Shown: positions 1-64,000 of the stretch, in pieces
Layout: each line of letters opens with the position of its first letter
Numbering within the stretch: position 1 is the stretch's first letter
Origin: Microvirga sp.
GTDB taxonomy: Bacteria > Pseudomonadota > Alphaproteobacteria > Rhizobiales > Beijerinckiaceae
DNA: 64,000 nucleotides
Reading direction: 5' to 3'
Assembly (NCBI RefSeq): GCF_014699075.1
Contig: NZ_JACXAB010000001.1
Location: 434,001-498,000 of the forward strand
Notes under the pieces: model-generated
What the model was told of the DNA's origin: nothing
Seen by the model: the letters and a program-made list of their open reading frames with translations, nothing else
The model's database searches: none
Translations under genes and position numbers: made by a program

Positions 1-1286
1 AGTCCGTCCGCTTCATCGCCGAGCGCGATTCACTCAACGCTGCCATTCTTGCCCCCGACGCCGGACCTGGCTCGCCGGAATTCGACCTTTTCATCAAGGA
101 GGTCGCGAAGGAGATGACCGTCAAGGCCGGTCAGAAATGCACCGCAATCCGTCGCGCCATCGCTCCCAACGCGCATGTTCCTGCAGTCATCGAGGCTTTG
201 CGTGAGCGGCTCTCCAAGGTCACGGTCGGCAACCCCGAACTTGAGAACGTCCGCATGGGCCCGGTCGTCGGTCTCGGCCAGCGCCGCGATGTGCTGGCGC
301 AGGTGACGAAGCTGCGGAGCGAGGCTGACATCGTCGTCGGTGATCCGGAGAATTTCACGGTCGAGGGCGCGGACCGCGAGCGCGGCGCCTTCATTCCGCC
401 GCTTCTGCTGCACTGCCCGGATCCGATCCGCGCCACCAATGTGCATAGCGTCGAGGCCTTCGGCCCGGTCTGCACCGTCATGGGCTATGACGGGCTCGAC
501 CAGGCAATGGCGCTTGCGAATCGCGGCGACGGCAGCCTTGTGGCCTCGATCTATACCTATGATCCCGCAGTGGCATCCGATCTCGTCTTCGGTGTCGGCG
601 CTTTCCACGGACGTCTCGTGCTGATCGATCGCGACTGTGCCAAGGAACAGACCGGTCACGGCTCGCCGATGCCGCACATGGTGCATGGCGGGCCGGGACG
701 CGCTGGCGGCGGCGAGGAGCTCGGCGGCATGCGCGGCGTGCATCACTACATGCAGCGCACGGCCTTGCAGGGCTCGCCCGCCATGCTGTCGCGCGTGACG
801 CAGAGCTGGATCAAGGGCGCTCCCATGGTCCAGGAGGGGCGGCACCCCTTCCGCTACCACTTCGAGGACCTCGCCATCGGCCAGACCTTCATCTCGAAGG
901 AGCGCACGATCACTCTTGGGGATATCGAGCATTTTGCCGAGTTCACCGGCGACACCTTCTATGCCCACATGAGTGAAGAAGATACGAAGGACCACCCGTT
1001 CTTCCCCGGCCGCGTTGCCCATGGCTACCTGCTCCTGGCCTTCGCGGCAGGCCTGTTCGTCGATCCGGATCTGGGGCCGGTTCTGGCCAATTACGGCCTC
1101 GATTCCCTGCGCTTCCTCAAGCCTGTTCAGCCGGGCGAGACCATCAAGGTCCGGTTGACGGCAAAATCCAAGTCGCCACGCAACGAGCAGTATGGCGAGG
1201 TGCGCTGGGATGTGGAGATCACCACCGACAAGGACGAGACAGTGGCGACCTATGATCTCCTGACGATGAATGCAGTGCGTGCGTGA
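1..1286 (+). CDS. paaZ: PaaZ, C-terminal part (oxepin-CoA hydrolase / 3-oxo-5,6-dehydrosuberyl-CoA semialdehyde dehydrogenase), 5' truncated
   Basis: Bifunctional ring-cleavage enzyme of the phenylacetyl-CoA pathway, cut by the window start; the open frame begins at base 3 and shows about 427 residues. The first part is the end of the aldehyde dehydrogenase domain, including the catalytic cysteine in AGQKCTAIRR (around base 130). The last 150 residues are a MaoC-like hotdog hydratase domain with the typical FTGDTFYAH and FPGRVAHGY motifs, which hydrolyses oxepin-CoA. This ALDH-MaoC fusion order is diagnostic of PaaZ. A thioesterase gene follows 104 bases downstream on the same strand. The identification is firm; only the missing N-terminus is unknown. 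Confidence 0.93.
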   Translation, partial: SVRFIAERDSLNAAILAPDAGPGSPEFDLFIKEVAKEMTVKAGQKCTAIRRAIAPNAHVPAVIEALRERLSKVTVGNPELENVRMGPVVGLGQRRDVLAQVTKLRSEADIVVGDPENFTVEGADRERGAFIPPLLLHCPDPIRATNVHSVEAFGPVCTVMGYDGLDQAMALANRGDGSLVASIYTYDPAVASDLVFGVGAFHGRLVLIDRDCAKEQTGHGSPMPHMVHGGPGRAGGGEELGGMRGVHHYMQRTALQGSPAMLSRVTQSWIKGAPMVQEGRHPFRYHFEDLAIGQTFISKERTITLGDIEHFAEFTGDTFYAHMSEEDTKDHPFFPGRVAHGYLLLAFAAGLFVDPDLGPVLANYGLDSLRFLKPVQPGETIKVRLTAKSKSPRNEQYGEVRWDVEITTDKDETVATYDLLTMNAVRA

Positions 1287-1390
1287 TGGAAGATTATTGG
1301 CAGCGCATGCCGGTTGCTTTGAGATAAGACTGGTATCTGCCGCTTCGTCACGGCTGGGAGCGGATATCAGAAGAATGTTTGGGGGAATCA

Positions 1391-1816
1391 ATGTCCACGT
1401 TCGACCAGGCCACCGCCGAGCGGATGCTCACCGATGTCTTTGCGCCCTGGATTCAGGCGCTCGAACTCTCCATCGAGAGCCTCAGCCCTGAGGGCGCGGT
1501 TCTGCGCATGCCGTTCTCGGAGAGGCTGTGCCGCGACAATGGCGTGATCTGCGGGCAGGCGCTCATGAGCCTGGCCGACACTGCCATGGTGTTCGCCGTC
1601 TCCTCGGCTGGAGGTGCCTATAGGCCCATGACCACGGTCGATCAGACGATGCACTTCCTGCGTCCGGCGGCGAGCGCCGATGTGCTGGCGGAGGCGAAGG
1701 TGGTGCGCTTGGGGCGGACCATGGCCTTCGGCAGCGTGACGCTCACCACGGTTGGCGACAGCCGGCCCGTCGCCATCGCGCAGCTTGCTTACGCGCTGCT
1801 GCCTGAGAGCAAATAA
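1391..1816 (+). CDS. PaaI-family hotdog thioesterase
   Basis: A 141-residue single-domain hotdog-fold acyl-CoA thioesterase. The ATG at 1391 is preceded by a good ribosome binding site (GGGGGAA), so I prefer it to the in-frame TTG twelve bases upstream. The central helix contains the conserved LADTA acidic turn and the later strand reads TVDQTMHFLRPA, typical of the PaaI/4HBT group. The residues before the helix are ICGQ rather than the usual HGG, so the catalytic details may differ from classical PaaI. Its position just behind paaZ suggests it releases CoA from stalled or dead-end aryl-CoA intermediates; that role is inferred from context. The family assignment is solid, the substrate is not known. 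Confidence 0.8.
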   Translation: MSTFDQATAERMLTDVFAPWIQALELSIESLSPEGAVLRMPFSERLCRDNGVICGQALMSLADTAMVFAVSSAGGAYRPMTTVDQTMHFLRPAASADVLAEAKVVRLGRTMAFGSVTLTTVGDSRPVAIAQLAYALLPESK

Positions 1817-1829
1817 AATCAGCCGTACT

Positions 1830-2285
1830 TCAGAACGGCAGTGCCACGCTGGTCTTGATCTCTTTCAGGACCACGTTGGTGCGCACATATCGGATGCCGG
1901 GCAGGCGGAACATGAATTCGTCGAGAAACGCGTTGTAGGCCTTCATGTCGCGCACCACGACCCGCAGGTGGTAATCGGCGTCGCCCGTGGTGGCGAAGCA
2001 TTCCAGCACCTCGGCCCGCTCTGTCACACGTGAAACGAACTCGTCGACGAATGTTGCGTCGTGCCGCTCCAGGGACACGTGAAGGATCGCCGAGGTGGTG
2101 AAGCCGGCCTTCTCCCGATCCACCAGGGCGGAATAGCCGGTGATTACCCCGATTTCTTCCAGCGCCCGAACGCGCCGCCAGCAGGCGGAGGTCGACATGC
2201 CCACGTTCTCGGCCAGCTGCTGGTTTGTGGTGCGTCCCTCATTCTGCAGCTGCGCTAGAATATGCTCGTCCTGCTTCTCCAACAT
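1830..2285 (-). CDS. Lrp/AsnC-family transcriptional regulator
   Basis: A 151-residue regulator with an N-terminal winged helix-turn-helix (NQQLAENVGMSTSACWRRVRALE) split here only in description, followed by a RAM/AsnC ligand-binding domain ending in TNVVLKEIK. I chose the ATG at 2285 because GGGAAGG lies just before it and the protein then begins with the family-typical MLEKQDEHIL; an upstream in-frame extension to 2345 lacks family similarity. It is divergent from the indolepyruvate ferredoxin oxidoreductase gene at 2442 and convergent with the thioesterase. Lrp/AsnC members next to such oxidoreductases usually sense amino acids or their keto acids, so control of the divergent gene is likely but inferred. 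Confidence 0.9.
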   Translation of the reverse strand: MLEKQDEHILAQLQNEGRTTNQQLAENVGMSTSACWRRVRALEEIGVITGYSALVDREKAGFTTSAILHVSLERHDATFVDEFVSRVTERAEVLECFATTGDADYHLRVVVRDMKAYNAFLDEFMFRLPGIRYVRTNVVLKEIKTSVALPF

Positions 2286-2297
2286 CGCGCCTTCCCA

Positions 2298-2314
2298 TTG
2301 GTAGTTCTTACCAA
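2298..2314. promoter_or_regulatory. Palindromic operator candidate of the Lrp/AsnC regulator
   Basis: TTGGTA-GTTCT-TACCAA, a perfect 6+6 inverted repeat with a 5-base spacer. It sits 13 bases upstream of the regulator's start codon and 128 bases upstream of the divergent oxidoreductase gene. Position and symmetry fit an autoregulatory site; binding is not shown. Confidence 0.45.
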
Positions 2315-2441
2315 ATATAGCGCTCAGGTTCGGAGCATCTACCACAAAGAGGCCCTGACGAGGAACAAAGAGAAAGCACCTACCAGCCGTTCGGGACTAC
2401 CATAGTTAGCCAGAACAGAGCTTCTCCTTGAGGTCAGGCTG

Positions 2442-5400
2442 ATGACACGCGTTCCGTCCCTTGACGATTACCGGCTCTCCGACCGCTATGCCCGCGAGAC
2501 CGGCCGGGTGTTGCTCACCGGCACACAGGCCATCATCCGCATCGTGCTCGACCAAGCCAAACGCGACCGGCTGACTGGCCTCAACACGGCCGGCTTTGTG
2601 TCGGGCTATCGCGGCTCGCCGCTCGGCGGCGTCGATCTCGAATTCTGGCGCATCAAGGAGCAGCTGAAGGAGCACCGGATCGAATTCCTGCCCGCCGTCA
2701 ACGAGGATCTCGCCGCAACCGCGGTGCTGGGCTCGCAGCAGGTGGAGACCGACCCCAACCGGCAGGTCGAGGGCGTGTTCGGCCTCTGGTACGGCAAGGG
2801 ACCCGGCGTCGACCGCTCGGGCGATGCCCTGAAGCACGGCAACGCCTATGGCTCGTCGCCCCATGGCGGCGTGCTGGTGGTGGCGGGCGATGACCATGGC
2901 TGCGTGTCCTCGTCGATGCCGCACCAATCCGACGTCGCCTTCATGAGTTGGTTCATGCCGACGCTGCATCCAGCGAGTGTGGCCGAGTACCTGGAGTTCG
3001 GCGAGTACGGTTATGCACTGAGCCGCTTCTCCGGCATGTGGGTCGGCTTCAAGGCGGTGTCCGAGATCGTCGAATCCGGCACCTCCGTCGAGCTGCGCCC
3101 GGCGCGCCGGTTCGCCGAGCCCGATTTCACCCCGCCTCCCGGAGGCCTGCATTACCGCTGGCCGGATCTGCCGGGACCGCAGATCGAAGAGCGCATGGAG
3201 GCGAAGAAGCACGCGGTCTATGCCTTCGCCAAAGCCAACCCCATCGACCGGCGCATCTACGACATCCCGGATGCCTCCTACGGCATCGTCACGGCCGGCA
3301 AGGCCCATCTCGACCTCATGGAGGCGCTTCGCCTCATCGGCCTCGACGAGGCGGCCTGCCGTCTGCACGGCATCGACATCTACAAGGTCGGCATGGTGTG
3401 GCCGCTGCCGCTGCACGACGCCATGGAATTCGTGAGGGGCAAGCGCGAGATCCTCGTGGTCGAGGAGAAACGCGGCATCATCGAGAGCCAGTTCAAGGAA
3501 TACTTCTACGACTACCCGGGCTCGAAGCCCGAGCGCATGGTCGGCAAGCACGATGAGATGGGCCAGCGGCTCATCCCCTGGACGGGAGAGCTCACGCCGC
3601 GCTTTCTCGCCGACGTTCTGGCCAAGCGCCTCGACCCGATCTTTCCCGATCTCAACCTCGCGCAGCGCGTCGCCGCCCTCACGCCCGACGCGGAACGCGT
3701 GATCGCGGTGCCGGGCGCAACGCGCACGCCCTATTTCTGCCCCGGCTGCCCGCACAACACCTCCACCAAGGTGCCGGAAGGCTCGAAAGCGCTGGCCGGC
3801 ATCGGCTGCCACTTCATGGCAAGCTGGATGGACCGCGAGACCTCGTCCCTGATCCAGATGGGCGGCGAAGGCGTGAACTGGGCGGCGTCATCCAAGTTCA
3901 CCGGCCAGGGCCACATCTTCCAGAATCTGGGCGAAGGCACCTATTACCATTCGGGCTCCATGGCGATCCGACAGGCCATGGCCGCGGGCGCCAACATCAC
4001 CTACAAGATCCTCTTCAACGACGCGGTCGCCATGACCGGCGGCCAGCCGGTGGATGGACCCATCAGCGTCTATGCCATCGCGCACAGCGTGAGGGCGGAA
4101 GGCGTGCAGCGCATCGCGCTCGTGTCGGACGATCCTGACAAATTCATTCCCGCCGATCTGCCGAAAGGCGTGACGATCCACCATCGCGACGACCTCGATG
4201 GAGTGCAGAAGGAGCTGCGCAACATCTCCGGCGTGACGGTGCTGATCTACGAGCAGACCTGCGCCACCGAGAAGCGCCGCCGCCGCAAGCGCGGCCAGAT
4301 GGAGGACCCGAAGCGCTTTGCCACTATCAACGATCTTGTCTGCGAAGGCTGCGGCGACTGCTCGGTGGCGTCGAACTGCCTGAGCGTGGAGCCGAAGGAA
4401 ACCCCCTTCGGGCGCAAGCGCAAGATCAACCTCTCCACCTGCAACAAGGACTTCTCGTGCCTGGACGGCTTCTGCCCGAGCTTTGTCACGGTCGAGGGCG
4501 CTACGCGCCGGGCGAAGACCACGTCCGCCTTCGATGCGGCGGCACGCGCCGCGTCCCTGCCCTCACCGGTTCTCCCCGCGCTAGAGAAACCCTTCGACCT
4601 GCTCGTCACGGGCGTCGGCGGCACGGGCGTCGTCACGATCGGCGCGCTCATCAGCATGGCGGCGCATCTCGAAGGGCGCGGCGTGTCGGTGCTCGACTTC
4701 ACGGGCTTCGCGCAGAAGTTCGGACCGGTGCTGAGCTATCTGCGCATCGCTGCCGATCCGACCGAACTGAACCAGGTGCGCATCGACCAGGGCGCGGCGG
4801 ATGCGCTGATCGGCTGCGATCTCGTGGTCAGCTCCTCGCCCAAGGCCTCCGGCACATACCGGCACGGCACCAGGGCGGTGATGAACACCGCCGAGATGCC
4901 CACCGGCGATGTGGTGCGCTTCCGCGACGCGGATCTCGCGAGCCGCACGCGGCTTCGCGCCATCGAACGCGTCATCGGTGCGGGCAACATGGCAACCGTC
5001 AATGCCAATGCGTTGGCCGAGACGCTGCTCGGCGACACGGTTTTCGCCAACGTGATGATGCTGGGCTTTGCCTGGCAGCAGGGGCTCGTGCCGGTCTCGT
5101 TCGAAGCCCTGTCGCGCGCCATCGAACTCAACGGCGTGGCGGTCGAGCGCAACCGGCAGGCCTTCGCCTGGGGACGCCTGCTCAGCGCCGACCCGGATGT
5201 CGTGCATGAGATCGCGAACGATAAGCCGGACGAGCCCGAAACGCTGGATCAGGTGATCGCCCGGCGGGTTGCTTTCCTCACCGATTATCAGGATGCGCTC
5301 TACGCCGGCCGCTACGCGATGATGGTGTCCCGGGTCCGTAAAGCTGAAATTGCGCTTGGGTCCGAGACCCTCACCGATGCGGTGGCGCGCTCATTGTTCA

Positions 5401-5912
5401 AGCTCATGGCCTACAAGGACGAGTACGAGGTCGCGCGCCTTCACATGGAGAGCGGCTTCCTCGACAAGCTGCAGCAGGAATTCGACGGCGACTTTACGGT
5501 GAAGTACCATCTGGCGCCGCCGCTTCTCGCCTCCAAGCGCGACGCGCGGGGCCGCCCGAAGAAGCGCGCCTTCGGCCAGTGGGTTCAGACGCCCATGCGG
5601 GTGCTGGCGAAGATGAAGATCGTTCGCGGCACGCCGTTCGACATCTTCGGCTATACGGCCGAGCGGCGCACGGAGCGCGCTCTGATCGGCTGGTACGAGG
5701 CGCAGGTCGAGCGTATTCTTGCAAGCCTCAAGGCGGAGCGCTTCACCGACCTGCTGGCGATCGCGCAGGCTCCAATGGACATCCGCGGCTACGGCCCGGT
5801 GAAGGAAGCGGCCATCCACAAGGTTCAGGCGGAGGTGGAGCGCCTGTGGGCACGGGAGACTGAGCAGCCGGAGGTGATCGACACGCGGACGCACGAGGCC
5901 GTTCACGCGTGA
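2442..5912 (+). CDS. Indolepyruvate ferredoxin oxidoreductase, fused alpha-beta form
   Basis: A 1156-residue fused 2-oxoacid:ferredoxin oxidoreductase that decarboxylates aryl-pyruvates (indolepyruvate, phenylpyruvate) to aryl-acetyl-CoA with thiamine diphosphate and iron-sulfur clusters. In order: an N-terminal pyrimidine-binding domain (SGYRGSPLGGVD near residue 55), a TPP-binding domain starting at CPGCPHNTS (about residue 433), cysteine-rich cluster ligands CEGCGDC and CNKDFSC (about residues 634-680), and the gamma domain with GVGGTGVVTIG (about 723). The single-chain layout and length match the proteobacterial form. The ATG at 2442 directly precedes family-like sequence. It stands alone, divergent from the Lrp-type regulator. 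The substrate range cannot be read from the sequence. Confidence 0.93.
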   Translation: MTRVPSLDDYRLSDRYARETGRVLLTGTQAIIRIVLDQAKRDRLTGLNTAGFVSGYRGSPLGGVDLEFWRIKEQLKEHRIEFLPAVNEDLAATAVLGSQQVETDPNRQVEGVFGLWYGKGPGVDRSGDALKHGNAYGSSPHGGVLVVAGDDHGCVSSSMPHQSDVAFMSWFMPTLHPASVAEYLEFGEYGYALSRFSGMWVGFKAVSEIVESGTSVELRPARRFAEPDFTPPPGGLHYRWPDLPGPQIEERMEAKKHAVYAFAKANPIDRRIYDIPDASYGIVTAGKAHLDLMEALRLIGLDEAACRLHGIDIYKVGMVWPLPLHDAMEFVRGKREILVVEEKRGIIESQFKEYFYDYPGSKPERMVGKHDEMGQRLIPWTGELTPRFLADVLAKRLDPIFPDLNLAQRVAALTPDAERVIAVPGATRTPYFCPGCPHNTSTKVPEGSKALAGIGCHFMASWMDRETSSLIQMGGEGVNWAASSKFTGQGHIFQNLGEGTYYHSGSMAIRQAMAAGANITYKILFNDAVAMTGGQPVDGPISVYAIAHSVRAEGVQRIALVSDDPDKFIPADLPKGVTIHHRDDLDGVQKELRNISGVTVLIYEQTCATEKRRRRKRGQMEDPKRFATINDLVCEGCGDCSVASNCLSVEPKETPFGRKRKINLSTCNKDFSCLDGFCPSFVTVEGATRRAKTTSAFDAAARAASLPSPVLPALEKPFDLLVTGVGGTGVVTIGALISMAAHLEGRGVSVLDFTGFAQKFGPVLSYLRIAADPTELNQVRIDQGAADALIGCDLVVSSSPKASGTYRHGTRAVMNTAEMPTGDVVRFRDADLASRTRLRAIERVIGAGNMATVNANALAETLLGDTVFANVMMLGFAWQQGLVPVSFEALSRAIELNGVAVERNRQAFAWGRLLSADPDVVHEIANDKPDEPETLDQVIARRVAFLTDYQDALYAGRYAMMVSRVRKAEIALGSETLTDAVARSLFKLMAYKDEYEVARLHMESGFLDKLQQEFDGDFTVKYHLAPPLLASKRDARGRPKKRAFGQWVQTPMRVLAKMKIVRGTPFDIFGYTAERRTERALIGWYEAQVERILASLKAERFTDLLAIAQAPMDIRGYGPVKEAAIHKVQAEVERLWARETEQPEVIDTRTHEAVHA

Positions 5913-5956
5913 AAACCCGACCAGCTTGGGTCGAGAAGCTGTGCCTGTTGGTCCGT

Positions 5957-6094
5957 GTCATTCCGGGGCGAGCGTTAGCGAGAGCCCGGAATCCATAACC
6001 ACCACGTCTGAAGAATAAGCGATTAGCGTAGCGCCTCTTTCTGCACCGTTAGCGTTTATGGATTCCGGGCTCCGCTGCGCGGCCCCGGAATGAC
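5957..6094. repeat. Palindromic intergenic repeat A
   Basis: Two inverted arms, GTCATTCCGGGG...CCGGAATCCATAA (5957-5998) and TTATGGATTCCGGG...CCCCGGAATGAC (6055-6094), enclose a central segment. The arms can fold into a long cruciform or RNA hairpin. This sequence type is dispersed in intergenic regions of many Hyphomicrobiales genomes. It starts 44 bases after the stop codon of the oxidoreductase. Confidence 0.8.
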
Positions 6095-6110
6095 GAATGT
6101 GACGATAAGG

Positions 6111-6210
6111 GTGTCATTCCCCGCCGGAGCGCAGCGGAGGGGAAGGGAATCCACTCACACATGCGGCGCTATGGATCCCCTTCCCGCACTTCGTGCGCCG
6201 GGGATGACAC
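6111..6210. repeat. Palindromic intergenic repeat B
   Basis: GTGTCATTCCCC at 6111 pairs with the matching GGGGATGACAC at 6200. An inner pair (GGGAATCCA and TGGATCCCC) flanks the centre. It is related to, but not the same as, repeat A, and lies 16 bases after it. Confidence 0.75.
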
Positions 6211-6217
6211 TCTCTCC

Positions 6218-6253
6218 GTCATGGCCGGGCTTGTCCCGGCCATCCACGTCTTT
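6218..6253. repeat. Short palindromic repeat C
   Basis: GTCATGGCCGGGCTTGTCCCGGCCATCCACGTCTT-type unit, given here in words because of length: a GGCCGGG / CCCGGCC stem with a short loop, followed by CACGTC. It is a dispersed Hyphomicrobiales intergenic unit, and here it is a single copy between repeats B and D. Confidence 0.7.
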
Positions 6254-6275
6254 GGACCGCTGCGGCTCCTTCCGC

Positions 6276-6378
6276 CCTCATCCTGAGGAGGTGACGCAGT
6301 GACCGTCTCGAAGGAGGCTCCAGAGAGCACTGGACGATCCTTCGAGACGCAGCCTGACGGCTGCTCCTCAGGATGAGG
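6276..6378. repeat. Palindromic intergenic repeat D
   Basis: The outer arms CCTCATCCTGAGGAG (6276) and CTCCTCAGGATGAGG (6364) are exact inverted copies. An inner pair, CGTCTCGAAGG and CCTTCGAGACG, continues the stem. The composite run A-B-C-D fills almost the whole gene-free stretch 5913-6454. It could also help to end transcription between the convergent neighbours. Confidence 0.8.
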
Positions 6379-6454
6379 CCGGTGGGTTTGATGTTGGAGG
6401 TCCGTGCATGAGCCGTGGCAGGGCGGTTGAGAGAAGGCGCTCCCCTCAAGCCTG

Positions 6455-6862
6455 TCAGGAAACGCCGCTGTTCTGCGGCCGCCGGGCCATCACGTCGTGC
6501 AGCGCTGCGACCAGATCGTCCGGCATGATGGGCTTGTGCAGGAAGGTGGCGTTGGGCGGCAGGTCGCCGGGTCCCGGGCCGGTCTTGCCGGAGATCACCA
6601 GGACGGCCACCTCCGGCCAGCCCTGCCGGACCAGACGGGCAAACTCGAAGCCGTCCATGGAGCCGGGCATGTCCACGTCGGTCAGGATGGCGTCGATCTC
6701 GGGTCGCGATTTCAGGAGCTCGAACGCCTCATCGGCGTCCTGAGCCTCGACAACCCAGAACTCGGACTCTTTGAGAATGTCGACCTGGGTGAGGCGAACA
6801 AGAGGTTCGTCCTCCACCAGCAGAACAACAGGGTGCTTTACGATGCGGCGGTGCGGTTTCAT
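6455..6862 (-). CDS. Stand-alone response regulator receiver protein
   Basis: A 135-residue single receiver domain with no output domain. It has the acidic pocket (LLVEDEP), the phosphoacceptor Asp in ILTDVDMPG, the Ser/Thr switch position in VISGKT and the Lys in LHKPI. Its GSMDG insert after the active site is shared with the neighbouring receiver at 6952. It is the last of three minus-strand receiver genes, separated by 89 bases from the next. Proteins of this size act as phospho-sinks or protein-binding switches; the cognate kinase is not in view. Confidence 0.85.
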   Translation of the reverse strand: MKPHRRIVKHPVVLLVEDEPLVRLTQVDILKESEFWVVEAQDADEAFELLKSRPEIDAILTDVDMPGSMDGFEFARLVRQGWPEVAVLVISGKTGPGPGDLPPNATFLHKPIMPDDLVAALHDVMARRPQNSGVS

Positions 6863-6951
6863 CCTGCAAGAAACGGGTATGACTTTGTCAGGTTCCCTGC
6901 CATCGAGGAGCCGTGATGCTGCGGCGCAGCGATCGTAGGGGGGAGGCAGGA

Positions 6952-7374
6952 TCAGAAGCGCTTGGCCGTGGCCTTCAGCTGCTTGATTCGGTCAACGACC
7001 TCCTGCGTGTGATACGGCTTCTTCATCAGGGGGCCGGCTTCGCAGAGGGTTCCGGCGATGTCGGCCGACCGCTCGGCCCCGGAGGTGAGGATGACCTGTG
7101 TGTCGGGCATATTGGACCGGACCCAGCGGGCAAGCCAAAAGCCGTCCATGTCCCCCGGCATCTCGACGTCGCTGAACACGATGTCGACGGACACCTCCGG
7201 GGCTTGGAGGATGAGGATGGCCTCCTCGGCGCTGACAGCCTCATGGACCCGATAGCCGCATTCTCGCAGGTATTCGGCAACCACAAGACGGATCAGGACC
7301 TCATCCTCGACGACGAGGATGGTCTGGAGGGGGGTGTCGGCCTCGGCCGAAAGATGGGTCGATGACGTGCTCAC
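6952..7374 (-). CDS. Stand-alone response regulator receiver protein
   Basis: A 140-residue receiver-only protein. The acidic pair lies in LVVEDEV, the phosphoacceptor Asp in VFSDVEMPG, the switch Thr/Ser in ILTSGAE and the Lys in MKKPYHT, so it should be phosphorylatable. It belongs to the same branch as the proteins at 6455 and 7929, which share the pattern SDVEMP followed by a Gly-Met/Asp insertion. It lies 39 bases downstream of the degenerate receiver at 7414 and may be cotranscribed with it. The target is unknown. Confidence 0.85.
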   Translation of the reverse strand: MSTSSTHLSAEADTPLQTILVVEDEVLIRLVVAEYLRECGYRVHEAVSAEEAILILQAPEVSVDIVFSDVEMPGDMDGFWLARWVRSNMPDTQVILTSGAERSADIAGTLCEAGPLMKKPYHTQEVVDRIKQLKATAKRF

Positions 7375-7413
7375 GCAAAGCTAACCGCCGAGCTTTTGCC
7401 TTTGTTCCTGCGG

Positions 7414-7809
7414 TCAAGCTTGTGGAGGCGGCTGCCAGTTCAGGCTCTGCGCGGCGAGCGCGGCAATCTCGGCAGCCTGGTAGGGCTTGCGGACGAAAGG
7501 TCCGAGGTTGTCTGGCAGATCCGTCTCCCCGGACGTGACGATCATCTTCGTCGGGACCGGGCTCTCGCGAAGGTGACGTACCACGTCCCAGCCGCCAGCA
7601 CCCGGCAGGTCAAGGGCCAGGACCAGAAGATCGACCGGGACGGCATCGAGCACGGTCAGCGCCTCCGGTGCGGAGCCGGCCTCCAGCACCTTGAACCCCC
7701 AAGCCCGCAGCTCGTCGCTGACACGATACCGGATCCGGATATCCCCTTCGACAACAAGGATCGTCGGCGGGGTCCGGCGTGGAAGAACCGTAACGGATGC
7801 AGCACTCAT
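7414..7809 (-). CDS. Pseudo-receiver protein lacking the phosphoacceptor Asp
   Basis: A 131-residue receiver-fold protein starting at the ATG at 7809; an in-frame extension to 7929 would overlap the divergent gene and has no receiver similarity. It keeps ILVVEG at strand 1, TSGET at the switch strand and VRKPYQ at the conserved Lys. The active-site strand reads VDLLVLALDLPG, so Ala takes the place of the phosphoacceptor Asp when aligned with VDIVFSDVEMPG of the neighbour at 6952. The second acidic residue of the pocket is also lost (EG for ED). Phosphorylation-independent signalling or competition with its paralogues is likely, as an inference. Confidence 0.8.
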   Translation of the reverse strand: MSAASVTVLPRRTPPTILVVEGDIRIRYRVSDELRAWGFKVLEAGSAPEALTVLDAVPVDLLVLALDLPGAGGWDVVRHLRESPVPTKMIVTSGETDLPDNLGPFVRKPYQAAEIAALAAQSLNWQPPPQA

Positions 7810-7928
7810 TCTTGCCCCAGACGCATACAACAGGCGGACAACGTGGTGGCGCCCTGTGGGTTCTCCTGCGCCGTGCGCTAAGTCACCACGCGGGAAAGGG
7901 TGGCTCTCGCACGTGGAACCGTCTATCA

Positions 7929-8429
7929 ATGGCCACGTTTGCCATCAGCCCTGCCCTCTGTCCCCTCGGTCCCGTGTCCCACCAGCAACCCATAGGCGTC
8001 GTTCTCCTGGTCGAAGACGAACCGCTGGTGCGGCTCGTCACGGCCGACATCCTGCTGGAGGCGAACTTCCGCGTCATCGAGGCCGGTGACGCCGAGGAGG
8101 CCCTGCGCGTGCTGAAAGCCGAGGTTGCCGTGGATGTCCTGCTCTCTGACGTGGAGATGCCGCCCGGCATGAACGGCTACGAACTGGTAGGCCACGTGCA
8201 CCGGGACTGGCCCGGGGTGGAAATCATCGTCTCCTCAGGCCGCGAGTGGCCAAAGGAGGAAGATCTGCCGCCGGGAGCGGTCTTTCTCGCCAAGCCCTAT
8301 CTGAATGCCACGCTCCTGTCCTACGTCCAGGCCGCGGCCAGGAAGGCCCAGGAGGCGCGCCGGCTCAGGCGTGAGGCTGGCGCAGCAGGCGGTACTGCTC
8401 CGGCCGAGGACATCTCCAAGACGGCCTGA
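7929..8429 (+). CDS. Stand-alone response regulator receiver protein
   Basis: A 166-residue protein with a receiver domain at about residues 23-145: LLVEDEPLVRL, phosphoacceptor Asp in LLSDVEMPPG, switch Ser in VSSGRE and Lys in LAKPY. A charged Ala/Arg-rich tail of about 30 residues follows. I chose the ATG at 7929 because the preceding in-frame sequence is low-complexity and runs into the divergent gene. It is divergent from the pseudo-receiver at 7414 with a 119-base shared region and ends at a strong terminator. It is clearly a paralogue of the three minus-strand receivers. Confidence 0.83.
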   Translation: MATFAISPALCPLGPVSHQQPIGVVLLVEDEPLVRLVTADILLEANFRVIEAGDAEEALRVLKAEVAVDVLLSDVEMPPGMNGYELVGHVHRDWPGVEIIVSSGREWPKEEDLPPGAVFLAKPYLNATLLSYVQAAARKAQEARRLRREAGAAGGTAPAEDISKTA

Positions 8430-8457
8430 GGCTTCCCAGGGGAATGCCGGCATAGGA

Positions 8458-8484
8458 AAGGCGCAGCCCGAAGCTGCGCCTTTT
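8458..8484 (+). terminator. Rho-independent terminator of the receiver gene
   Basis: GGCGCAGC, loop CCGAA, GCTGCGCC, then TTTT: an 8-base perfect stem with a T-run, 28 bases after the stop codon at 8429. The preceding AA also lets it act on the convergent MCP transcript. Confidence 0.85.
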
Positions 8485-8519
8485 GATTCGCGTGGTTAAT
8501 GCCGGTCGAACCGGCAGCG

Positions 8520-10190
8520 TCACGCCGCCCGGACACCCTGCAGGAAGCCTTCGACTTCCCGGGTCAGGGCCGACGAGTTGGTCGACAACTCCCCGGCCGC
8601 CGCCAGCACCTGGGAGGCCGCCGAGCCGGCATGGGTTGCCGCTCCCTGCACCTGGACGATGCTCTGGGTCACCTCCTGGGTGCCGCGGGCGGCCTCGCTG
8701 ACATTGCGGGCGATCTCCTGCGTGGCCGCCTGCTGCTCCTCGACGGCGGCGGCCACGTTGGTGGCGATCTGGTGCACCTCCTCGATGGTGAGGCCGATCT
8801 CGCGGATGGCGTCCACGGCGCCCTTGGTGGATTGCTGGATCTGGTTGATGTGCGAGGTGATGTCCTCGGTCGCCCGCGAGGTCTGGTTCGCCAGCTCCTT
8901 CACCTCGGCAGCCACCACGGCGAAGCCTTTTCCGGCCTCCCCTGCACGGGCCGCCTCGATGGTGGCGTTGAGCGCCAGCAGGTTGGTCTGGCTCGCGATG
9001 CTGTTGATGAGGGCAACGACCTCGCCGATCTTCTGCGCGCCGTCCGCAAGCGTCTCCACGAGCTCGTTGGTCTTGCGCGCATTCTGCACGGCGCGAGCCG
9101 CGGCCGCGGACGTTTGCGACACCTGGCTGCCGATCTCGTTCGACGATGCGGCAAGCTCCTCCGTGGCGGCGGCTACGGCCTGCACGTTGCTGGAGGTCTG
9201 CTCGGCCGCAGCCGCCACCGCGTTCGATTGCTGGTTCGTCTGCTGGGCGGTGCTGGCCATCGAGCGGGCCGTGGACTCCATCTGCTGGGCGGCGACGGAG
9301 AGATGCTGCACGAGACCACCCACGCTGCCCTCGAAGTTCTGCGCGAGCGCCATCATCTCGAGCCTGCGGCGCTCGGCGGCCTGCTTTTCGGATTCCGTCT
9401 GCTGGCGCCGCAGCCCGTCGGCTTCCTGCATGGTGCCGGCGAAGACCTGCGTGGCCTTCCAGATGTCGCCGATCTCGTCGTTGCCGGCCTTTGCCTTCGG
9501 CAGGTTGTAGTCGCCGGAGGCCAGCTTCTGGATCGCCTCGGTGACGACCTTCAGCGGACGGGCGATCTGCCTATGACCCACGAGCCAGCCGATCAGCAGC
9601 GCCAAGATCGTGCCGCCGAGCGCGATGGAGACGAGCAGGGTGAGACGCTCGCTGTAGAGCTCAGCGGAATAGCGGTCGACCGCGGCGATCTCTTCGCTGC
9701 CCTTCTGCGTCAAGGCGTCGATGCTGACCTGGAAAGCCTTCCGGTTGGCCCGGTTGCCATCGGTGTTGCCCTGGGCGTTGGCAGCCTCAGGCGACACTTC
9801 GGCACCCAGGCGCACGGTCTCGGAGCGGAATGTCTTGAAGGCGGCGGCGTCCTTGACCACGGCGTCGAACAGCGCCTTGTGCGAATCCGGGACGATCGGC
9901 GCCCACTCTTTCAGCAGCTTGTCGATCTCATTGAGATTGGTGGTCAGTCCTTCGCCGAACTTGCGGGCATCGGCGGTCGTCTTCGAGGCATAGATCCCGC
10001 GCGCTTCCATGACCACATGCGTCACAAGCCGGTTCAGGCGCTCGCCATAGAGGGCACGCGTGGCGGCGAGCCGCACGTCGGCAACCGCCTGATTATAGGT
10101 TTGCAGGGTGCTGATGCCGACGGCGGCGATGACCATCGCGACGAAGCTCAAGGCCGCGACGAGCGCAAATATCTTCGTTCTGATCTTCAT
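8520..10190 (-). CDS. Methyl-accepting chemotaxis protein
   Basis: A 556-residue transmembrane chemoreceptor. In order: a first membrane helix (residues 7-27), a periplasmic four-helix-bundle sensor region, a second membrane helix near 185-207, a HAMP domain ([18 protein letters not shown]), and a long cytoplasmic signalling coiled coil with the hairpin tip around residue 410 ([19 protein letters not shown]). The tip binds CheA and CheW. I chose the ATG at 10190 because GGGGGAT lies just upstream; an earlier in-frame start lacks such a site. A copy of the flagellar promoter-region motif (10251-10275) lies 61 bases upstream, which suggests co-expression with the flagellar operons. The ligand is unknown. 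Confidence 0.92.
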
Positions 10191-10250
10191 GCATCCCCCA
10201 AAAGTCCTGATCAGCAAAATTGCTTGAATACAGGCGCAGTATTCACAGAA

Positions 10251-10275
10251 CGCTTGTGCGAGGCTTGCTCTGGCC
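10251..10275 (-). promoter_or_regulatory. Flagellar-locus motif upstream of the MCP gene
   Basis: Read on the minus strand the core is CAAGCCTCGCACAAGCG. It is identical over 12 bases (CCTCGCACAAGC) to the copy upstream of flgE, and both copies are preceded by GGCCA. It lies 61 bases before the MCP start codon. It is one of six related sites in this window. Confidence 0.55.
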
Positions 10276-10374
10276 TATCCAATTTTTCAACAGGCTTTCT
10301 CTGCGTGAGGTGACGGATTGTTAAGCATAACCTAATAGGAATGATTGCGGTCGATTCTCATAGCGGCGGTTTCC

Positions 10375-10977
10375 ATGGGCGTACGGTTCGATAAAGTATT
10401 GGAGCAGGTGGCCAGGGCGGGACAGCCCGGACGCGGAGCCGCCATCGAAACCCGAGAGCGCAAGGTGCGGCGCCTGGAGGATCTGATCCGGGCCCGCGAG
10501 GTGGTGGGCGACCGCATCGTCATGTGCCTCGGGCTGGCGCTCACCCTCTCGGCCGTCGCGCTTCCAGTTTATGCGGTCTATCTCAGCGATGGCTACGCCT
10601 ATCTCCAGAGCGCAGGAAACGGCTTGGTGATGAGCAAGGGCGCGGACACCAAGACCGCGCGTGCAGTTGATCTCAGCCCGGCAACGACAGGCTCGTTGAC
10701 CAGGCAGAAGAACATGGATTTGGTCGCGGAAGCCAAGACCGACAAGGCAGCCCTGGCCATCGATCGCCAGAGCCAGTTCCAGCGCTACGTGATCCACAGG
10801 GCGACGAGCGAGTCAGCCCTGATCGAAGGACCGGAAGGCGTCTGGTGGGTCACCCCGGGCATGACGCTTCCCGGCATTGGCCAGATCATCTCGATTGAGC
10901 GCTCCGACAACGGCTGGGTCGTTCTGACGTCGGAGACGATGATCAGCCAGCGGCCGACCGCGAAAGCTGCGAGCTAA
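10375..10977 (+). CDS. Membrane protein with a PilP/GspC-like periplasmic C-terminus (function unknown)
   Basis: A 200-residue protein with one membrane helix around residues 52-74 (CLGLALTLSAVALPVYAVYL) after a charged cytoplasmic N-terminus, and a periplasmic C-terminus. The last 60 residues (EGVWWVTPGMTLPGIGQIISIER) resemble the compact beta domain of pilus and secretion alignment proteins, where a PG-x-G turn precedes the final strands; this is a weak resemblance. The start is uncertain: the ATG at 10375 was chosen, but an in-frame TTG at 10345 follows AGGAA. It is divergent from the MCP gene and ends at a 12-base-pair hairpin. I do not recognise the family with certainty. Confidence 0.6.
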   Translation: MGVRFDKVLEQVARAGQPGRGAAIETRERKVRRLEDLIRAREVVGDRIVMCLGLALTLSAVALPVYAVYLSDGYAYLQSAGNGLVMSKGADTKTARAVDLSPATTGSLTRQKNMDLVAEAKTDKAALAIDRQSQFQRYVIHRATSESALIEGPEGVWWVTPGMTLPGIGQIISIERSDNGWVVLTSETMISQRPTAKAAS

Positions 10978-10992
10978 GAAGTTTCCTTGATC

Positions 10993-11019
10993 TGCATGAG
11001 CGCGGCTCGCGCTCATGCA
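10993..11019. terminator. Bidirectional hairpin between convergent genes
   Basis: TGCATGAGCGCG, loop GCT, CGCGCTCATGCA: a perfect 12-base-pair stem. It sits 15 bases after the stop at 10977 and 17 bases beyond the end of the convergent protease gene. No long T-run follows on either strand. Confidence 0.6.
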
Positions 11020-11036
11020 ATGTTCGATCAATCGGA

Positions 11037-11696
11037 TTACTTGGTGGCCGTCACCATCGGGGCGGCCTGATTGCCGAGCCAAACCCAGGCTGCGCTCTCC
11101 GTTCCCTCCCGCTTCACATAACGGTAGCCGGTCTCCTGCCAGGACAGGACAGCCGCGCGCTTGTTGTCGAGGATGTAGTCGCCCCGGTTGGTGCGCGCCA
11201 TCAGCACCGCGTGGCCGGCGCCGAGCTCGTCGATCACCACCGTCATCCGCAGAGCCCGCCGCGGCAGGCCTGCCTGGATGAGCATGCGGCGCTTCAGGAT
11301 CTGAATGTCCTCGCAATCGCCGATCCCGTCATCCGGGTAGTCCCAGCGATCGGCCACGCCCCAATGATCCTGATCCGTTACCGGCAGGATCGTGGCGTTC
11401 ACGCGCTCGTTGACATCGACGAGGAGCTTCCACGTCTCCTGGTTCAGCGCAATCACGGCAGGCTCGGAAGGGTCGTGCGCACATTCGACAGGCATCTGCC
11501 TGCAGAAGGCGATCCAGGCCGGCGTCGGCCCGGCCTGTCCGGACGACAGGATGGCGGCGCTCATCACCGGCATGTTCAACTGCGGAAACGCGTGAGCTGT
11601 ATTCGCCGTCGCGACGGCCGACAGGGTCACGACACCCATGCCTGCGGCAGCCAGCAGCTGCCTTCCTCTATGCTTTAAGAGACCGGTTCTGTTCAT
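11037..11696 (-). CDS. Transglutaminase-like cysteine peptidase (BTLCP family)
   Basis: A 219-residue exported protein. A signal peptide covers residues 1-36 (LLAAAGMGVVTLSAVATANTAHA, cleavage after AHA). The bacterial transglutaminase-like cysteine protease domain follows, with the catalytic Cys in GIGDCEDIQ, the His in GAGHAVLM and the Asp in GDYILDN, all in the expected order. The upstream WDYPDDG is also typical. Members of this family are periplasmic; in Pseudomonas a related protease (LapG) cleaves a surface adhesin, but no LapD-like partner is seen here, so that role is not claimed. The ATG at 11696 has a GGGGG ribosome binding site. It stands alone next to chemotaxis and motility genes. 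Confidence 0.85.
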   Translation of the reverse strand: MNRTGLLKHRGRQLLAAAGMGVVTLSAVATANTAHAFPQLNMPVMSAAILSSGQAGPTPAWIAFCRQMPVECAHDPSEPAVIALNQETWKLLVDVNERVNATILPVTDQDHWGVADRWDYPDDGIGDCEDIQILKRRMLIQAGLPRRALRMTVVIDELGAGHAVLMARTNRGDYILDNKRAAVLSWQETGYRYVKREGTESAAWVWLGNQAAPMVTATK

Positions 11697-11978
11697 GCCC
11701 CCGCACCCATCCGCTTCTTTTCATCAAAGCTGTCAGCCGCACGGGATCTGCGCAAGCGCGATTCGGAGTAAGATGTCAGAACGATGTCGCAGTGTTGACT
11801 TCAAGCAACAGAACGACGAACGAATCCTGCGTCTCGCGCCGATACTCTTCGAATGAAGAGGAGCGGAGCAATCGACCCTGCCGCCTGCTCAAACGTCTTG
11901 GCCCGAAAGAAATGCCATGATCTGGTCGAGCAAACCGCCGTCACCGCATCGTCTTTTCCAGCTCCCACCCGAACGTCT

Positions 11979-12116
11979 TCAGTAACGGCGCAGAAACCCG
12001 CTCTGGCTCCTTGCCCAGGTTCTCGCTCTTTTCGATGATGCCAGGAGGCGAATGGTGGGCGTGCCCACGAGCCCGATCAGCGATCCGGCAATAACCGGCA
12101 CCAAAATGATACTCAT
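11979..12116 (-). CDS. Possible 45-residue small membrane protein
   Basis: The frame begins with an ATG at 12116 preceded by GGGGAGA at ideal spacing. It encodes a hydrophobic N-terminal half (ILVPVIAGSLIGLVGTPTI) followed by a basic tail rich in Arg. A strong ribosome binding site plus a membrane helix is the only support. It lies in the otherwise empty stretch 11697-12330, about 280 bases upstream of the protease gene's start. No family is recognised, and it may be a chance frame. Confidence 0.35.
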   Translation of the reverse strand: MSIILVPVIAGSLIGLVGTPTIRLLASSKRARTWARSQSGFLRRY

Positions 12117-12330
12117 GCGCTCTCCCCTGACGTTCGACGGCACTGTCGTTCCGGGTGCATCATGCGTCGGCAGCCTTGTGCGAAACTGGCACGCACCTGC
12201 ATCTGAAGTTCGCGGAACGGGCACCGGGCGAAGGGAATGCCGTCTTTACCACGTAGCGCGAAGGCTCATTGCAATGAATCGGAGCGCCAGAACTTCCATG
12301 ATACATTCTGCAGATCATTGGGAGGCCTGC

Positions 12331-12708
12331 TTGAGACCCGTTTTCGCCTTGCTTGCGATTACTTTTGGTGCCGGCGGTTGCACGACAACCACTTACGAGG
12401 CGGCCGAGATGTCCTGCTCGGAATATATCGGAAAGCCGATCTCGTCGCACATCGCGGCCTATGGCCCGCCCACATCCGTGTACCGCATCAACTCCAGCCA
12501 AGTCGGCTATGTCTTCAAGACCAGGACGACAACCTATGTGGGCGGCGAACCCTACTACACCGTGAACTACCTGACGGGGGCGGACAAGCACCACACGCCT
12601 GTCCGGAAGATCACGCGGGTGTGCCAAGGCGTATACGTGGTCCACGCTCCGTCGGACGCCATGCCGGTATCGGAGCGAATTGTCGTGGGTGTGCGGGCGA
12701 AGGGCTAA
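12331..12708 (+). CDS. Small lipoprotein of unknown function
   Basis: A 125-residue lipoprotein. The TTG at 12331 is the best start: GGGAGG lies five bases upstream and translation gives a textbook lipoprotein signal (MRPVFALLAITFGAGGC) with the lipid-anchored Cys at 17. In-frame ATGs at 12274 and 12298 would add a charged, unlikely leader. The mature part (EMSCSEYIGKPISSHIAAYG...VYVVHAP) has two Cys and resembles small bacterial surface proteins with a GPP-S-x-Y-x-tail strand pattern, but no named family is recognised. It is convergent with the DUF1217 gene. Confidence 0.65.
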   Translation: MRPVFALLAITFGAGGCTTTTYEAAEMSCSEYIGKPISSHIAAYGPPTSVYRINSSQVGYVFKTRTTTYVGGEPYYTVNYLTGADKHHTPVRKITRVCQGVYVVHAPSDAMPVSERIVVGVRAKG

Positions 12709-12751
12709 GTGACTTCAAGAGAGCTGCTCAACCAAAGCGCTCTCGCGAGGT

Positions 12752-13540
12752 CTAGAAGCCGCCCGGACGGAGCTTGGCGATGCTCATCATCAGGTCCACG
12801 CTGAAGTTCTGCTGGACCGATGACTGATCGAACAATGTCATGACGGGCGAAATGGTGGCCGCGCTAGGATTGGTCACATCCCACATGGCATTGAAACGCT
12901 GAATCAGCTTGTCGACCTTCTTGGGGTCCTGCAGATCCTTGATGTTGATGTGCTTCTCGAGGTTTCTCACCTGGATGTCGAGATCCGCCTTGGAGGCCGT
13001 CGTCGGGATGTTGAAGGTCGTCTGCACGAACTTGAGAAGCGCCTTGTCGGCCAGCAGACCCATCGTCGTGGTCACCGACGAGGCCTTGCGCTTGAAATAC
13101 ATGGCGAGCTGGACCCCTTGGTTCTGCTCGCCCTCTCTCTTCTCGAGACTGAGCTGGACGTATTTCTGCACGGCCTCCGTAGTGGCACTGGCAGCCGAGG
13201 TCGCGGCAGATCCCTTGGTCTTGAAGTCGAATGCCTTGGCGAACTCCTTGTAGAGCGGATTCGACATCTTGTTGGCCATGCTCAAAGGGTTGCTCACTCC
13301 TTCCTGGAGCAGCTTCTTGAAGAGCCCTTTGGCGTAAGCCATATCCTCGAGCCCATAAGCCTTCATAGCGAACTTGAAGATACGATCGTTCTTGATGAAG
13401 TCGTCAATGGTTTTGATGCTTCTGATGTTGGCCTTGTAATAGTCGATCTCGCGTTTCGTCATCGGCTCCTTTTCGATCAGGGCCTTGGTCTTCGCCAAGT
13501 CCTTGGTGACGAGTTGATAGCGTGTCGATGTGTTGATCAT
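12752..13540 (-). CDS. DUF1217 flagellar-associated protein
   Basis: A 262-residue, mostly alpha-helical protein without signal peptide or membrane helix. It matches DUF1217, a family found almost only in alphaproteobacterial flagellar loci: the N-terminal region with YKANIRSIKTIDDFIKNDRIFKFAMKAYGLEDM-type helices and the C-terminal FSVDLMMSIAKL are characteristic. GGAG lies upstream of the ATG at 13540. It is the last minus-strand gene before the flagellar locus ends, two genes downstream of flagellin. Its biochemical role is unknown; the context suggests a flagellar assembly or rotation accessory. Confidence 0.8.
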   Translation of the reverse strand: MINTSTRYQLVTKDLAKTKALIEKEPMTKREIDYYKANIRSIKTIDDFIKNDRIFKFAMKAYGLEDMAYAKGLFKKLLQEGVSNPLSMANKMSNPLYKEFAKAFDFKTKGSAATSAASATTEAVQKYVQLSLEKREGEQNQGVQLAMYFKRKASSVTTTMGLLADKALLKFVQTTFNIPTTASKADLDIQVRNLEKHINIKDLQDPKKVDKLIQRFNAMWDVTNPSAATISPVMTLFDQSSVQQNFSVDLMMSIAKLRPGGF

Positions 13541-13588
13541 GGCGGATTTCTCCAGCGCTAAACCGGTCTGGCGAGAACGGCAGGCAAG

Positions 13589-14173
13589 CTACAAATCGCT
13601 TTTGCGAAGAATATCGTTGCAATCTTTTCTGAACCTGTCGGCCATCGTCCTGGCGTCCTTCGGATCGAAGCGGAATTCGTGCTGCCGCGTCTCGTAGCGA
13701 AAATTCGACAGCTCAATCGTCAAACTTTGCGCAGCGGCCAGCTTGTCGATGAAGGCCCGCACCTGACCGGGATCTGGAATTTGACCGTGCCGGTCCCGAT
13801 ACACCCAGTGGCCGACCTCGGGACTGCCGCCGTCAAACCAGTAGACGGTGCTGCGTCCATGAGTGTCGCTGCGTCCAAGGAACTGCTTCTGGGCAACGGC
13901 CACAGTCGCAAAGGGTACGGGAGGCTGGTCGGCATCGGAGACAAGTCGCTGGCACGTCAGCCAGAGCAGGGATCCGTTCTCCCCGCGCAGGCGGGCGAAG
14001 GCGGCCTGGGGCTGCCCCTCCTCGTCATGCCTCAGAACATAATCCCAGGCACCGAACCATGTGGCGAGCCCATAGCTCCCGCTGGAATAAGTCATGCTGG
14101 AAACGGCGACTGCGGCGCCCATGGCAAGAACCCGCAGACGGGATCGGTGACCGTTGGATTGCTTGGAGAACAT
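13589..14173 (-). CDS. Exported protein of unknown function downstream of flagellin
   Basis: A 194-residue protein with an N-terminal signal peptide (LAMGAAVAVSSMTYSSGSYG region) and a soluble periplasmic body rich in aromatic residues (WFGAWDYVLRHDEEG; RSTVYWFDGGSPEVGHWVYRD). The ending FRYETRQHEFRFDP resembles the end of small invasion-associated or DUF-type periplasmic domains, but I do not recognise the family. The ATG at 14173 follows a GAGAAGAG box; a GTG codon lies directly before it. It lies between the flagellin terminator and the DUF1217 gene, so it likely has its own promoter or depends on read-through. Confidence 0.6.
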   Translation of the reverse strand: MFSKQSNGHRSRLRVLAMGAAVAVSSMTYSSGSYGLATWFGAWDYVLRHDEEGQPQAAFARLRGENGSLLWLTCQRLVSDADQPPVPFATVAVAQKQFLGRSDTHGRSTVYWFDGGSPEVGHWVYRDRHGQIPDPGQVRAFIDKLAAAQSLTIELSNFRYETRQHEFRFDPKDARTMADRFRKDCNDILRKSDL

Positions 14174-14195
14174 CACACGCTCTTCTCAAACGAAA

Positions 14196-14225
14196 GGAGC
14201 CTCACCTTTCTCAAGGTGAGGCTCC
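14196..14225 (-). terminator. Rho-independent terminator of flagellin
   Basis: GGAGCCTCACCTT and AAGGTGAGGCTCC form a perfect 13-base-pair stem with a 4-base loop. On the minus strand it is followed by TTTCG. It lies 22 bases after the flagellin stop codon. Confidence 0.85.
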
Positions 14226-14247
14226 CTTCAGGTCGATGCTAAAACTC

Positions 14248-15450
14248 TTACTGGAAGAGCTTCAGGATCATCTGGCTGTTCTGGTTAGCCATCGAGAGAG
14301 CCTGCACGCCGAGCTGCTGCTGAGTCTGCAGAGCCTGGTTGCGGGTCGACACTTCGTTCATATCGGCATCGATGAAGGCGCTAACGCCGGCGGTGAGCGA
14401 GTCGGTAAGTGTGCTGATGAACTCTTCCTGCGCTTCCAGAAGGGCCTTGTTAGCGCCCAGCATTGCAGAACCCTCAGTCACCTTATTGATAGCGGTGTCT
14501 ACGTCCTGCAGGAAGCTCGCGATGGTTCCGGCACCGGGACCCCAGGCAGTAGGAGTGCCCGGAGCGGGGGTAACAGTCGTACCGGTGATCTGATTGTCTC
14601 CAGCCGTTACGCTGAAGTTCAGATTTGCGATCTTGGACTCAATGACCAGGTTACCGTTCGTATCGACCTTTGCCTCAACGAGAGAGCTCATGGAGCTGTC
14701 GTTGTTAATGGCCTGGGCAAATGCCACCTTGTCATCAGCAGCCATTCCAGCAGGAGCCGCGAAGGACAGGTTGTACGTGTTGGTTCCGTTCGTCATCTCG
14801 AGCGCCAGTGTGTCGCCCGTGGTCAGACCTGCCAGAGAGGCAGAAGTGAATGTAACCTTCGCAGGTGTCTGGAGGTTATTGAGGTCCACATCCTCCACAT
14901 CGTTCAGAAGGCCGCTCGTGGGAGTCGCGGCGTCATAAAGACGGACCTTCGTGATATCGATGTCAAGTGTACCAATGGACTTGTTCTGACCATCGTAGGA
15001 AGTCACAAGCTTGGCTTGAGTAGTGGCACTGGTCGTGCTGGTCGCGTTGAGCCAGTTTTGGCCGTTGAACGTTGCGGACGCGGCAGTGCTCTTGAGACCA
15101 GCCAGATTAGCCTCGAACTCGGTCTGGATTTTGGCCAGATCAGCACCCGGCTGCTTCGCCGAAACAAGACCTGTCTTGATCTTGTTGAGATAACCCAGGG
15201 TCTTGTCCAAAGCCGACGAATAGGTGTCGATCATCGCCTTGGACTGCTTAATCGAGTCCTTCACAGCGCCGAGAGCACCGTTGTCGGACTTCATCTTCGT
15301 CGAGATCGACCAGTAAGACGCGTTGTGGGAGGCCTCTCCAACGCGCAGACCCGTGGAGATCTGGCTCTGGTTCTTGTTCATGGCGGTCTGCGTGCTCTTC
15401 AGAGCCTGCAGGGCGGTCATGGCGGAGAGGTTCGTGTTGATCGAAGACAT
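14248..15450 (-). CDS. fliC: Flagellin
   Basis: A 400-residue flagellin forming the filament. The N-terminal D0/D1 helices (SSINTNLSAMTALQALKSTQ; ISTGLRVGEASHNASYWSIS) and C-terminal helices (STRNQALQTQQQLGVQALSM, ending LKLF) are the conserved coiled-coil core. The middle is a variable domain (about residues 150-310) with a flagellin-IN-like segment. Alphaproteobacterial flagellins of this length are typical. A GGAAG site precedes the ATG at 15450, and a strong terminator follows. It is the only flagellin in the window. Upstream lies a 410-base region with two direct repeats and a CtrA-like box. FlbT and FlaF, encoded at 23683-24443, are the expected post-transcriptional regulators. Confidence 0.95.
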   Translation of the reverse strand: MSSINTNLSAMTALQALKSTQTAMNKNQSQISTGLRVGEASHNASYWSISTKMKSDNGALGAVKDSIKQSKAMIDTYSSALDKTLGYLNKIKTGLVSAKQPGADLAKIQTEFEANLAGLKSTAASATFNGQNWLNATSTTSATTQAKLVTSYDGQNKSIGTLDIDITKVRLYDAATPTSGLLNDVEDVDLNNLQTPAKVTFTSASLAGLTTGDTLALEMTNGTNTYNLSFAAPAGMAADDKVAFAQAINNDSSMSSLVEAKVDTNGNLVIESKIANLNFSVTAGDNQITGTTVTPAPGTPTAWGPGAGTIASFLQDVDTAINKVTEGSAMLGANKALLEAQEEFISTLTDSLTAGVSAFIDADMNEVSTRNQALQTQQQLGVQALSMANQNSQMILKLFQ

Positions 15451-15513
15451 GTGCTTCTTCCTTGAATGATGTGATTGTTCAGGGAATGTCGGGATCTAAC
15501 CGACCCAGCGGAG

Positions 15514-15598
15514 TGGCTTCATGCCTCGAGAGAATCTCGATCCGCTGCTCACATGACATCCGGGCTTTTACCGGCAAAATGGAAGTGGCATCATGCCT
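15514..15598. promoter_or_regulatory. Two direct repeats TGGCwTCATGCCT in the flagellin upstream region
   Basis: TGGCTTCATGCCT at 15514-15526 and TGGCATCATGCCT at 15586-15598 differ at one base. Both are near-palindromes and both are preceded by GGA(A)G. They lie 64 and 136 bases upstream of the flagellin ATG. They may be tandem binding sites for a flagellin regulator. No other gene or RNA is seen in 15451-15860. Confidence 0.45.
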
Positions 15599-15743
15599 AG
15601 CCTTCGTAAGAAGGCGTACCATAGTGCTTTCTCTGCACCTGGATACCTTGCGATATCCGACTGCGGTGCTCGCAGCTCTTGTCTACCAACCCCCTCTCTT
15701 AGCGTCAAGCAATAAGATCGAAGTTGGAGCAGAATTTTTGCTG

Positions 15744-15759
15744 TTAATCTTTCGTTAAC
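15744..15759 (+). promoter_or_regulatory. CtrA-box-like sequence
   Basis: TTAA, seven bases (TCTTTCG), then TTAAC exactly matches the alphaproteobacterial CtrA consensus TTAA-N7-TTAAC. It lies between cheR and flagellin in an AT-rich patch, about 294 bases upstream of the flagellin start. CtrA control of flagellar genes is known in this class; the site itself is a prediction. Confidence 0.4.
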
Positions 15760-15860
15760 TATGAATGTCAGGTCGTTTTACTATTCCCGGACACCAGTCA
15801 GAGATCGATTGGTGCCTCTGCGGGAACGAAATCTAAAGCGAATGCGTTCTCGCACCCATT

Positions 15861-16712
15861 TTACCGTCCGCCGACGGCGAACATCTTGGGCGCGGCGCTC
15901 GCACCGTTCTTCGAATACAGGCCGCGATGAGCAGGATCGAGCGTCAGCGCGTCGGTCACGCCGAGCACCGTCTCCGAGGCGCCGAGCAGAAGGGAGCCGT
16001 CAGGCACCATGACGTTCGCGATCCGGCGCAGCACATCGGCCTTCAGGTTGGGATCGAAATAGATCAGCACGTTGCGACAATAAACGATGTCGAACTGGCC
16101 CAAGCGGTTGAAGTCCTCGATCAGGTTCAGGTAGCGGTAATCCACCATCGCGCGGATCTCGGGCGCGATCTGCCACTGATCCCCCACCTGCGTGAAGTAT
16201 TTGACCAGCAGGCGGATCGGCAGGCCGCGCTGCACCTCGAACTGGTTGTAGAATCCGGCCTTCGCCTTTTCCAAAACCTCGGTTGAGATATCGGACGCCA
16301 CGATCTCGATGTGCCAGCCCGGCATGCGCGGCGCGGCTTCCTTCAGCAGCATGGCGAGGGAATACGGCTCCTGGCCGGTGGAGGCCGCCGCGCACCAGAT
16401 CCGCAGCCTGCGGGTCGATGCGCGCTCCTTCAGGTACTTCGGCAGCAGGACATCCTGAAATAGATCGAACGGCGCCTTGTCCCGGAAGAAGAAGGTCTCG
16501 TTCGTGGTCATGGCCTCAATGGTGGCCTTCTCCAGGGCAATGGACCGCCCTGCCCTGATCTCGCGCACCAGATGCGACAGGCTGTCGATCTTGAAACGCG
16601 TGCAGACCGACGAGAGGCGGCTTTCCACGAGATATCGCTTGTCCGGGGACAGCGCCAGTCCCGAGCGGGTTTTGAGAAAGGCGCGCAGCGCGTCGAATTC
16701 GGCCTCGGTCAT
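15861..16712 (-). CDS. cheR: CheR, chemoreceptor glutamate methyltransferase
   Basis: A 283-residue CheR that methylates glutamates of chemoreceptors using S-adenosylmethionine. The N-terminal helical CheR domain (TTNETFFFRD, about residues 68-78) is followed by the SAM-binding fold with RIWCAAASTGQEPYS and the later FDIVYCRNVLIYF motif, all typical. Its ATG overlaps the cheB stop by four bases (ATGA), showing translational coupling. It is the last gene of the cheY-cheB-cheR group, which is transcribed away from flhA; the kinase CheA is encoded 42 kb away at 58322. Confidence 0.95.
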   Translation of the reverse strand: MTEAEFDALRAFLKTRSGLALSPDKRYLVESRLSSVCTRFKIDSLSHLVREIRAGRSIALEKATIEAMTTNETFFFRDKAPFDLFQDVLLPKYLKERASTRRLRIWCAAASTGQEPYSLAMLLKEAAPRMPGWHIEIVASDISTEVLEKAKAGFYNQFEVQRGLPIRLLVKYFTQVGDQWQIAPEIRAMVDYRYLNLIEDFNRLGQFDIVYCRNVLIYFDPNLKADVLRRIANVMVPDGSLLLGASETVLGVTDALTLDPAHRGLYSKNGASAAPKMFAVGGR

Positions 16713-17824
16713 TTTGCGGATCCGGTAATGTGGCCCTTCAGAGAGCGGCCGATGGATTCCAGGGGAAGGATCTCATGGGCCAGCCCGGCCTTCACGATGC
16801 TTCCCGGCATTCCCCAGACGATGCTCGTGGCTTCGTCCTGGGCGATGATTGTGGCGCCAGCCTTGGTGAGGTGGCGCGCTCCATGCGTTCCGTCCGACCC
16901 CATGCCTGTGAGCACCGCTGCGATGACCGAGGCGCCGAACACGCCTGCGGCTTCCCGGAAGAGCACGTCGACGGCGGGGCGGCAGAAATTCTCAGGCGGC
17001 CCGTCGTTGAGCCGGATGACGGCCTTGCCGCCGGACGAGACCACGCCCATGTGCCGCCCGCCGGGGGCGACGAGGATCGTTCCGGGGCTGACCGCGTCAC
17101 CATCCCGGGCCTCCCGGGCCGGAACGGAGAGGAAGGACTGCAGATGCTCGGCGAAGACGGCCGTGAACATCGCGGGCATGTGCTGCACGATCAGCACCGG
17201 GATGCTCGAAAGAGCTGGCTTGAGATCGAGCAGGACTCGTTCGACCGCACGAGGACCGCCGGTGGAGGATCCGATCAGCAGGCATTGCGGCCTCACCGTG
17301 CCGGGCTTCGCAACGGGCGCAGCACTAGGCGTCGGCAGGACGGAGAGGGTCGGTGCCGACGTTCTCGCCTGGCGGCTCTTCGCTTCGCCGAGGGCGCGCA
17401 GCTTCGCGATAAGATCGCGCTGGAAGTCGGCCGCCGCTCCTGCCGCGCGGGCACTTTCCGGCTTTGCCAGGTAATCGACAGCCCCTAGTGAAAGGCACTT
17501 CAGCGAGATCTCGGCATTTCTCTGGGTGAGAGTCGAGATGACGATGACCTTGCTCGCCGGCTGAACCTTGAGGATCATGGGGAGAGCCGCAAGACCGTCA
17601 ACCTCCGGCATCTCGATATCGAGCAGGATGATCTCCGGCTTGGAGCGTTCGGCAGCATCGACCGCCATACGCCCATTGGCCGCCGTAGCGACAATCTCGA
17701 AGCCGCCGGCTTCGGTGAGCCAGCGCGCAATCATCCCGCGGATGACGGCGCTGTCATCGACGATCATGACGCGGGTCGGTCTGTTCTGCGCAGAACCAGG
17801 TTGAATGACGGGAGCAATCGACAT
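16709..17824 (-). CDS. cheB: CheB, chemoreceptor methylesterase / glutamine deamidase
   Basis: A 371-residue CheB. The N-terminal receiver carries the phosphoacceptor Asp in ILLDIEMPEVDG. The C-terminal methylesterase domain shows the catalytic Ser in GSSTGGP, the His in VQHMPAMFT and the Asp in GMGSDGTHGA. Its phosphorylation by CheA opposes CheR and resets receptor methylation. I chose the ATG at 17824, four bases after the cheY stop, rather than the upstream in-frame start at 17881, which lies inside cheY and adds sequence without receiver similarity. A low-complexity Ala/Pro linker separates the domains. Confidence 0.95.
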   Translation of the reverse strand: MSIAPVIQPGSAQNRPTRVMIVDDSAVIRGMIARWLTEAGGFEIVATAANGRMAVDAAERSKPEIILLDIEMPEVDGLAALPMILKVQPASKVIVISTLTQRNAEISLKCLSLGAVDYLAKPESARAAGAAADFQRDLIAKLRALGEAKSRQARTSAPTLSVLPTPSAAPVAKPGTVRPQCLLIGSSTGGPRAVERVLLDLKPALSSIPVLIVQHMPAMFTAVFAEHLQSFLSVPAREARDGDAVSPGTILVAPGGRHMGVVSSGGKAVIRLNDGPPENFCRPAVDVLFREAAGVFGASVIAAVLTGMGSDGTHGARHLTKAGATIIAQDEATSIVWGMPGSIVKAGLAHEILPLESIGRSLKGHITGSAK

Positions 17825-17828
17825 GGTG

Positions 17829-18212
17829 TCACGCTGAGTGGGAGACGGGAAGGACGCCGAGTTCCTGGAACTTGGCTGCAAGGATGTCCCGGTCGAACGG
17901 CTTCATGATGTACTCGTTCGCTCCAGCGTCCAAAGCGCGCGTGATATGATCGAGATCGTTCTCCGTCGTGCAGAACACAACCTTCGGGGCCTGCCCCTCC
18001 GGCGTTGCGCGCAGATGCTTGAGGAAGCTGTACCCATCCATGACGGGCATGTTCCAATCGAGGAGAATCACGTCGGGCATCTCTGCCCTGCACGCCTGCA
18101 GCCCCACCTCGCCGTTCTCGGCCTCACCCACACGGAAGGACAGTCCTTCGGCGATCTCGCGGGAGACTTTCCGGATGACGCGCGAGTCATCAATGATCAA
18201 GCAATAACTCAT
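17829..18212 (-). CDS. CheY-type response regulator (first copy)
   Basis: A 127-residue single receiver domain: IIDDSRVIRK acidic pocket, phosphoacceptor Asp in ILLDWNMPVMDG, switch Thr in VVFCTTEND and Lys in IMKPFDR. It is first in the cheY-cheB-cheR unit, with cheB starting four bases after its stop. A second, more typical CheY is encoded at 57388 beside cheA and cheZ. In rhizobia two CheYs divide the work: one controls the motor, the other drains phosphate. Which is which here cannot be decided from the sequence; the gene next to CheZ is the likelier motor regulator. Confidence 0.9.
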   Translation of the reverse strand: MSYCLIIDDSRVIRKVSREIAEGLSFRVGEAENGEVGLQACRAEMPDVILLDWNMPVMDGYSFLKHLRATPEGQAPKVVFCTTENDLDHITRALDAGANEYIMKPFDRDILAAKFQELGVLPVSHSA

Positions 18213-18263
18213 TTAAATATTTCCTGTTCCTGGCAATTCGGCTCCTGGCGGAGCGCATATCGG

Positions 18264-18713
18264 CTAGGAGCGAATGGCGGACTTGTCGACGAAGTTGAAA
18301 TTTTCGACCAGGATTTCCTTGACGATCTCGGCACCCAGGCGCTTGTTGATCCTGTCTCGAACGTTGCCGATCATTCCATTGACGTTGTACCGGGACAGCT
18401 TCCTGAAATCGAGGGTCTCGTCTGCATAGACATACCGAAAAACCTCATCCTGAATGAAGGCTTCCGGCGGGATCGAAATTTCCCGCAACGTCTTGGCATC
18501 TGCCGTGAAGACCAGATTGGCAATCACGTATCCCTGGACGGCTCCCTCGGCGATGACCGGAATGTTCATGGGCGGCAGCTTCTTGTACTGCAAGCCTTCA
18601 TAATTTCCCTTGTCCTCGACTGGCGCCTTTCCGACGGTCCATGTCACCGCCGCGTAGCACGAGGCCAGCGTGACGGCGCAGACCCAGAAACCCGCCATGA
18701 CGTTCTTGATCAT
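18264..18713 (-). CDS. FliL-like membrane protein of unknown function
   Basis: A 149-residue protein with one N-terminal membrane helix (residues 8-27, GFWVCAVTLASCYAAVTWTV) and a periplasmic domain. The C-terminal pattern, a strand pair (YVIANLVFTAD) followed by a helix and NKRLGAEIVKEILVENFNFV, resembles the FliL ending where the last strand packs on the motor. The canonical FliL is encoded at 44662, so this would be a second, divergent member. It overlaps the flgN-like gene by four bases (ATGA) and lies 51 bases before cheY. The relation to FliL is a resemblance, not a firm assignment. Confidence 0.6.
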   Translation of the reverse strand: MIKNVMAGFWVCAVTLASCYAAVTWTVGKAPVEDKGNYEGLQYKKLPPMNIPVIAEGAVQGYVIANLVFTADAKTLREISIPPEAFIQDEVFRYVYADETLDFRKLSRYNVNGMIGNVRDRINKRLGAEIVKEILVENFNFVDKSAIRS

Positions 18714-19060
18714 GTGCCGTAACCTGCCTTGGCGACATGAGCCGAGTAGGTGCTGTCGGACTCAGCCTTCTGGATCGCATTCGAGATGATGCTTGCGACC
18801 TCCTGCACGGCATGCATGTGGCGCCGGAGGATGTCCTGATTGTGCTCGATCTTGCCCTGCAGGTTCTGGAGGCGCTTGGTGGCGTTGGGATCCAGAGCGC
18901 TGATTTCGGCGGTCCGGACGATCCGGCTGATCTCGAGGAGGCACTGGCTCTTGCGGCGGTTGAACTCATCCAGGTTTGAGAGATCCCGCGCCAGAAGCGC
19001 CGATGTTTCCATGTCGAGCGTCTCTTCAAGGCGATCCAGCGATTTCATCAGCATGGGCAT
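18710..19060 (-). CDS. FlgN-like flagellar export chaperone
   Basis: A 116-residue all-helical protein. The heptad pattern LDRLEETLDMETSALLARDL...FNRRKSQCLLEIS follows the FlgN layout, where a long helix with Glu-Asn-rich face ends in a hook-junction binding segment. FlgN chaperones FlgK and FlgL, which are encoded at 24459-27275. AGAGGAAT lies before the first of three closely spaced ATGs at 19060, and the next two are possible starts. It sits between the rod-binding protein gene and the FliL-like gene. The assignment rests on size, helical pattern and neighbourhood. Confidence 0.65.
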   Translation of the reverse strand: MPMLMKSLDRLEETLDMETSALLARDLSNLDEFNRRKSQCLLEISRIVRTAEISALDPNATKRLQNLQGKIEHNQDILRRHMHAVQEVASIISNAIQKAESDSTYSAHVAKAGYGT

Positions 19061-19094
19061 ATTCCTCTGTTCGAATGATCTCTTGCGGCCGACG

Positions 19095-19598
19095 CTATAC
19101 TTTGCCGAGCAGGCTGTTCACCGGGTGGCTCGGCACCTGCGGCGTAGCGGCGGAAGGATCCTGCTTGCGAGCACTGAGAAGCCTGTCGGCGATCCCGATC
19201 CCGCCAGCCTTCGACAGCTGCTCGCCAATCTGCTCCGCCAGCATGGATTTCCAGATCGAGCCTGCATTGCCTTTGCCGTAGGTATTCTCGGCGTCCTTGG
19301 GCAGCATCGATTCGACGAAGGTCTGCAGGATGTAGGCCTCGAAATCCTGATGGGCTTTCCGCACCTTATCGGCATTCGCAGTCTCGGCGTCATTGCGCAG
19401 CGAGTTGCGGATGGAATAGATGTCGGCACCGGGCATCATGAGGGGCTTGTCCGCGGCTGCCTTCACGGCGTCGTCGAAGCTCGCACCCTCCGCCGGAGAC
19501 GCACCTTCCATGAGCTTGCGGGAGGCGGCCTGCAGGCGGGTCGGGTCGGCTGCTCTTGCGACGTCGTTGATAATGTCTGAGGGCGGGCTGATCGCCAT
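19095..19598 (-). CDS. Rod-binding protein, FlgJ N-domain / CheL type
   Basis: A 167-residue protein with the rod-binding domain at about residues 84-145: FEAYILQTFVESMLPKD, then YGKGNAGSIWKSMLAEQIGE and ISKAGGIGIAD-like ending. This is the N-terminal half of enterobacterial FlgJ, the rod scaffolding protein; the muramidase half is absent. In Agrobacterium-type genomes the same protein is called CheL. A separate lytic transglycosylase gene (37018-37644) could supply the cell-wall activity. It lies between the fliJ-like and flgN-like genes. Confidence 0.85.
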   Translation of the reverse strand: MAISPPSDIINDVARAADPTRLQAASRKLMEGASPAEGASFDDAVKAAADKPLMMPGADIYSIRNSLRNDAETANADKVRKAHQDFEAYILQTFVESMLPKDAENTYGKGNAGSIWKSMLAEQIGEQLSKAGGIGIADRLLSARKQDPSAATPQVPSHPVNSLLGKV

Positions 19599-19645
19599 CG
19601 CGTCACTCTCGGTTCTTGCGTTCAGCCTTTTCTACATCGGCTAGC

Positions 19646-20044
19646 TTACGGGAAGCTTGCGCTGCCGCCCTTGGCCAGCGTCTCCAGGATCGATACGAGA
19701 TCTTTCTTCTCCGTCTCCCGCCGGCTCTTGTCTTTAAGGTTCGACAGCATCTTCTCCGTCCGCTTCGCCTGCATGGCTTTGTCGAGAGCAACGGCTTTCT
19801 GCGCGATCTTCGCTTTCTCCACATGACATTCCTGCGTCGACAGCGCCTGCAATCGCTTGGCGGCTACGTCCACGAACAGGCCGTGAAGGGTGTCGTGGTC
19901 GTTCATCGAGTGAATGATCGCCTCTTGCGATGCTCGCAGCTCTGCAACTTCTCGCTCGAGAAGAGACACCTTCAACTCGGCCTCCTGCTTGAGGCGCTCC
20001 TGAACCTTCAGAATGCGATCAATCTTTCGGATGCGCTGCTTCAT
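19646..20044 (-). CDS. FliJ-like coiled-coil protein of the flagellar export apparatus
   Basis: A 132-residue, strongly charged, all-helical coiled coil (IDRILKVQERLKQEAELKV; AELRASQEAIIHSM; AKRLQALSTQECHVEKAKIA) with the length and two-helix hairpin expected of FliJ, which links FliI to FlhA in export. Sequence similarity to FliJ is limited, as is normal for this family, so context carries weight: it lies five bases downstream of fliR. No other fliJ candidate is present near fliI. Confidence 0.65.
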   Translation of the reverse strand: MKQRIRKIDRILKVQERLKQEAELKVSLLEREVAELRASQEAIIHSMNDHDTLHGLFVDVAAKRLQALSTQECHVEKAKIAQKAVALDKAMQAKRTEKMLSNLKDKSRRETEKKDLVSILETLAKGGSASFP

Positions 20045-20049
20045 GAAGC

Positions 20050-20805
20050 CTACCCGTTTTTAAGCCAAGAGGAGAAAGTGTCCATGAAGAGAAGGATATA
20101 ATCCTGGGCGGCGAAGTACATGATGAACAGGCCACCGAGCATGATGAAGGGCGTCGCCAGGAAGTAGACCGGGATTTGCGGCGTCAGCTTGTTGGTGAGC
20201 CCCACGGCCAGGTTGACGATGACGGAATAGAGGATGAACGGGCTGCTGATCCTGAGGGCGAGTACGAAGGCTGCGGCGATCTGGTCCACAAGCTGGGTCA
20301 GGGACAGGCGCGCGCCGAGGCCCTCGCCTATCGGCAGCCGGGTATAGGATTCCACCAGACCGCGATAGAGCTCCCAGTGCAGGTCGGAGAAGAACAGAAC
20401 CGCCGTTGCCGCCATCATGATGAAGGTGCTGATGGGCGGGAGGGGCTCGCTCTCGTCGATAGGAGTTCCTGGCATGCCGCCGAGGCCCAGTGCCATGGCA
20501 ACGGCGCTCAGCATCGTCTGCAGGGCCAGGAAGTAAACCCGCCCCAGCAGCCCGATCAGAAGTCCTGTGAGCAGCTCGGATGCGATCGAGGCGAGAATCG
20601 TGGCGGACGCGAGCGCCGTCACCCCATCGCGCATTTTCGTCAGCAGAACAGGGGACAGGGCGAGGCTTGTGGTCAAAGCAATGAACAGGCGAACCTGAAG
20701 CGGGATCCGGAAGCTCGAGAAGCCGGGAGCGATGAGAAGGCAGCCGCCGATCCGGCAGAAGATCAGGAAAATCCCGAGTAGGATCTCGGAAGAGGCTTGA
20801 GTCAC
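20050..20805 (-). CDS. fliR: FliR, flagellar export gate protein
   Basis: A 251-residue integral membrane protein of the FliR/SpaR/EscT family, part of the FliPQR export pore. About six hydrophobic segments are visible, starting with [20 protein letters not shown], and the family signature [15 protein letters not shown] follows. It begins with GTG at 20805, overlapping the flhA stop as GTGA, so its translation is coupled to flhA. Together with fliQ (23005) and fliP (43867) it completes the gate. Five bases separate its stop from the fliJ-like gene. Confidence 0.93.
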
Positions 20806-22877
20806 GAGACCGTTCCGAGGGAATTCACCTCCACGCCGCGCGCGATCTCCAGATGGGATAGGACAGGCAGCGAGGAAAACATGCGCTCGATGATCATCCG
20901 CACATAGGGGCGCGCATCCGGCGCGGTTACAATGGCGAAGCTCTGCACCTGTCCCATCCGGGTCTTGATCGCCTCGGAGGCCTCGGTGCCGAACTGCTCG
21001 ACCAGACGCGGATCGATATCGAACTCGACCACATCACCCTTTGCGTCCCGCTTCAGGCTCTGATGGAAGGCGATGTCCCACTTGTTGCCCAGACGCAGCA
21101 CATTCAGGGCGCCTCCTTCTGCGAGATCACCACAGATCTGCTGGGCGATGCGCACGCGCACATGCTCCACCAACTGCTCGGCGCGCCGAGCATGCGGGGC
21201 AATCTCGGCAATCGCTTCGAGGATGAGACTGAGATTGCGGATCGAAACCCGCTCCGCCAGCAGGAGCTTCAGCACGGCCTGAAGGCCCGAATAGGAAATC
21301 TGCGAGGGGCAGATATCATCGAGCAGCCGCTTGTACTCGCTATCGAGGCCGTCCAGGAGGTTGCGAACGTCCTTGTAGGAAAGAAGCTGGGGAAGATTGT
21401 TGCGGATCACCTCGCTCAGGTGCGTGAGGAGGACCGACGCCCCGTCGACAGCTGTAAAGCCCTGCCGTTTGATCTCGTTCATATAGACGTCAGAGATCCA
21501 CAAGGACTTCATTCCGAAAGCGGGCTCGCGAACCTCGTCGCCAGGCACGTCGGGCATCGGGCCATCGCCGAGAACGACGAGAAGATCGCCCGGGCGGATC
21601 TCCTGCGTTGCCACCACCGTTCCATGAATCTTGATTTGATAGCTCTTCGGCGGGATCATCAGGCTGTCAGAGAGCTTCACGTCGGGAAGAACGAAGCCGT
21701 AATCCTGGGCGAATTTCTTGCGCATCTTGCTGACGCGGTGCGCGAGATCGCCGTGGGAGCTTGCGAGATACGACGCGAGATGCTTGCCGAGGCAAACCTC
21801 GATCTCCGCGAGCTTCAGGGACTCCTTCACCGAATCCCGCGACTCCAAAAGGTTCTTCTGCTGCTCTTCGGCGACCTTGGCCTTGACCTTTGCTTCCTGA
21901 TCGGCCCGTTGCTTTGGGATCGCATAGGCGATGAAAGCCATGCAGCCGCCCAGCAGCAGGAAGGGAATCATGGGCAGGCCTGGCATGATGGCGAACACGA
22001 ACATCAGGGCGGAAGCCACCATCAAGGCCCGCGGATAGGCCCCCAGCTGATCGAGAACCGCCTGCTGCGCCTGACCGCGCGTACCGCCCTTCGAGACCAG
22101 AAGACCTGCGGCAAGGGACACCACCAGGGCCGGAATCTGGCTGACGAGGCCATCGCCCACAGAGAGCTGCGTGAACACGTCGGCTGCCTTGGAGAGCGGC
22201 ATGCCATGCCGGGTCACGCCGATGATGATCCCACCGAAGATGTTCACGGCAATGGTGATCAGGCTCGCGATCGCCTCGCCGCGGACGAACTTGGAGGCGC
22301 CGTCCATGGAACCGAAGAAGGCGCTTTCCTCCTCGAGCTCCCGCCGCCGGTTCTGGGCTTCCTTCTCATCGATCAGGCCAGCCGACAGATCTGCGTCGAT
22401 CGCCATCTGCTTGCCGGGAATGGCATCGAGGGTGAAGCGGGCGCCGACTTCCGCGATGCGGGTGGCGCCTTTCGTGATGACCAGGAAGTTGACGGTGATG
22501 AGAATGATGAAGACGACGATACCGATGACGAAGTCGCCGCTCATCACAAACTGGGAGAACCCACTGATCACGTGCCCGGCCGCATCGACACCCTTATGTC
22601 CATCCGAGAGGATCAGGCGGGTCGACGCGATGCTGAGGGCGAGGCGCAACAGGGTCGCAATGAGGAGAACAGTCGGGAAGGCCGAGAATTCCAGAGGCTT
22701 CTGAATCCAGAGAGCCACCATCAGGATCAGGACGGACATGGCGACCGAAAGGGCGAGACCCATGTCGATCAGCAGAGGAGGAATCGGCAGGAAGAGAATG
22801 GCCAGGATGGCCACCACGCCCCCGGCGAAAGCCAGATCCCTGCTGCGGCCCAGCGCTGTAGTTTGAACTGCTTCCAT
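20802..22877 (-). CDS. flhA: FlhA, flagellar export apparatus protein
   Basis: A 691-residue FHIPEP-family protein, the nonamer ring and proton channel of flagellar type III export. The N-terminal half has eight membrane helices with the conserved loop [20 protein letters not shown] and [14 protein letters not shown]; the C-terminal half is the cytoplasmic ring domain ending in [14 protein letters not shown]. The length matches the family. Its start lies 127 bases downstream of fliQ, with a 23-base inverted repeat (22928-22950) in the gap, so it may have its own promoter in addition to read-through. Confidence 0.96.
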
Positions 22878-22927
22878 GTGCCTGCAAGCTCACCGATTGA
22901 ACGTTGAACCTGACAGATGCACCATGA

Positions 22928-22950
22928 AGCTTGCGCGGAGGTCGCAAGCT
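22928..22950 (-). promoter_or_regulatory. Inverted repeat carrying the flagellar-locus motif upstream of flhA
   Basis: AGCTTGCG and CGCAAGCT are perfect 8-base arms around CGGAGGT. Read on the minus strand, its centre-right part ACCTCCGCGCAAGCT resembles the motif upstream of fliF and flgE, and it lies 51 bases before the flhA ATG, at the same distance as those copies. It could instead be a weak intercistronic hairpin. Confidence 0.45.
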
Positions 22951-23004
22951 CTCCAAAACGGGAGCGTATCGTCCTCGCTCCCTGCAGAGGGATACCGGAC
23001 GCTG

Positions 23005-23271
23005 TTAGAACCCTGTTACGATTCGGCCGTAGACGAGTTCCGTAAAGGCGAAGATCTGGGAGCCGACGAAAGAGCCCGTCACCAAGGTTACGACGAGGAT
23101 CGCGATGATCTTCGGGATGAACGTGAGGGTGACCTCTTGGATCTGGGTCAGCGCCTGAACGAGGGCGATGACGATGCCGATGACCATGGCGGCGGCCACG
23201 GCCGGTCCGGCTCCGATGATGACGGTCCAAATCGCGGCGCGGACCAGTTCCAGGGCATCGACTTCGTTCAT
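23005..23271 (-). CDS. fliQ: FliQ, flagellar export gate protein
   Basis: An 88-residue protein with two membrane helices (AAIWTVIIGAGPAVAAAMVIG and FIPKIIAILVVTLVTGSFVG) and the family loop ALTQIQEVTLTF between them. This matches FliQ in size and sequence. It starts one base after the flgD stop and so is the last gene of the flgE-to-fliQ run before the flhA gap. Confidence 0.95.
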   Translation of the reverse strand: MNEVDALELVRAAIWTVIIGAGPAVAAAMVIGIVIALVQALTQIQEVTLTFIPKIIAILVVTLVTGSFVGSQIFAFTELVYGRIVTGF

Positions 23272-23272
23272 G

Positions 23273-23668
23273 TCAGCTCACCACGATGCCTGGTCCGAGC
23301 AGAACCTGGGCACCGCCCGTCAGCTTGGCGACCGCGCCCTCGTTGGTGATCATCACCGACTCCACCTTGCCCGAGATCTTGCCGTCTGCCGTCGTCACGG
23401 TTCGGCCGATGACGGTATCGGCCTGAGTCAGAGCCGACGATGCCAGCAGCGCATCGAGCTTGGCGTTGCTCTGCACCGTCTGCTCCACCTGGGAGAAGGT
23501 GGCGAGCTGAGCCATGTACTCGGTGGACTTCATGGGCTCCGTCGGGTCCTGATTCTTCATCTGGGCCATCAGGAGCTTCAGGAAGTTGTCATAGGTCGCG
23601 GTCGCAGTGGACGGGCTGGTCGCAGCTTGTCGGCTTGCAAGCGGTGATGCGACAGAGGTCACATTCAT
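23273..23668 (-). CDS. flgD: FlgD, hook-capping scaffold protein (short form)
   Basis: A 131-residue FlgD, the cap that polymerises hook subunits. The N-terminal export and assembly region with FLKLLMAQMKNQDPTEPMKS and YMAQLATFSQVEQ is the clearest FlgD signature. The usual C-terminal Ig/FnIII-like pair is reduced to one beta segment (TVIGRTVTTADGKISGKVES); the family commonly reaches about 220 residues, although short forms occur in alphaproteobacteria. It lies 14 bases downstream of flbT and one base before fliQ. Confidence 0.9.
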   Translation of the reverse strand: MNVTSVASPLASRQAATSPSTATATYDNFLKLLMAQMKNQDPTEPMKSTEYMAQLATFSQVEQTVQSNAKLDALLASSALTQADTVIGRTVTTADGKISGKVESVMITNEGAVAKLTGGAQVLLGPGIVVS

Positions 23669-23682
23669 GATGGGGCTCCGGT

Positions 23683-24099
23683 TTAAGCGGCCTGGACCGC
23701 TGCGGGAGGTGTGGTGACGGCAATTGCGGTCGGCTCGAACAGAGTCCTGATGACCTTGAGAGCCTCGAAGATCCTGTCTGCTTCAACCAAGTCGCCGGCC
23801 CTGCGAAGCGCTTCCCGAGCGGGCTCGTCGGTGGTGACCAGCAGGATCGAGTCGTACAGCTTGCGGAAGGCGCCCATGACCTTTTCGGCATCCTGAGGGT
23901 TGATCAGGATGGACTGCGCCACGAAGTAGAGCTGGCGCATCGGCGTGGTCGCTTCCGTGACCTGAAGCACATGGCTCTCCAGGAGAAAGCGTGCTTCGTT
24001 CAGAAGGCTCAAGGTGACTTTCTGGCTCACGGTCAGAACCGCGCCGTTGATGAAAATCCGCTCGCCCGCCTTGAGGGAAAACCGCATCTTCGCTTTCAT
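23683..24099 (-). CDS. flbT: FlbT, post-transcriptional regulator of flagellin
   Basis: A 138-residue FlbT. The N-terminal KMRFSLKAGERIFINGAVL and central FLLESHVLQVTEATTPMRQLYFVAQ are typical. In Caulobacter FlbT binds the flagellin mRNA leader and represses its translation until the hook is complete; in other alphaproteobacteria it can act positively. The flagellin leader at 15451 is the expected target. It overlaps the flaF stop by four bases (ATGA). Confidence 0.93.
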   Translation of the reverse strand: MKAKMRFSLKAGERIFINGAVLTVSQKVTLSLLNEARFLLESHVLQVTEATTPMRQLYFVAQSILINPQDAEKVMGAFRKLYDSILLVTTDEPAREALRRAGDLVEADRIFEALKVIRTLFEPTAIAVTTPPAAVQAA

Positions 24100-24443
24100 T
24101 TCAGGCCTTCCTGGATCATGGCATTGATATCAATCAGAGATTCGAGGTTGTTGTGTTCACCTCTGACCACGCGGTCGGATTCACGCATGACCCAGAGGCC
24201 GATGGAGATGAGCTGTCCCTTCAGTTTGTCCGGAAGACCATTGTCGGGATGACCGATATCCTTAATCAGGTACGTCCAGAGACGCTGAACGAAGACGATG
24301 GCCTCAAGCATTTCCAGGGACTGGGACGGCTTCCCGTTCGCAGCCTTCATCTTCGATATGGCTTGGTCGAAAAGCTGGTATTCGCGGTCGCGGCAATCTC
24401 TGGAGGAGTCTTCAATGACTTCGGCGTAGGAGAAACGGTACAT
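24096..24443 (-). CDS. flaF: FlaF, flagellin assembly regulator
   Basis: A 115-residue helical FlaF. The hallmark segments are FDQAISKMKAANG near the N-terminus and VQRLWTYLIKDIGHPDNGLP in the middle. FlaF partners with FlbT and promotes flagellin production or secretion. The gene lies 15 bases after the flgL start is reached on the minus strand (flgL ends at 24459) and is coupled to flbT by ATGA, as in other Hyphomicrobiales. Confidence 0.93.
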   Translation of the reverse strand: MYRFSYAEVIEDSSRDCRDREYQLFDQAISKMKAANGKPSQSLEMLEAIVFVQRLWTYLIKDIGHPDNGLPDKLKGQLISIGLWVMRESDRVVRGEHNNLESLIDINAMIQEGLK

Positions 24444-24458
24444 ACTTCACTCCACCCA

Positions 24459-25808
24459 TTACAAATAGTTGATCAGGCTCATGGCCTTGAGTTGTGCCGT
24501 CAGCGAGTAGGACGTCTGGATCTGGGTCATCAGCCGATCGACCCTGATCTTTGCCTCGGCCGGGTCCACCGCCTCCAGATGGATGATCTTCGCATCGAAG
24601 ATATCCTTCTGCAGGCTCATCCGCTCGTCAGCCTCCTCAACCTTCTCCTGAACGGCCCCAAGCTTGGACTGCATGGTGGTCACGCCGGTGGTGGCTTCGG
24701 AGAAGGTTGAGATCGCCGTGTTGACGAGAGCATCCCGTGTTTTCTCACCGAGGCGATCGAGACCAAGCTCAAAGATCATCGAGTAGGCCATAGCCATCTT
24801 CTGGATCCCCTGACCGTTGGCGTTGGTAGATGCCTCCACCTTTTCCGTCGCGGAGATCCTGCTCTGGATGTTCTGGCTCGATGCATTCGACCAGTCCTGC
24901 CAGTTGGACCCTTCGAAAAGCGTCGCGAAAGGACCATCCAGGAAGGCTTTCATGGCGTCTGGCGTGATCGTCGACATGGCCGCATCATTCACCCCGAAGC
25001 CGAAGGTTGACCTGAAGGCCGAGGCAATGGCCGCTTGAGGACTTCTCGTGACGGAACCCGCGACAGGGATTGCCGTGCCGTCCATATCCGTGAAGGATCC
25101 GGTCACATCGGTCTTGCCTGTCAGATCGGTCGATTTCAGCACGAGGTTTCCATTTACCGGATCGCGCGACGCCTGTACTCCGCTGAGGGTGCTGGCGGTG
25201 ACCGCTGCATTGATCGACGCCACAAGATCGTCGACGGTGGCCTCTGTGGTGACACTGAATACCTGATCCGGCGTTCCGCCGACGCTGAACCTGATGACGT
25301 CTCCGGGGGACAAGCCCGACACGGGAATGCTGACATCCGCACGCAAGGGAGGCGTTCCGCCCTCATAATCGTTCAGCGGCTTCTCCTGGGAGTTGATGCC
25401 CCCGAAGATGTATTGCCCGCCCACATTGCTGTTCATGGACGAAATCAGGTTCTGGAGATTGGCTTTCGCCTGATACATCAGCGTCGGGATGCTGGATGAG
25501 CCCAGCGGCGTCGCGATGAGTGCATCCATGAACTTGTCGCCGGTGGTACGGACTTGATCGAGGGACGTGGTGCTCGACTTCATCCTGAGCAGGATCGAGG
25601 CATTGCTGTCGATCAGGGCGTCGATCTCGGCACGATCCTGGCGCAGGGACAGGGTCTGGCCGGTCTTGTAGCCGAGCTTCAAGCCCACATCCGCGTCGCG
25701 GCCGGTGACAAGCTCCTTGTTCGCCTTCACAATGCCTGTCTGCAGCTTATCGAGCGACGTCTTGGATGAATTCCAGAGCGCCAGCGTCGAGACAAAAGTC
25801 GTTCTCAT
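24459..25808 (-). CDS. flgL: FlgL, hook-filament junction protein (HAP3)
   Basis: A 449-residue FlgL with flagellin-like N- and C-terminal helices (SLDKLQTGIVKANKELVTG; KIRVDRLMTQIQTSYSLTAQ) joining hook and filament. The central QYIFGGINSQEKPL is a FlgL hallmark. The protein is longer than a usual FlgL of 300-350 residues because a beta-rich insert around residues 165-250 resembles a segment of FlgE. It starts three bases after flgK ends, so the two are tightly coupled. Confidence 0.9.
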   Translation of the reverse strand: MRTTFVSTLALWNSSKTSLDKLQTGIVKANKELVTGRDADVGLKLGYKTGQTLSLRQDRAEIDALIDSNASILLRMKSSTTSLDQVRTTGDKFMDALIATPLGSSSIPTLMYQAKANLQNLISSMNSNVGGQYIFGGINSQEKPLNDYEGGTPPLRADVSIPVSGLSPGDVIRFSVGGTPDQVFSVTTEATVDDLVASINAAVTASTLSGVQASRDPVNGNLVLKSTDLTGKTDVTGSFTDMDGTAIPVAGSVTRSPQAAIASAFRSTFGFGVNDAAMSTITPDAMKAFLDGPFATLFEGSNWQDWSNASSQNIQSRISATEKVEASTNANGQGIQKMAMAYSMIFELGLDRLGEKTRDALVNTAISTFSEATTGVTTMQSKLGAVQEKVEEADERMSLQKDIFDAKIIHLEAVDPAEAKIRVDRLMTQIQTSYSLTAQLKAMSLINYL

Positions 25809-25811
25809 GGA

Positions 25812-27275
25812 TTAGCCCACCACGCTGAGGAGTGTCTTGAGCATCTGATCGATGACGGAGAGAAGCTTGGCCGAAGCGGAATAGGATTTCTCCAGCTGCA
25901 GCATGAGCGCGGTCTCGTCATCCATGTTGACGTCCGTCGCGTTGGACAGCGCCTCGGATGCATGGCCGAGAAGGGTCGTCTGGTATTCCACCCGCTGATG
26001 GGCGCTCTGGCGCGTCGCCTCAAGCCAGCTGCCCGAGGACGAGGCAAGGCTCAGAAGCGATGCCTGAGGTCCGAACCCCAAGCCGGTGTTGATTGGACGC
26101 TGAACCGACATGGCATCCACGAGGCCGGACAGGCGCCCGGAGAAGGCGGCATTGGCTCCACCGGCAGGGTTATAGGTGTAGTCCGCCCCATTGATTCCGC
26201 CGTCGCGGATCAACGCGAACTTGCCGCCCTCGGCCGGATTGACCGCAGCGTTCACGCGAAGCACCCCGGCAAGACCTGTTGGAGCCGGCGTTCCCGGCAC
26301 TCCAATGGCAGCCGGATAGGTGAAGATGCCCGGCCTGTCGGCCTTTGCAGGCACCGTCTGGTCCCTCTCCGCGAAGGCTTCGACGAGGGTTCTGGCGATC
26401 TCGTCGAGCTGCTCCTGGTAGGTGACGGATGCACCGTCACGCAGCTGGGTCAGCCCCGCGATGTTGCCGGAATTCAACGGCATCGGTGCACCCGGCCCTG
26501 TGACGCGGATGCCGTCGATCAGCACATCCGCTCCCGTCACCGCAGGCCCGAACACGGTCGTCCGTGAGAACGTCACCGTTCTTGGGATCCGATCGAAGAG
26601 CGGAACGCCGCTGTCGGTATAGAGAGCGACATCGTTGCCGGCACGGGGGACGACCGTGATGCCGATCTCCTCCGACAGCTGCGCGATCAGGCTATCGCGC
26701 TGATCCATCGCATCGCTCACGTCGGCTCCCAGAGCCGATCCGCTCATCACCTGGTTGTTTGCCTTCTCGTATTTGAGAAGGAGGTCGTTGATGCGCGCAA
26801 CCGAGTCACCGATCTGGCCGTCGGCTTCCAGGCGGACAACCTGAACCGTGGACGTGGCATCGTTGAGGCTCGTCGCCATCTCCGTGGCGGCCTTGACGAA
26901 AGCCTGGGCAAGGTCAGGATTGTCCGGCGCATTCGCATAGAGCTGGAGCGCGCTGTTCAGGGTTCCCATGCGGGCCGCAGGCGATTGGTCGAGCTCCGTG
27001 TCGCCAATGGTCGCGCTGAGCTTCTGCAGTCCCTCGAGAAGAGCCTTCTGGGTTGCGGCACTGGAGGTGGTCTCCAGCATTTTCGACAACAGGGCACTGT
27101 CGCTTGCGCGCAGCACCGTGATCCTGGCGAACCCGCCCGTTGTCGTGAGCGCCCCGATCTTGCGGGAATAGCTTGGGTCCGCAGCGCCAGCCGTATTGCG
27201 CGACACGAGCGCCATCTGGGACTGCGAAGCCTGGAGCGATGAACGTGCCGTGTTGTAGGCAACAGACAAAGACAT
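25812..27275 (-). CDS. flgK: FlgK, hook-filament junction protein (HAP1)
   Basis: A 487-residue FlgK. The N-terminal SVAYNTARSSLQASQSQMA and the core LKYEKANNQVMSGSALGADVSD with DQRDSLIAQLSEEIGI are characteristic, as is the C-terminal DVNMDDETALMLQLEKSYSASAK. It forms the first ring of the hook-filament junction. It lies between flgE (30 bases upstream) and flgL (three bases downstream), the order seen in Sinorhizobium. Confidence 0.93.
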   Translation of the reverse strand: MSLSVAYNTARSSLQASQSQMALVSRNTAGAADPSYSRKIGALTTTGGFARITVLRASDSALLSKMLETTSSAATQKALLEGLQKLSATIGDTELDQSPAARMGTLNSALQLYANAPDNPDLAQAFVKAATEMATSLNDATSTVQVVRLEADGQIGDSVARINDLLLKYEKANNQVMSGSALGADVSDAMDQRDSLIAQLSEEIGITVVPRAGNDVALYTDSGVPLFDRIPRTVTFSRTTVFGPAVTGADVLIDGIRVTGPGAPMPLNSGNIAGLTQLRDGASVTYQEQLDEIARTLVEAFAERDQTVPAKADRPGIFTYPAAIGVPGTPAPTGLAGVLRVNAAVNPAEGGKFALIRDGGINGADYTYNPAGGANAAFSGRLSGLVDAMSVQRPINTGLGFGPQASLLSLASSSGSWLEATRQSAHQRVEYQTTLLGHASEALSNATDVNMDDETALMLQLEKSYSASAKLLSVIDQMLKTLLSVVG

Positions 27276-27305
27276 GGATCAATGGCCCTGGGGCAAGAGT
27301 GCAGG

Positions 27306-28796
27306 TTACCGCTTCAGGTTCATCAGAACGTCGAGCAGCTCCGACCCGGTCTGGAAGACCTTCGAGTTCGCCGTGTAGCTGGTCTGGGCCTCGATCATCG
27401 CCGTGAGCTCGGTGCCGATATCGACGTTCGACCCCTCAAGGGCTCCTGAAGCGATCGAGCCGAAGCCGGACATCTCAGGGAAGCCGACCTGATAGCCGCC
27501 GGAAGCCGCCGTCGTCTCGTACACGTTGCCAGCCCGGGGGCTGAGGTTGTCGGGGCTCGGGACTGTCGCAAGCGGGATCCGATAGGCGCCCACGCGGGTG
27601 CCGTCCTCATAGACCGCGTAGACCGTTCCATCGGCGGCGAACTCCACGTCCTTGACGGCCGACGGTGCGTTGCCATTGGAGCTGCCGGTAACGTTGTATT
27701 CGCCTGCGAGCTGCGTCATGCCGGTCATGTCGAGGCTGAACGCCTCGCCACCGGGGATGTTGAAGCCCAGCGCGCCCGATCCGGTCAGCTTCCCGTCCGC
27801 ATCGAAGTTCAGCTCCATCGATGTCGTACCGGTGAGCGGCTTGGTGGGATCGCTGCCGTTGAAGACGCTGACAGTCCATGTATCGGCATCGATCTTCGAA
27901 AGCGCGATGTCGATTTTGATCGGATTACCGACCTTGTCATAGACCTGGAGCGACGATGCCTTGCTCACCGCGGTGAAAGAGCCCGCCACATTGGTCGAGA
28001 AGGCCGGATCGGTGGACGTCAGGATCAAGTCGCCGGTCGCATTCGTGGAAGCGTTGACGCCAGTGAGGGTACCGGCGGTTACCGCAGCGTTGATGGCTGT
28101 GGCGACTTCGGCAGGCGTCTTCTGTGTTGTGACGTCAAAATACTGGTTCGCGCCGCCACCGACGCTGAACGCGATCTGCGCGCCACGGCTCACGCTGGGA
28201 GCCGAGAAGAGAACGCTGCCGGCCACGGGCGGCGCTGCGCTTGCAGGCGTTGTTGCACCGGTCGCGACTGCGACAGGCTGGCCGAATGGAAGATTGCCTT
28301 TGAACGTCCCTGCCGTCGATCCCGTCGCCTGCATGCCGAAGGAAGCCATGTTGACCGGCTCGACGCCATCGAGGCTGTTCAGGGAAGGATCAACCGCCTC
28401 GGTTCCGAGCTTGTAGCCCATCAGCGTGAAGCCGGCTGCGTTGATCAGGTTGCCGGTTCGGCCATCTTTGACGAAGTTGCCGGCACGGGTGAGATACGGA
28501 GAGCCGCTCGGATCCGACACCACGAAGAAGCCGTTGCCTGAGATCGCCAGGTCCGATCCCGACGTCGTGTAGGCGATGGGCCCCTGGTCGGCGATGGTGT
28601 AGCGGACACGGCTTGTGACGGAGCCGGAGTTATAGTTGCCTTCGCTCGAGGGCAGGATGAGCGACGAGAACTCCGTCGAGGCGCGCTTATATCCAGTCGT
28701 GCTCGAATTCTGGATGTTCTCGGCGACAGTCCCCAGCTTATTGGACTGGGCGTTCATGCCAGAGACGCCGCTACGAAGAACGCCGTAAAGACTCAT
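27306..28796 (-). CDS. flgE: FlgE, flagellar hook protein
   Basis: A 496-residue hook protein. The N-terminal SGMNAQSNKLGTVAENIQN and the C-terminal ASGALEGSNVDIGTELTAMI...SKVFQTGSELLDVLMNLKR are the D0 helices shared by the axial family. The middle includes the hook-type GSVTSRVRYTIADQG and a flagellin-IN-like module around residues 200-280. A copy of the CCTCGCACAAGC motif lies 40 bases upstream of the ATG at 28796 and likely marks the promoter of the flgE-flgK-flgL-flaF-flbT-flgD-fliQ unit. Confidence 0.95.
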   Translation of the reverse strand: MSLYGVLRSGVSGMNAQSNKLGTVAENIQNSSTTGYKRASTEFSSLILPSSEGNYNSGSVTSRVRYTIADQGPIAYTTSGSDLAISGNGFFVVSDPSGSPYLTRAGNFVKDGRTGNLINAAGFTLMGYKLGTEAVDPSLNSLDGVEPVNMASFGMQATGSTAGTFKGNLPFGQPVAVATGATTPASAAPPVAGSVLFSAPSVSRGAQIAFSVGGGANQYFDVTTQKTPAEVATAINAAVTAGTLTGVNASTNATGDLILTSTDPAFSTNVAGSFTAVSKASSLQVYDKVGNPIKIDIALSKIDADTWTVSVFNGSDPTKPLTGTTSMELNFDADGKLTGSGALGFNIPGGEAFSLDMTGMTQLAGEYNVTGSSNGNAPSAVKDVEFAADGTVYAVYEDGTRVGAYRIPLATVPSPDNLSPRAGNVYETTAASGGYQVGFPEMSGFGSIASGALEGSNVDIGTELTAMIEAQTSYTANSKVFQTGSELLDVLMNLKR

Positions 28797-28835
28797 GGAT
28801 AGCTCCTAGGTTTCAGCTTGGACTTAACACCACGA

Positions 28836-28859
28836 CGCTTGTGCGAGGCTGTGTTGGCC
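28836..28859 (-). promoter_or_regulatory. Flagellar-locus motif upstream of flgE
   Basis: Read on the minus strand the core is CAGCCTCGCACAAGCG, preceded by GGCCAACA. It lies 40 bases upstream of the flgE start, in the 93-base gap after fliI. Its 12-base core is identical to the copy upstream of the MCP gene. Confidence 0.6.
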
Positions 28860-28889
28860 CGTGTTTTGGATGGGGTCGAAGGGGACATG

Positions 28890-30221
28890 CTATTGTCTCA
28901 GGATCTGGGCCAGATCCATGAAGGCATCACGGCTGGCCGGCATGGACGGATCCTGCCGCAGGGCCTCGTAGATCTTCGGGACGAGCACCGCGGCCTGGTC
29001 GAGTTCCTGATCGTTCCCGGGGTGATATCCGCCCATGAGTCTGAGATCGCGCGTATCCTCGAATCGAGCGATGAGGCTGCGCAGGCGGCGGACGAGCTCC
29101 TTCTGATCGCTCGACCACACGTGATCGGCCAGACGCGAGATGGAGCCCAGAACGTTGATAGCCGGATAGCGCCCCTGATCGGCAATGGCGCGATCAAGAA
29201 CGATATGACCGTCGAGCGTTCCGCGGATGTTGTCGGCCACCGGGTCGTTGTGGTCGTCTCCATCGATGAGCACCGAGAAGATGCCGGTGATGGCCCCCTT
29301 CCCCTCCTCGCCCGGGCCGGCGCGCTCGAGAAGGCGCGGCAGATCGCTGAACACGCTGGGTGTGTATCCGCGCGCGACGGCGGGCTCGCCCGCAGCAAGC
29401 GCCACGTCGCGGGCCGCGTGGGCATAACGGGTCACGGAGTCGACGATGAGAAGGACCGATTCGCCGCAATCGCGGAAGTACTCCGCCAGCGCCACGGCCG
29501 TTCTCGGCGCCTGGCGGCGCATCATCGGGCTTTCGTCGCCGGTGGACACAACCATGATGGACTTGTGGAGATTGGCCTGGATGGGCCCCTCCAGAAACTC
29601 CCGGACCTCGCGCCCGCGCTCACCCACCAGAGCGACCACAATCGTGTCGAAGCCATCGCACTTCGCCAGCATGGTCAGGAGGGTGGACTTGCCGACGCCC
29701 GAACCGGCGAAGATGCCGATGCGCTGCCCCTTGCAGATGGGAGTGAACAGGTCGATCGCCTTTACGCCGGTCCTGAGTGGTTCCTTGACCCTGGAGCGCA
29801 GCATGGCCGATGGGGGCTCGGCATCGTTCTGGACCGTTGTCGCGCCCGGGATGAGAGGACCCAATCCGTCCAGAGGTTCTCCCAGGGCGTTGATCACCCT
29901 CCCGCGCCAGCTGTGATTGGGGCTTAAGCCGACATCTCCGACTAGGAAGGCGGGCATGCCGAGGCCGGCCTCGATCCTTCCGTTGAAGGGTTTGACCGTG
30001 ACGCCGCCGCCGTCGATGCGGACGACCTCTCCGATTTCAGTTTTGCTCTGAGCTGAGAACCCGACCCGATCTCCGAGCTTGACGAACTGAGACAGGCCGG
30101 CGACGCGGTAATAGCTCGGCGTGACCTCATTGATGACGCCGCTGATCCTGACCTTCCGTCGCGCCCCACCTTCGGTGAGAACAAGCTCTTCGAGCGACTG
30201 CAACGCGTTCATGGCAGCCAT
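28890..30221 (-). CDS. fliI: FliI, flagellar export ATPase
   Basis: A 443-residue F1-like ATPase of flagellar type III export. Walker A is GIFAGSGVGKSTLL (around residue 167), the arginine-rich VGERGREVREF follows, and Walker B is SVLLIVDSVTRYAHA. The N-terminal beta barrel begins at RKVRISGVINEV. The first five bases overlap the flgF stop (ATGA), so it is coupled to flgF. Its regulator FliH is encoded at 41456. Confidence 0.96.
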   Translation of the reverse strand: MAAMNALQSLEELVLTEGGARRKVRISGVINEVTPSYYRVAGLSQFVKLGDRVGFSAQSKTEIGEVVRIDGGGVTVKPFNGRIEAGLGMPAFLVGDVGLSPNHSWRGRVINALGEPLDGLGPLIPGATTVQNDAEPPSAMLRSRVKEPLRTGVKAIDLFTPICKGQRIGIFAGSGVGKSTLLTMLAKCDGFDTIVVALVGERGREVREFLEGPIQANLHKSIMVVSTGDESPMMRRQAPRTAVALAEYFRDCGESVLLIVDSVTRYAHAARDVALAAGEPAVARGYTPSVFSDLPRLLERAGPGEEGKGAITGIFSVLIDGDDHNDPVADNIRGTLDGHIVLDRAIADQGRYPAINVLGSISRLADHVWSSDQKELVRRLRSLIARFEDTRDLRLMGGYHPGNDQELDQAAVLVPKIYEALRQDPSMPASRDAFMDLAQILRQ

Positions 30222-30946
30222 CAGGTGCTAGGGCCCAGGGTTTTGATCGCATCCATGAGCGTTGATTCGCTCTCCTGGATTGTCGTCGCGGCGCTCTCGA
30301 AGCTCCTCTGAACGGCAATCATCTTGGTCATTTCCAGGACCGGATTGACGTTGGAACCCTCACTATAGCCCTGCTGGATCCCGTTCGCGTTGAAGTCCTG
30401 AACGACAGCGCCAGGGATGCTCGAGATCACTCCCGAGTTTCCATAACGTGAGAGCTTGGCGTCTGGATTCAGGCTGAAGAGGCCGATAGCCCCGACTTGG
30501 TTAGTCCCCTGGGAGATCGTGCCATCCCGGCTGATCGTGGGAGTTCCTGCCATCGGGTCGAGCGCAATGGGAGCTCCGCCCGCATCAAGAACCTGGAATC
30601 CCTCGACGGTCAGCAGATCACCGTTCTCGTTCATCTTGAGGCGGCCGTCCCGGGTGTAGACGGGGCCGTTGGGACCGCTGAAGGCGAACCAACCCTCGCC
30701 TTGGATCGCGACATCGAGCGGGTTGTCCGTCTTGACGACGGGACCCGTGCGCCGGGACACGAAGTTCTGTCCGGACGATGCAAAGGAGACGTTCTCCTTT
30801 GCGGCCAGCGACAGGATCTCCTCGAATTTCACCTCGTCGGCGCGAAAACCGCCCGTGTTGATGTTGGCAACATTGTTCGCAATCGTGCTGAGGCGCTTTT
30901 CCATGGCCACTTGGGCGGACAGCGACACATAAAGCGAAGATTGCAT
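30221..30946 (-). CDS. flgF: FlgF, proximal rod protein
   Basis: A 241-residue axial protein. The N-terminal SSLYVSLSAQVAMEKRLSTI with IANNVANINTGGFRADEV is the rod-protein signature; the C-terminal YSEGSNVNPVLEMTKMIAVQ matches FlgF/FlgG. It is assigned FlgF because flgG is encoded at 47984 and because flgF-fliI is a common rhizobial pair. I chose the ATG at 30946, which follows GGAGGAG; an earlier in-frame start adds 11 unconserved residues. Confidence 0.9.
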   Translation of the reverse strand: MQSSLYVSLSAQVAMEKRLSTIANNVANINTGGFRADEVKFEEILSLAAKENVSFASSGQNFVSRRTGPVVKTDNPLDVAIQGEGWFAFSGPNGPVYTRDGRLKMNENGDLLTVEGFQVLDAGGAPIALDPMAGTPTISRDGTISQGTNQVGAIGLFSLNPDAKLSRYGNSGVISSIPGAVVQDFNANGIQQGYSEGSNVNPVLEMTKMIAVQRSFESAATTIQESESTLMDAIKTLGPST

Positions 30947-31060
30947 CTGAACTCCTCCAGCCTGCGTCCCGCGGGACACCGATGTTACCGGGTGGCGCGC
31001 CAGCCTTGCCAGGTACGGCAGCTGCAGGCCCGGTGATCCATGCAGGAGCGATAGTCGAGC

Positions 31061-31076
31061 AGCCTTGCATGAGGCT
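31061..31076. promoter_or_regulatory. Flagellar-locus motif in the flgF/motA divergent region
   Basis: AGCCTTGCATGAGGCT is an inverted repeat with 5-base arms (AGCCT/AGGCT). Read on the minus strand it is AGCCTCATGCAAGGCT, sharing CCTC-N2-GCAAGG with the flgB copy. It lies 115 bases from flgF and 83 bases from motA and could serve either direction. Confidence 0.5.
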
Positions 31077-31158
31077 TGCTCCCGCAGTTCCAGCTTCGCG
31101 CAAGCCTCCGGGATTAGGACATCGTCAACAGGTTGAATTTCGATAGGGGACTAAGGCA

Positions 31159-32040
31159 TTGGGCGTTTTGATCGGACTGGCAGTTGCCATCGGCTCGCTC
31201 GTCAGCGGCTATGTCGCCATGGGTGGGCATTTGGCTGTTATCTGGCAGCCTTGGGAATATGTGATCATCTGCGGCATCGCGATCGGCACCTTCATCATTG
31301 CCAATCCCATGTCCCTGGTGAAGGACACCGGGCGCGCTGCCCGTGAGGCGATCTCCGGCGCTGTCCCGAAGCGGGAGCACTACCTCTCGATCCTGGGCCT
31401 CCTCTACGCCCTGATGCGGGAGCTGAAGAACAGGCCGCGCAACGAGGTCGAGGGTCACATCGACCAGCCCGAAGAATCGGAGATCTTCAAGTCGTTCCCG
31501 AGCGTCCTGAAGGACAAGGACCTGACCCTCTTCATCTGCGACTACGCCCGCCTGATCATCATCGGCAATGCCCGTCCTCATGAGATCGAAGCGCTCATGG
31601 AAGAGGAGATCGCAACCCTCAAGCGCGATCGCACGAAGCCTTATTATTCCATCAACACGGTCTCGGAAGCCCTGCCCGCTCTTGGCATCGTGGCTGCTGT
31701 GCTTGGAATCGTGAAGGCGCTGGGCGCCATCGATCAATCCCCGGCGATCCTGGGCGGCCTGATCGCCTCGGCGCTCGTGGGAACATTCGTGGGCATCTTC
31801 ATCTCCTATGCGTTCCTCTCGCCGCTCGCCAACAAGGTCAAGGCGACACGCGAGAAGCAGACCCGCGTCTACGTCATCGTGAAGCAGGCGCTCATCGCCT
31901 ACATGAACGGCGCTCTGCCGCAGATTGCCGTCGAGCATGGCCGCAAGGGCATTTCGGTGGAATACCGCCCGACTATCGATGAGGTCGAAGCCGCCACCAC
32001 GACGGGCGGCCGGTCCGAAGATCTGAAAGAGGCGGCCTAA
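31159..32040 (+). CDS. motA: MotA, flagellar stator proton channel subunit
   Basis: A 293-residue stator protein with four membrane helices: two at residues 1-50 (GLAVAIGSLVSGYVAMGGH; YVIICGIAIGTFIIANP) and two at about 165-225 (LPALGIVAAVLGIVKALGAI; ALVGTFVGIFISYAFLSPLA). The cytoplasmic loop carries the charged residues that contact FliG. It starts with TTG at 31159 after AAGG; the encoded MGVLIGLAV matches the family N-terminus. FliM follows after three bases. Its partner MotB is encoded at 40254 in another operon, as in Sinorhizobium. Confidence 0.95.
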   Translation: MGVLIGLAVAIGSLVSGYVAMGGHLAVIWQPWEYVIICGIAIGTFIIANPMSLVKDTGRAAREAISGAVPKREHYLSILGLLYALMRELKNRPRNEVEGHIDQPEESEIFKSFPSVLKDKDLTLFICDYARLIIIGNARPHEIEALMEEEIATLKRDRTKPYYSINTVSEALPALGIVAAVLGIVKALGAIDQSPAILGGLIASALVGTFVGIFISYAFLSPLANKVKATREKQTRVYVIVKQALIAYMNGALPQIAVEHGRKGISVEYRPTIDEVEAATTTGGRSEDLKEAA

Positions 32041-32043
32041 CCG

Positions 32044-32973
32044 ATGAGCGGAACACAGAGCGCCAACGACATTCGCGACATGCTGCTGGACTCGGCGGGC
32101 CTCTCGCTCGACCGCCTTCCGATGCTGCATGTCATCTTCGACCGCATGACCACGAGCTGCGCCGAGCATCTGCGGCATATGGCGGCCTCGCCCATGTACT
32201 ACTCGCTCAGCGGCCTCGAGAGCGGGCGGGTCAGCGAAATTCTCGAAATCTACGAGGCCAATGCAGTCGCCGGCATCTTTCATGCTCCCGAATGGGACAG
32301 CCACATCCTGATCGGGTTCGATCGCGACTTCATCTACACGATGGTGGAAGTGCTCTTCGGATCCGACGGATCCGAAGCGCCCGTCGAGGAGGCTCGCGGC
32401 TTCTCGACCATCGAGCTGCGCATGGCGCAGACGCTGTTCGAGCAGGTGGCCAAGGCTCTGCAGGCCTCCTTTGCGCTGGTCGCCGACACCAAGTTCAAGC
32501 TCGAACGCATCGAGACCCGCATGGACTTCGCGGTCATCGGGCGCCGGAACAATCAGGCAGTCGCTGCGAAGTTCCTGCTCCAGGCGCTGAACCGCGGCGG
32601 CGAGATGTTCGTCGTCATCCCGCAATCGGTGTTGAACCCGATGCGCAAGGTGCTCTCCCGCGTGGTCTCCAGCGAATCCTCCGGCCGGGATCCCCGCTGG
32701 ATGAAGCAGATCGCAACCGAGGTGAAGAAGACCGAGGTGACGCTCAAGGCGGTTCTCGAGGAGCGCTTCCTCTCACTGGGCGAGATTGCCGATCTGAAGG
32801 TGGGCGATGTGATCGAGCTGCAGGCGACGCCCCGGAGCCGAGTCAAGCTCGAAGGCAATCATCAAGGCCTGTTCTGGTGCAATATCGGCCAGTCCGACGG
32901 CACCTATGTCCTTAAGGTCGACGAACACATCGATCAAGAAAAGGAATTCCTCGACGATGTCCTCCCTCGCTAA
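32044..32973 (+). CDS. fliM: FliM, flagellar switch protein
   Basis: A 309-residue C-ring protein. The middle CheC-like domain (GIFHAPEWDSHILIGFDRDF; GFSTIELRMAQTLFEQ) contacts FliG, and the C-terminal SpoA-like domain (EVTLKAVLEERFLSLGEIADLKVG) pairs with FliN. The N-terminal CheY-binding peptide is divergent, NDIRDMLLDSAG in place of the classic SQxEIDALL. It lies three bases after motA, and its end overlaps the next gene by 17 bases. Confidence 0.95.
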   Translation: MSGTQSANDIRDMLLDSAGLSLDRLPMLHVIFDRMTTSCAEHLRHMAASPMYYSLSGLESGRVSEILEIYEANAVAGIFHAPEWDSHILIGFDRDFIYTMVEVLFGSDGSEAPVEEARGFSTIELRMAQTLFEQVAKALQASFALVADTKFKLERIETRMDFAVIGRRNNQAVAAKFLLQALNRGGEMFVVIPQSVLNPMRKVLSRVVSSESSGRDPRWMKQIATEVKKTEVTLKAVLEERFLSLGEIADLKVGDVIELQATPRSRVKLEGNHQGLFWCNIGQSDGTYVLKVDEHIDQEKEFLDDVLPR

Positions 32974-33268
32974 CATCATCCTCTTCTTGGCCCTCGTGAC
33001 AACCAGCATCATGGTTGCGGTCATGTATGTGAAGCTCAAGAAGCTTGATCGGTACCATGCCGAGTATCAGCAGATCTTCGACAGGACCGGGGACGCTCTC
33101 AAGGGCGCTCAGATGGCCGTCATGAGCTTCGGAACTGAGGGCAAAGAGACGCTCGCCATGCTCGGTGCGCGCATCGAGGAGGCTAAGGCGGTCGCGGCCC
33201 AGCTGGAAACCCTCACGCGAGAGGCAAGCCGGCATAACCAGTCACGCTCCAATTCTCTTAATTCGTAA
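32957..33268 (+). CDS. Small membrane-anchored coiled-coil protein between fliM and fliN
   Basis: A 103-residue protein starting at the ATG at 32957, inside the end of fliM (17-base overlap). An N-terminal membrane helix (residues 2-22, LANIILFLALVTTSIMVAVMYV) is followed by a charged helix with coiled-coil features (LGARIEEAKAVAAQLETLTREA). It resembles the small proteins of the DUF6468 type found near fliM in other alphaproteobacteria, but this is a weak resemblance. Genetic coupling to both fliM and fliN implies a role near the switch complex. Confidence 0.7.
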   Translation: MSSLANIILFLALVTTSIMVAVMYVKLKKLDRYHAEYQQIFDRTGDALKGAQMAVMSFGTEGKETLAMLGARIEEAKAVAAQLETLTREASRHNQSRSNSLNS

Positions 33269-33279
33269 GGTTCGTTCCT

Positions 33280-33636
33280 ATGACAAATCCCTTCGATCCT
33301 AAGTCTCAAGACAAGGCCATCTGGCAGCAGGAGAGCGCCATCTCCTCGCAGGACGACAAGCTCGGCGGCGGCAGGAATTTGGACTCGATCCTGCGCATCC
33401 CGGTCACGATCCAGGTCGTTCTCGGCTCCGCAACCATGCCTGTCGCCAACCTGATGAAGCTCGGCAGGGGCGCCATCGTTCCCCTGGATCACCGTGTGGG
33501 CGAACCTGTCGACGTCGTTGTCAACGGCCGCATCATCGCCCGCGGCGAGGTGGTGGTGGTCGAAGACGACAACTCCCGCTTCGGGATCTCGCTCACCGAG
33601 ATCGTCGGCCCTCCGAGCAACGATCTTAACGGCTGA
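33280..33636 (+). CDS. fliN: FliN, flagellar switch protein
   Basis: A 118-residue FliN of the C-ring. The SpoA domain (ILRIPVTIQVVLGSATMPVANLMKLGRG; LDHRVGEPVDVVVNGRIIARGEVVVV) is nearly complete and defines the family. The first 35 residues are an acidic or polar tail. It lies 11 bases after the coiled-coil protein and 14 bases before fliG. Confidence 0.96.
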   Translation: MTNPFDPKSQDKAIWQQESAISSQDDKLGGGRNLDSILRIPVTIQVVLGSATMPVANLMKLGRGAIVPLDHRVGEPVDVVVNGRIIARGEVVVVEDDNSRFGISLTEIVGPPSNDLNG

Positions 33637-33650
33637 AGTGGCTTTTCCGC

Positions 33651-34679
33651 ATGGTCGCACCAGTTCCCATGAAGGCGAATGGCTCAAAAGTCCTCAAGGG
33701 GCCTGAGCGTGTCGCAACACTTCTCTTCGCAATGGGGAAACCTGCTGCCAGTAGGGTCCTCAAGCATTTCAGCGAGGACGAGATCCGCCTCGTCACGAAG
33801 TCGGCTGCGGCGCTGGGGCCTGTCTCGCCCACGCAGATCGAGCAGCTGGTGGAGGAGTTCGCCTCCAACTTCACGGATGGAGCGGACCTCATCGGAGGCG
33901 CCTCCCACATCGAGAAGCTGCTGACCGGCATCTTAAGCCCGGAACAGATCGCCAGCATCATGAGCGAGGTGGTCGGGAACGCCAACAGGAGCATCTGGGA
34001 GCGAATCTCGACGGTGTCGGAAAGCGCCATCGCCTCCTATCTCATGAAGGAGCACCCGCAGACGGCGGCCCTGATCCTCTCCAAGGTCAAGCCCTCCTGC
34101 GCCGCAAAGGTGATGGCCCAGCTTCCTCAGCCGCTTCGCAACAACCTCATGCGTCGCATGCTCAGCATGAAGCCGATCGTGGACGAGACCATGAAGAATA
34201 TCGAGAAGACGCTCCATGAGGACTTCATGGCGAACTTCTCGAAGAACGCCGGTGCGGACACCCACGCCAAGATCGCCGACATCATCAACAAGATGGAACG
34301 CGATCACATGGAAGACGTCCTGACCAATCTTTCGACCGTCCGTCCGAAATCAGCCGAGATCCTGCGGGGGCTGCTCTTCACGTTCGACGATATCGTCAAG
34401 CTTACGCCCAAGGATCGCACGACCCTGTTCGACCAGGTGCCGCCAGATCGCGTCGTCCTCGCGCTCAAGGGCACGAACGACGAGTTCCGCAAGGTTGTCC
34501 TATCGGCTCTCTCTTCGCGCGTCCGCCGCATGATCGAGCACGAACTGAACAGCAAGGAACCCTCGTCGCACCGCGATATCGCCGAAGCCCGCCGGACCAT
34601 CACGGACCTTGCGCTCGAAATGGCCGGTCGCGGAGAGATCGTCATCAATTCAGAGACCGAGGATGAAGCCTACTTCTAA
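33651..34679 (+). CDS. fliG: FliG, flagellar motor switch protein
   Basis: A 342-residue FliG of the rotor. The EHPQ-type motif sits in YLMKEHPQTAALILSKV at about residue 134, the ARM_M fold follows, and the torque helix with charged residues is in the C-terminal segment DRVVLALKGTNDEFRKVVLS and RVRRMIEHEL. This protein receives force from MotA/MotB. The ATG at 33651 gives the conserved N-terminal GPERVATLLFAMGK by residue 28. It is followed by flhB after 17 bases. Confidence 0.96.
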   Translation: MVAPVPMKANGSKVLKGPERVATLLFAMGKPAASRVLKHFSEDEIRLVTKSAAALGPVSPTQIEQLVEEFASNFTDGADLIGGASHIEKLLTGILSPEQIASIMSEVVGNANRSIWERISTVSESAIASYLMKEHPQTAALILSKVKPSCAAKVMAQLPQPLRNNLMRRMLSMKPIVDETMKNIEKTLHEDFMANFSKNAGADTHAKIADIINKMERDHMEDVLTNLSTVRPKSAEILRGLLFTFDDIVKLTPKDRTTLFDQVPPDRVVLALKGTNDEFRKVVLSALSSRVRRMIEHELNSKEPSSHRDIAEARRTITDLALEMAGRGEIVINSETEDEAYF

Positions 34680-34696
34680 CCGACCGGCTTCAGCCC

Positions 34697-35761
34697 ATGT
34701 CTGATACGGATGACAAGGACAGCAAAACAGAAGCACCTTCCGATAAGAAGGTTCGCGATGCCGTGGAGAAGGGAAACATCCCCTTCTCCAGGGAGGCTCC
34801 CCTTTTCGCCTCGATCCTGGGCATCCTCATCGGCCTGGCTTTTGCAGTCCGCAGCAACACCAAGACGCTGACGGAGAAACTGTCGCTTTTCATCAACCGG
34901 CCGCAGGATTTTCGCCTAGAGACGGGCGCTGACGCGGCGTCCCTGATCCAGGCTGTTGCCCTCGAGGTCGGACAGTGCCTGATTCCCGTCATTGTCATCC
35001 TGGCTGCCTGCAGCCTCTCTGCCTCGATCCTGCAGAACATGCCGTCCATGGTGACGGAGAGAATCAGGCCGCAATGGAACCGGATCTCTCCCATGGGCGG
35101 CTGGAAGCGCATCTTCGGCCGGCAGGGTCTCGTGGAATTCTTGAAGTCATTGTTCAAGTTCGGAACGATGACACTGGTCAGCATCCTGCTCCTGAGATCG
35201 GAGCAATATAAGGTCTTGAATGCCATGTTCAGTGATCCGTCCTTGCTTCCGGAACTGATGTTGACCATGGCGATGCGCCTCGTCTCCGCCATCGCGATCG
35301 CCACGATCGTTCTCGTCGCCGCTGACCTGCTCTGGGCACGGTTCAAATGGCGCAGCGACCTGAAGATGACCAAGCAGGAGGTGAAGGAGGAATACAAGCA
35401 GATGGAAGGCGATCCCATGGTCAAAGCGCGCATGCGCTCGCTAGCCCAGGATCGAAGCCGCAAGCGGATGCTGGCTGCCGTGCCAAAGGCCACTTTCGTC
35501 ATCGCGAATCCGACTCACTATGCCATCGCCCTGCGCTACGAACGCAGTGAAGCGAGCGCACCGATCGTCGTTGCCAAGGGGCAGGACCTGATCGCGCTCA
35601 AAATTCGCGAGATCGCAGAGAAGAACGGCGTTCCCGTCATCGAAGACAAGCCTCTGGCAAGATCCATGTACAATCATGTTGAAGTGGATCGAATGATTCC
35701 GCCTGACTTCTACAAAGCTGTCGCACAGATCCTGTTCTACATTCTCACGAGGTCGAAATGA
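34697..35761 (+). CDS. flhB: FlhB, flagellar export switch protein
   Basis: A 354-residue export-apparatus protein. Four membrane segments lie at roughly residues 30-215, and the cytoplasmic domain has the autocleavage site NPTH within FVIANPTHYAIALRYERS (about residue 274), which switches export from hook to filament substrates. The early SDKKVRDAVEKGNIPFSRE is also typical. Its stop overlaps the next gene by four bases (ATGA). Confidence 0.96.
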   Translation: MSDTDDKDSKTEAPSDKKVRDAVEKGNIPFSREAPLFASILGILIGLAFAVRSNTKTLTEKLSLFINRPQDFRLETGADAASLIQAVALEVGQCLIPVIVILAACSLSASILQNMPSMVTERIRPQWNRISPMGGWKRIFGRQGLVEFLKSLFKFGTMTLVSILLLRSEQYKVLNAMFSDPSLLPELMLTMAMRLVSAIAIATIVLVAADLLWARFKWRSDLKMTKQEVKEEYKQMEGDPMVKARMRSLAQDRSRKRMLAAVPKATFVIANPTHYAIALRYERSEASAPIVVAKGQDLIALKIREIAEKNGVPVIEDKPLARSMYNHVEVDRMIPPDFYKAVAQILFYILTRSK

Positions 35762-36261
35762 GAAGCCTTCGCACCGTAGACATGGTGGCTTCCTCACGCG
35801 AGCATCTGGATATTCATGCTTTCGAAGAGGTACTCGCTTGTAATATCAAGGATGTCATTGCCGATTTCTGTCTCGCGGATGCCGATATCATCAGGTTCTA
35901 CGCTGACAATCAGCTGCACGGAAACATGGACGAGATGATGACCTCATCCGCCGAGCTGTTCTTCAAGGGCGAGACGCTGTCATACAGCCATGTCGCCCAT
36001 GTCAGCACGGGCCGGGATGATCACTCCTGCGTCGTCCTCGATATGGAGTTCGTCCACGACGCGGTGACTGTCTTCTTCCAGCTTATCTTCGGCGATTACT
36101 ACATCGGGGTGAAGATCAGCAAGGTTCTCCTCGATCCGGCCTTCAAGCGGTCCGAGTTCAATCTATCCTCCTTCGCGCGCATGGTCTCCTCTGCGCGCTT
36201 GAGGCCTCTTCCTCCTCGTTTCCAGTCACCCTACTGCCTCGCCGGAACTGCGCGGCACTGA
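35758..36261 (+). CDS. Uncharacterised protein coupled to flhB
   Basis: A 167-residue soluble protein without signal peptide or membrane helix. Its ATG overlaps the flhB stop (ATGA). The body is mixed alpha/beta with an acidic N-terminus (HAFEEVLACNIKDVIADFCLADADIIRFYADNQLHG) and a strand-rich centre (HSCVVLDMEFVHDAVTVFFQLIFGDYYIGVKIS); the tail is basic and Pro-rich. No family is recognised. Its end joins the next gene as TGATG, which makes it a linker in the motA-to-lipoprotein operon. A regulatory or export-accessory role is inferred only from context. Confidence 0.65.
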   Translation: MRSLRTVDMVASSREHLDIHAFEEVLACNIKDVIADFCLADADIIRFYADNQLHGNMDEMMTSSAELFFKGETLSYSHVAHVSTGRDDHSCVVLDMEFVHDAVTVFFQLIFGDYYIGVKISKVLLDPAFKRSEFNLSSFARMVSSARLRPLPPRFQSPYCLAGTARH

Positions 36262-36977
36262 TGGCTGAGCGCCGGCGGCTTACCTACATGCATCGCAAAT
36301 CGTTTTCCAAGGCCGCCATGTTCGTGGTTTCAGGCATGGTCTCGGCTTGCAACTCGACAGAAGGCTCCTATCGCCAGGGTCCATGGGGACATGTCTCCAC
36401 TGCGAGGAGCTACCCTGCATACTCTGCGCCTTGGGGCGGAAAGCCGGCTGTCGCCGCATACACGGTTGCCGTTCAGCCGGTTTATGAGCGACTCCATGTT
36501 GTGGAAACGCCTTTGCATCCCGTCCGGAAGGGCTATGAGGTCCATTTGGAACCGGAACTGCCTCCTCTGGACCGGCCGGCGCTTGATGCCGGCTCAGGCC
36601 CAGAGACTCTGCCCGCACCTGCTCCTCAGCAGTTCGCCTCGTCGCAACGCGAAAACGGCGCCGATGCCCAGGCCAGCGCCCCAGGGGTCTTCACGCCGCC
36701 TCAGCGCCCATCGTCCTATGCCGGGATGTGGAAAGCCAGCGTCGGCTCCGCCTCATGCCGCATCCAGCTCTCGAGCGTCCCCTCGCTCGATCTTTATAAG
36801 GCATCAGTACAAGCCTGCTCCAACAATGCCCTGAAGACGGTTAACGGATGGAGCATCCGCGACAATCAGGTCATTCTGTTCTCCCGCGGACAGGTTGTCG
36901 CCCGCCTGTCAGGCGCCGAGGCGGCTTTGTCGGGCAGGCTGAACGATTCTGAGGCTGCTCTGACGATGACGCGCTAG
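36261..36977 (+). CDS. Lipoprotein with Omp19/alkaline protease inhibitor (Inh) domain
   Basis: A 238-residue lipoprotein. Signal sequence from about residue 10 ends in the lipobox-like VSGMVSAC, giving an anchored Cys near residue 30; an in-frame ATG at 36288 would make a more classic signal. The C-terminal 90 residues (YAGMWKASVGSASCRIQLSS...VNGWSIRDNQVILFSRGQVVARLSG) match the beta-barrel Inh domain of Omp19 and AprI, which inhibits host or self proteases. A long Pro-rich linker separates them. It ends the plus-strand flagellar operon and its start codon overlaps the preceding stop as TGATG. Confidence 0.75.
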   Translation: MAERRRLTYMHRKSFSKAAMFVVSGMVSACNSTEGSYRQGPWGHVSTARSYPAYSAPWGGKPAVAAYTVAVQPVYERLHVVETPLHPVRKGYEVHLEPELPPLDRPALDAGSGPETLPAPAPQQFASSQRENGADAQASAPGVFTPPQRPSSYAGMWKASVGSASCRIQLSSVPSLDLYKASVQACSNNALKTVNGWSIRDNQVILFSRGQVVARLSGAEAALSGRLNDSEAALTMTR

Positions 36978-37017
36978 AACAAGACGTCTCGCCATAAGTC
37001 TCATGCAGTGGAATCCT

Positions 37018-37644
37018 TTAATCTGCAGCAGCCGTTTGCCCGGGCTTGAGGCCGGGAGCATCTTCGCAGAATGAACGGGCCCCGGGGGTCCATGCGCCGA
37101 AGCCCGATGCGACCATGTTGGCGATCACCCGGCAGACATAGCGCTTCTGCGCCGGATCGTTGTTGGGACCGGCGTGATAGCGCGCGACCGCCATCGTCCA
37201 CGTCTCATGGCGTCCCTTCAGCTCCTTGAGAAAGCGCGCAGCGTACTCCACGTTCATGCGCGGGTTCAGCATGCTCTCCAGCGATGGGAACTTCTCACGG
37301 TGATACAGATGATTGATCTGCATGCAACCCATGTCGATCAGCCTTGCTCCGGACCGGCTCGCCTGCTCGAACTTCTGGATCGCTTCGACCGCGTTGTTCG
37401 AAAAGACTGCCTTGCCTTCGACATTCATGGCATAGGGCTGCAAGCTTCCGCGGTTGCCGGTCTCAGTGAGGCCCACGGAGTAGAGCATTCCTAGCGGAAC
37501 GCCATACAAGGCAGAGGCGCGCATCATCTCCCGCTCGCACAGCCCGGATTGAGGCTGAGCAGCGGCCGAGGTCACGTGAATGACGCTAGAGGTAGATCCC
37601 GCTAGTGCTGCTGCTATCAGCAGTCCGATTCTGTTTCGACTCAT
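37018..37644 (-). CDS. Lytic transglycosylase-like protein downstream of fliK
   Basis: A 208-residue exported protein from the ATG at 37644. A signal peptide (IGLLIAAALAGSTSSVIHVTSAAAQ) is followed by an SLT-type lysozyme fold: the catalytic Glu in VGLTETGNRG, the conserved IDMGCMQIN and the NVEYAARFLKELKG and AVARYHAG motifs. It probably opens peptidoglycan for rod insertion. Its start overlaps the fliK end by about 59 bases. Longer in-frame starts up to 37773 exist but lie deep in fliK. It corresponds in position to orf38 of Sinorhizobium and in role to SltF of Rhodobacter. Confidence 0.82.
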   Translation of the reverse strand: MSRNRIGLLIAAALAGSTSSVIHVTSAAAQPQSGLCEREMMRASALYGVPLGMLYSVGLTETGNRGSLQPYAMNVEGKAVFSNNAVEAIQKFEQASRSGARLIDMGCMQINHLYHREKFPSLESMLNPRMNVEYAARFLKELKGRHETWTMAVARYHAGPNNDPAQKRYVCRVIANMVASGFGAWTPGARSFCEDAPGLKPGQTAAAD

Positions 37645-38965
37645 TGTGGGATTCCGCCTCGCCTCGACCAAACGGGCCATGATGCTTGGAAGAATGGTTC
37701 TGGCCGTCTGCATTGCCCTGGAAGCTCTGCTCTTGCGAACCTGGTTGCATGCGCTGGAATGAATTTCGGTCATGGCTGGTGGATTCAGCAGTCTGGATGT
37801 TGATCACGTCTGGCCGGTATCCGGAGGTTCTCAGCAGGCTAGAGAGTTTTTCGGCATCGTTTCTGAGGAGTTCAGCCGTTTCCTGTTTCTCGACCTGAAG
37901 CTCCATCTCCAAGCTGTCGCCGGAGAGACGCATCTTGATCGTCACAAGCCCCAGCTCCACTGGATTGAGCTGCAGGCTGAGAACCCTCAGAACTCCCCCT
38001 GAAGCGCGGGCCACGGCAACACGGTGCACGCCATCACCCTGGAGGGCCGGCTGGTGAACGCCAGAGACTTCCGACACATCGTCCAAGATCGCCCTGGCCA
38101 TCTGGTGGAGCGTTCCGGCCGGCAGTGAACCGCCCTCTGCCTTCTGAAGGCCGGGAGCAGCTTGCTTCTGCACCTCAGCGCGATCAGCCATGCGGTTGAG
38201 AGCGATTCTGTCGAAGCCCTGCTCCTTATCCCGCTCACGGAAGCGGGCCGTCTCAGCATCGGGGATAACCGGATCGTCGCCCAATCGCGGCTGCAGATTG
38301 GATTGAGGCTGCTTCGCTGCGGCTTCCGTGGCTTTCCTGACGCCAAAAGCGTTCGGAAGAACTTCGCTCGATAGATCGGCTCCTTCGGTTGACGACGCCT
38401 CCTGGAGCGCTGTTTCGAAGCCTTCGACAACAGGTCGGAAATGAGTCTCCTGACTTTGAACGGAGACCGATAGCTTCGGCCCGAGGGTAGGACTCAGGAT
38501 GCTGTCAGCAGTGGCGTCAGAGGTGAGCAGCGGCAGCATCGAGGAAGCACCGTTGTGCATTTCAGCTTCGGGCTGGCCGCTTGCCCCACTCTGTGACAGA
38601 ATCCGGGGCAGAAGGCTCTCTAGAACGGAATAGGCCTGACTTCCCGCAGGGGGAACGGCTGCTCCGGACGTGGACGCATCCGGCGTGGTGGCCGAGAGCA
38701 GAGCCTGCAATGCTGTCGTGTCGATCGCCGATGTTTCCGCTGTCGACTCCGTCAGGCTCAGCAGAGTATCATCCTGAAGGGGATCCATGTTCTCCCGGCT
38801 TTGCTCTCGTGAGAAGCCTTCGAGCAGCGTGTCGAACCCCGACATCCCGCTTCCGGAGCCCTTGCCGCTCTGCTGAGCATCGGTGGCGGAGGAAGGACTA
38901 CGTGATGTCTGCGTCGCGTCTGCAACGCGAGATGGTGTCTGCGGCATGAGATCGAGACGGTTCAT
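37586..38965 (-). CDS. fliK: FliK, hook-length control protein (MotD type)
   Basis: A 459-residue protein. The first 310 residues are low-complexity, Ser/Ala/Gln-rich ruler-like sequence. The C-terminal FliK domain (LRVLSLQLNPVELGLVTIKMRLSGD...ETAELLRNDAEKLSSLLRTSGYRPDVI) is the signature that triggers the FlhB substrate switch. In rhizobia it was first named MotD. It follows motC with an ATGA overlap and itself overlaps the transglycosylase gene by about 59 bases at its 3' end. Confidence 0.9.
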   Translation of the reverse strand: MNRLDLMPQTPSRVADATQTSRSPSSATDAQQSGKGSGSGMSGFDTLLEGFSREQSRENMDPLQDDTLLSLTESTAETSAIDTTALQALLSATTPDASTSGAAVPPAGSQAYSVLESLLPRILSQSGASGQPEAEMHNGASSMLPLLTSDATADSILSPTLGPKLSVSVQSQETHFRPVVEGFETALQEASSTEGADLSSEVLPNAFGVRKATEAAAKQPQSNLQPRLGDDPVIPDAETARFRERDKEQGFDRIALNRMADRAEVQKQAAPGLQKAEGGSLPAGTLHQMARAILDDVSEVSGVHQPALQGDGVHRVAVARASGGVLRVLSLQLNPVELGLVTIKMRLSGDSLEMELQVEKQETAELLRNDAEKLSSLLRTSGYRPDVINIQTAESTSHDRNSFQRMQPGSQEQSFQGNADGQNHSSKHHGPFGRGEAESHNESKQNRTADSSSTSGIYL

Positions 38966-40257
38966 TGCGTTACGGACGCCTGATTCTTGATTAACTTGTC
39001 GACGCGGTTCAGGGCGTCACGAGCTTTGGATAAGGCCTGAAGCTGTTCCAGCCCTTGCACTTGCGTGCTTGTATCCACGGTCTTCTCGGCGGCGGCTTTC
39101 GTGAGCAAAGGTTTCGGTTTCTCAGCCAGTGCTCCCGCTGTGCCCGGCATCGTCTGGATGTGTCCTGCCATGGCGATGGCCGAGTCCAGCAAAGCCACGT
39201 CACTGGCAGGGAGAAGTGACCGGTCGATCTGGCGGAGGTCCTCGGCAGCGACTTTGATGGTCTCGGGTGACGTAATCATCGAGGCCGCGCGATAGAGCTT
39301 TGCGCGCGAGGCGCTCGCTGGGTCGCCCTCCACGAGCTTCTGCGCTTCCTCCGACAGCAGGCGAGCCGATTTCGTGAACCCCTGCTCGACAGACGAGCGA
39401 GCGGCAAGAAGGTAGAGGTCGCGCCTTGCCTCGGGTTCCAGCTCCTGCATCATTGTGACAAAGCTATCGAAGCGGGACTTATCCTGACCGAAATCGATGC
39501 GCGTCGTCGCCGAAGCCAGACGCTGCCGGAAGTTGCCGGCATAGACCGAGTGCCGGAAGCGTCTCAGATAATCCGTTGCAAGGGATTGAAACTTCTCGAC
39601 ATGCCCGGTTTGGCTCGCAACGAAAACTTGTCGACGCAGCGCAGCCTCCTCCAGAAGTGTGCCAGGAGCCTGGAGACGCACGAAGTCGAGGAGTTGATCG
39701 GATTTCGCAGGATCCTTCCTGACCACGAGCGCCGACTGGACCAATGACAGTTGCGCACTCATGGTCGGGGGAAAGGTGCGCGGGTCCAGGGACACCAGGG
39801 CGTTGTAGGCGGCCTCTTCCCGTCCCTCCACATAGGCAAGGGCGCCCTCGACAAGGGGCCTGTCATTCTCCGTGACCACGGACGAGCCCAGATCCAGGAG
39901 CTTCCTCAAGAGACCGGGATTACCACCGCTGAGAACGAAGGACACGGCGGCATGAACGTTCTTGCCATTCTGCCACGCCTCCGGCGCGAGTTCCATGAAC
40001 CGCATGTCCAGGACACCCAACAGGCCTCGCTGCCCGATATGAGCTTCCGTCGAGCCTGTTGCGATCTGATCCTGCATCAGGTGCAGCGTGCGCACCATCT
40101 GAAGGGGGCTGGGAGCCGACAACGGTCGAGCCTCCTGCTCGACGGCTGGGTCCGCCGCAGCATGGGTAGGGCGGCTGCTCTCATTGGCGGCTGCACCCGC
40201 GGCAAACAGCAGAGTCATTCCAAGAGCAGCGAGCTGGCGCACCTCCACCGTCATCAC
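38962..40257 (-). CDS. motC: MotC, periplasmic motility protein
   Basis: A 431-residue exported protein. A signal peptide covers about residues 1-25 (QLAALGMTLLFAAGAAANE). The body matches rhizobial MotC: SPLQMVRTLHLMQDQIATGS and the long helical repeat region ending in KARDALNRVDKLI. MotC stabilises MotB in the periplasm and needs the chaperone MotE, which is encoded at 45889. Both its ends overlap the neighbours (motB and fliK) by four bases. Confidence 0.92.
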   Translation of the reverse strand: MMTVEVRQLAALGMTLLFAAGAAANESSRPTHAAADPAVEQEARPLSAPSPLQMVRTLHLMQDQIATGSTEAHIGQRGLLGVLDMRFMELAPEAWQNGKNVHAAVSFVLSGGNPGLLRKLLDLGSSVVTENDRPLVEGALAYVEGREEAAYNALVSLDPRTFPPTMSAQLSLVQSALVVRKDPAKSDQLLDFVRLQAPGTLLEEAALRRQVFVASQTGHVEKFQSLATDYLRRFRHSVYAGNFRQRLASATTRIDFGQDKSRFDSFVTMMQELEPEARRDLYLLAARSSVEQGFTKSARLLSEEAQKLVEGDPASASRAKLYRAASMITSPETIKVAAEDLRQIDRSLLPASDVALLDSAIAMAGHIQTMPGTAGALAEKPKPLLTKAAAEKTVDTSTQVQGLEQLQALSKARDALNRVDKLIKNQASVTQ

Positions 40258-41459
40258 TCCTGCAAAAGAATCTCGACGCGCCGGTTCTGATCGGCATTCG
40301 GATCGGACGGCATCTTCGGCTCACGGTCTGCGTGCCCTTCGACGCGCACGATTCTCTTTTCGTCCAAGCCTCCGCGCACGAGCATGTACAGAGCCATCTG
40401 AGCTCTGGCATGGGACAAGCGCCAGTTGTCGTAATTAGCTGACTTGAAGGGTCGGGCATCGGTGTGACCACGGATCACGATCTTGCCCGGTCGGGCCTGG
40501 AGGATCTTGGCGATCTCGGCCATGGCGCGTACGACCTTGGCGTGCGGCTCCGCGGATCCGACCGCGAACATCGTGAAATCAAAATCGTCCGTGAGGCTGA
40601 TCAGGGTTCCTGCACCAGTGCGGCGAACCTCGATATGTGGTTGGGGCGTAACATCCTTCGTCGTCTGGACAGCCTTGAAGATTTCGCGCTTCAGTTCCGC
40701 AGCCTTTTGATCAGCGGCATTCGCCTCTGCGGCGGTCTGCTCTCCGGAAGATCCGGGAGCAGCGGCCTGACCGCCTGCTGACGGCGCCTGCGATTGCGAC
40801 TGCGCCTTGTGGCCTGCCTGGGGCTTTTCGCTCAAGGACGCAATTGCATCCATGACAGCTTTGGACGGTGCAGACGGCGCCGTGCCCGGCTTCAACGGGC
40901 TGTCCGTCTTCATTTCCTCGATGGGTGCCACCTGCCAATAGAGCGGGTCGAACGGATCGCGGAAAGCCTCACCGGCTTTCAGCCCAGGCACGTCGCTTTC
41001 GCCGGGAGTGACGTCGGCACCGAGCGTGTCGTGCGGCGTTGCCTCGATTTCGTCTGCGATTCGGGCAAGCACGGCATAGGGATCCTGGAACAGAGCCCCT
41101 TCCTTGAACCGAGGCTTCTGCAATTGGTGGGACTTTCCGCCCGTACCCTCGCCGCTTCCCTTCTCCTTGCCGTCCTTCGTGTTGTCGGTCTCGTTGTCAG
41201 GCGGCACGTTCTGTGGGTCGTCGAGTCCCTTCTTGTTCGGAGTCGATTCCGCAAGCTGCACCGGGTTGAAGTAATTGGCCACGCCGCTGCGCGTTTCTTC
41301 ATCGGTCAAGCTGATGAGCCACATGACGAGAAAGAAAGCCATCATGGCGGTCATGAAGTCAGCGTGAGCGATCTTCCACGCACCACCCTTTACAACATCC
41401 TCAGCGTCGTCGCCTCTCCTGACGATGATGATTTCCTGCTTATCCGATTTCGACATCAT
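40254..41459 (-). CDS. motB: MotB, flagellar stator protein
   Basis: A 401-residue stator protein. A single membrane helix with the proton-binding Asp at residue 34 (IAHADFMTAMMAFFLVMWLI) is followed by a Pro/Gln-rich periplasmic linker and the OmpA-like peptidoglycan-binding domain (VIRGHTDARPFKSANYDNWRLSHARA). The plug helix follows the membrane helix. It starts ATGATG at 41459 and overlaps the fliH stop. The long linker agrees with rhizobial MotB, which needs MotC and MotE. Confidence 0.95.
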   Translation of the reverse strand: MMSKSDKQEIIIVRRGDDAEDVVKGGAWKIAHADFMTAMMAFFLVMWLISLTDEETRSGVANYFNPVQLAESTPNKKGLDDPQNVPPDNETDNTKDGKEKGSGEGTGGKSHQLQKPRFKEGALFQDPYAVLARIADEIEATPHDTLGADVTPGESDVPGLKAGEAFRDPFDPLYWQVAPIEEMKTDSPLKPGTAPSAPSKAVMDAIASLSEKPQAGHKAQSQSQAPSAGGQAAAPGSSGEQTAAEANAADQKAAELKREIFKAVQTTKDVTPQPHIEVRRTGAGTLISLTDDFDFTMFAVGSAEPHAKVVRAMAEIAKILQARPGKIVIRGHTDARPFKSANYDNWRLSHARAQMALYMLVRGGLDEKRIVRVEGHADREPKMPSDPNADQNRRVEILLQE

Positions 41460-42106
41460 GACTCAGCTTTCAAAACCTGCTCCAGCCGATCAGACCAAGC
41501 CTGCAACTGGGTTTGCACGGTCGTATCGCGGGCGGTGACGCTCACCTCGACATGGTCGCCTGGAAGGAACTCTATCGCGCCTCCGTGAGGGCCAAGGTTC
41601 TCTTTCAGAGCCAGCAAGAGGTCCTCGGGTCCGGCAATCTTCATCGGCCCTGTCCCTTCGCCGAGAAGAAGCGTTGCGAGAGCCTCCTTGAACTCGATGA
41701 TGCTTTGCTGCCGGAAGGCTTCGGAAACGAACGGTTTCATGATGTTCGCAACCCTCTCCGAGAGCATGTCTTCCATCCGGCCGATGCCCTCCACGATCAA
41801 TGTCGAGAGCTGGCTTGCCTGTTGCTCCACCCAGATCACGCGCTGTGACGCCAGCTCTTCCTCGCAGCGGACCTTCTCGGCTGACACAGCCTCGTCAAGC
41901 TGCCGCCGAGCAGCATCCCTTTCCTCAGCTCTCACCTTCGCTTCGACAGCTTTGATGAGTTCGGCTTGCCGGTCCACCACCGGTGGCGGCGGCACAGGGT
42001 CGGGTTCGGCTGAGGCCTTGACGGCACGCAGAACACCGATCCCGACTGGCTCGCTCCGGGGACCGGGCGAGAAATCCTCCAGCAGGCTGGCGATTGCTCC
42101 TGCCAT
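41456..42106 (-). CDS. fliH: FliH-like regulator of the flagellar export ATPase
   Basis: A 216-residue helical protein. Long charged helices (DAARRQLDEAVSAEKVRCEEELASQ) precede a C-terminal fold containing SEAFRQQSIIEFKEALATLLLGEG, as in FliH. I place the start at the ATG at 42106, which overlaps the fliF stop by one base (TGATG) and follows GGGAGG. Similarity is low, as is usual for alphaproteobacterial FliH; the position directly behind fliF and before motB supports it. It should bind FliI (28890). Confidence 0.75.
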   Translation of the reverse strand: MAGAIASLLEDFSPGPRSEPVGIGVLRAVKASAEPDPVPPPPVVDRQAELIKAVEAKVRAEERDAARRQLDEAVSAEKVRCEEELASQRVIWVEQQASQLSTLIVEGIGRMEDMLSERVANIMKPFVSEAFRQQSIIEFKEALATLLLGEGTGPMKIAGPEDLLLALKENLGPHGGAIEFLPGDHVEVSVTARDTTVQTQLQAWSDRLEQVLKAES

Positions 42107-43743
42107 CACGCGGCCTCCCGCCCGAGCCACTGCTTCAGGACAGCGGCAGCATGCTCTTCGCTGAGCTCAATGATCTGCTCCAGCTTGCGCTGCGGCGTGC
42201 GGGGCATCTCGATGAGGTTCTGCTCCTCCCGATCAAGAGCGGCCTGCAATGCCTGCCGTCCAGACTCATTCTCGGCTTCCTCGGCCTCGGCTGCGGCCAG
42301 AGCAGCTGCCTGCTCGCGCTGGAGCTCGAGCTCGGCCTGATGACGGGCCATCAGCATTCTCACCGCTGGACGCAGCCCGAACCAGATCATCATCGCGCAC
42401 AGAGCCAGGATGGTGAGGGCATTCACGACCGTGCCGAACTGACGCATCAGGATCTCGGTCAGGGACGGACCAGGCACCGGCTGCAGCATGCCGCCATCGT
42501 CGACGAAGCTCACAGCCGCGACCTTGATCTGGTCGCCTCGGGTCTTGCTGAAGCCTGTGGCCGATGAAACCAGCTGCTCGATCTCCGTAATCTTGGCATC
42601 CATCTCTGCAGGCGTGGCATTCTCACCCAGCAGGGAGGCAATCCGGGACCTGTTCACCAGCACGGCAACCGAGAGATTCTTGATCTGATAGCCGTCGCTG
42701 ATGGTCTGGATCGTCTTCGACGAGATCTCGTAATTGGTCAGCTCCTCGCGGCGCTGGTTGTCTTCGCTCGAGCTGTCTCCCGATTCGGCACGGACGCTCT
42801 CGTCCGGCAGATTCTGCTGAACGGTGGTCGGCTTTTGGCCGCTCCTGTTCTGCGCGACTTCGGTTTCCTTGACCGTGCGCACCGAGCGCTCGACCTTCGA
42901 TTCAGGATTGAAGATCGTCTCGCTGGTGTTGACCTTGTCCGTGCTCAGGCGAGCGGCCACGCTGATCTCGAAATTGCCGGTGCCGAGATAGGGAGCAAGG
43001 GTTCGGCGGACATTGTCCTGGATCTCCAGGCCCACCGTCTTTTCAAGGCGGGCCATCTTGCCCGTCGTGGCATTGGCGGCGTCATCCCCGGACATCAGAA
43101 GAGTGCCGTCCGTGTTCATGACGGTCACCTTGTCCACCGCCATGCCCGGGATGGCAGCCGCAACCAGATGCCGGATCGCCTGGGCCGACGAAGCATCATC
43201 GGCCGGCGAGGTGCGGATGACCACGGAGGCGGAGGGCGCCTGCTGCTCACGACGGAAGGAGCCACGGTCCGGAAGAACGATATGGACGCGGGCGGCCTTG
43301 ATTCCTTTCATCCCCTGGATGGTGCGCGCCAGTTCTCCCTCAAGAGCGCGAACCTTCGTGACCTCCTGCATGAACGAGGTCAGGCCAAGAGAGCCGAGAT
43401 CGTTGAAAAGTTCGTAGCCGGACTTCGTGCTGTGCGGCAGCCCCTTCTCGGCAAGCAGCATCCTGGCGGAGGCCGTATTGCCATAGCTGACCAGAAGAGC
43501 CGTTCCGTCGGCGCTCACATCGAAGGGAATGCCGGCATCCTTGAGAACGGCGCCCATCCGGCCGACATCTTCGCGATCCAAGCCGGTGTACAAGGTCTCC
43601 TGAGCCGGGCGGCTGAGGTAATAGGCCCCGATACCGACGGACAGGAAGACGGCAAGGCCGATAGCGGCCAAGGCGGCCAGGCGACGCGGCCCCAGCAGCA
43701 GCAAACTACTCCAGAGTCTTTCGGCTTGTTGACGACCAGGCAT
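42106..43743 (-). CDS. fliF: FliF, MS-ring protein
   Basis: A 545-residue MS-ring subunit. A first membrane helix lies near residues 20-42 (LAALAAIGLAVFLSVGIGAYYL), then ring-building motifs (YTGLDREDVGRMGAVLKDAGIPF; KVRALEGELARTIQGMKGIKAARVHIVLP) and the YceD-like core (NFEISVAARLSTDKVNTSE). A second membrane helix is near 447-468, followed by a short cytoplasmic tail for FliG. A copy of the CCTTCGCACAAGG motif lies 49 bases upstream of the ATG at 43743 and likely starts the fliF-fliH-motB-motC-fliK unit. Confidence 0.96.
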   Translation of the reverse strand: MPGRQQAERLWSSLLLLGPRRLAALAAIGLAVFLSVGIGAYYLSRPAQETLYTGLDREDVGRMGAVLKDAGIPFDVSADGTALLVSYGNTASARMLLAEKGLPHSTKSGYELFNDLGSLGLTSFMQEVTKVRALEGELARTIQGMKGIKAARVHIVLPDRGSFRREQQAPSASVVIRTSPADDASSAQAIRHLVAAAIPGMAVDKVTVMNTDGTLLMSGDDAANATTGKMARLEKTVGLEIQDNVRRTLAPYLGTGNFEISVAARLSTDKVNTSETIFNPESKVERSVRTVKETEVAQNRSGQKPTTVQQNLPDESVRAESGDSSSEDNQRREELTNYEISSKTIQTISDGYQIKNLSVAVLVNRSRIASLLGENATPAEMDAKITEIEQLVSSATGFSKTRGDQIKVAAVSFVDDGGMLQPVPGPSLTEILMRQFGTVVNALTILALCAMMIWFGLRPAVRMLMARHQAELELQREQAAALAAAEAEEAENESGRQALQAALDREEQNLIEMPRTPQRKLEQIIELSEEHAAAVLKQWLGREAA

Positions 43744-43791
43744 GAAGAATCTCGGTACTGGTAAAGGTTATCGAGATTACTTTTGCGTCGC

Positions 43792-43810
43792 CAACCTTGT
43801 GCGAAGGTTG
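43792..43810 (-). promoter_or_regulatory. Flagellar-locus motif upstream of fliF
   Basis: CAACCTTGTGCGAAGGTTG is a perfect palindrome with 7-base arms (CAACCTT/AAGGTTG) and a 5-base centre. It is the most symmetric of the six copies. It lies 49 bases upstream of the fliF ATG, in the 123-base gap after fliP. Confidence 0.6.
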
Positions 43811-43866
43811 CTGCCCCTCAGATATCGATCAAATCGTTGCTGAGGGACTGGTGGTGTCGATAGAGA

Positions 43867-44604
43867 TCAGAAGTAGGAGCGGACGAGACCGCTTACGAGG
43901 ATATTCCACCCGTCGATCAGAACAAAAAAGAGGATCTTGAACGGCAACGCCAGAACGGTCGGCGGCATCATCATCATGCCCATGGACATCACCAAGGTGG
44001 CGACTATCATGTCGATCACGAGGAACGGAAGGGCGATGAGAAAGCCGATCTCGAACCCGCGCCTCAGTTCGGAGATCATGAAGGCGGGGATCAGGATTCG
44101 CAGGTCGATCTTCTCGCCCTCCTGGGGCTTCGGGTAATTGACCGCTGCCAGATCGCTGAACATCTGAAGGTCCTTCGGTCTCACATGCGTCAGCATGAAG
44201 TCCCGGAAAGGCTCCGTCGTCTTGGTGAACGCCTCGGTTTCGGAGATGCGGTTCTCCGTCAGCGGCCGAACACCCTCATTCCACGCTTTGTCGAAGGTCG
44301 GTCCCATGACGAAGAAGGTCATGAACAAGGACAGGCTGATCAGGAAGACGTTGGCCGGGGTGCTCTGAAGGCCGAGTCCGGAGCGCAGGAATGAGAAGGC
44401 TACCACGAACCGGGTGAAGCTCGTCACCATGATCAAAAGCCCCGGCGCGAGCGACAGTACCGTCAGGAGAACGACGAGTTGGATCATGCGTCCGCTGATC
44501 GCACCTTCTCCTGAAGGGAGCAGAGCCTGGAGATCCGCCAGCTGGGCATGGGCGCCAGACGCCAGCAGGATGAATGCGCCGGCAAGGATCAGACGAAGAG
44601 GCAT
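43867..44604 (-). CDS. fliP: FliP, flagellar export gate protein
   Basis: A 245-residue protein. An N-terminal signal sequence (LILAGAFILLASGAHAQ) is removed, then four membrane helices of the FliP family follow; the signature LLTVLSLAPGLLIMVTSFTRFVVAFSFLRSGLG is complete, and FMTFFVMGPTFDKAWNEGVRPL is also typical. It is the last gene of the flgB operon, 57 bases downstream of fliL. Confidence 0.96.
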   Translation of the reverse strand: MPLRLILAGAFILLASGAHAQLADLQALLPSGEGAISGRMIQLVVLLTVLSLAPGLLIMVTSFTRFVVAFSFLRSGLGLQSTPANVFLISLSLFMTFFVMGPTFDKAWNEGVRPLTENRISETEAFTKTTEPFRDFMLTHVRPKDLQMFSDLAAVNYPKPQEGEKIDLRILIPAFMISELRRGFEIGFLIALPFLVIDMIVATLVMSMGMMMMPPTVLALPFKILFFVLIDGWNILVSGLVRSYF

Positions 44605-44661
44605 GGCAATGATCTTTCGGGAGAATGAACAGGCGGCTTGAAAATTCAGATTGCGTTCGAC

Positions 44662-45171
44662 CTACTGAACGATAAGGGTTTCGAGAACAAGCTCCTGAAT
44701 GACACCCTTCGAGCGCAATTTGACGCGCTCGTTCAGGTCTTCCCTGAGGTGCAGAAGGCCGCTCGGCCCCTGGATCTGCGCCAGCGACAGGGTGCGGAGA
44801 TAGGCCAGGATATCCTGCCGGATCTCGCCGGCCATCACATCCGGGTTCTGCTCTTCGCTCGTCTTGAAGACGATGGAAGCTTCCACCCTCACCCAATCTT
44901 CGGTCGAGGCGGCGAGATTCGTGACGACCGGAGCGAGTTTCTTGATCCCGATATTGCCAGCATAGGGGCTTGCAACCTCGGTCTTCTCAGGCTGGGCCTT
45001 GTACTTCTCCTCGACCCGCTTCTCGATGCCGGAGACCATCACGAGGCCGAACCCACCCCCGATCGCTGCGGAGAGCAGGGTCAGGAGGCCGAGCGTCAGG
45101 AGCCACCTCAACGATCCCTCGCGAGCCGGTGCGCTGTCGGCTGGTGCCGGAAGTGCCAGTGCCTTGGCCAT
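44662..45171 (-). CDS. fliL: FliL, stator-associated flagellar protein
   Basis: A 169-residue FliL. A membrane helix near residues 24-46 (WLLTLGLLTLLSAAIGGGFGLVM) is followed by a periplasmic domain with NLAASTEDWVRVEASIVF and the ending RSKGVIQELVLETLIVQ. FliL surrounds MotAB and modulates torque. It lies 22 bases downstream of flgH. A divergent FliL-like paralogue is encoded at 18264. Confidence 0.9.
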   Translation of the reverse strand: MAKALALPAPADSAPAREGSLRWLLTLGLLTLLSAAIGGGFGLVMVSGIEKRVEEKYKAQPEKTEVASPYAGNIGIKKLAPVVTNLAASTEDWVRVEASIVFKTSEEQNPDVMAGEIRQDILAYLRTLSLAQIQGPSGLLHLREDLNERVKLRSKGVIQELVLETLIVQ

Positions 45172-45193
45172 CGTTCTGATCCTCTTATGCCGC

Positions 45194-45892
45194 CTAGAAG
45201 GGTGTCACGGCATCAAACAACTGCTGCCCATAAGCAGGCTGCTGGACTTCCATGAGGCGCCCACGGCCGCCATAAGAGACTCTGGCCTCGGCGATTTTGT
45301 CATAGCTGATGGTGTTCTTCGGCGAAATGTCTCGGGGCCGAACGATACCAGCGATATTGAGCACACGGAGTTCGTAGTTGACACGCACTTCTTGCGAGCC
45401 GCTGATCACCACGTTGCCGTTCGGCAAGACCTCATTAACAACCGCGGCGACCGACAGGCGCAGCTTCTCCGAGCGGTCGATGGTCCCCTGCCCTTTCGAG
45501 TTGGATGAGGAGTTGATGCCGGCATCCGCCGTGCCATCCGCGTTCCAGCCCTCAAACGAGAGTGCATAGTCGAGGCCAGCGCTAACCGAGGAGCGCCTCG
45601 ACCGGTCGCTGGCGTTTTCGAACTCCGCCTTGTCATCGATCTGGATGTTCACCGTCACGATGTCGCCTACCTGCCGGGCTCGCGGGCTGGTGAAGAGATC
45701 GGCACTGGCATTGCTCCAGGTGGAGTTCGCAGCCGCCGGGCCGCTGCCTTTGAACAGGTGCGGGAGCGGTTCGCGGTCGACAGCGACACCTGAGCCCACA
45801 GGCGTCATGCCTGGCTCGCGCCCTATTTCCTCCGGCCTTGTTGCGCACGCGGCGAGGAAACATAGACCAAGGATGGCAACAAGATGCTTCAA
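45194..45892 (-). CDS. flgH: FlgH, L-ring lipoprotein
   Basis: A 232-residue outer-membrane ring lipoprotein. Signal MKHLVAILGLCFLAAC ends in the lipobox LAAC. The FlgH signature regions SADLFTSPRARQVGDIVTVNI and VSAGLDYALSFEGW are present, with the conserved EVRVNYELRVLNIAGIVRPRDIS near the end. It overlaps the motE stop by four bases and precedes fliL. Confidence 0.95.
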   Translation of the reverse strand: MKHLVAILGLCFLAACATRPEEIGREPGMTPVGSGVAVDREPLPHLFKGSGPAAANSTWSNASADLFTSPRARQVGDIVTVNIQIDDKAEFENASDRSRRSSVSAGLDYALSFEGWNADGTADAGINSSSNSKGQGTIDRSEKLRLSVAAVVNEVLPNGNVVISGSQEVRVNYELRVLNIAGIVRPRDISPKNTISYDKIAEARVSYGGRGRLMEVQQPAYGQQLFDAVTPF

Positions 45893-46401
45893 TTTTGCCT
45901 CACGGGGTTCTTTTCGCGCTTGGGAGCGTCGGTAATCACGTTAGCCAGCTGAGCGGCTCGGGCCGGCTCCATCTCATTCAGAACCGCGCTTGCGGCCCGC
46001 GGATTGAGCTTGGCGATGACAGCAGCCGCGATCTCCTCATCCATGTTCATGAGCTGGAGAGCCGCCGCGTCCGGGCGCATCCGCGAGTAGATCATGACGA
46101 TCGTCTCATCCGCCTTCTCCAGCACCTCGTTTCGGCGCTTGAGCCATTCCTCATACTCGGCGCGCTTTGCCTCCAGGACCTTGATGCGGCCCTCGATCTC
46201 TTTTTCCATGTCGGCAAGGGCCTGCTTCTGCAGCGCAAAGCGCGCATCGGAGGCCGCATCGGCGATATTGGTGCAAAACTGGCTGTTCTTGGCAGGCGCA
46301 TTTGCCTCCTGCGCCTGAGCACCGCCAGAAGCCATGGCTCCCAGAACCAAGCCACAGGCTGCCATCCGCCGCGCTGTCTGGCACATCGTGCGAGAGATCA
46401 T
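45889..46401 (-). CDS. motE: MotE, periplasmic chaperone of MotC
   Basis: A 170-residue exported protein. Signal peptide at about residues 1-30 (AACGLVLGAMASGGAQAQE), then a helical coiled coil (QALADMEKEIEGRIKVLEAKRAEYEEWL), then an MgtE-N-like domain (SRMRPDAAALQLMNMDEEIAAAVIAKLNPRAASAVLNEM). In Sinorhizobium the gene at the same place between flgI and flgH encodes MotE, which folds MotC and links to MotB stability. The start overlaps flgI by four bases. Confidence 0.85.
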   Translation of the reverse strand: MISRTMCQTARRMAACGLVLGAMASGGAQAQEANAPAKNSQFCTNIADAASDARFALQKQALADMEKEIEGRIKVLEAKRAEYEEWLKRRNEVLEKADETIVMIYSRMRPDAAALQLMNMDEEIAAAVIAKLNPRAASAVLNEMEPARAAQLANVITDAPKREKNPVRQN

Positions 46402-47498
46402 TGGATCACCAACTCCGCTTGAAGAGCTCCGGCCGTCTTGACCGCCTGGAGGATCGCGATGACATCGGACGGCTTGAGGCCCATTTGGTTCAGGCCCTTG
46501 ACGAGGGTCTGCAGATCCGAACCCCGGACGATCGCGAGGGGAACGCGCTCCTCTGCCGCCGTGATTTGCGTACGCGGCACCACCACGGTCTGGCCCATGG
46601 AAAATGGATCCGGCTGCGAGACTTCGGGTGTCTCCGTCACGCGGATCGTGAGAGCCCCGTGGGTTATGGCCACAGTCGAAATCTGCACGTTCTTGCCGAT
46701 CACAACCGTTCCGGTCCGTTGATCGATGACGATGCGGGCCGGCGTATCGGGCCTGATCTCAAGGTCACCGAGTTCGGCAATGAAGCGCGTCGCCGCAATA
46801 TTCTTCGGCTTCTGCAGCACGACGGTTCGAAAGTCGCGGGGAGATGCGACACGAACGCCGAACCGCTGCTGGGCATATTGGTTGATCGCGTCGGTGATCA
46901 GCGTCGCTGTCTTGTAATCGGGATTCTTGAGCTCGAAGGCTAATCCGCCGACGGCATCAAAGCCCCCCTGGACCTCACGTTCGATCAACGCACCGTTCGG
47001 AATGCGGCCTGCCGTCGCGACGCCGGAGGTCAGCGTCTCGGCCTGACCCTGCGCGGAGAACCCAGACACCACGATCGCACCTTGAGCAACCGCATAGACC
47101 TGTCCATCGCCGCCTTGCAGAGCAGTCAGCATGAGGGTGCCGCCTTTCAGCGAGGTCGCATCGCCCATCGACGTGACGGTCACGTCGATGCGAGATCCGG
47201 TTCCAACGAAGGGTGGCAGGTCGGCCGTGATGATGACCGCTGCGACATTGCGGGTGCGCAGGTTGATGTCACGAACGTTCACGCCCATGCGATCGAGCAT
47301 GGATTGCAGGGACTGCTCGGTGAACTGGGAGTTGCGAAGCGTATCACCCGTGCCCTGCAGGCCCATCACGAGCCCATAGCCGATCAGCTGATTGTCCCTG
47401 ACGCCCTGAACCGACGCCACATCCTTGATGCGGGTGGCAGCCTGAGCCTGCACGGCAAACAGAGCGGCGAAGAGAAAGAGGATAACGCGGAGCATCAA
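46398..47498 (-). CDS. flgI: FlgI, P-ring protein
   Basis: A 366-residue periplasmic ring protein. Signal peptide residues 1-20 (LRVILFLFAALFAVQAQA). FlgI signatures include RIKDVASVQGVRDNQLIGYG, GLVMGLQGTGDTLRNS and ARIVIDQRTGTVVIGKNVQIS; the C-terminal LVKGLNQMGLKPSDVIAILQAVKTAGALQAEL is complete. It overlaps the flgA stop and the motE start by four bases each. Confidence 0.96.
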   Translation of the reverse strand: MMLRVILFLFAALFAVQAQAATRIKDVASVQGVRDNQLIGYGLVMGLQGTGDTLRNSQFTEQSLQSMLDRMGVNVRDINLRTRNVAAVIITADLPPFVGTGSRIDVTVTSMGDATSLKGGTLMLTALQGGDGQVYAVAQGAIVVSGFSAQGQAETLTSGVATAGRIPNGALIEREVQGGFDAVGGLAFELKNPDYKTATLITDAINQYAQQRFGVRVASPRDFRTVVLQKPKNIAATRFIAELGDLEIRPDTPARIVIDQRTGTVVIGKNVQISTVAITHGALTIRVTETPEVSQPDPFSMGQTVVVPRTQITAAEERVPLAIVRGSDLQTLVKGLNQMGLKPSDVIAILQAVKTAGALQAELVIQ

Positions 47499-47959
47499 TA
47501 GACTCCAATCCGGATTCGGCCGTCGGCCTGAACGCGCCCGGTGATGATGCGCCCGCTGTCAGCGTTCTTCACCTGGATCGTCTCACCCATGGTGCCGGAC
47601 TGCAGAGGAATGCCGATCCCCATGATCGAGAGCCCGCCTTCCTCGAACACGATCTGAGCCTGAACGCCCCGTGTGACGAGTTTGGGATCGTCGACCGCAT
47701 TCATCGGGATGGGCTCGCCCGGCAGAAGCGTCCGGCGCGCCATCTTTCCGGCCAGAACGCGTGGGGATTCAACAACTGCGGTACGGTAACGGTAGTTCTC
47801 CGGGAAAGCTCTGTCCTTGAGCATCGACTCCTGGATCGTATCGCCCGCATAGATAGTCACGGCGGGAACCGGGAGAATGCGATCCTCGGCAACCGCACCA
47901 TGCAGCGTTACGATGCTGACGATGGTCGCGGCAAGAGCGAGTTGGACAAAATGCTTCAT
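47495..47959 (-). CDS. flgA: FlgA, P-ring assembly chaperone
   Basis: A 154-residue exported chaperone for FlgI. Signal peptide about residues 1-24 (LALAATIVSIVTLHGAVAE). The SAF-like domain (AGDTIQESMLKDRAFPENY; LLPGEPIPMNAV) and the C-terminal GETIQVKNADSGRIITGRVQADGRIRI are diagnostic. It is shorter than enterobacterial FlgA, as in other alphaproteobacteria. It overlaps flgI by four bases. Confidence 0.92.
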   Translation of the reverse strand: MKHFVQLALAATIVSIVTLHGAVAEDRILPVPAVTIYAGDTIQESMLKDRAFPENYRYRTAVVESPRVLAGKMARRTLLPGEPIPMNAVDDPKLVTRGVQAQIVFEEGGLSIMGIGIPLQSGTMGETIQVKNADSGRIITGRVQADGRIRIGVY

Positions 47960-47983
47960 GATGAAATCACCCGGATACCGCCT

Positions 47984-48772
47984 TTAGCGGATGCCCTTTG
48001 AGACGGTACCGGCCATGTCGTCGGCAGCCTGGATGACCTTGGAGTTCATCTCGAAAGCGCGCTGGGCCGAAATCAGATTCGTGATTTCCTTGATAGGATC
48101 CACGTTCGAGGCTTCGAGATATCCCTGGTGGATCTTTCCGTAGCCGGGATCGGACGGGATGCCCACGGCAGGAGCGCCCGAAGCCAAAGTCTCACGATAG
48201 TAGTTGCCTCCCATAGGCTCCAAGCCCGCATCGTTGGCAAAGTTCGCGAGCGTCAGCTGACCCAGGTTCTGGGGCTGAGCCTCCCCGGCGATCTTCGCGA
48301 AGATCTCGCCTGATTCGTTTATCGTCACGTCAAGCGTGTTGGGCGGAACGATAATCGGCGGGTTGAGGGTATAACCGTCGAGGGTGACGAGTTGTCCATC
48401 GCCATTCTTATTGAAGGATCCCGCCCGGGTGTAGACGATCTCACCGCTCGGTGCGTTCACCTGGAACCAGCCGCGACCGTTGAGAGCAAGGTCGAACTGG
48501 TTCGCTGTGTTTGTCAGGGAGCCCTGCCGGTGAAGATTGCGGATGGCAGCCGTCTTCACGCCGAGGCCCAATATGGCTCCTTCAGGAACAGGGCTGGAGC
48601 CCGCCTGGTTCGGAACGGCCTGCGAACGCTCGGTCTGGTACAGAAGATCCGTGAACTCCGCCCGTGCCGCCTTGAAGGCGGTGGTGTTGACGTTCGAGAT
48701 GTTGTTGGCGATCACCTCGACATTCAGCTGCTGTGCATTCATTCCGGTGGCGGCAATCGCAAGCGCTCTCAT
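47984..48772 (-). CDS. flgG: FlgG, distal rod protein
   Basis: A 262-residue distal rod protein. N-terminal [20 protein letters not shown] with [20 protein letters not shown] and C-terminal [29 protein letters not shown] are the axial signatures. The length matches FlgG (about 260). It lies 12 bases after fliE and 24 bases before flgA. Confidence 0.96.
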
Positions 48773-48784
48773 TATCTTATCCTC

Positions 48785-49117
48785 TTAGATCGCCATCCGG
48801 GCGATTTCCTGATAGGCCGCAACCACCTTGTCGCGGATGGCAATCGCTGTCTGAAGGGTCTGCTCGGCGGACATCACGGCTTCGACCACCTGCTGCACAG
48901 AGGCTTTTCCCTGGATGCCGGCAATCGATGCAGCCTCGCCTGCCTTCATGGTGTCGACGGCTGACGTCGCCACTTGAGCCATCATGTCGCTGAAGCTCAC
49001 GGGCGATGCGCCGGCAACGGCTCCGGCGGCCGGCGTTGTCGTGCCGAAGGCTGGAACGGCCGTGACCGCCGCAGGGCTGTCGATCATTGAAGAGATGGAG
49101 GATACGGCACTGATCAT
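48785..49117 (-). CDS. fliE: FliE, rod-MS-ring adaptor
   Basis: A 110-residue rod junction protein. The C-terminal helical half (SVQQVVEAVMSAEQTLQTAIAIRDKVVAAYQEIARM) is the FliE signature. The N-terminal half is Ala/Pro-rich and disordered. It starts one base before flgC's stop is passed and is coupled with it. Confidence 0.93.
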   Translation of the reverse strand: MISAVSSISSMIDSPAAVTAVPAFGTTTPAAGAVAGASPVSFSDMMAQVATSAVDTMKAGEAASIAGIQGKASVQQVVEAVMSAEQTLQTAIAIRDKVVAAYQEIARMAI

Positions 49118-49118
49118 A

Positions 49119-49535
49119 TCAGCCTCTCATGAGGTCAATTGTTGCGGAGATCATGGCTCTCGCCTGCTTCATCATCTGCAGGTTGGCCTGATAGGATCGA
49201 TTGGCCTCACGCATGTCGGCCATTTCAATCAGCATGTTCACGTTCGGCTTCTTGACCATCCCGTTCTCGTCGGCGGCCGGGTTGCCGGGGTCATATTCTA
49301 CCGGGAAAGGTGCCTCGTCCTGTCCGACATCCTTCACTGATACCGAAGCAGCACCGAGTGTTCGCTCAAGCTCGGAGCGGAAGGTGATGGTTTTGCGGGC
49401 ATAGGGATCGGAGCCCGGAGTTCGACCGGTCGAGTTCGCGTTGGCGATGTTCTCCGATACCACACGCAGACGCGCCGACTGCGCCTCCAGGCCGGCGCTG
49501 GACAGTTTGCCGGAAGCAATCAACGGATCGATCAT
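49119..49535 (-). CDS. flgC: FlgC, proximal rod protein
   Basis: A 138-residue rod protein. N-terminal [20 protein letters not shown] with [24 protein letters not shown] and C-terminal [26 protein letters not shown] are diagnostic. It overlaps flgB by four bases and lies one base from fliE. Confidence 0.95.
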
Positions 49536-49921
49536 GACGGGGTCCTCACGCTGGTCAGCAGCATTCTGTGGAATGACTTGACGATGGTCGTGTTCAGGGT
49601 GTGCTGGCGATTGACCTCGCCTGCCTTGATGAGCTCCTGCTCAAGGCTTACGGAGTTCTTCGAATAGACCGTGTCCCAGCTCTCAGATTTCTTGACCTTC
49701 GTGGCTTCGGTGCGCGAAGGAGAAATCCCGATATGTCCGTTGTTCGTCGCCGCCATAACCAGCTTCGTCTTGTCCAAGACGTCAGCAAAAGGCTCGACAT
49801 CGCGGGCGTGATAGCCGGGAGTATTGGCATTGGCGACATTGCCGGAAATCGTCGTCTGGCGAGCCGCAAGCCACTGAGACTGTCGCGATGCCAGATCGAA
49901 CAGATAGACAGGTGCCGTCAC
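49532..49921 (-). CDS. flgB: FlgB, proximal rod protein
   Basis: A 129-residue rod protein. The N-terminal region [20 protein letters not shown] with [20 protein letters not shown] is the FlgB signature. It is the first gene of the large flgB-flgC-fliE-flgG-flgA-flgI-motE-flgH-fliL-fliP operon. A copy of the flagellar-locus motif lies 43 bases upstream. Confidence 0.95.
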
Positions 49922-49963
49922 AGGAATCTCCGAGCAAACATGGTAAAGAGGGATTTAAGCCTC

Positions 49964-49981
49964 CAACCTTGCACGAGGCTG
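49964..49981 (-). promoter_or_regulatory. Flagellar-locus motif upstream of flgB
   Basis: CAACCTTGCACGAGGCTG; on the minus strand this reads CAGCCTCGTGCAAGGTTG. It lies 43 bases upstream of the flgB ATG, with an AT-rich TTTAA (49954-49958) between motif and gene as a possible -10-like element. Confidence 0.6.
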
Positions 49982-50310
49982 ACTTGGGCTCTTCAGAGGC
50001 CGGGAGGTTGGCTATGGCCAAGCAACGTCTTCAGAGGTTCACTCTGGCCTACATATGCGTTGCTGATTTTCGATGGACTTTGTGCAACTCTATTCCATAT
50101 TTGTCGAAACGAAACCACGTTACGACAGCCCTCTGAGCGATACCATGTCGCAACCGAATCAGTTGCTTTTCAGCCAGCTATCCTCATGAAGAGCGCGGTT
50201 GTCGAAACAGTGTCCCATGATGGGTGATCCAGTCGAGGCTACCGATTTGCGCGACCAATTGCCAATCGGTTAAAAACCTGCAAGCAACGCAGCTCTTGGG
50301 TTGGGGGGTT
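49982..50310. other. Intergenic region between flgB and the FixL-like kinase
   Basis: No coding frame with a convincing ribosome binding site is seen. The stretch should hold the kinase promoter on the plus strand. I see no FNR/FixK-type dyad (TTGAT-N4-ATCAA). A GGGGGG run ends just before the kinase ATG. Confidence 0.6.
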
Positions 50311-53049
50311 ATGACTCACATATCTGCGTTAACGGGCATCGTGAATGGGCCCGCGGTTCACGCGAGCCCTGATCCTGCCCGCGTTCTCGACGGGGTCACC
50401 GACTTTGCTTTGATCACGCTCGACCATGTCGGAAATATTATATCGTGGAATGTTGGAGCAGAGCGTATTTTTGGCTGGCGATCAGATGAGATATTGAACC
50501 GCCACTTCTCTCTTCTCTACTCTTCAGATGCTCAGCTTCGCGAAAAGCCCCTTCAAGATCTCAACACGGCAGCCATGTCCGGACACTCCGGCGATCAGAT
50601 ACGCTGCAGAACGAAAGACGGCATTCATATTCTGTGCCGGGTGACCCTTGATGCAATCAGCCCTATGGCAGGCGCAGATTGCAGCTTTGTTTTGACGGCT
50701 CGGGACATCAGCCGCTTCATGGCTGCGGAAGCGGCCCTGAAAACCCAGGAGGAGCGCTACCGGGCTCTCATCGAAGCAAGTTCGGCAATGGTCTGGCGTG
50801 CAGACGCTAGCGGGATGATCGTTGACGGGTCGCTGAGTTGGGAGGCCTCTCCCTCTACATCGCCGGAGAATGGCGGAGACTATGCCTGGCTGGATGCCGT
50901 TCATCCTGAAGATCGGGAGCGCGTGACCGCAGCGTGGCTGGAAACGCTGGCTTCGGAGAAAGCAGGCACTGACGAATATAGGGTGCTTGCGCCTGACGGC
51001 GAATACCGCTGGGTCCTGACGAGAGCCGTTCCTCTTCACGACGCAGATGGAGTGGTTCAGGAATGGATTGGAACTGTCACGGACATCCATGAGCAGAAGC
51101 TGGCCGCTGAACGGCTGCGCCGCAGCGAAGAGCAGTATCGCGCCCTGATTGAAGCCGGGTCCGCCATCGTCTGGCGCGCGGCGACAGATGGAGCAATCAC
51201 CAAGGTATGGGGGTGGGAAACCTTCAGCGGCCAGTCCAATGAGAACTATACGGGCTTCGGGTTCCTCAACACCGTCCATCCGGACGACCGGGCAAAGCTT
51301 CTTACCCAGTGGGAAGGTATCCGCACGGCGGAAGAGCCGGGGATGCTTGAGTACCGCGTCCGCCGCCTCGATGGCAAATACCGCTGGATGCTTGCTCGGG
51401 CAGTTCCATTGTTGAATGAGGACGGCCAAGTTCAGGAATGGGTTGGCACCGTCACGGACATCCACGATCAGCGTCGGGCCGAGATAAGACTACGCAGCAG
51501 CGAAGAGAGGTTGCGCCTGGCCATCGAGACGACGGCCCTCGGCATTTGGGATCAGGATCTTATCACCGGCCGACGTCAATGGATGCCCGAGGCGCGGCAG
51601 ATCCTTGGCTTGGCACCGGATGTGACCATCACACGCGAGGCCATCCTTGATTGCGTTCACCCCGATGATCGCAATCGAATGGCGATGACCTTCTATGACG
51701 ACCAGCCCGGCAGCGACCTGACCTATAGCGGCAGCTTCAGGATCATTCGCGCCGATACGGGCGAGGAGCGCTGGGTTACGGCTATCGGCCGCACCTTGGT
51801 TGATGATGACGGGCGGCCCATCCGCAAAATCGGAACGGTTCAGGACATCACAGAGCGCAAGCTGGCCGAGAATGCCCTGCGGTCGAGCGAAGAGCGCCTG
51901 CGGACCAGAGAGGCTCATCTCAGGTCCATTCTCGAGACCGTTCCCGACGCCATGGTTGTGGCTGATGAGAGCGGCATTATCCGGTCGTTCAGCGCGACAG
52001 CCGTGAACATGTTCGGCTATCAGCCCGAGGAGGTCATCGGCACGAACGTCAAGTTCCTGATGCCTCTGCCTTACCGCGAGCAGCATGATGGTTATATCCG
52101 CCGCTATCGCGAGACAGGAGAACGGCGGATCATCGGAAGCGGGCGCGTGGTGGTTGCTCAGCGCAAAGACGGCTCGACCTTCCCGATGGAGGTTCAGGTC
52201 GGTGAGATGGAATCGGACGGGGAGCGCTTCTTCACCGCGTTCATTCGTGATCTGACGGAGCGCCAGCGCACCGAAACGCGCATGCAGGAATTGCAAGCCG
52301 AACTTGCCTACATGTCCCGTTTCACCGCCTTGGGAGAGATGGGATCGACGCTGGCCCATGAGATCAACCAACCTCTGACAGCCATCACAAGTTACCTGAA
52401 GGGCTGTGGCCTCATTCTGAGCGATGTGGAAGGCGACAAGATCTCTCTAGTCCGTCATGCTGTGAACGAGGCTGCCGAAGAAGCTTTGCGCGCCGGAGAA
52501 GTCATCCGGCAGTTGCGGGAGTTCGTGGCCAGGGGAGGCAGCGAGCACCAGATCGAAGGGCTTCAGCGTCTGGTGGAAGAGGCCAGCGCCTTGGCCCTTG
52601 TGGGCGCAAAGGAAAAGGACGTGAAGGTCGAATACGACTTTCCGTCCGACAATCCACTGGTGTTCGTCAATCGTGTTCAGATCCAGCAGGTTCTGCTCAA
52701 CCTGATCCGCAACGCCATCGAGGCGATGCAGGAATCGGACCTTCGTGAGTTGGTGATCAGGGCGAAGCCTGTGCCGTTCGAGTCAACGGTCCAGGTCAGC
52801 GTTCAGGACACCGGATCCGGGATTGCCCCAGAGGTCTTGAAGAACCTTTTCAAGCCATTTACCACCACGAAGCGCAGCGGCATGGGCGTGGGGCTCTCAA
52901 TCAGCCGGACGATCGTGGAGTCCCATGGCGGAAAAATCTGGGCCGAGTCGCTTCCCGGTGAAGGCACCACCTTTCATTTTACTCTGAGAACTGTCGACAA
53001 GGAGGACATGGCCAGTGTCGAACACGCCGATCGTGTATGTGGTGGATGA
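50311..53049 (+). CDS. FixL-like multi-PAS sensor histidine kinase with a heme-type PAS domain
   Basis: A 912-residue soluble kinase from the ATG at 50311; the in-frame extension upstream is poorly supported. Five PAS/PAC modules lie at about residues 25-145, 148-270, 274-398, 400-530 and 535-655, and the second and third are near-duplicates. The fifth matches FixL best: the heme-ligating His is kept ([10 protein letters not shown], His592) and so is the distal Arg (IIGSGRVV, Arg612), which suggests oxygen sensing. A HisKA H-box ([16 protein letters not shown], His683) and an HATPase domain ([10 protein letters not shown] near 795) follow. No membrane helix is seen. Its 3' end overlaps the FixJ gene by 35 bases. 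Confidence 0.88.
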
Positions 53050-53635
53050 TGATGTCGGAGTGCGAAAGGCCCTCTCCTTCCTGCTGGTGTCCGCTGGCCT
53101 GAACGTTCGCCTGTATGAGTCCGCCAAAGCCTTTCTCGACGAGGTCAGCGATCCCGGACAATGCTGCATTGTCACGGACGTGCGGATGCCCGGCATCGAC
53201 GGCCTAGAGTTTATTCGGCGCCTCAATGCACGCGGGCTGAATGTTCCTGTTGTCGTCATGACTGGCCATGCGGATATCCCCCTCGCCGTGGAAGCCATGA
53301 AGACCGGAGCTATCGACTTTCTCGAAAAACCTTTCCGGGAAGACCGCTTCCTGGAGGTGGTCCGCTTTGCGCTGGTCTGCGACGAGAAGAGCGTTCGCCG
53401 GAACCAGGAACTCCTCAGAACGCAGGCACGGCTGCAATCTCTATCGCAGCGGGAGCGGCAGGTGCTGGACGGTTTGGTTGCCGGCAAGGCCAACAAGATG
53501 ATTGCTCACGAGTTGAACATCAGCATCCGGACTGTCGAGATTCATCGTTCAAATGTCATGGCGAAGATGGAAGCCAAGAGTCTGTCTGAACTGATCCGTA
53601 TGGCCCTGTTCCTGGAGGTCGCGACAGGGATCTAG
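53015..53635 (+). CDS. FixJ-like response regulator
   Basis: A 206-residue response regulator starting with GTG at 53015 after AAGGAGG. The receiver has VVDDDVGVR, the phosphoacceptor Asp55 in [12 protein letters not shown], Thr in VVMTGHADI and Lys in LEKPFRED. The C-terminal LuxR-type helix-turn-helix ([39 protein letters not shown]) binds DNA. The gene overlaps the kinase end by 35 bases, so the pair is clearly a two-component system. Rhizobial FixJ activates genes at low oxygen; here the targets are unknown. Confidence 0.92.
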
Positions 53636-53815
53636 GCGCGCCGCCAGACAGCGTCAAAGCTCAGTCCGCCGCGCCGCAGCGAAACCGCGAAGGTAGAGTT
53701 GACTGACGCCCGGACCTGCCGGAAGCACAATAAATCTTATCAGAGCCTGTGGCTCAGCGCAGGCGTGAAGGCAAACCCCTCTCGATTAATTCCAACCTGG
53801 AATTCTGGTGCCTCG

Positions 53816-56572
53816 ATGGCCGATGTCAGACAAATCCTTCCGACGCCTCGAGATCATGGCGGCGATTCCCTTCAGGAAGAGACCGGCATCCGGCAATATA
53901 TTGTCTCGAACGAGAACCGCTGGTCGAGAGCCACCCTCGAATTTAGAGATCTTTCTCAGGATGCCTGGTGTGAGCTGGCTTTTCAGATTTGCTGGCACCC
54001 TGAAGAGAAAAGCCGAACAGCGCATGATTTTGCGGTCATCGGGATCGACTTCCTGACAGAGGACGGGTCGAGCATCGACTTCGCCAATGTTCCGGGCTTA
54101 ACCAGAGCTCAGATTGACCCTCAGAGCTGCCACATTGCCGGACCTGACTACTATGACCCAAGCAGCGACCTGACGCATTCGGCAAGGGTTCACTGCACCT
54201 TTCTGCTTCCTTCTCCAACGAAACACATCTCGGTGAACGTCCGCAGTTGGCGCAACTCCCATCCGTTCACGATTCTCGATCCGAAGCTCCTGCAGGTTGT
54301 CCAACCTACAGGTGATGATGTTCAAGTCGATTCAGCCCGACCGGTTCCTTCTCCAACCCCGAATGACCCTCGCCGTTCTTGGATCCGGCTGAAGACTGAA
54401 CCAACATGGCTGACCTACGGAGTTGTTCCAGCCAAGACACTTTTCGTCCGTGGCCAGTTGATCAACCAGAGTGGAAGCGCCGAGGGTGCCTTGGCCCGTG
54501 TGGTCTTTCGCAACAGGAGCGGAGAAATCGTCGCGTCGCAGGACGATCTGCCGACCTCGCCTATCGTCGGCGCATACATTGATATTCCGGTCAACCGGCA
54601 GACGAGGCGCTTCACGCTTGAGCTCAGCCCGCCGGATCAGGCAGAAACGGTGGATCTTGGTTTTCAGGTCTGGCGCGATGAGGCGCTGATCAGTCTTGTG
54701 ACACCCCTCGAGACATCATTAGACGATGATCTTCTGCTTGAAAGCATCGTCGGCGAAGAGATCCTAGACTCCTCTGCTGTTGCCGGCGAGATCTTCAGAC
54801 GGCTTCGTGCCGCCCCTAGCTCTAGAGCTATGATCGAAGATACCGACACTATTGACCGTCTGATCGATCACCGGACCCTAGCAGCGGCTCCAACCATACA
54901 AGACAAGCTACAGGCGGTTCAGCAAGGTCAGTCGAGGGCCTTTGTCGGAAGCCAGCTTACTCTTGGCAGCTTTCCGGCGTGGTCGCTGCCTTCAGCACTG
55001 GACTGGACGGAAGATCCTTACCAGTCACCTGCATGGCGCATGGAATATCAGTCCTTGTCCTGGCTCCTGGACCTAATTGGCCACCAGGGAGCGAGCGGAG
55101 TAAACAAGGCCGTGGACTTGGCCGCTTCTTGGTCCCACGAAAATCCATCAGGCCGTCCTAAAGATCCACTTAGTGCCTATCCTGCGTCCGCTGCCACACG
55201 CACAGAGGTTCTGCTTCGGCTGCTCGCGGCTACGACTGCGCACAAGAACAAGCCGATCGGAAAGCTGCGCATGCTCGTTGCGGAGGTCATTCAGCATGGC
55301 TTCGCACTTGCCGAGATTCTGAGCCAGAACATCTTCGTGCATTCCATGCTGCAGGTTCGTGTCGCCTGCGCCCTTTTGAGCGCCTCGACCGGCCTCTCAA
55401 ATTTCCCTCTCTCTTTGTACTGGAAATCAGTAGCCCTTGCTCAACTTCGCAACGGGTTCGACCATCTTCTCGGCCCTAACGGATCATCGAATGAGCAGTC
55501 CCAGCACTACCGATTGGAACTCATCTCAATTGGCATGATCTTGGCGCAGCACCTTAAGGATTACCATGAAGCTGAGGACCTCCGGCAGCTTCTTGCTGAT
55601 CGTCTGAAGGACAGTTTGAAATCCGTTGTTGCGGCGACAAACCCAGCAGGTATGCTTGCTCCATTTGGAGACTCTCCGAGCACGCTCCATCACGCCTCCT
55701 GGCTCCGGCGCCTCATCTCTGGATATGGACGGCATCTCCTGTCGGATCAGGCGCTCGCGGAAGAGTTAGCGTACCCTTTGGGCCCAAGGCTCCACGCATC
55801 AGATCACGCCGGGCTTATCACCATTCGAAACTACATGCAGAAACCGGATTGGAGCCATCTTTGCGCTTCGATCAACGAGCAGAAGCATGACAACGGACAT
55901 CACGATTGCACCTCCTTTGTTTACTCCGCTCGCGGAGTAAAGTGGATCACAGATCCGGGTGGATCAGGATCTATGGAGGCGGGTCCTGTGCGTCAGTACC
56001 TACTCTCGTCACGCGCCCACAATGTCGCCATCCCGAACTCTCGCGAGCAGACTGCGGGTCTTGGTTGGCTTGAAGTAACACGCTCCCTAGACAACGCCCA
56101 TGCAGTTCGGATCGGCACAAACGTGCATGGTCCTTGCTACAGGCATTCACGCATCTTTGTGTGCATGGATGACATGAACGCTGTCGCTATCCTTGATCAC
56201 TTTCGATCCTCGCAAACCTCTAATAGCTTTGAAGCCCACCTTCATATTGAAGACAATATCGCTGTTGCCCTTGCCAAGAGTAATCTCGCCATCGCTTTTC
56301 ACAAGCGGGATAGGCTGCGCATTGTTCCTCATTCTTTTGCAGGACAGTTTACCGGCTTCAAGGTTCAGAATGGGTCTCCCGGCCGGGCTGGATCCATGCA
56401 GGGCTATCTCTCAAATGGCACTGGCGGCCTCAAGCCTGCCAATGTGCTGAGCTACGGTTTTAACGGTGCATCAGACATCTGCGGCGGCGTGATCCTTGCA
56501 ATAACGGAAGAAAGCTTGAGGAGCCTGATGAACGTCATTGCCTCGCAGCAGGTACAGGACCTGCTGGTCTAG
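53816..56572 (+). CDS. Heparinase II/III-like polysaccharide lyase-family protein
   Basis: A 918-residue protein from the ATG at 53816; an in-frame TTG at 53699 would add 39 residues with poor codon use. The last 350 residues match the heparinase II/III C-terminal beta domain: HDNGHHDCTSFVYSARGVKW, DPGGSGSMEAGPVRQYLLSS and RAHNVAIPNSREQ. An alpha-helical toroid domain (about residues 380-640) precedes it, and the first 330 residues are a beta-rich region I cannot name. No signal peptide is evident, which is odd for a polysaccharide lyase. The codon and base composition is AT-richer than its neighbours, so transfer is possible. Substrate unknown. Confidence 0.7.
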   Translation: MADVRQILPTPRDHGGDSLQEETGIRQYIVSNENRWSRATLEFRDLSQDAWCELAFQICWHPEEKSRTAHDFAVIGIDFLTEDGSSIDFANVPGLTRAQIDPQSCHIAGPDYYDPSSDLTHSARVHCTFLLPSPTKHISVNVRSWRNSHPFTILDPKLLQVVQPTGDDVQVDSARPVPSPTPNDPRRSWIRLKTEPTWLTYGVVPAKTLFVRGQLINQSGSAEGALARVVFRNRSGEIVASQDDLPTSPIVGAYIDIPVNRQTRRFTLELSPPDQAETVDLGFQVWRDEALISLVTPLETSLDDDLLLESIVGEEILDSSAVAGEIFRRLRAAPSSRAMIEDTDTIDRLIDHRTLAAAPTIQDKLQAVQQGQSRAFVGSQLTLGSFPAWSLPSALDWTEDPYQSPAWRMEYQSLSWLLDLIGHQGASGVNKAVDLAASWSHENPSGRPKDPLSAYPASAATRTEVLLRLLAATTAHKNKPIGKLRMLVAEVIQHGFALAEILSQNIFVHSMLQVRVACALLSASTGLSNFPLSLYWKSVALAQLRNGFDHLLGPNGSSNEQSQHYRLELISIGMILAQHLKDYHEAEDLRQLLADRLKDSLKSVVAATNPAGMLAPFGDSPSTLHHASWLRRLISGYGRHLLSDQALAEELAYPLGPRLHASDHAGLITIRNYMQKPDWSHLCASINEQKHDNGHHDCTSFVYSARGVKWITDPGGSGSMEAGPVRQYLLSSRAHNVAIPNSREQTAGLGWLEVTRSLDNAHAVRIGTNVHGPCYRHSRIFVCMDDMNAVAILDHFRSSQTSNSFEAHLHIEDNIAVALAKSNLAIAFHKRDRLRIVPHSFAGQFTGFKVQNGSPGRAGSMQGYLSNGTGGLKPANVLSYGFNGASDICGGVILAITEESLRSLMNVIASQQVQDLLV

Positions 56573-56605
56573 CTCTTCCGCAGAACTGCGCTTGACTTAA
56601 AAGAA

Positions 56606-56631
56606 GAGCCCAGCCTCGAATGGCTGGGCTC
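56606..56631 (-). terminator. Terminator of the cheA-cheZ operon
   Basis: GAGCCCAGCC, loop of 6, GGCTGGGCTC: a perfect 10-base-pair stem. On the minus strand it is followed by TTCTTTT, so it fits the end of the che operon (cheZ stops at 56667). It can also stop the heparinase-like transcript on the plus strand. Confidence 0.8.
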
Positions 56632-56666
56632 AAGTGAGATATAGCTTCTATTGCCTCTCGCTCAGG

Positions 56667-57368
56667 CTAGTTGAACAGTGCGTCAATGTCGTCCTGAGAT
56701 GTCACGCCATTGTCGTAGGCCAAAGCGGGTCCATTCAGAAGCGCCTTCTCTCCCTGACGCTTCGGATCGTCGATGGTCTCGACATCCTTGAAGCTTTCCA
56801 TGCCACCCCAGATTTCCATCATGTGATGAACACGTTCTTCAACGAACCTCATCGCGCCGACCACCTTACTGATGCGCTGGCCGGTAATGTCCTGGAAGTT
56901 GCAGGCCTCGAAGATATTGATCACGTGATCGAGGATCTCACGGGCGATGTCCTGGTCACTTCCAGCCAGTCTGGACGAGAGATTGCTGGAGAGATCGTCA
57001 ATTCTTTCCGCCGCTGCCAGAATGGAATTGGTAGCTGTTTCCGTTCCGGTGACGATGGCGCCAAGCTCGTCCGTGACTCGGGTGATCTCTTTTCCCTGAG
57101 CACCGGCATATCGAAGCGTGGCGATTTCTATCTTCGTGCGCTCGATCGCCTGATAGATCGAATCGAGCTCTGCCTTCAGGCGAAGAGCCTCCTGCATGTC
57201 ACGGCGGTGCTCCTCCAGCAGAGAGGTCGAGATGTCCTTTGCAGGAACGATCGACTCCTTGATGGCGGCCAGGAGCCCTATAACTTCGGAGTGGCGCTCC
57301 AGAACTCCTTCGTCCTGCGAAACAACGCCCAGATTCGCCTCGATACGATAGCTTTTTCTATGGATCAT
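56667..57368 (-). CDS. cheZ: CheZ-type CheY-P phosphatase
   Basis: A 233-residue helical protein. The phosphatase signature NFQDITGQRISKVVGAMRFVE carries the catalytic Asp and Gln (FQDxTGQ). The C-terminus SQDDIDALFN is a CheY-P-binding peptide, similar to the FliM N-terminal peptide. It dephosphorylates CheY-P. I chose the ATG at 57368, 19 bases after the cheY stop; an in-frame TTG at 57398 lies inside cheY. It is the last gene of the cheA-cheW-cheY-cheZ operon. Confidence 0.88.
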   Translation of the reverse strand: MIHRKSYRIEANLGVVSQDEGVLERHSEVIGLLAAIKESIVPAKDISTSLLEEHRRDMQEALRLKAELDSIYQAIERTKIEIATLRYAGAQGKEITRVTDELGAIVTGTETATNSILAAAERIDDLSSNLSSRLAGSDQDIAREILDHVINIFEACNFQDITGQRISKVVGAMRFVEERVHHMMEIWGGMESFKDVETIDDPKRQGEKALLNGPALAYDNGVTSQDDIDALFN

Positions 57369-57387
57369 GATCTCGCTCTCGTTCCGC

Positions 57388-57771
57388 TTACGCACCAAAG
57401 ACAGCGCTGATTTTTGACCGCAGGGTATCGGCGTTGAAGGGCTTGACGATGTAGTTGTTGACGCCCGCCTGCTTGGCCGCGACCACGTTCTCGGTCTTGG
57501 CCTCGGCGGTGATCATGATGAAGGGAAGGCTGCCCAGCTCCGCGTCGGCGCGCACCTGCTGCAGCAGCTCGAAGCCGGTCATGGGCGCCATGTTCCAGTC
57601 GGAGATCACCAGCCCGTACTTCTTCTCCTTGAGCTTGCCCAGAGCCTCCGAGCCGTCCTTCGCCTCGTCGACGTCGTTGAAGCCGATCTGCTTCAGCAGG
57701 TTGCGGATAATGCGCAGCATCGTCTGATAGTCGTCAACGATGAGAACAGGGGTGGATAGATCAAGGCTCAC
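57388..57771 (-). CDS. cheY: CheY-type response regulator (second copy)
   Basis: A 127-residue CheY. Acidic pocket IVDDYQTMLR, phosphoacceptor Asp in LVISDWNMAPMTGFE, Thr in MITAEAKTENVV and Lys in YIVKPFNADT. The YIVKPF and AKTEN segments match motor-switch CheYs closely. It lies between cheW and cheZ, so it is the main candidate for the motor signal. The first CheY copy at 17829 is more divergent. Confidence 0.93.
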   Translation of the reverse strand: MSLDLSTPVLIVDDYQTMLRIIRNLLKQIGFNDVDEAKDGSEALGKLKEKKYGLVISDWNMAPMTGFELLQQVRADAELGSLPFIMITAEAKTENVVAAKQAGVNNYIVKPFNADTLRSKISAVFGA

Positions 57772-57830
57772 GGCAAATTTCCTGTATTCTGATTACATAA
57801 ACTGGAGGACATGCGCTCGACGATTTTAGC

Positions 57831-58319
57831 TTACGCAGCCTCACGCTCCGTCTCGAAGGCCAGGACGGCGTCAACATCGAGCACGATCAGCAGTTGGTCC
57901 CGCAACTGGTGAACGCCCTGCGACAGTCCCACCCAACCCCGATCCATGTGAACCGGGTTCGGCTGCATCTCGTCCGGATCCAGCTTGAGAACCTCACCGA
58001 CCTCGTCTACGAGAAGCCCATAAGCCTCGCCCTGGTTCTCAAGGCCGACAGCCATACGCCGCCCAGACTCTGCGGTGTCGCCCAACCCTAGACGGCGGCG
58101 CAGTGACACTGCTGTGACGACCCGTCCACGAAGGTTCAAGAGACCGGCGATCTCTCCTGGCGCGAGAGGAACGGTGGTCATCTCGCTCACAACGAAGACG
58201 TCGTGTACGCGGCTGATGGGGAGGCCCAGCAGCTGCCCGGCCACCGTGACTGTGACGAATTCCATCTGCTTGGAGGCTGTTTTTACGGTCCCCGAAGGGA
58301 TTGAATCTATGAGCTTCAT
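57831..58319 (-). CDS. cheW: CheW, chemotaxis coupling protein
   Basis: A 162-residue coupling protein linking receptors to CheA. CheW-fold motifs: FVTVTVAGQLLGLPISRVHDVF, LLNLRGRVVTAVSLRRRLGL and GLLVDEVGEVLKLDPDEMQP, ending in LRDQLLIVLDVDAVL. It starts two bases after cheA ends on the minus strand. Confidence 0.94.
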   Translation of the reverse strand: MKLIDSIPSGTVKTASKQMEFVTVTVAGQLLGLPISRVHDVFVVSEMTTVPLAPGEIAGLLNLRGRVVTAVSLRRRLGLGDTAESGRRMAVGLENQGEAYGLLVDEVGEVLKLDPDEMQPNPVHMDRGWVGLSQGVHQLRDQLLIVLDVDAVLAFETEREAA

Positions 58320-58321
58320 GA

Positions 58322-61123
58322 TTAGGCGGCCTCTTCGAGCGTTCCGTTGAGTTCAGCGAGAGCGGAGAGCAGGCCTCTGCGGTCGATCTTCGAGACGATC
58401 TCGGAAATCTGCAGCTTTCTCGCCAAGGCAATCTGTTGCGGATCAGGCTTGACCGTCAGGCCGATTACAGGGGTTGCGCTGTGTTGTGGGTCTGCCCTCA
58501 AAGAGGCAACCAGGGCAAAGCCGGAATGACCTGAAAGCTCAAGATCTGTGACGACCACGTCAACATGCAATCCGTTCGAGAGCAGGCGAACAGCGTCCTG
58601 GGCGGTCGAGGCGGTCTGGACGCGGTATCCAGATGCCTTGAGAACCGGCACGAGCATATCCCGGAAGAAGGTCGAGCTGTCGACGAGGAGCAGAGACCGC
58701 TCCGGTCCGCCCTTTCGCTCCTTGCGCGACCATGTTTCAAGAACCATCGGCAGGTAGTGCGCGACATTGACGATCTCGGTTGTTCGACCTCTGACAACGG
58801 CTGAACCGACGAGATCAGAGCGTTCGGCGAGAAGTTCGATATCGAGTTTGTCCTCCACAATATCGACGATCTCGGCCACGGCCAGACCCATCGACACATC
58901 TCCGTCCGAGAACACCAGAAGCGACTGCATGCCCTCACGTTTGATCGCGAGTTCTTCGTCACAGGAGACCAGGGGCATCAGGCGCCCGCGGTATTGAACG
59001 ACGGGGCGACCACTCGACCACTCGATCGTGGATGCTTCGATCTCCTCAAGGCGCGTCACCAGAGAGAGCGGAACAGCTTTCAGGCTCTCACTGCCGCCAC
59101 GGAAGACAAGTAGGCTTGTCATTTCGTCCGCAGCAACGACCGCCTGCTCAGGGTTAGCGTCGCTCTGGAACTCGTTGCGGTCCGACTCCGAACCCACCAT
59201 GCGCGCAAGTCCATTGGGATCAATGATCAGCACGACGGCGCCGTCGCCCAGGATAGTGTTCCCTGAGAAGAGTTGGATGTGCCGCAGCTTCGAGGACATC
59301 GGCTTCACCACGATCTCCTCGGTGTGAAACACACCATCGACAAGAATGCCGAAGCGCTGATGAGCAACCTGCGTCACCACCACGAAGCCATGATTGGCGT
59401 CCTCATTTCCCGACAGTCCCATGACCTTCGACAGCGGCACGATTGGCAGCAGGCGGTCGCGCAGGCGCAGGATCGGCGTTCCGTTGATGCGCTCAATGGA
59501 ATGCTCGGAGGTGGGCGACACCCGGACGAGCTCCGATACCGCTATTTGCGGAATGGCGAAGCGCTGATCCTTGGACGACACGATGAGCGCTGCCACGATG
59601 GCGAGCGTCAGTGGGATTTTGATCGTGAAGGTTGTTCCTCGACCCTGCTCCGAGCGAATATCGACGGTTCCGCCGATCAGTTCGATGTTGGTTTTGACCA
59701 CATCCATGCCAACGCCGCGGCCTGAGACGGATGTGACCTTCGCGGCTGTCGAGAAGCCAGGATGGAAGATGAACTTCGCCACCTGGGCATCGCTCATCCG
59801 CTCTAGTTCGGCATCGCTTGCAATTCCGCGTTCAGCGGCCTTCTTCCTGATGGCCGCGAAGTTCAGCCCCTTGCCATCGTCGGCGATCTCGATCGTGATC
59901 GAACCGCCTTCATGGTAGGCATTGAGACGGATCGTGCCCTTCTCGTGCTTGCCGCCAGCCTTTCGTTCGGCCGGGCTCTCGATTCCGTGGTCTGCCGAGT
60001 TGCGGACCATGTGGGTGAGAGGATCCTTGATGACCTCCAGGACCTGCCGGTCGAGCTCCGTGTCCGCGCCCTGCATCACGAGCTCGATCTTCTTCGAGAG
60101 CTCGTTCGAGAGGTCGCGAACGACGCGAGGCAGCTTCTGCCATGCATTGCCGATCGGCTGCATCCGGGTCTTCATCACCCCGTCCTGCAACTCGGCCGTA
60201 ACCTGCGACAGACGCTGCAGCGGCACCTTGTAGCCATGATCCTCCGAGCTGCGTCGGGCGATCTCAAGCAGCTGGTTCCGGGTCAGAACGAGTTCGGATA
60301 CCATCGTCATGAGGTGTTCGAGGGTATCCACATTGACGCGGATCGTCTGAACCTTGCCGGAGAGCCCTTCTCCGGCCTCTCCAGCCTCGGCTGGTTCGCC
60401 GCTCTTCTTGGGAGCTGCAGGCGCTGTGGCGGCAATTGTGGGCGCCTGGCTTGGTGCCTTCTCCGCGGGCTTGTCAATCACGAGAGGAGCCGGCCCCGGG
60501 GCCTCGCGGAACGCGCGCTCCAGTTCATCGAGTGAAACCTCGCCAGCCTTCAACGGGCGCTCAAGCACCTGATAAGTGAGGGTACCAGCCGTCACGTCCT
60601 TCGCTGGACCAGGAGCCTCCTGAAAGGCGCGCTCCAACTCATCGAGGGAGACCTCGCCCGGCTTCAGCTCCCGTTCGAGCACTTGGAGAACTACGGGGGC
60701 CGAGGTTTGCACCGTCTGCGGAGCCGGAGCGGCTTCCGGAACAGGTGGTTCTTGCGTTGCCATCTTGTCCAGCAATGCGATGAGGTCGCCGTCGGATCCT
60801 TCTGGCTCGGTTCCTTGACGCTCGAGTTCCCCGAGAATTTCCTTGATGCGATCAAGGGTGCCAAGAATCAGCGAAACGGCAGGAGTCGTGACCGGCATTC
60901 CATCCCGGAACTTGCCCATAAGCGTTTCGGCGGCATGGGCCAGTGCTTCGAGCCGGGGCAGACCAAGGAAGCCGCAGGTTCCCTTGATTGTATGAACCAA
61001 GCGGAAGATGTTGCTGAGGATCGCTTCGTTGTTTGGATCCTGCTCGAAACGAACCATCTCCACGTCGACCGTTTCGAGGTGCTCATTGGTCTCGGTAAGA
61101 AACTCAAGAAGAAGGTCGTCCAT
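58322..61123 (-). CDS. cheA: CheA, hybrid chemotaxis kinase with tandem CheW domains and a receiver
   Basis: A 933-residue hybrid CheA. In order: Hpt domain with His44 (RLVHTIKGTCGF); an Ala/Pro linker with two 38-residue repeats (about 147-212) in place of a recognisable P2 domain; dimerisation helices (TIRVNVDTLEHLMTMVSELV); HATPase (PLTHMVRNSADHGIESPAERK); a first CheW domain (about 525-655); a second CheW domain (about 675-800); and a C-terminal receiver with Asp in VVTDLELSGHSG and Lys near the end. Tandem CheW modules and the receiver make it longer than the usual 650-750 residues. Such hybrid CheAs occur in alphaproteobacteria. It heads the cheA-cheW-cheY-cheZ unit. Confidence 0.93.
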   Translation of the reverse strand: MDDLLLEFLTETNEHLETVDVEMVRFEQDPNNEAILSNIFRLVHTIKGTCGFLGLPRLEALAHAAETLMGKFRDGMPVTTPAVSLILGTLDRIKEILGELERQGTEPEGSDGDLIALLDKMATQEPPVPEAAPAPQTVQTSAPVVLQVLERELKPGEVSLDELERAFQEAPGPAKDVTAGTLTYQVLERPLKAGEVSLDELERAFREAPGPAPLVIDKPAEKAPSQAPTIAATAPAAPKKSGEPAEAGEAGEGLSGKVQTIRVNVDTLEHLMTMVSELVLTRNQLLEIARRSSEDHGYKVPLQRLSQVTAELQDGVMKTRMQPIGNAWQKLPRVVRDLSNELSKKIELVMQGADTELDRQVLEVIKDPLTHMVRNSADHGIESPAERKAGGKHEKGTIRLNAYHEGGSITIEIADDGKGLNFAAIRKKAAERGIASDAELERMSDAQVAKFIFHPGFSTAAKVTSVSGRGVGMDVVKTNIELIGGTVDIRSEQGRGTTFTIKIPLTLAIVAALIVSSKDQRFAIPQIAVSELVRVSPTSEHSIERINGTPILRLRDRLLPIVPLSKVMGLSGNEDANHGFVVVTQVAHQRFGILVDGVFHTEEIVVKPMSSKLRHIQLFSGNTILGDGAVVLIIDPNGLARMVGSESDRNEFQSDANPEQAVVAADEMTSLLVFRGGSESLKAVPLSLVTRLEEIEASTIEWSSGRPVVQYRGRLMPLVSCDEELAIKREGMQSLLVFSDGDVSMGLAVAEIVDIVEDKLDIELLAERSDLVGSAVVRGRTTEIVNVAHYLPMVLETWSRKERKGGPERSLLLVDSSTFFRDMLVPVLKASGYRVQTASTAQDAVRLLSNGLHVDVVVTDLELSGHSGFALVASLRADPQHSATPVIGLTVKPDPQQIALARKLQISEIVSKIDRRGLLSALAELNGTLEEAA
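60488..60685 (-). repeat. Duplicated 38-residue segment within cheA
   Basis: Residues 147-174 (QVLERELKPGEVSLDELERA onward) and 185-212 (QVLERPLKAGEVSLDELERA onward) are nearly identical with a 38-residue period. It lies between the Hpt and dimerisation domains where a CheY-binding P2 domain is expected. The SLDELERAF core is an acidic amphipathic helix. Confidence 0.85.
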
Positions 61124-61959
61124 TGCCGTGTCTCAACTCTTACTATGTGAACTGAACGGCGCCGGTTGTCTGGCGCTTCAGATTGGGAGAATCGTTCGGC
61201 CTTCACGCCGGCAATAAAGCGCTGAACCTCATGTTCAGGCCTGGGAACTGAAAGGCAGGTGTCGGTTTAAGATTGAAGATCAGGGAAGTGCCCGCTGCGC
61301 ATCAGCTGCATGCAAACGGCAACCCGCGAGTTCTAATCGTTATGACAATGCCCCAGTACGCCTCATTCACTACATCACTTTGTCAGCCACCGAGGCTGGT
61401 CTGCTGGCCTCGATCATTGCTTCGATTGTTCTCAGACGAAACTTTGATCCGTTGAGCTTTAAGCCTCTTGGGTCGCAGCCATGACGTTGAGTAAGAATAA
61501 GGCGGCGTTTCCTGCAATAGAGTTAACGTCCGGGGAGGATGAATGCTGAATCGACGTGATTTCAGATAAAATCGCCCTGCGAAACAGCATCATTGTTGCG
61601 TTTGACACTGCTCCCACGTCTGTAGGCCCCGATGTATCTTCTACCGCGGTCATTAATGCCATCCGTAGCGGTCTGGCACATTCAATCTGAAGGATCCGTC
61701 GATCAGCGAGAGGATCTCAGTGCTGGAGTGTCGCAAAGGGTCCGCAGATACTAAGCTGTTAGCAATGCACGATGCAGTCAGAAATCACAGGCTCGGCAAG
61801 TATGATCACGTCGGGGATGCGAGCTGCCGGCTCACCTTGCAGTGGGTGGCTTGAACCAAGCCTGAAAGCTTCCAGGGATCGCTCTTGTCCTGTACGAGCG
61901 TCAAACGCATACAGCTCCCGCAGATAGTTGAGGGAGCTGTACATTCTACCGACGAAACT
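61124..61959. other. Non-coding region upstream of cheA and downstream of ftcR
   Basis: About 830 bases without a convincing gene. It should contain the cheA promoter. CAGCCACCGAGGCTG at 61384-61398 is an inverted repeat followed by GCTGGCC and is loosely like the flagellar-locus motif, but its centre differs. No terminator with a T-run is obvious for ftcR, whose stop lies at the right edge. Confidence 0.6.
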
Positions 61960-62646
61960 TTAGGCCGCGATTCCTACGTAGGAATAGCCGATGTACCGCT
62001 TGGCATCGATCGGATCGTAGCCGAGGCGCTGCCGCAGCTTTTTGCGGAGTTTGCTGATGTGCCCCTCGACAACACTGTCTTCGACATCATCGCTGTAGAT
62101 CCCGTAGACCGCGTCGAAGATCTGCTTCTTGGTGAGCCGGTGCCCCTTCTTGCGGACCAGATACTCTAGGATGTGCCTCTCACGGCGTGGGAGAGAAAGG
62201 GGAAGACCATCGATCTCCGGATCACGTCCATCGAAGAAGACCTTCAGCCTGTCGCTGTTGTCCTGGGCCTTCTTTCCCGCGCTTGCGTTCACGCGGCGCC
62301 ACACGGCTTCGGTCCGTGCGAGAATTTCCCGGACATGAACGGGCTTACGGACAACATCATCAAACTTCGCGGTGAAGAGTTCCAGGGTCTCTTCCAGAGA
62401 GCGGACGTCGCTCAAGGCAATGATGGGTGCCTTCGAATAGCGCCGGATGCTTTCGGCGGAATGAACCCGCTCTTCGAAGGTGCCCAGCACGAAGCCCTGA
62501 ACGGCTTCCAAATCGGAGTCGGAAGCCGTCTCAAGCCAATCGCTGAACTCGTCTGCGTATAAGCCAAGGGAGGATATGCCTTCACGCTTGAAGCTCGCAA
62601 CATATCCGGACGTAACCATCTGCCGGTCATCGACGACGATATACAT
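61960..62646 (-). CDS. ftcR: FtcR/Rem-type flagellar transcriptional regulator
   Basis: A 228-residue OmpR-family regulator that controls flagellar genes in Brucella (FtcR) and Sinorhizobium (Rem). The N-terminal receiver-like domain keeps VVDDRQMV, a Ser in IIALSD and a Lys in VVRKPVHVREIL, but where the phosphoacceptor Asp is expected Gln stands in DLEAVQGF. The C-terminal winged helix (LPRRERHILEYLVRKKGHRLTK; SVVEGHISKLRKKLRQRLG) with IDAKRYIGYSYVG is strongly FtcR-like. A promoter region with TTAA boxes in 10-base phase lies upstream. Confidence 0.92.
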   Translation of the reverse strand: MYIVVDDRQMVTSGYVASFKREGISSLGLYADEFSDWLETASDSDLEAVQGFVLGTFEERVHSAESIRRYSKAPIIALSDVRSLEETLELFTAKFDDVVRKPVHVREILARTEAVWRRVNASAGKKAQDNSDRLKVFFDGRDPEIDGLPLSLPRRERHILEYLVRKKGHRLTKKQIFDAVYGIYSDDVEDSVVEGHISKLRKKLRQRLGYDPIDAKRYIGYSYVGIAA

Positions 62647-62668
62647 GTTTTCTGCCCCGCCTTAGTAA

Positions 62669-62832
62669 TTAAGTGCGTTTAATGATCTTATGCTTACCGC
62701 TCACGTTTATTTACTTGATTCAGTTTCGTTAAGCGGCTGAGGCAGAAACTATATTTTGGCCCCTCAACGGACAATACGTAAATAATGGGAGTTGTTACTC
62801 GCTTATGGTTAACGCTCCTTAACGAACGTTAA
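62669..62832. promoter_or_regulatory. TTAA boxes in 10-base phase upstream of ftcR
   Basis: TTAA occurs at 62669 and 62679, and again at 62809, 62819 and 62829 (GGTTAACGCTCCTTAACG and on), always at 10-base steps. Tandem half-sites at about one helical turn are how OmpR-family proteins such as CtrA and FtcR bind DNA, although the classic CtrA spacing is 11. The first pair lies 23-36 bases upstream of the ftcR ATG. Confidence 0.4.
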
Positions 62833-62970
62833 TCAAAGCTTTCATAGGCAGAATGTCTCATGCGATCTTGTCAGGAACGCGCGAGCAGAAGGCTCAAGGG
62901 ATTGAAGGATCTAAGATTTTTCGAGAGATGGAACTCAGTTCCCTCCCATGTTTCTTCCGGAGGAGCCGTT

Positions 62971-63069
62971 ATGATTTCATGTAACTACGTAGTTCCCGAA
63001 ATTCGAGCCTACGTAGAACCACCTACGCGGTCTGCGAAGACAGCAGCTGTTCGAGGTCGGATTGCGTGA
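62971..63069 (+). CDS. Possible 32-residue peptide with a strong ribosome binding site
   Basis: GGAGGAG lies six bases before the ATG at 62971. The frame encodes 32 residues (MISCNYVVPEIRAYVEPPTR and on) and ends at TGA. The DNA includes AACTACGTAGTT (62983-62994) and another CTACGTAG at 63009. The strong ribosome binding site is the only support; it could be a leader peptide or a chance frame. Confidence 0.3.
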   Translation: MISCNYVVPEIRAYVEPPTRSAKTAAVRGRIA

Positions 63070-63468
63070 AACATGACCCAGATTACTGAGAGGAAGAACT
63101 CCTGCAGGCGCTAGTGACGGCGGTGTGCCATAATACCGAGCGGGCACCTGTAGACGCAGCGGGTGAGCCGGATGTGAGGCCTCTGTTAACCCTAAAGCGT
63201 GGTGTCACGGCGCCACTTCTTGACCTTACGAAAGGTGGCAATTACCTCATTTGTTTGAAAATCTTTCAATCATTAGAACCAAGAGTTTATCAGCACTATG
63301 GCAGGTCCTCGCTGAGGATCAGCATGACGCACTGCCATTTTACCGGTCAGCCCGGATCATAGGTTTGCAACGGATCGAGTGAATGCTCGAGGCATGATGC
63401 CCCTCCGTTGAGTCGGCACATCCGACATTTCTGAAAAGCTCCTATGCTTCCCAACGGGCAGTTTTCAC
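63070..63468. other. Gap before the GAF-domain gene
   Basis: About 400 bases in which I see no gene with a credible start and codon use, no terminator and no RNA. The promoter of the GAF-domain gene should lie here. Confidence 0.5.
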
Positions 63469-64000
63469 ATGCAAGAGTGTTCTGGTCACAGCGAACTGCC
63501 ACATTGGGAAGAAGTTGAACGCTTGGCTGCGCTCCAGAGGTTCGACATTCTGGATACCACTCCGGAAATTGAGTTCGACAATATTGCGAAGATAGCGGCT
63601 GAAATCTGCAGTACCCCGATCGCCTATATTTCGTTCCTTGACGAACATCGGCAGCGCTTCAAGGCCAGGATTGGACTGGAACTGACAGAGACTCCTCGCG
63701 AGAACTCGGTTTGCAATCATGCCATCCTGCAGCCTGGGCTTTCTGTCGTTTCCGATTTGAGCCGTGACCCCCGCTTCAAGGACAGGGTTCGTGTCGAAGG
63801 CGAGCCAGACGTAAGTTTCTACGCAGGAGTTCCACTCCGAACGAGGGATGGCCTGCCACTCGGGATGCTCTGCGTTCTCGATCACGTCGCACGCCCTGAG
63901 GGCCTCACTGAACAGCAGGGAGAAGCGCTTACCACGCTTGCCCAAGCCGTCATGTGCCAGCTTGAGTTAAAACTCTCCAGCAAGGCGGCAGCGGAAAGCG
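63469..64000 (+). CDS. GAF-domain signalling protein, 3' truncated
   Basis: The N-terminal 177 residues of a protein cut by the window end, open from the ATG at 63469. After 15 residues the typical GAF-kinase opening appears (ERLAALQRFDILDTTPEIEF), then ISFLDEHRQRFKARIGLELTE, the Cys in SVCNHAIL, FYAGVPLRTRDGLPLGMLCV and the trailing helix LTTLAQAVMCQLEL. Such GAF modules usually precede a histidine kinase or a diguanylate cyclase domain; which one lies outside the window. The ribosome binding site before the ATG is weak. Confidence 0.8.
   Translation, partial: MQECSGHSELPHWEEVERLAALQRFDILDTTPEIEFDNIAKIAAEICSTPIAYISFLDEHRQRFKARIGLELTETPRENSVCNHAILQPGLSVVSDLSRDPRFKDRVRVEGEPDVSFYAGVPLRTRDGLPLGMLCVLDHVARPEGLTEQQGEALTTLAQAVMCQLELKLSSKAAAES

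Follow-up and report, generated by a model that had tools for sequence, protein, structure and literature searches.

A FixL-FixJ-type pair in a Microvirga flagellar-chemotaxis block, probably an old duplicate with predicted oxygen-responsive control of motility

The window, a 64,000-nucleotide stretch of Microvirga sp. DNA, carries a FixL-type histidine kinase gene and a FixJ-type response regulator gene amid genes for motility (Table 1). An earlier note, made from the sequence alone, had proposed a FixL/FixJ-type pair in this setting; family profiles, the alignment of the fifth PAS domain (PAS5), and the neighbouring genes all agree with that proposal, and its coordinates and reading frames for the kinase and the regulator are correct. 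To the left of the pair, the minus strand encodes flgB, flgC, fliE, flgG, flgA, flgI, a gene between flgI and flgH that we take to be MotE-like (weak MgtE_N/FliG_M matches), flgH, and fliP. Farther left lie flagellin-like, cheB, flhA, flgL-like, flgK, flgE-like, fliI, fliG, flhB, fliK, motB, and fliF genes. To the right, also on the minus strand, cheZ is followed by cheY, cheW, and cheA, and a gene past cheA (61960-62646) has weak similarity to CtrA. Among the open reading frames scanned, motility genes span about 14 to 61 kb of the window, a block of nearly 50 kb. The pair does lie between flgB and cheZ, as the earlier note had it, although the heparinase-II/III-like gene that separates fixJ from cheZ had been missed.

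Table 1. Features of the flagellar fixLJ locus, in window coordinates
Feature	Coordinates	Strand	Remarks
flgB	49532..49921	-	Divergent from the kinase gene; above its profile cut-off
Palindrome [GT]TAAA-N6-TTTAC	49943..49958	-	flgB upstream region; role as FixJ operator not supported
FixL-type histidine kinase, flagellar locus, 912 aa	50311..53049	+	Five PAS, HisKA (phospho-acceptor His683), HATPase_c
PAS5, FixL heme-PAS type	51913..52275	+	About residues 535-655; His592, Arg598, Ile607, and Arg612 kept; Ser610, Ala616, and Val628 unlike canonical FixL
FixJ-type response regulator, 206 aa	53015..53635	+	Receiver (Asp55) and LuxR/GerE output domain
Heparinase-II/III-like gene	53816..56572	+	Open reading frame from 53699; start placed by conservation; same strand as fixLJ
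cheZ	56667..57398	-	PF04344, 48.5 bits, cut-off 30.7; nearest chemotaxis gene

The kinase open reading frame has its first start codon, a GTG, at 50224. Translation probably begins at the ATG at 50311, since the sequence immediately ahead of it is conserved across 17 aligned flgB-fixL intergenic regions yet varies by single-base length differences, and hence has no in-frame reading. The TIGR00229 model marks five PAS stretches in the kinase, and HisKA and HATPase_c domains are also detected. The kinase core matches FixL chimeras with E-values down to 1e-88, and the similarity of both proteins to known families is far above chance (E-values of 1e-48 to 1e-88 for the kinase and 1.2e-87 for FixJ). 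Against the curated rhizobial FixL model NF041777, the kinase scores 634.8 bits, under the cut-off of 850, with residues 405-895 covering model positions 2-482 of 485. As to membership in FixL by linkage, the kinase gene is adjacent to fixJ here and in 22 of 30 flagellar-FixJ loci, and the two lie apart in the other eight.

PAS5 aligns with the heme PAS domain of Sinorhizobium meliloti FixL (1d06, E 3.7e-48), and Bradyrhizobium japonicum FixL is matched as well. His592 and Arg612, which had been named as the heme ligand and the distal arginine, are numbered exactly and align with the FixL heme PAS of solved structure; we take them to be the heme-ligand positions 200 and 220 of B. japonicum FixL. 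The 26 flagellar-type kinases scored all have His592, Ile607, Arg612, and His683, and 25 of them also have Arg598. This comparison leaves out two kinases with interrupted genes (L054 in genome G026 and L059 in G031), one locus where no FixL was seen (L136), and the kinases of G064 and G066. The canonical Microvirga FixLs match at all five positions, the heme His, the equivalent of Arg612, and the phospho-acceptor His being present in 22 of 22.

Across the PAS5-kinase region, flagellar-type kinases differ from canonical ones at 23 positions. At position 610, the flagellar-type kinases have Ser (24), Thr (one), or Asn (one), where canonical FixLs have Ile (19) or Val (three); position 616 is Ala rather than Gly, and position 628 is Val rather than Leu. 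By alignment, residue 628 presumably corresponds to Leu236 in the distal wall of B. japonicum FixL. From these residues, PAS5 is expected to bind heme with shifted affinity, and the altered near-heme positions suggest an oxygen set point unlike that of respiratory FixL. Arg598 and Ile607 align with Arg200 and Ile209 of S. meliloti FixL, which are reported to matter for signalling or oxygen binding in the available part of the source (PMC10765370).

The regulator scores above the curated FixJ cut-off (NF006900, 292.6 bits against 255; E 1.2e-87), and the first 35 bp of its gene are shared with the kinase gene. Its description as a receiver joined to a LuxR output domain is borne out by matches to both PF00072 and PF00196. 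The receiver has Asp11, Asp12, Asp55, Thr83, and Lys105, the functional residues of such a domain. Relative to canonical FixJ, the recognition helix of flagellar FixJ has Ile for Pro at position 171, His for Tyr at 177, and Ser for Ala at 179, and the receiver carries further fixed differences, for example at positions 15, 19, 25, and 50. All 24 flagellar rows differ in this way from all 22 readable canonical rows (can_G017 left out). The recognition-helix changes suggest that flagellar FixJ acts on genes other than fixK.

Any reading of the flagellar pair has to take account of the additional FixL and FixJ copies in this genome, which holds five places encoding FixL-type PAS5-kinase regions (61-100% identity) and three FixJs (64-100%). 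Besides the flagellar pair, these comprise two FixL-FixJ pairs and two FixL-like kinases without FixJ. On contig C38, a Crp-family FixK-like gene and a P-type ATPase accompany fixL, fixJ, and the gene for a receiver-only protein, and ccoN is some 9 kb distant; contig C23 carries a second fixL-fixJ-receiver set. The two orphan kinases, on contigs C62 and C24, have no FixJ match within about 20 kb; Pfam detects a GAF domain in the C62 kinase and not in that of C24. The earlier remark that no nif, fix, or cbb3 genes were in sight holds within the window for ccoN and for other fixLJ genes. It does not extend to the whole genome, in which all ccoN matches and the other fixLJ pairs lie on contigs other than that of the window.

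Flagellar FixJ, at 88-100% identity to that of the window, is found in 30 of 48 Microvirga genomes. No flagellar-type FixJ was seen outside Microvirga in searches of 61 genomes and of 298 family genomes, other FixJ matches reaching at most 67%. A search of named genomes with PAS1-4 gives 23 loci, of which 17 (L093-L109), all from Microvirga, span residues 1-520 at 65-92% identity; other matches stand at 26-49%. All 17 have the order FixL, FixJ, heparinase-like gene, with flgB beyond view in L106 (short contig) and cheZ beyond view in L102.

The distribution follows two arrangements. The A-type, with FixL, FixJ, and the heparinase-like gene in succession, occurs in 22 genomes: in 18 of these, cheZ is visible throughout and flgB lies next to FixL in 17, and in four, flgB is present with cheZ out of view. 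In the B-type (eight genomes), FixJ and the heparinase-like gene lie beside flgB without an adjacent FixL, and FixL is located past cheA in all six genomes examined for it. The fixL gene is interrupted in two of 18 first orthologues (G026 and G031).

Linkage to flagellar genes is tight. A flgB match is found in 42 of 48 genomes, 29 of which have flagellar FixJ; among the six genomes without a flgB match, flagellar FixJ is present only in G031, where the assembly is fragmented and the contig stops beyond fixL. Wherever FixJ and flgB share a contig (29/29 genomes), they lie within about 3.2 kb of each other. Flagellar FixJ is absent from 12 or 13 of the 42 flagellated genomes, the count turning on G025, whose contig ends inside fixL beside flgB. 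Flagella therefore do not need flagellar FixJ. In G023, where the pair is absent, flgB and cheZ are about 900 nt apart. Linkage to flgB alone does not prove regulation of the neighbours.

Phylogeny and conservation set the flagellar copy apart. A midpoint-rooted tree of 62 FixJ sequences gathers all 30 flagellar FixJs into a single group (support 100/98) with a stem of 0.44 changes per site and short inner branches; the canonical rows do not form one group, and the long-branched canonical sequence of G007 sits beside the flagellar group. A 54-row FixL tree, for which midpoint rooting was likewise the only rooting, separates the flagellar kinases and two orphans from canonical and other-genus FixLs (100/100), with the orphans beside the B-type kinases (98/88). 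Pairwise identity, averaged across the 16 species that have both copies, reaches 93.6% in flagellar FixJ against 82.0% in canonical FixJ. In the same set, FlgI stands at 91.9%, FlgC at 91.3%, FlgG at 91.0%, FlgB at 87.1%, and CheY, in 15 species, at 90.8%. The ten other block proteins range from 52.9% (heparinase-like) to 91.9% (FlgI), and flagellar FixJ lies above all nine motility proteins. Flagellar FixJ has the look of a duplicate that underwent one episode of change and was then fixed in a role that matters, and conservation does not say which role this is.

In each of 20 canonical loci, a TAAGGGGTTTTCCTTA-like palindrome precedes the fixK-like gene, 38-67 nt from its assumed start; this count is partly true by construction, because the matrix was seeded from sites in the same 20 loci, and the constant position is its independent part. 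Of the 16 positions of the palindrome, 12 are the same in the S. meliloti site given in the available part of PMC4999443. The palindrome is absent from the window, where the best matrix score is 15.5, against 24.1 for the lowest of the 20 training loci and 21.8 for the best of 20 shuffled windows, which suggests that flagellar FixJ reads another sequence or acts elsewhere. The published K-box, the 16-bp box, and the GTAGTTTCCC box have no match in the window. The K-box says little here, since the canonical C38 locus (L070) lacks it too.

Upstream of flgB, the palindrome [GT]TAAA-N6-TTTA[AC] is present in 26 of 30 regions beside a FixJ cassette: in 4/8 of the B-type and in 22/22 of the A-type, a count that includes G025 (contig ends inside fixL) and leaves out G031 (contig ends before flgB). 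It is found in none of the eight examined of 12 other flagellated genomes without flagellar FixJ. In the window's own genome, the exact pattern occurs in two places, before flgB and where a chemoreceptor (MCP) gene begins. The MCP-gene copy is present in at least 10 genomes with flagellar FixJ and also in at least two without it (G061 and G023), so the flgB palindrome is not assigned to FixJ and was rejected as its operator; G061 also gave no flgB match. The pattern has fewer matches than a reversed control pattern in one scan and, in another, in 38 of 48 genomes. It also fits a CtrA-like TTAA-N7-TTWAC box, and a regulator of the CtrA kind is no less likely than FixJ to act on it. The flgB promoter core is present in 38 of 38 regions. 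Each of two conserved elements before fixL, GCAAC-N7-GTTGC and CTGCA-N2-C-N-ACGCAGC, has a single exact match in the window, where matches with one or two mismatches are near chance, and neither is seen in the aligned B-type intergenic regions.

We read the pair, at a probability of roughly 0.6, as an old FixL-FixJ duplicate dedicated to the motility locus, responsive to oxygen, and with predicted control over motility. PAS5 would bind heme, and falling oxygen would leave the heme in its deoxy state and release the kinase. The released kinase would phosphorylate FixJ, which in its phosphorylated form would change how motility and surface-polysaccharide genes are transcribed. Mutants of Burkholderia fixLJ and of Azorhizobium acfR are less motile, and by analogy the flagellar pair most likely favours rather than represses motility at low oxygen. 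In the available part of the Burkholderia report, deletion of fixLJ makes B. dolosa less motile and lowers swimming and motility transcripts in the Burkholderia cepacia complex (PMC5234846). Azorhizobium caulinodans is described, in the part of its report at hand, as less motile and producing less exopolysaccharide when acfR is deleted (PMC7945327).

The pair might instead regulate mainly the downstream heparinase-like gene, perhaps a surface polysaccharide enzyme, with no direct control over flagella, an alternative that we regard as credible at somewhat less than even odds. Its location in the motility block would then reflect either a swim-or-stick decision or plain linkage. Consistent with such a target, the likely start of the gene follows the fixJ stop by 180 nt on the same strand, the product has a Hepar_II_III_C domain (PF07940, 39.2 bits; cut-off 24), and the gene adjoins fixJ in all 30 loci examined, including the eight without an adjacent FixL. 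However, a single target that evolves as fast as this one (52.9% mean identity in the 16 species) would not obviously explain a near-unchanging FixJ. The heparinase-like protein has no solved relative by sequence search and no NCBIfam model match. Its predicted structure is of low confidence (mean pLDDT 56.0), and the fold matches of this model include heparinase III and alginate lyases at TM-scores of at most about 0.3, the top match being of another kind.

It is unlikely that the flagellar FixL or FixJ serves as an extra input to the respiratory cascade (fixK and oxidase genes) and owes its position to history. The flagellar pair is close to the canonical one (69-70% identity for the PAS5-kinase region and 64-65% for FixJ), and its output domain is largely shared with canonical FixJ, as would suit a common circuit. 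Yet all 24 flagellar rows differ from canonical FixJ at recognition-helix positions 171, 177, and 179 and at several places in the receiver, the kinase departs from canonical FixL at the 23 PAS5-kinase positions, and the flagellar copy is under more constraint than the canonical one. Flagellar FixJ was also not found in the five flgB-less genomes that remain when the fragmented G031 is set aside, which fits poorly with a respiratory task. Least probable is that PAS5 has ceased to sense oxygen, either binding its heme for another ligand or being structural while PAS1-4 sense something else: changes near the heme pocket at 610, 616, and 628 are fixed or nearly so in the subfamily and the B-type kinase of G036 has diverged past the heme His, but the proximal His, Arg612, and Ile607 persist in 26/26 kinases and Arg598 in 25/26, the latter two matching the S. 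meliloti residues relevant to oxygen binding or signalling (Ile209 and Arg200; PMC10765370, in its available part).

The preferred reading, a duplicate dedicated to motility, could be carried further, tentatively and with considerable doubt, to two insulated oxygen circuits derived from one ancestral FixLJ. One would serve respiration through fixK. The other, the motility pair, would combine a retuned heme pocket (Ile/Val610Ser, Gly616Ala, and Leu628Val), re-specified DNA recognition, and additional input from orphan FixL-like kinases of its own subfamily, giving flagellar, chemotaxis, and surface-polysaccharide expression a set point of its own.

FixLJ is a textbook case of oxygen-controlled nitrogen fixation and respiration, and both FixLJ itself and its effect on motility are already known. 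No description of a dedicated flagellar-locus FixLJ paralogue with fixed sensor and helix changes was found in the titles and abstract openings of the open-licence literature. If the preferred reading is true, the locus would be a clear example from nature of a two-component system given a new task. Direct tests would then be possible of how the oxygen set point of FixL and the DNA specificity of FixJ are encoded, and of whether oxygen sets motility in Microvirga through transcription and not only through chemoreceptors.

Among known systems, AcfR of A. caulinodans is a NarL/FixJ-family regulator with a receiver and a LuxR domain that is needed for full swimming and exopolysaccharide; it differs in that the available part of its report makes no link to oxygen (PMC7945327). 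FixLJ of the Burkholderia cepacia complex is described, in the accessible part of the work on it, as a global regulator of a betaproteobacterium, and its effect on motility is a shared precedent (PMC5234846). The rhizobial FixL-FixJ systems of S. meliloti and B. japonicum resemble the flagellar pair in the His and Arg of the heme PAS, the HisKA/HATPase_c kinase core, the receiver-GerE regulator, and the adjacent, overlapping genes. The Microvirga pair differs from them in its five PAS domains, its flagellar-chemotaxis place, its near-heme and recognition-helix changes, the lack of a canonical FixJ palindrome in the window, and the adjoining heparinase-like gene. Canonical Microvirga fixLJ, such as that of contig C38, belongs to the same families; unlike the flagellar pair, it lies beside a FixK-like gene, a P-type ATPase, and ccoN.

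The exact palindrome [GT]TAAA-N6-TTTAC occurs in only two places in the strain's own genome (pattern search, 6.6 Mb), before flgB and at an MCP chemoreceptor gene that adjoins a ptsN-like gene (so named by eye). The copy at the MCP gene is found in at least 10 Microvirga genomes with the flagellar FixJ and in at least two without it. A separate stretch upstream of the flagellar fixL is strongly conserved across 17 aligned A-type loci, in which FixL, FixJ and heparinase-like genes adjoin.

The canonical fixLJ loci, which carry a FixK-like gene, have a different palindrome (full form CCTAAGGGGTTTTCCTTAGG), conserved 38-67 nt upstream of the assumed fixK start in 20/20 loci (L070, L118-L134, L136 and L092), a count that is partly by construction because the matrix was seeded from these loci, the constant distance being the independent part. 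This palindrome is likely a Microvirga FixJ site, as predicted from sequence. In the canonical loci examined (L070, L069 and others), fixJ is adjoined by a receiver-only protein gene, whose product is possibly a feedback partner.

Two FixL-like kinases elsewhere in the genome have many residues in common with the flagellar-kinase subfamily (e.g. 610, 616, 628 and 678) and are placed in the tree with kinases of B-type genomes, where FixJ lies beside flgB without an adjacent FixL.

Coordinates of the features discussed (L, compared locus; G000, own genome; C, contig)
Feature	Position	Setting
Palindrome, flgB copy	window 49943-49958	upstream of flgB; pattern match
Palindrome, MCP copy	G000:C68:213735-213750 (L139, L160)	start of MCP gene; pattern match
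CTGCA..C.ACGCAGC..TGGGTTGGGGG	window 50278-50310	immediately 5' of fixL start codon
fixK-upstream palindrome	L070 around 8223-8235	canonical locus, own genome (C38)
Receiver-only gene	L070:9166-9624	beside fixJ
Receiver-only gene	L069:5578-5937	beside fixJ
FixL-like kinase	L067:6383-8911	own genome, C62; no adjacent FixJ
FixL-like kinase	L068:8364-10802	own genome, C24; no adjacent FixJ
Winged-helix regulator	window 61960-62646 (minus)	near cheA; weak receiver and CtrA-family matches

In relatives, the winged-helix regulator gene likewise accompanies che genes, and its product presumably resembles the flagellar regulators of the FtcR/Rem type.
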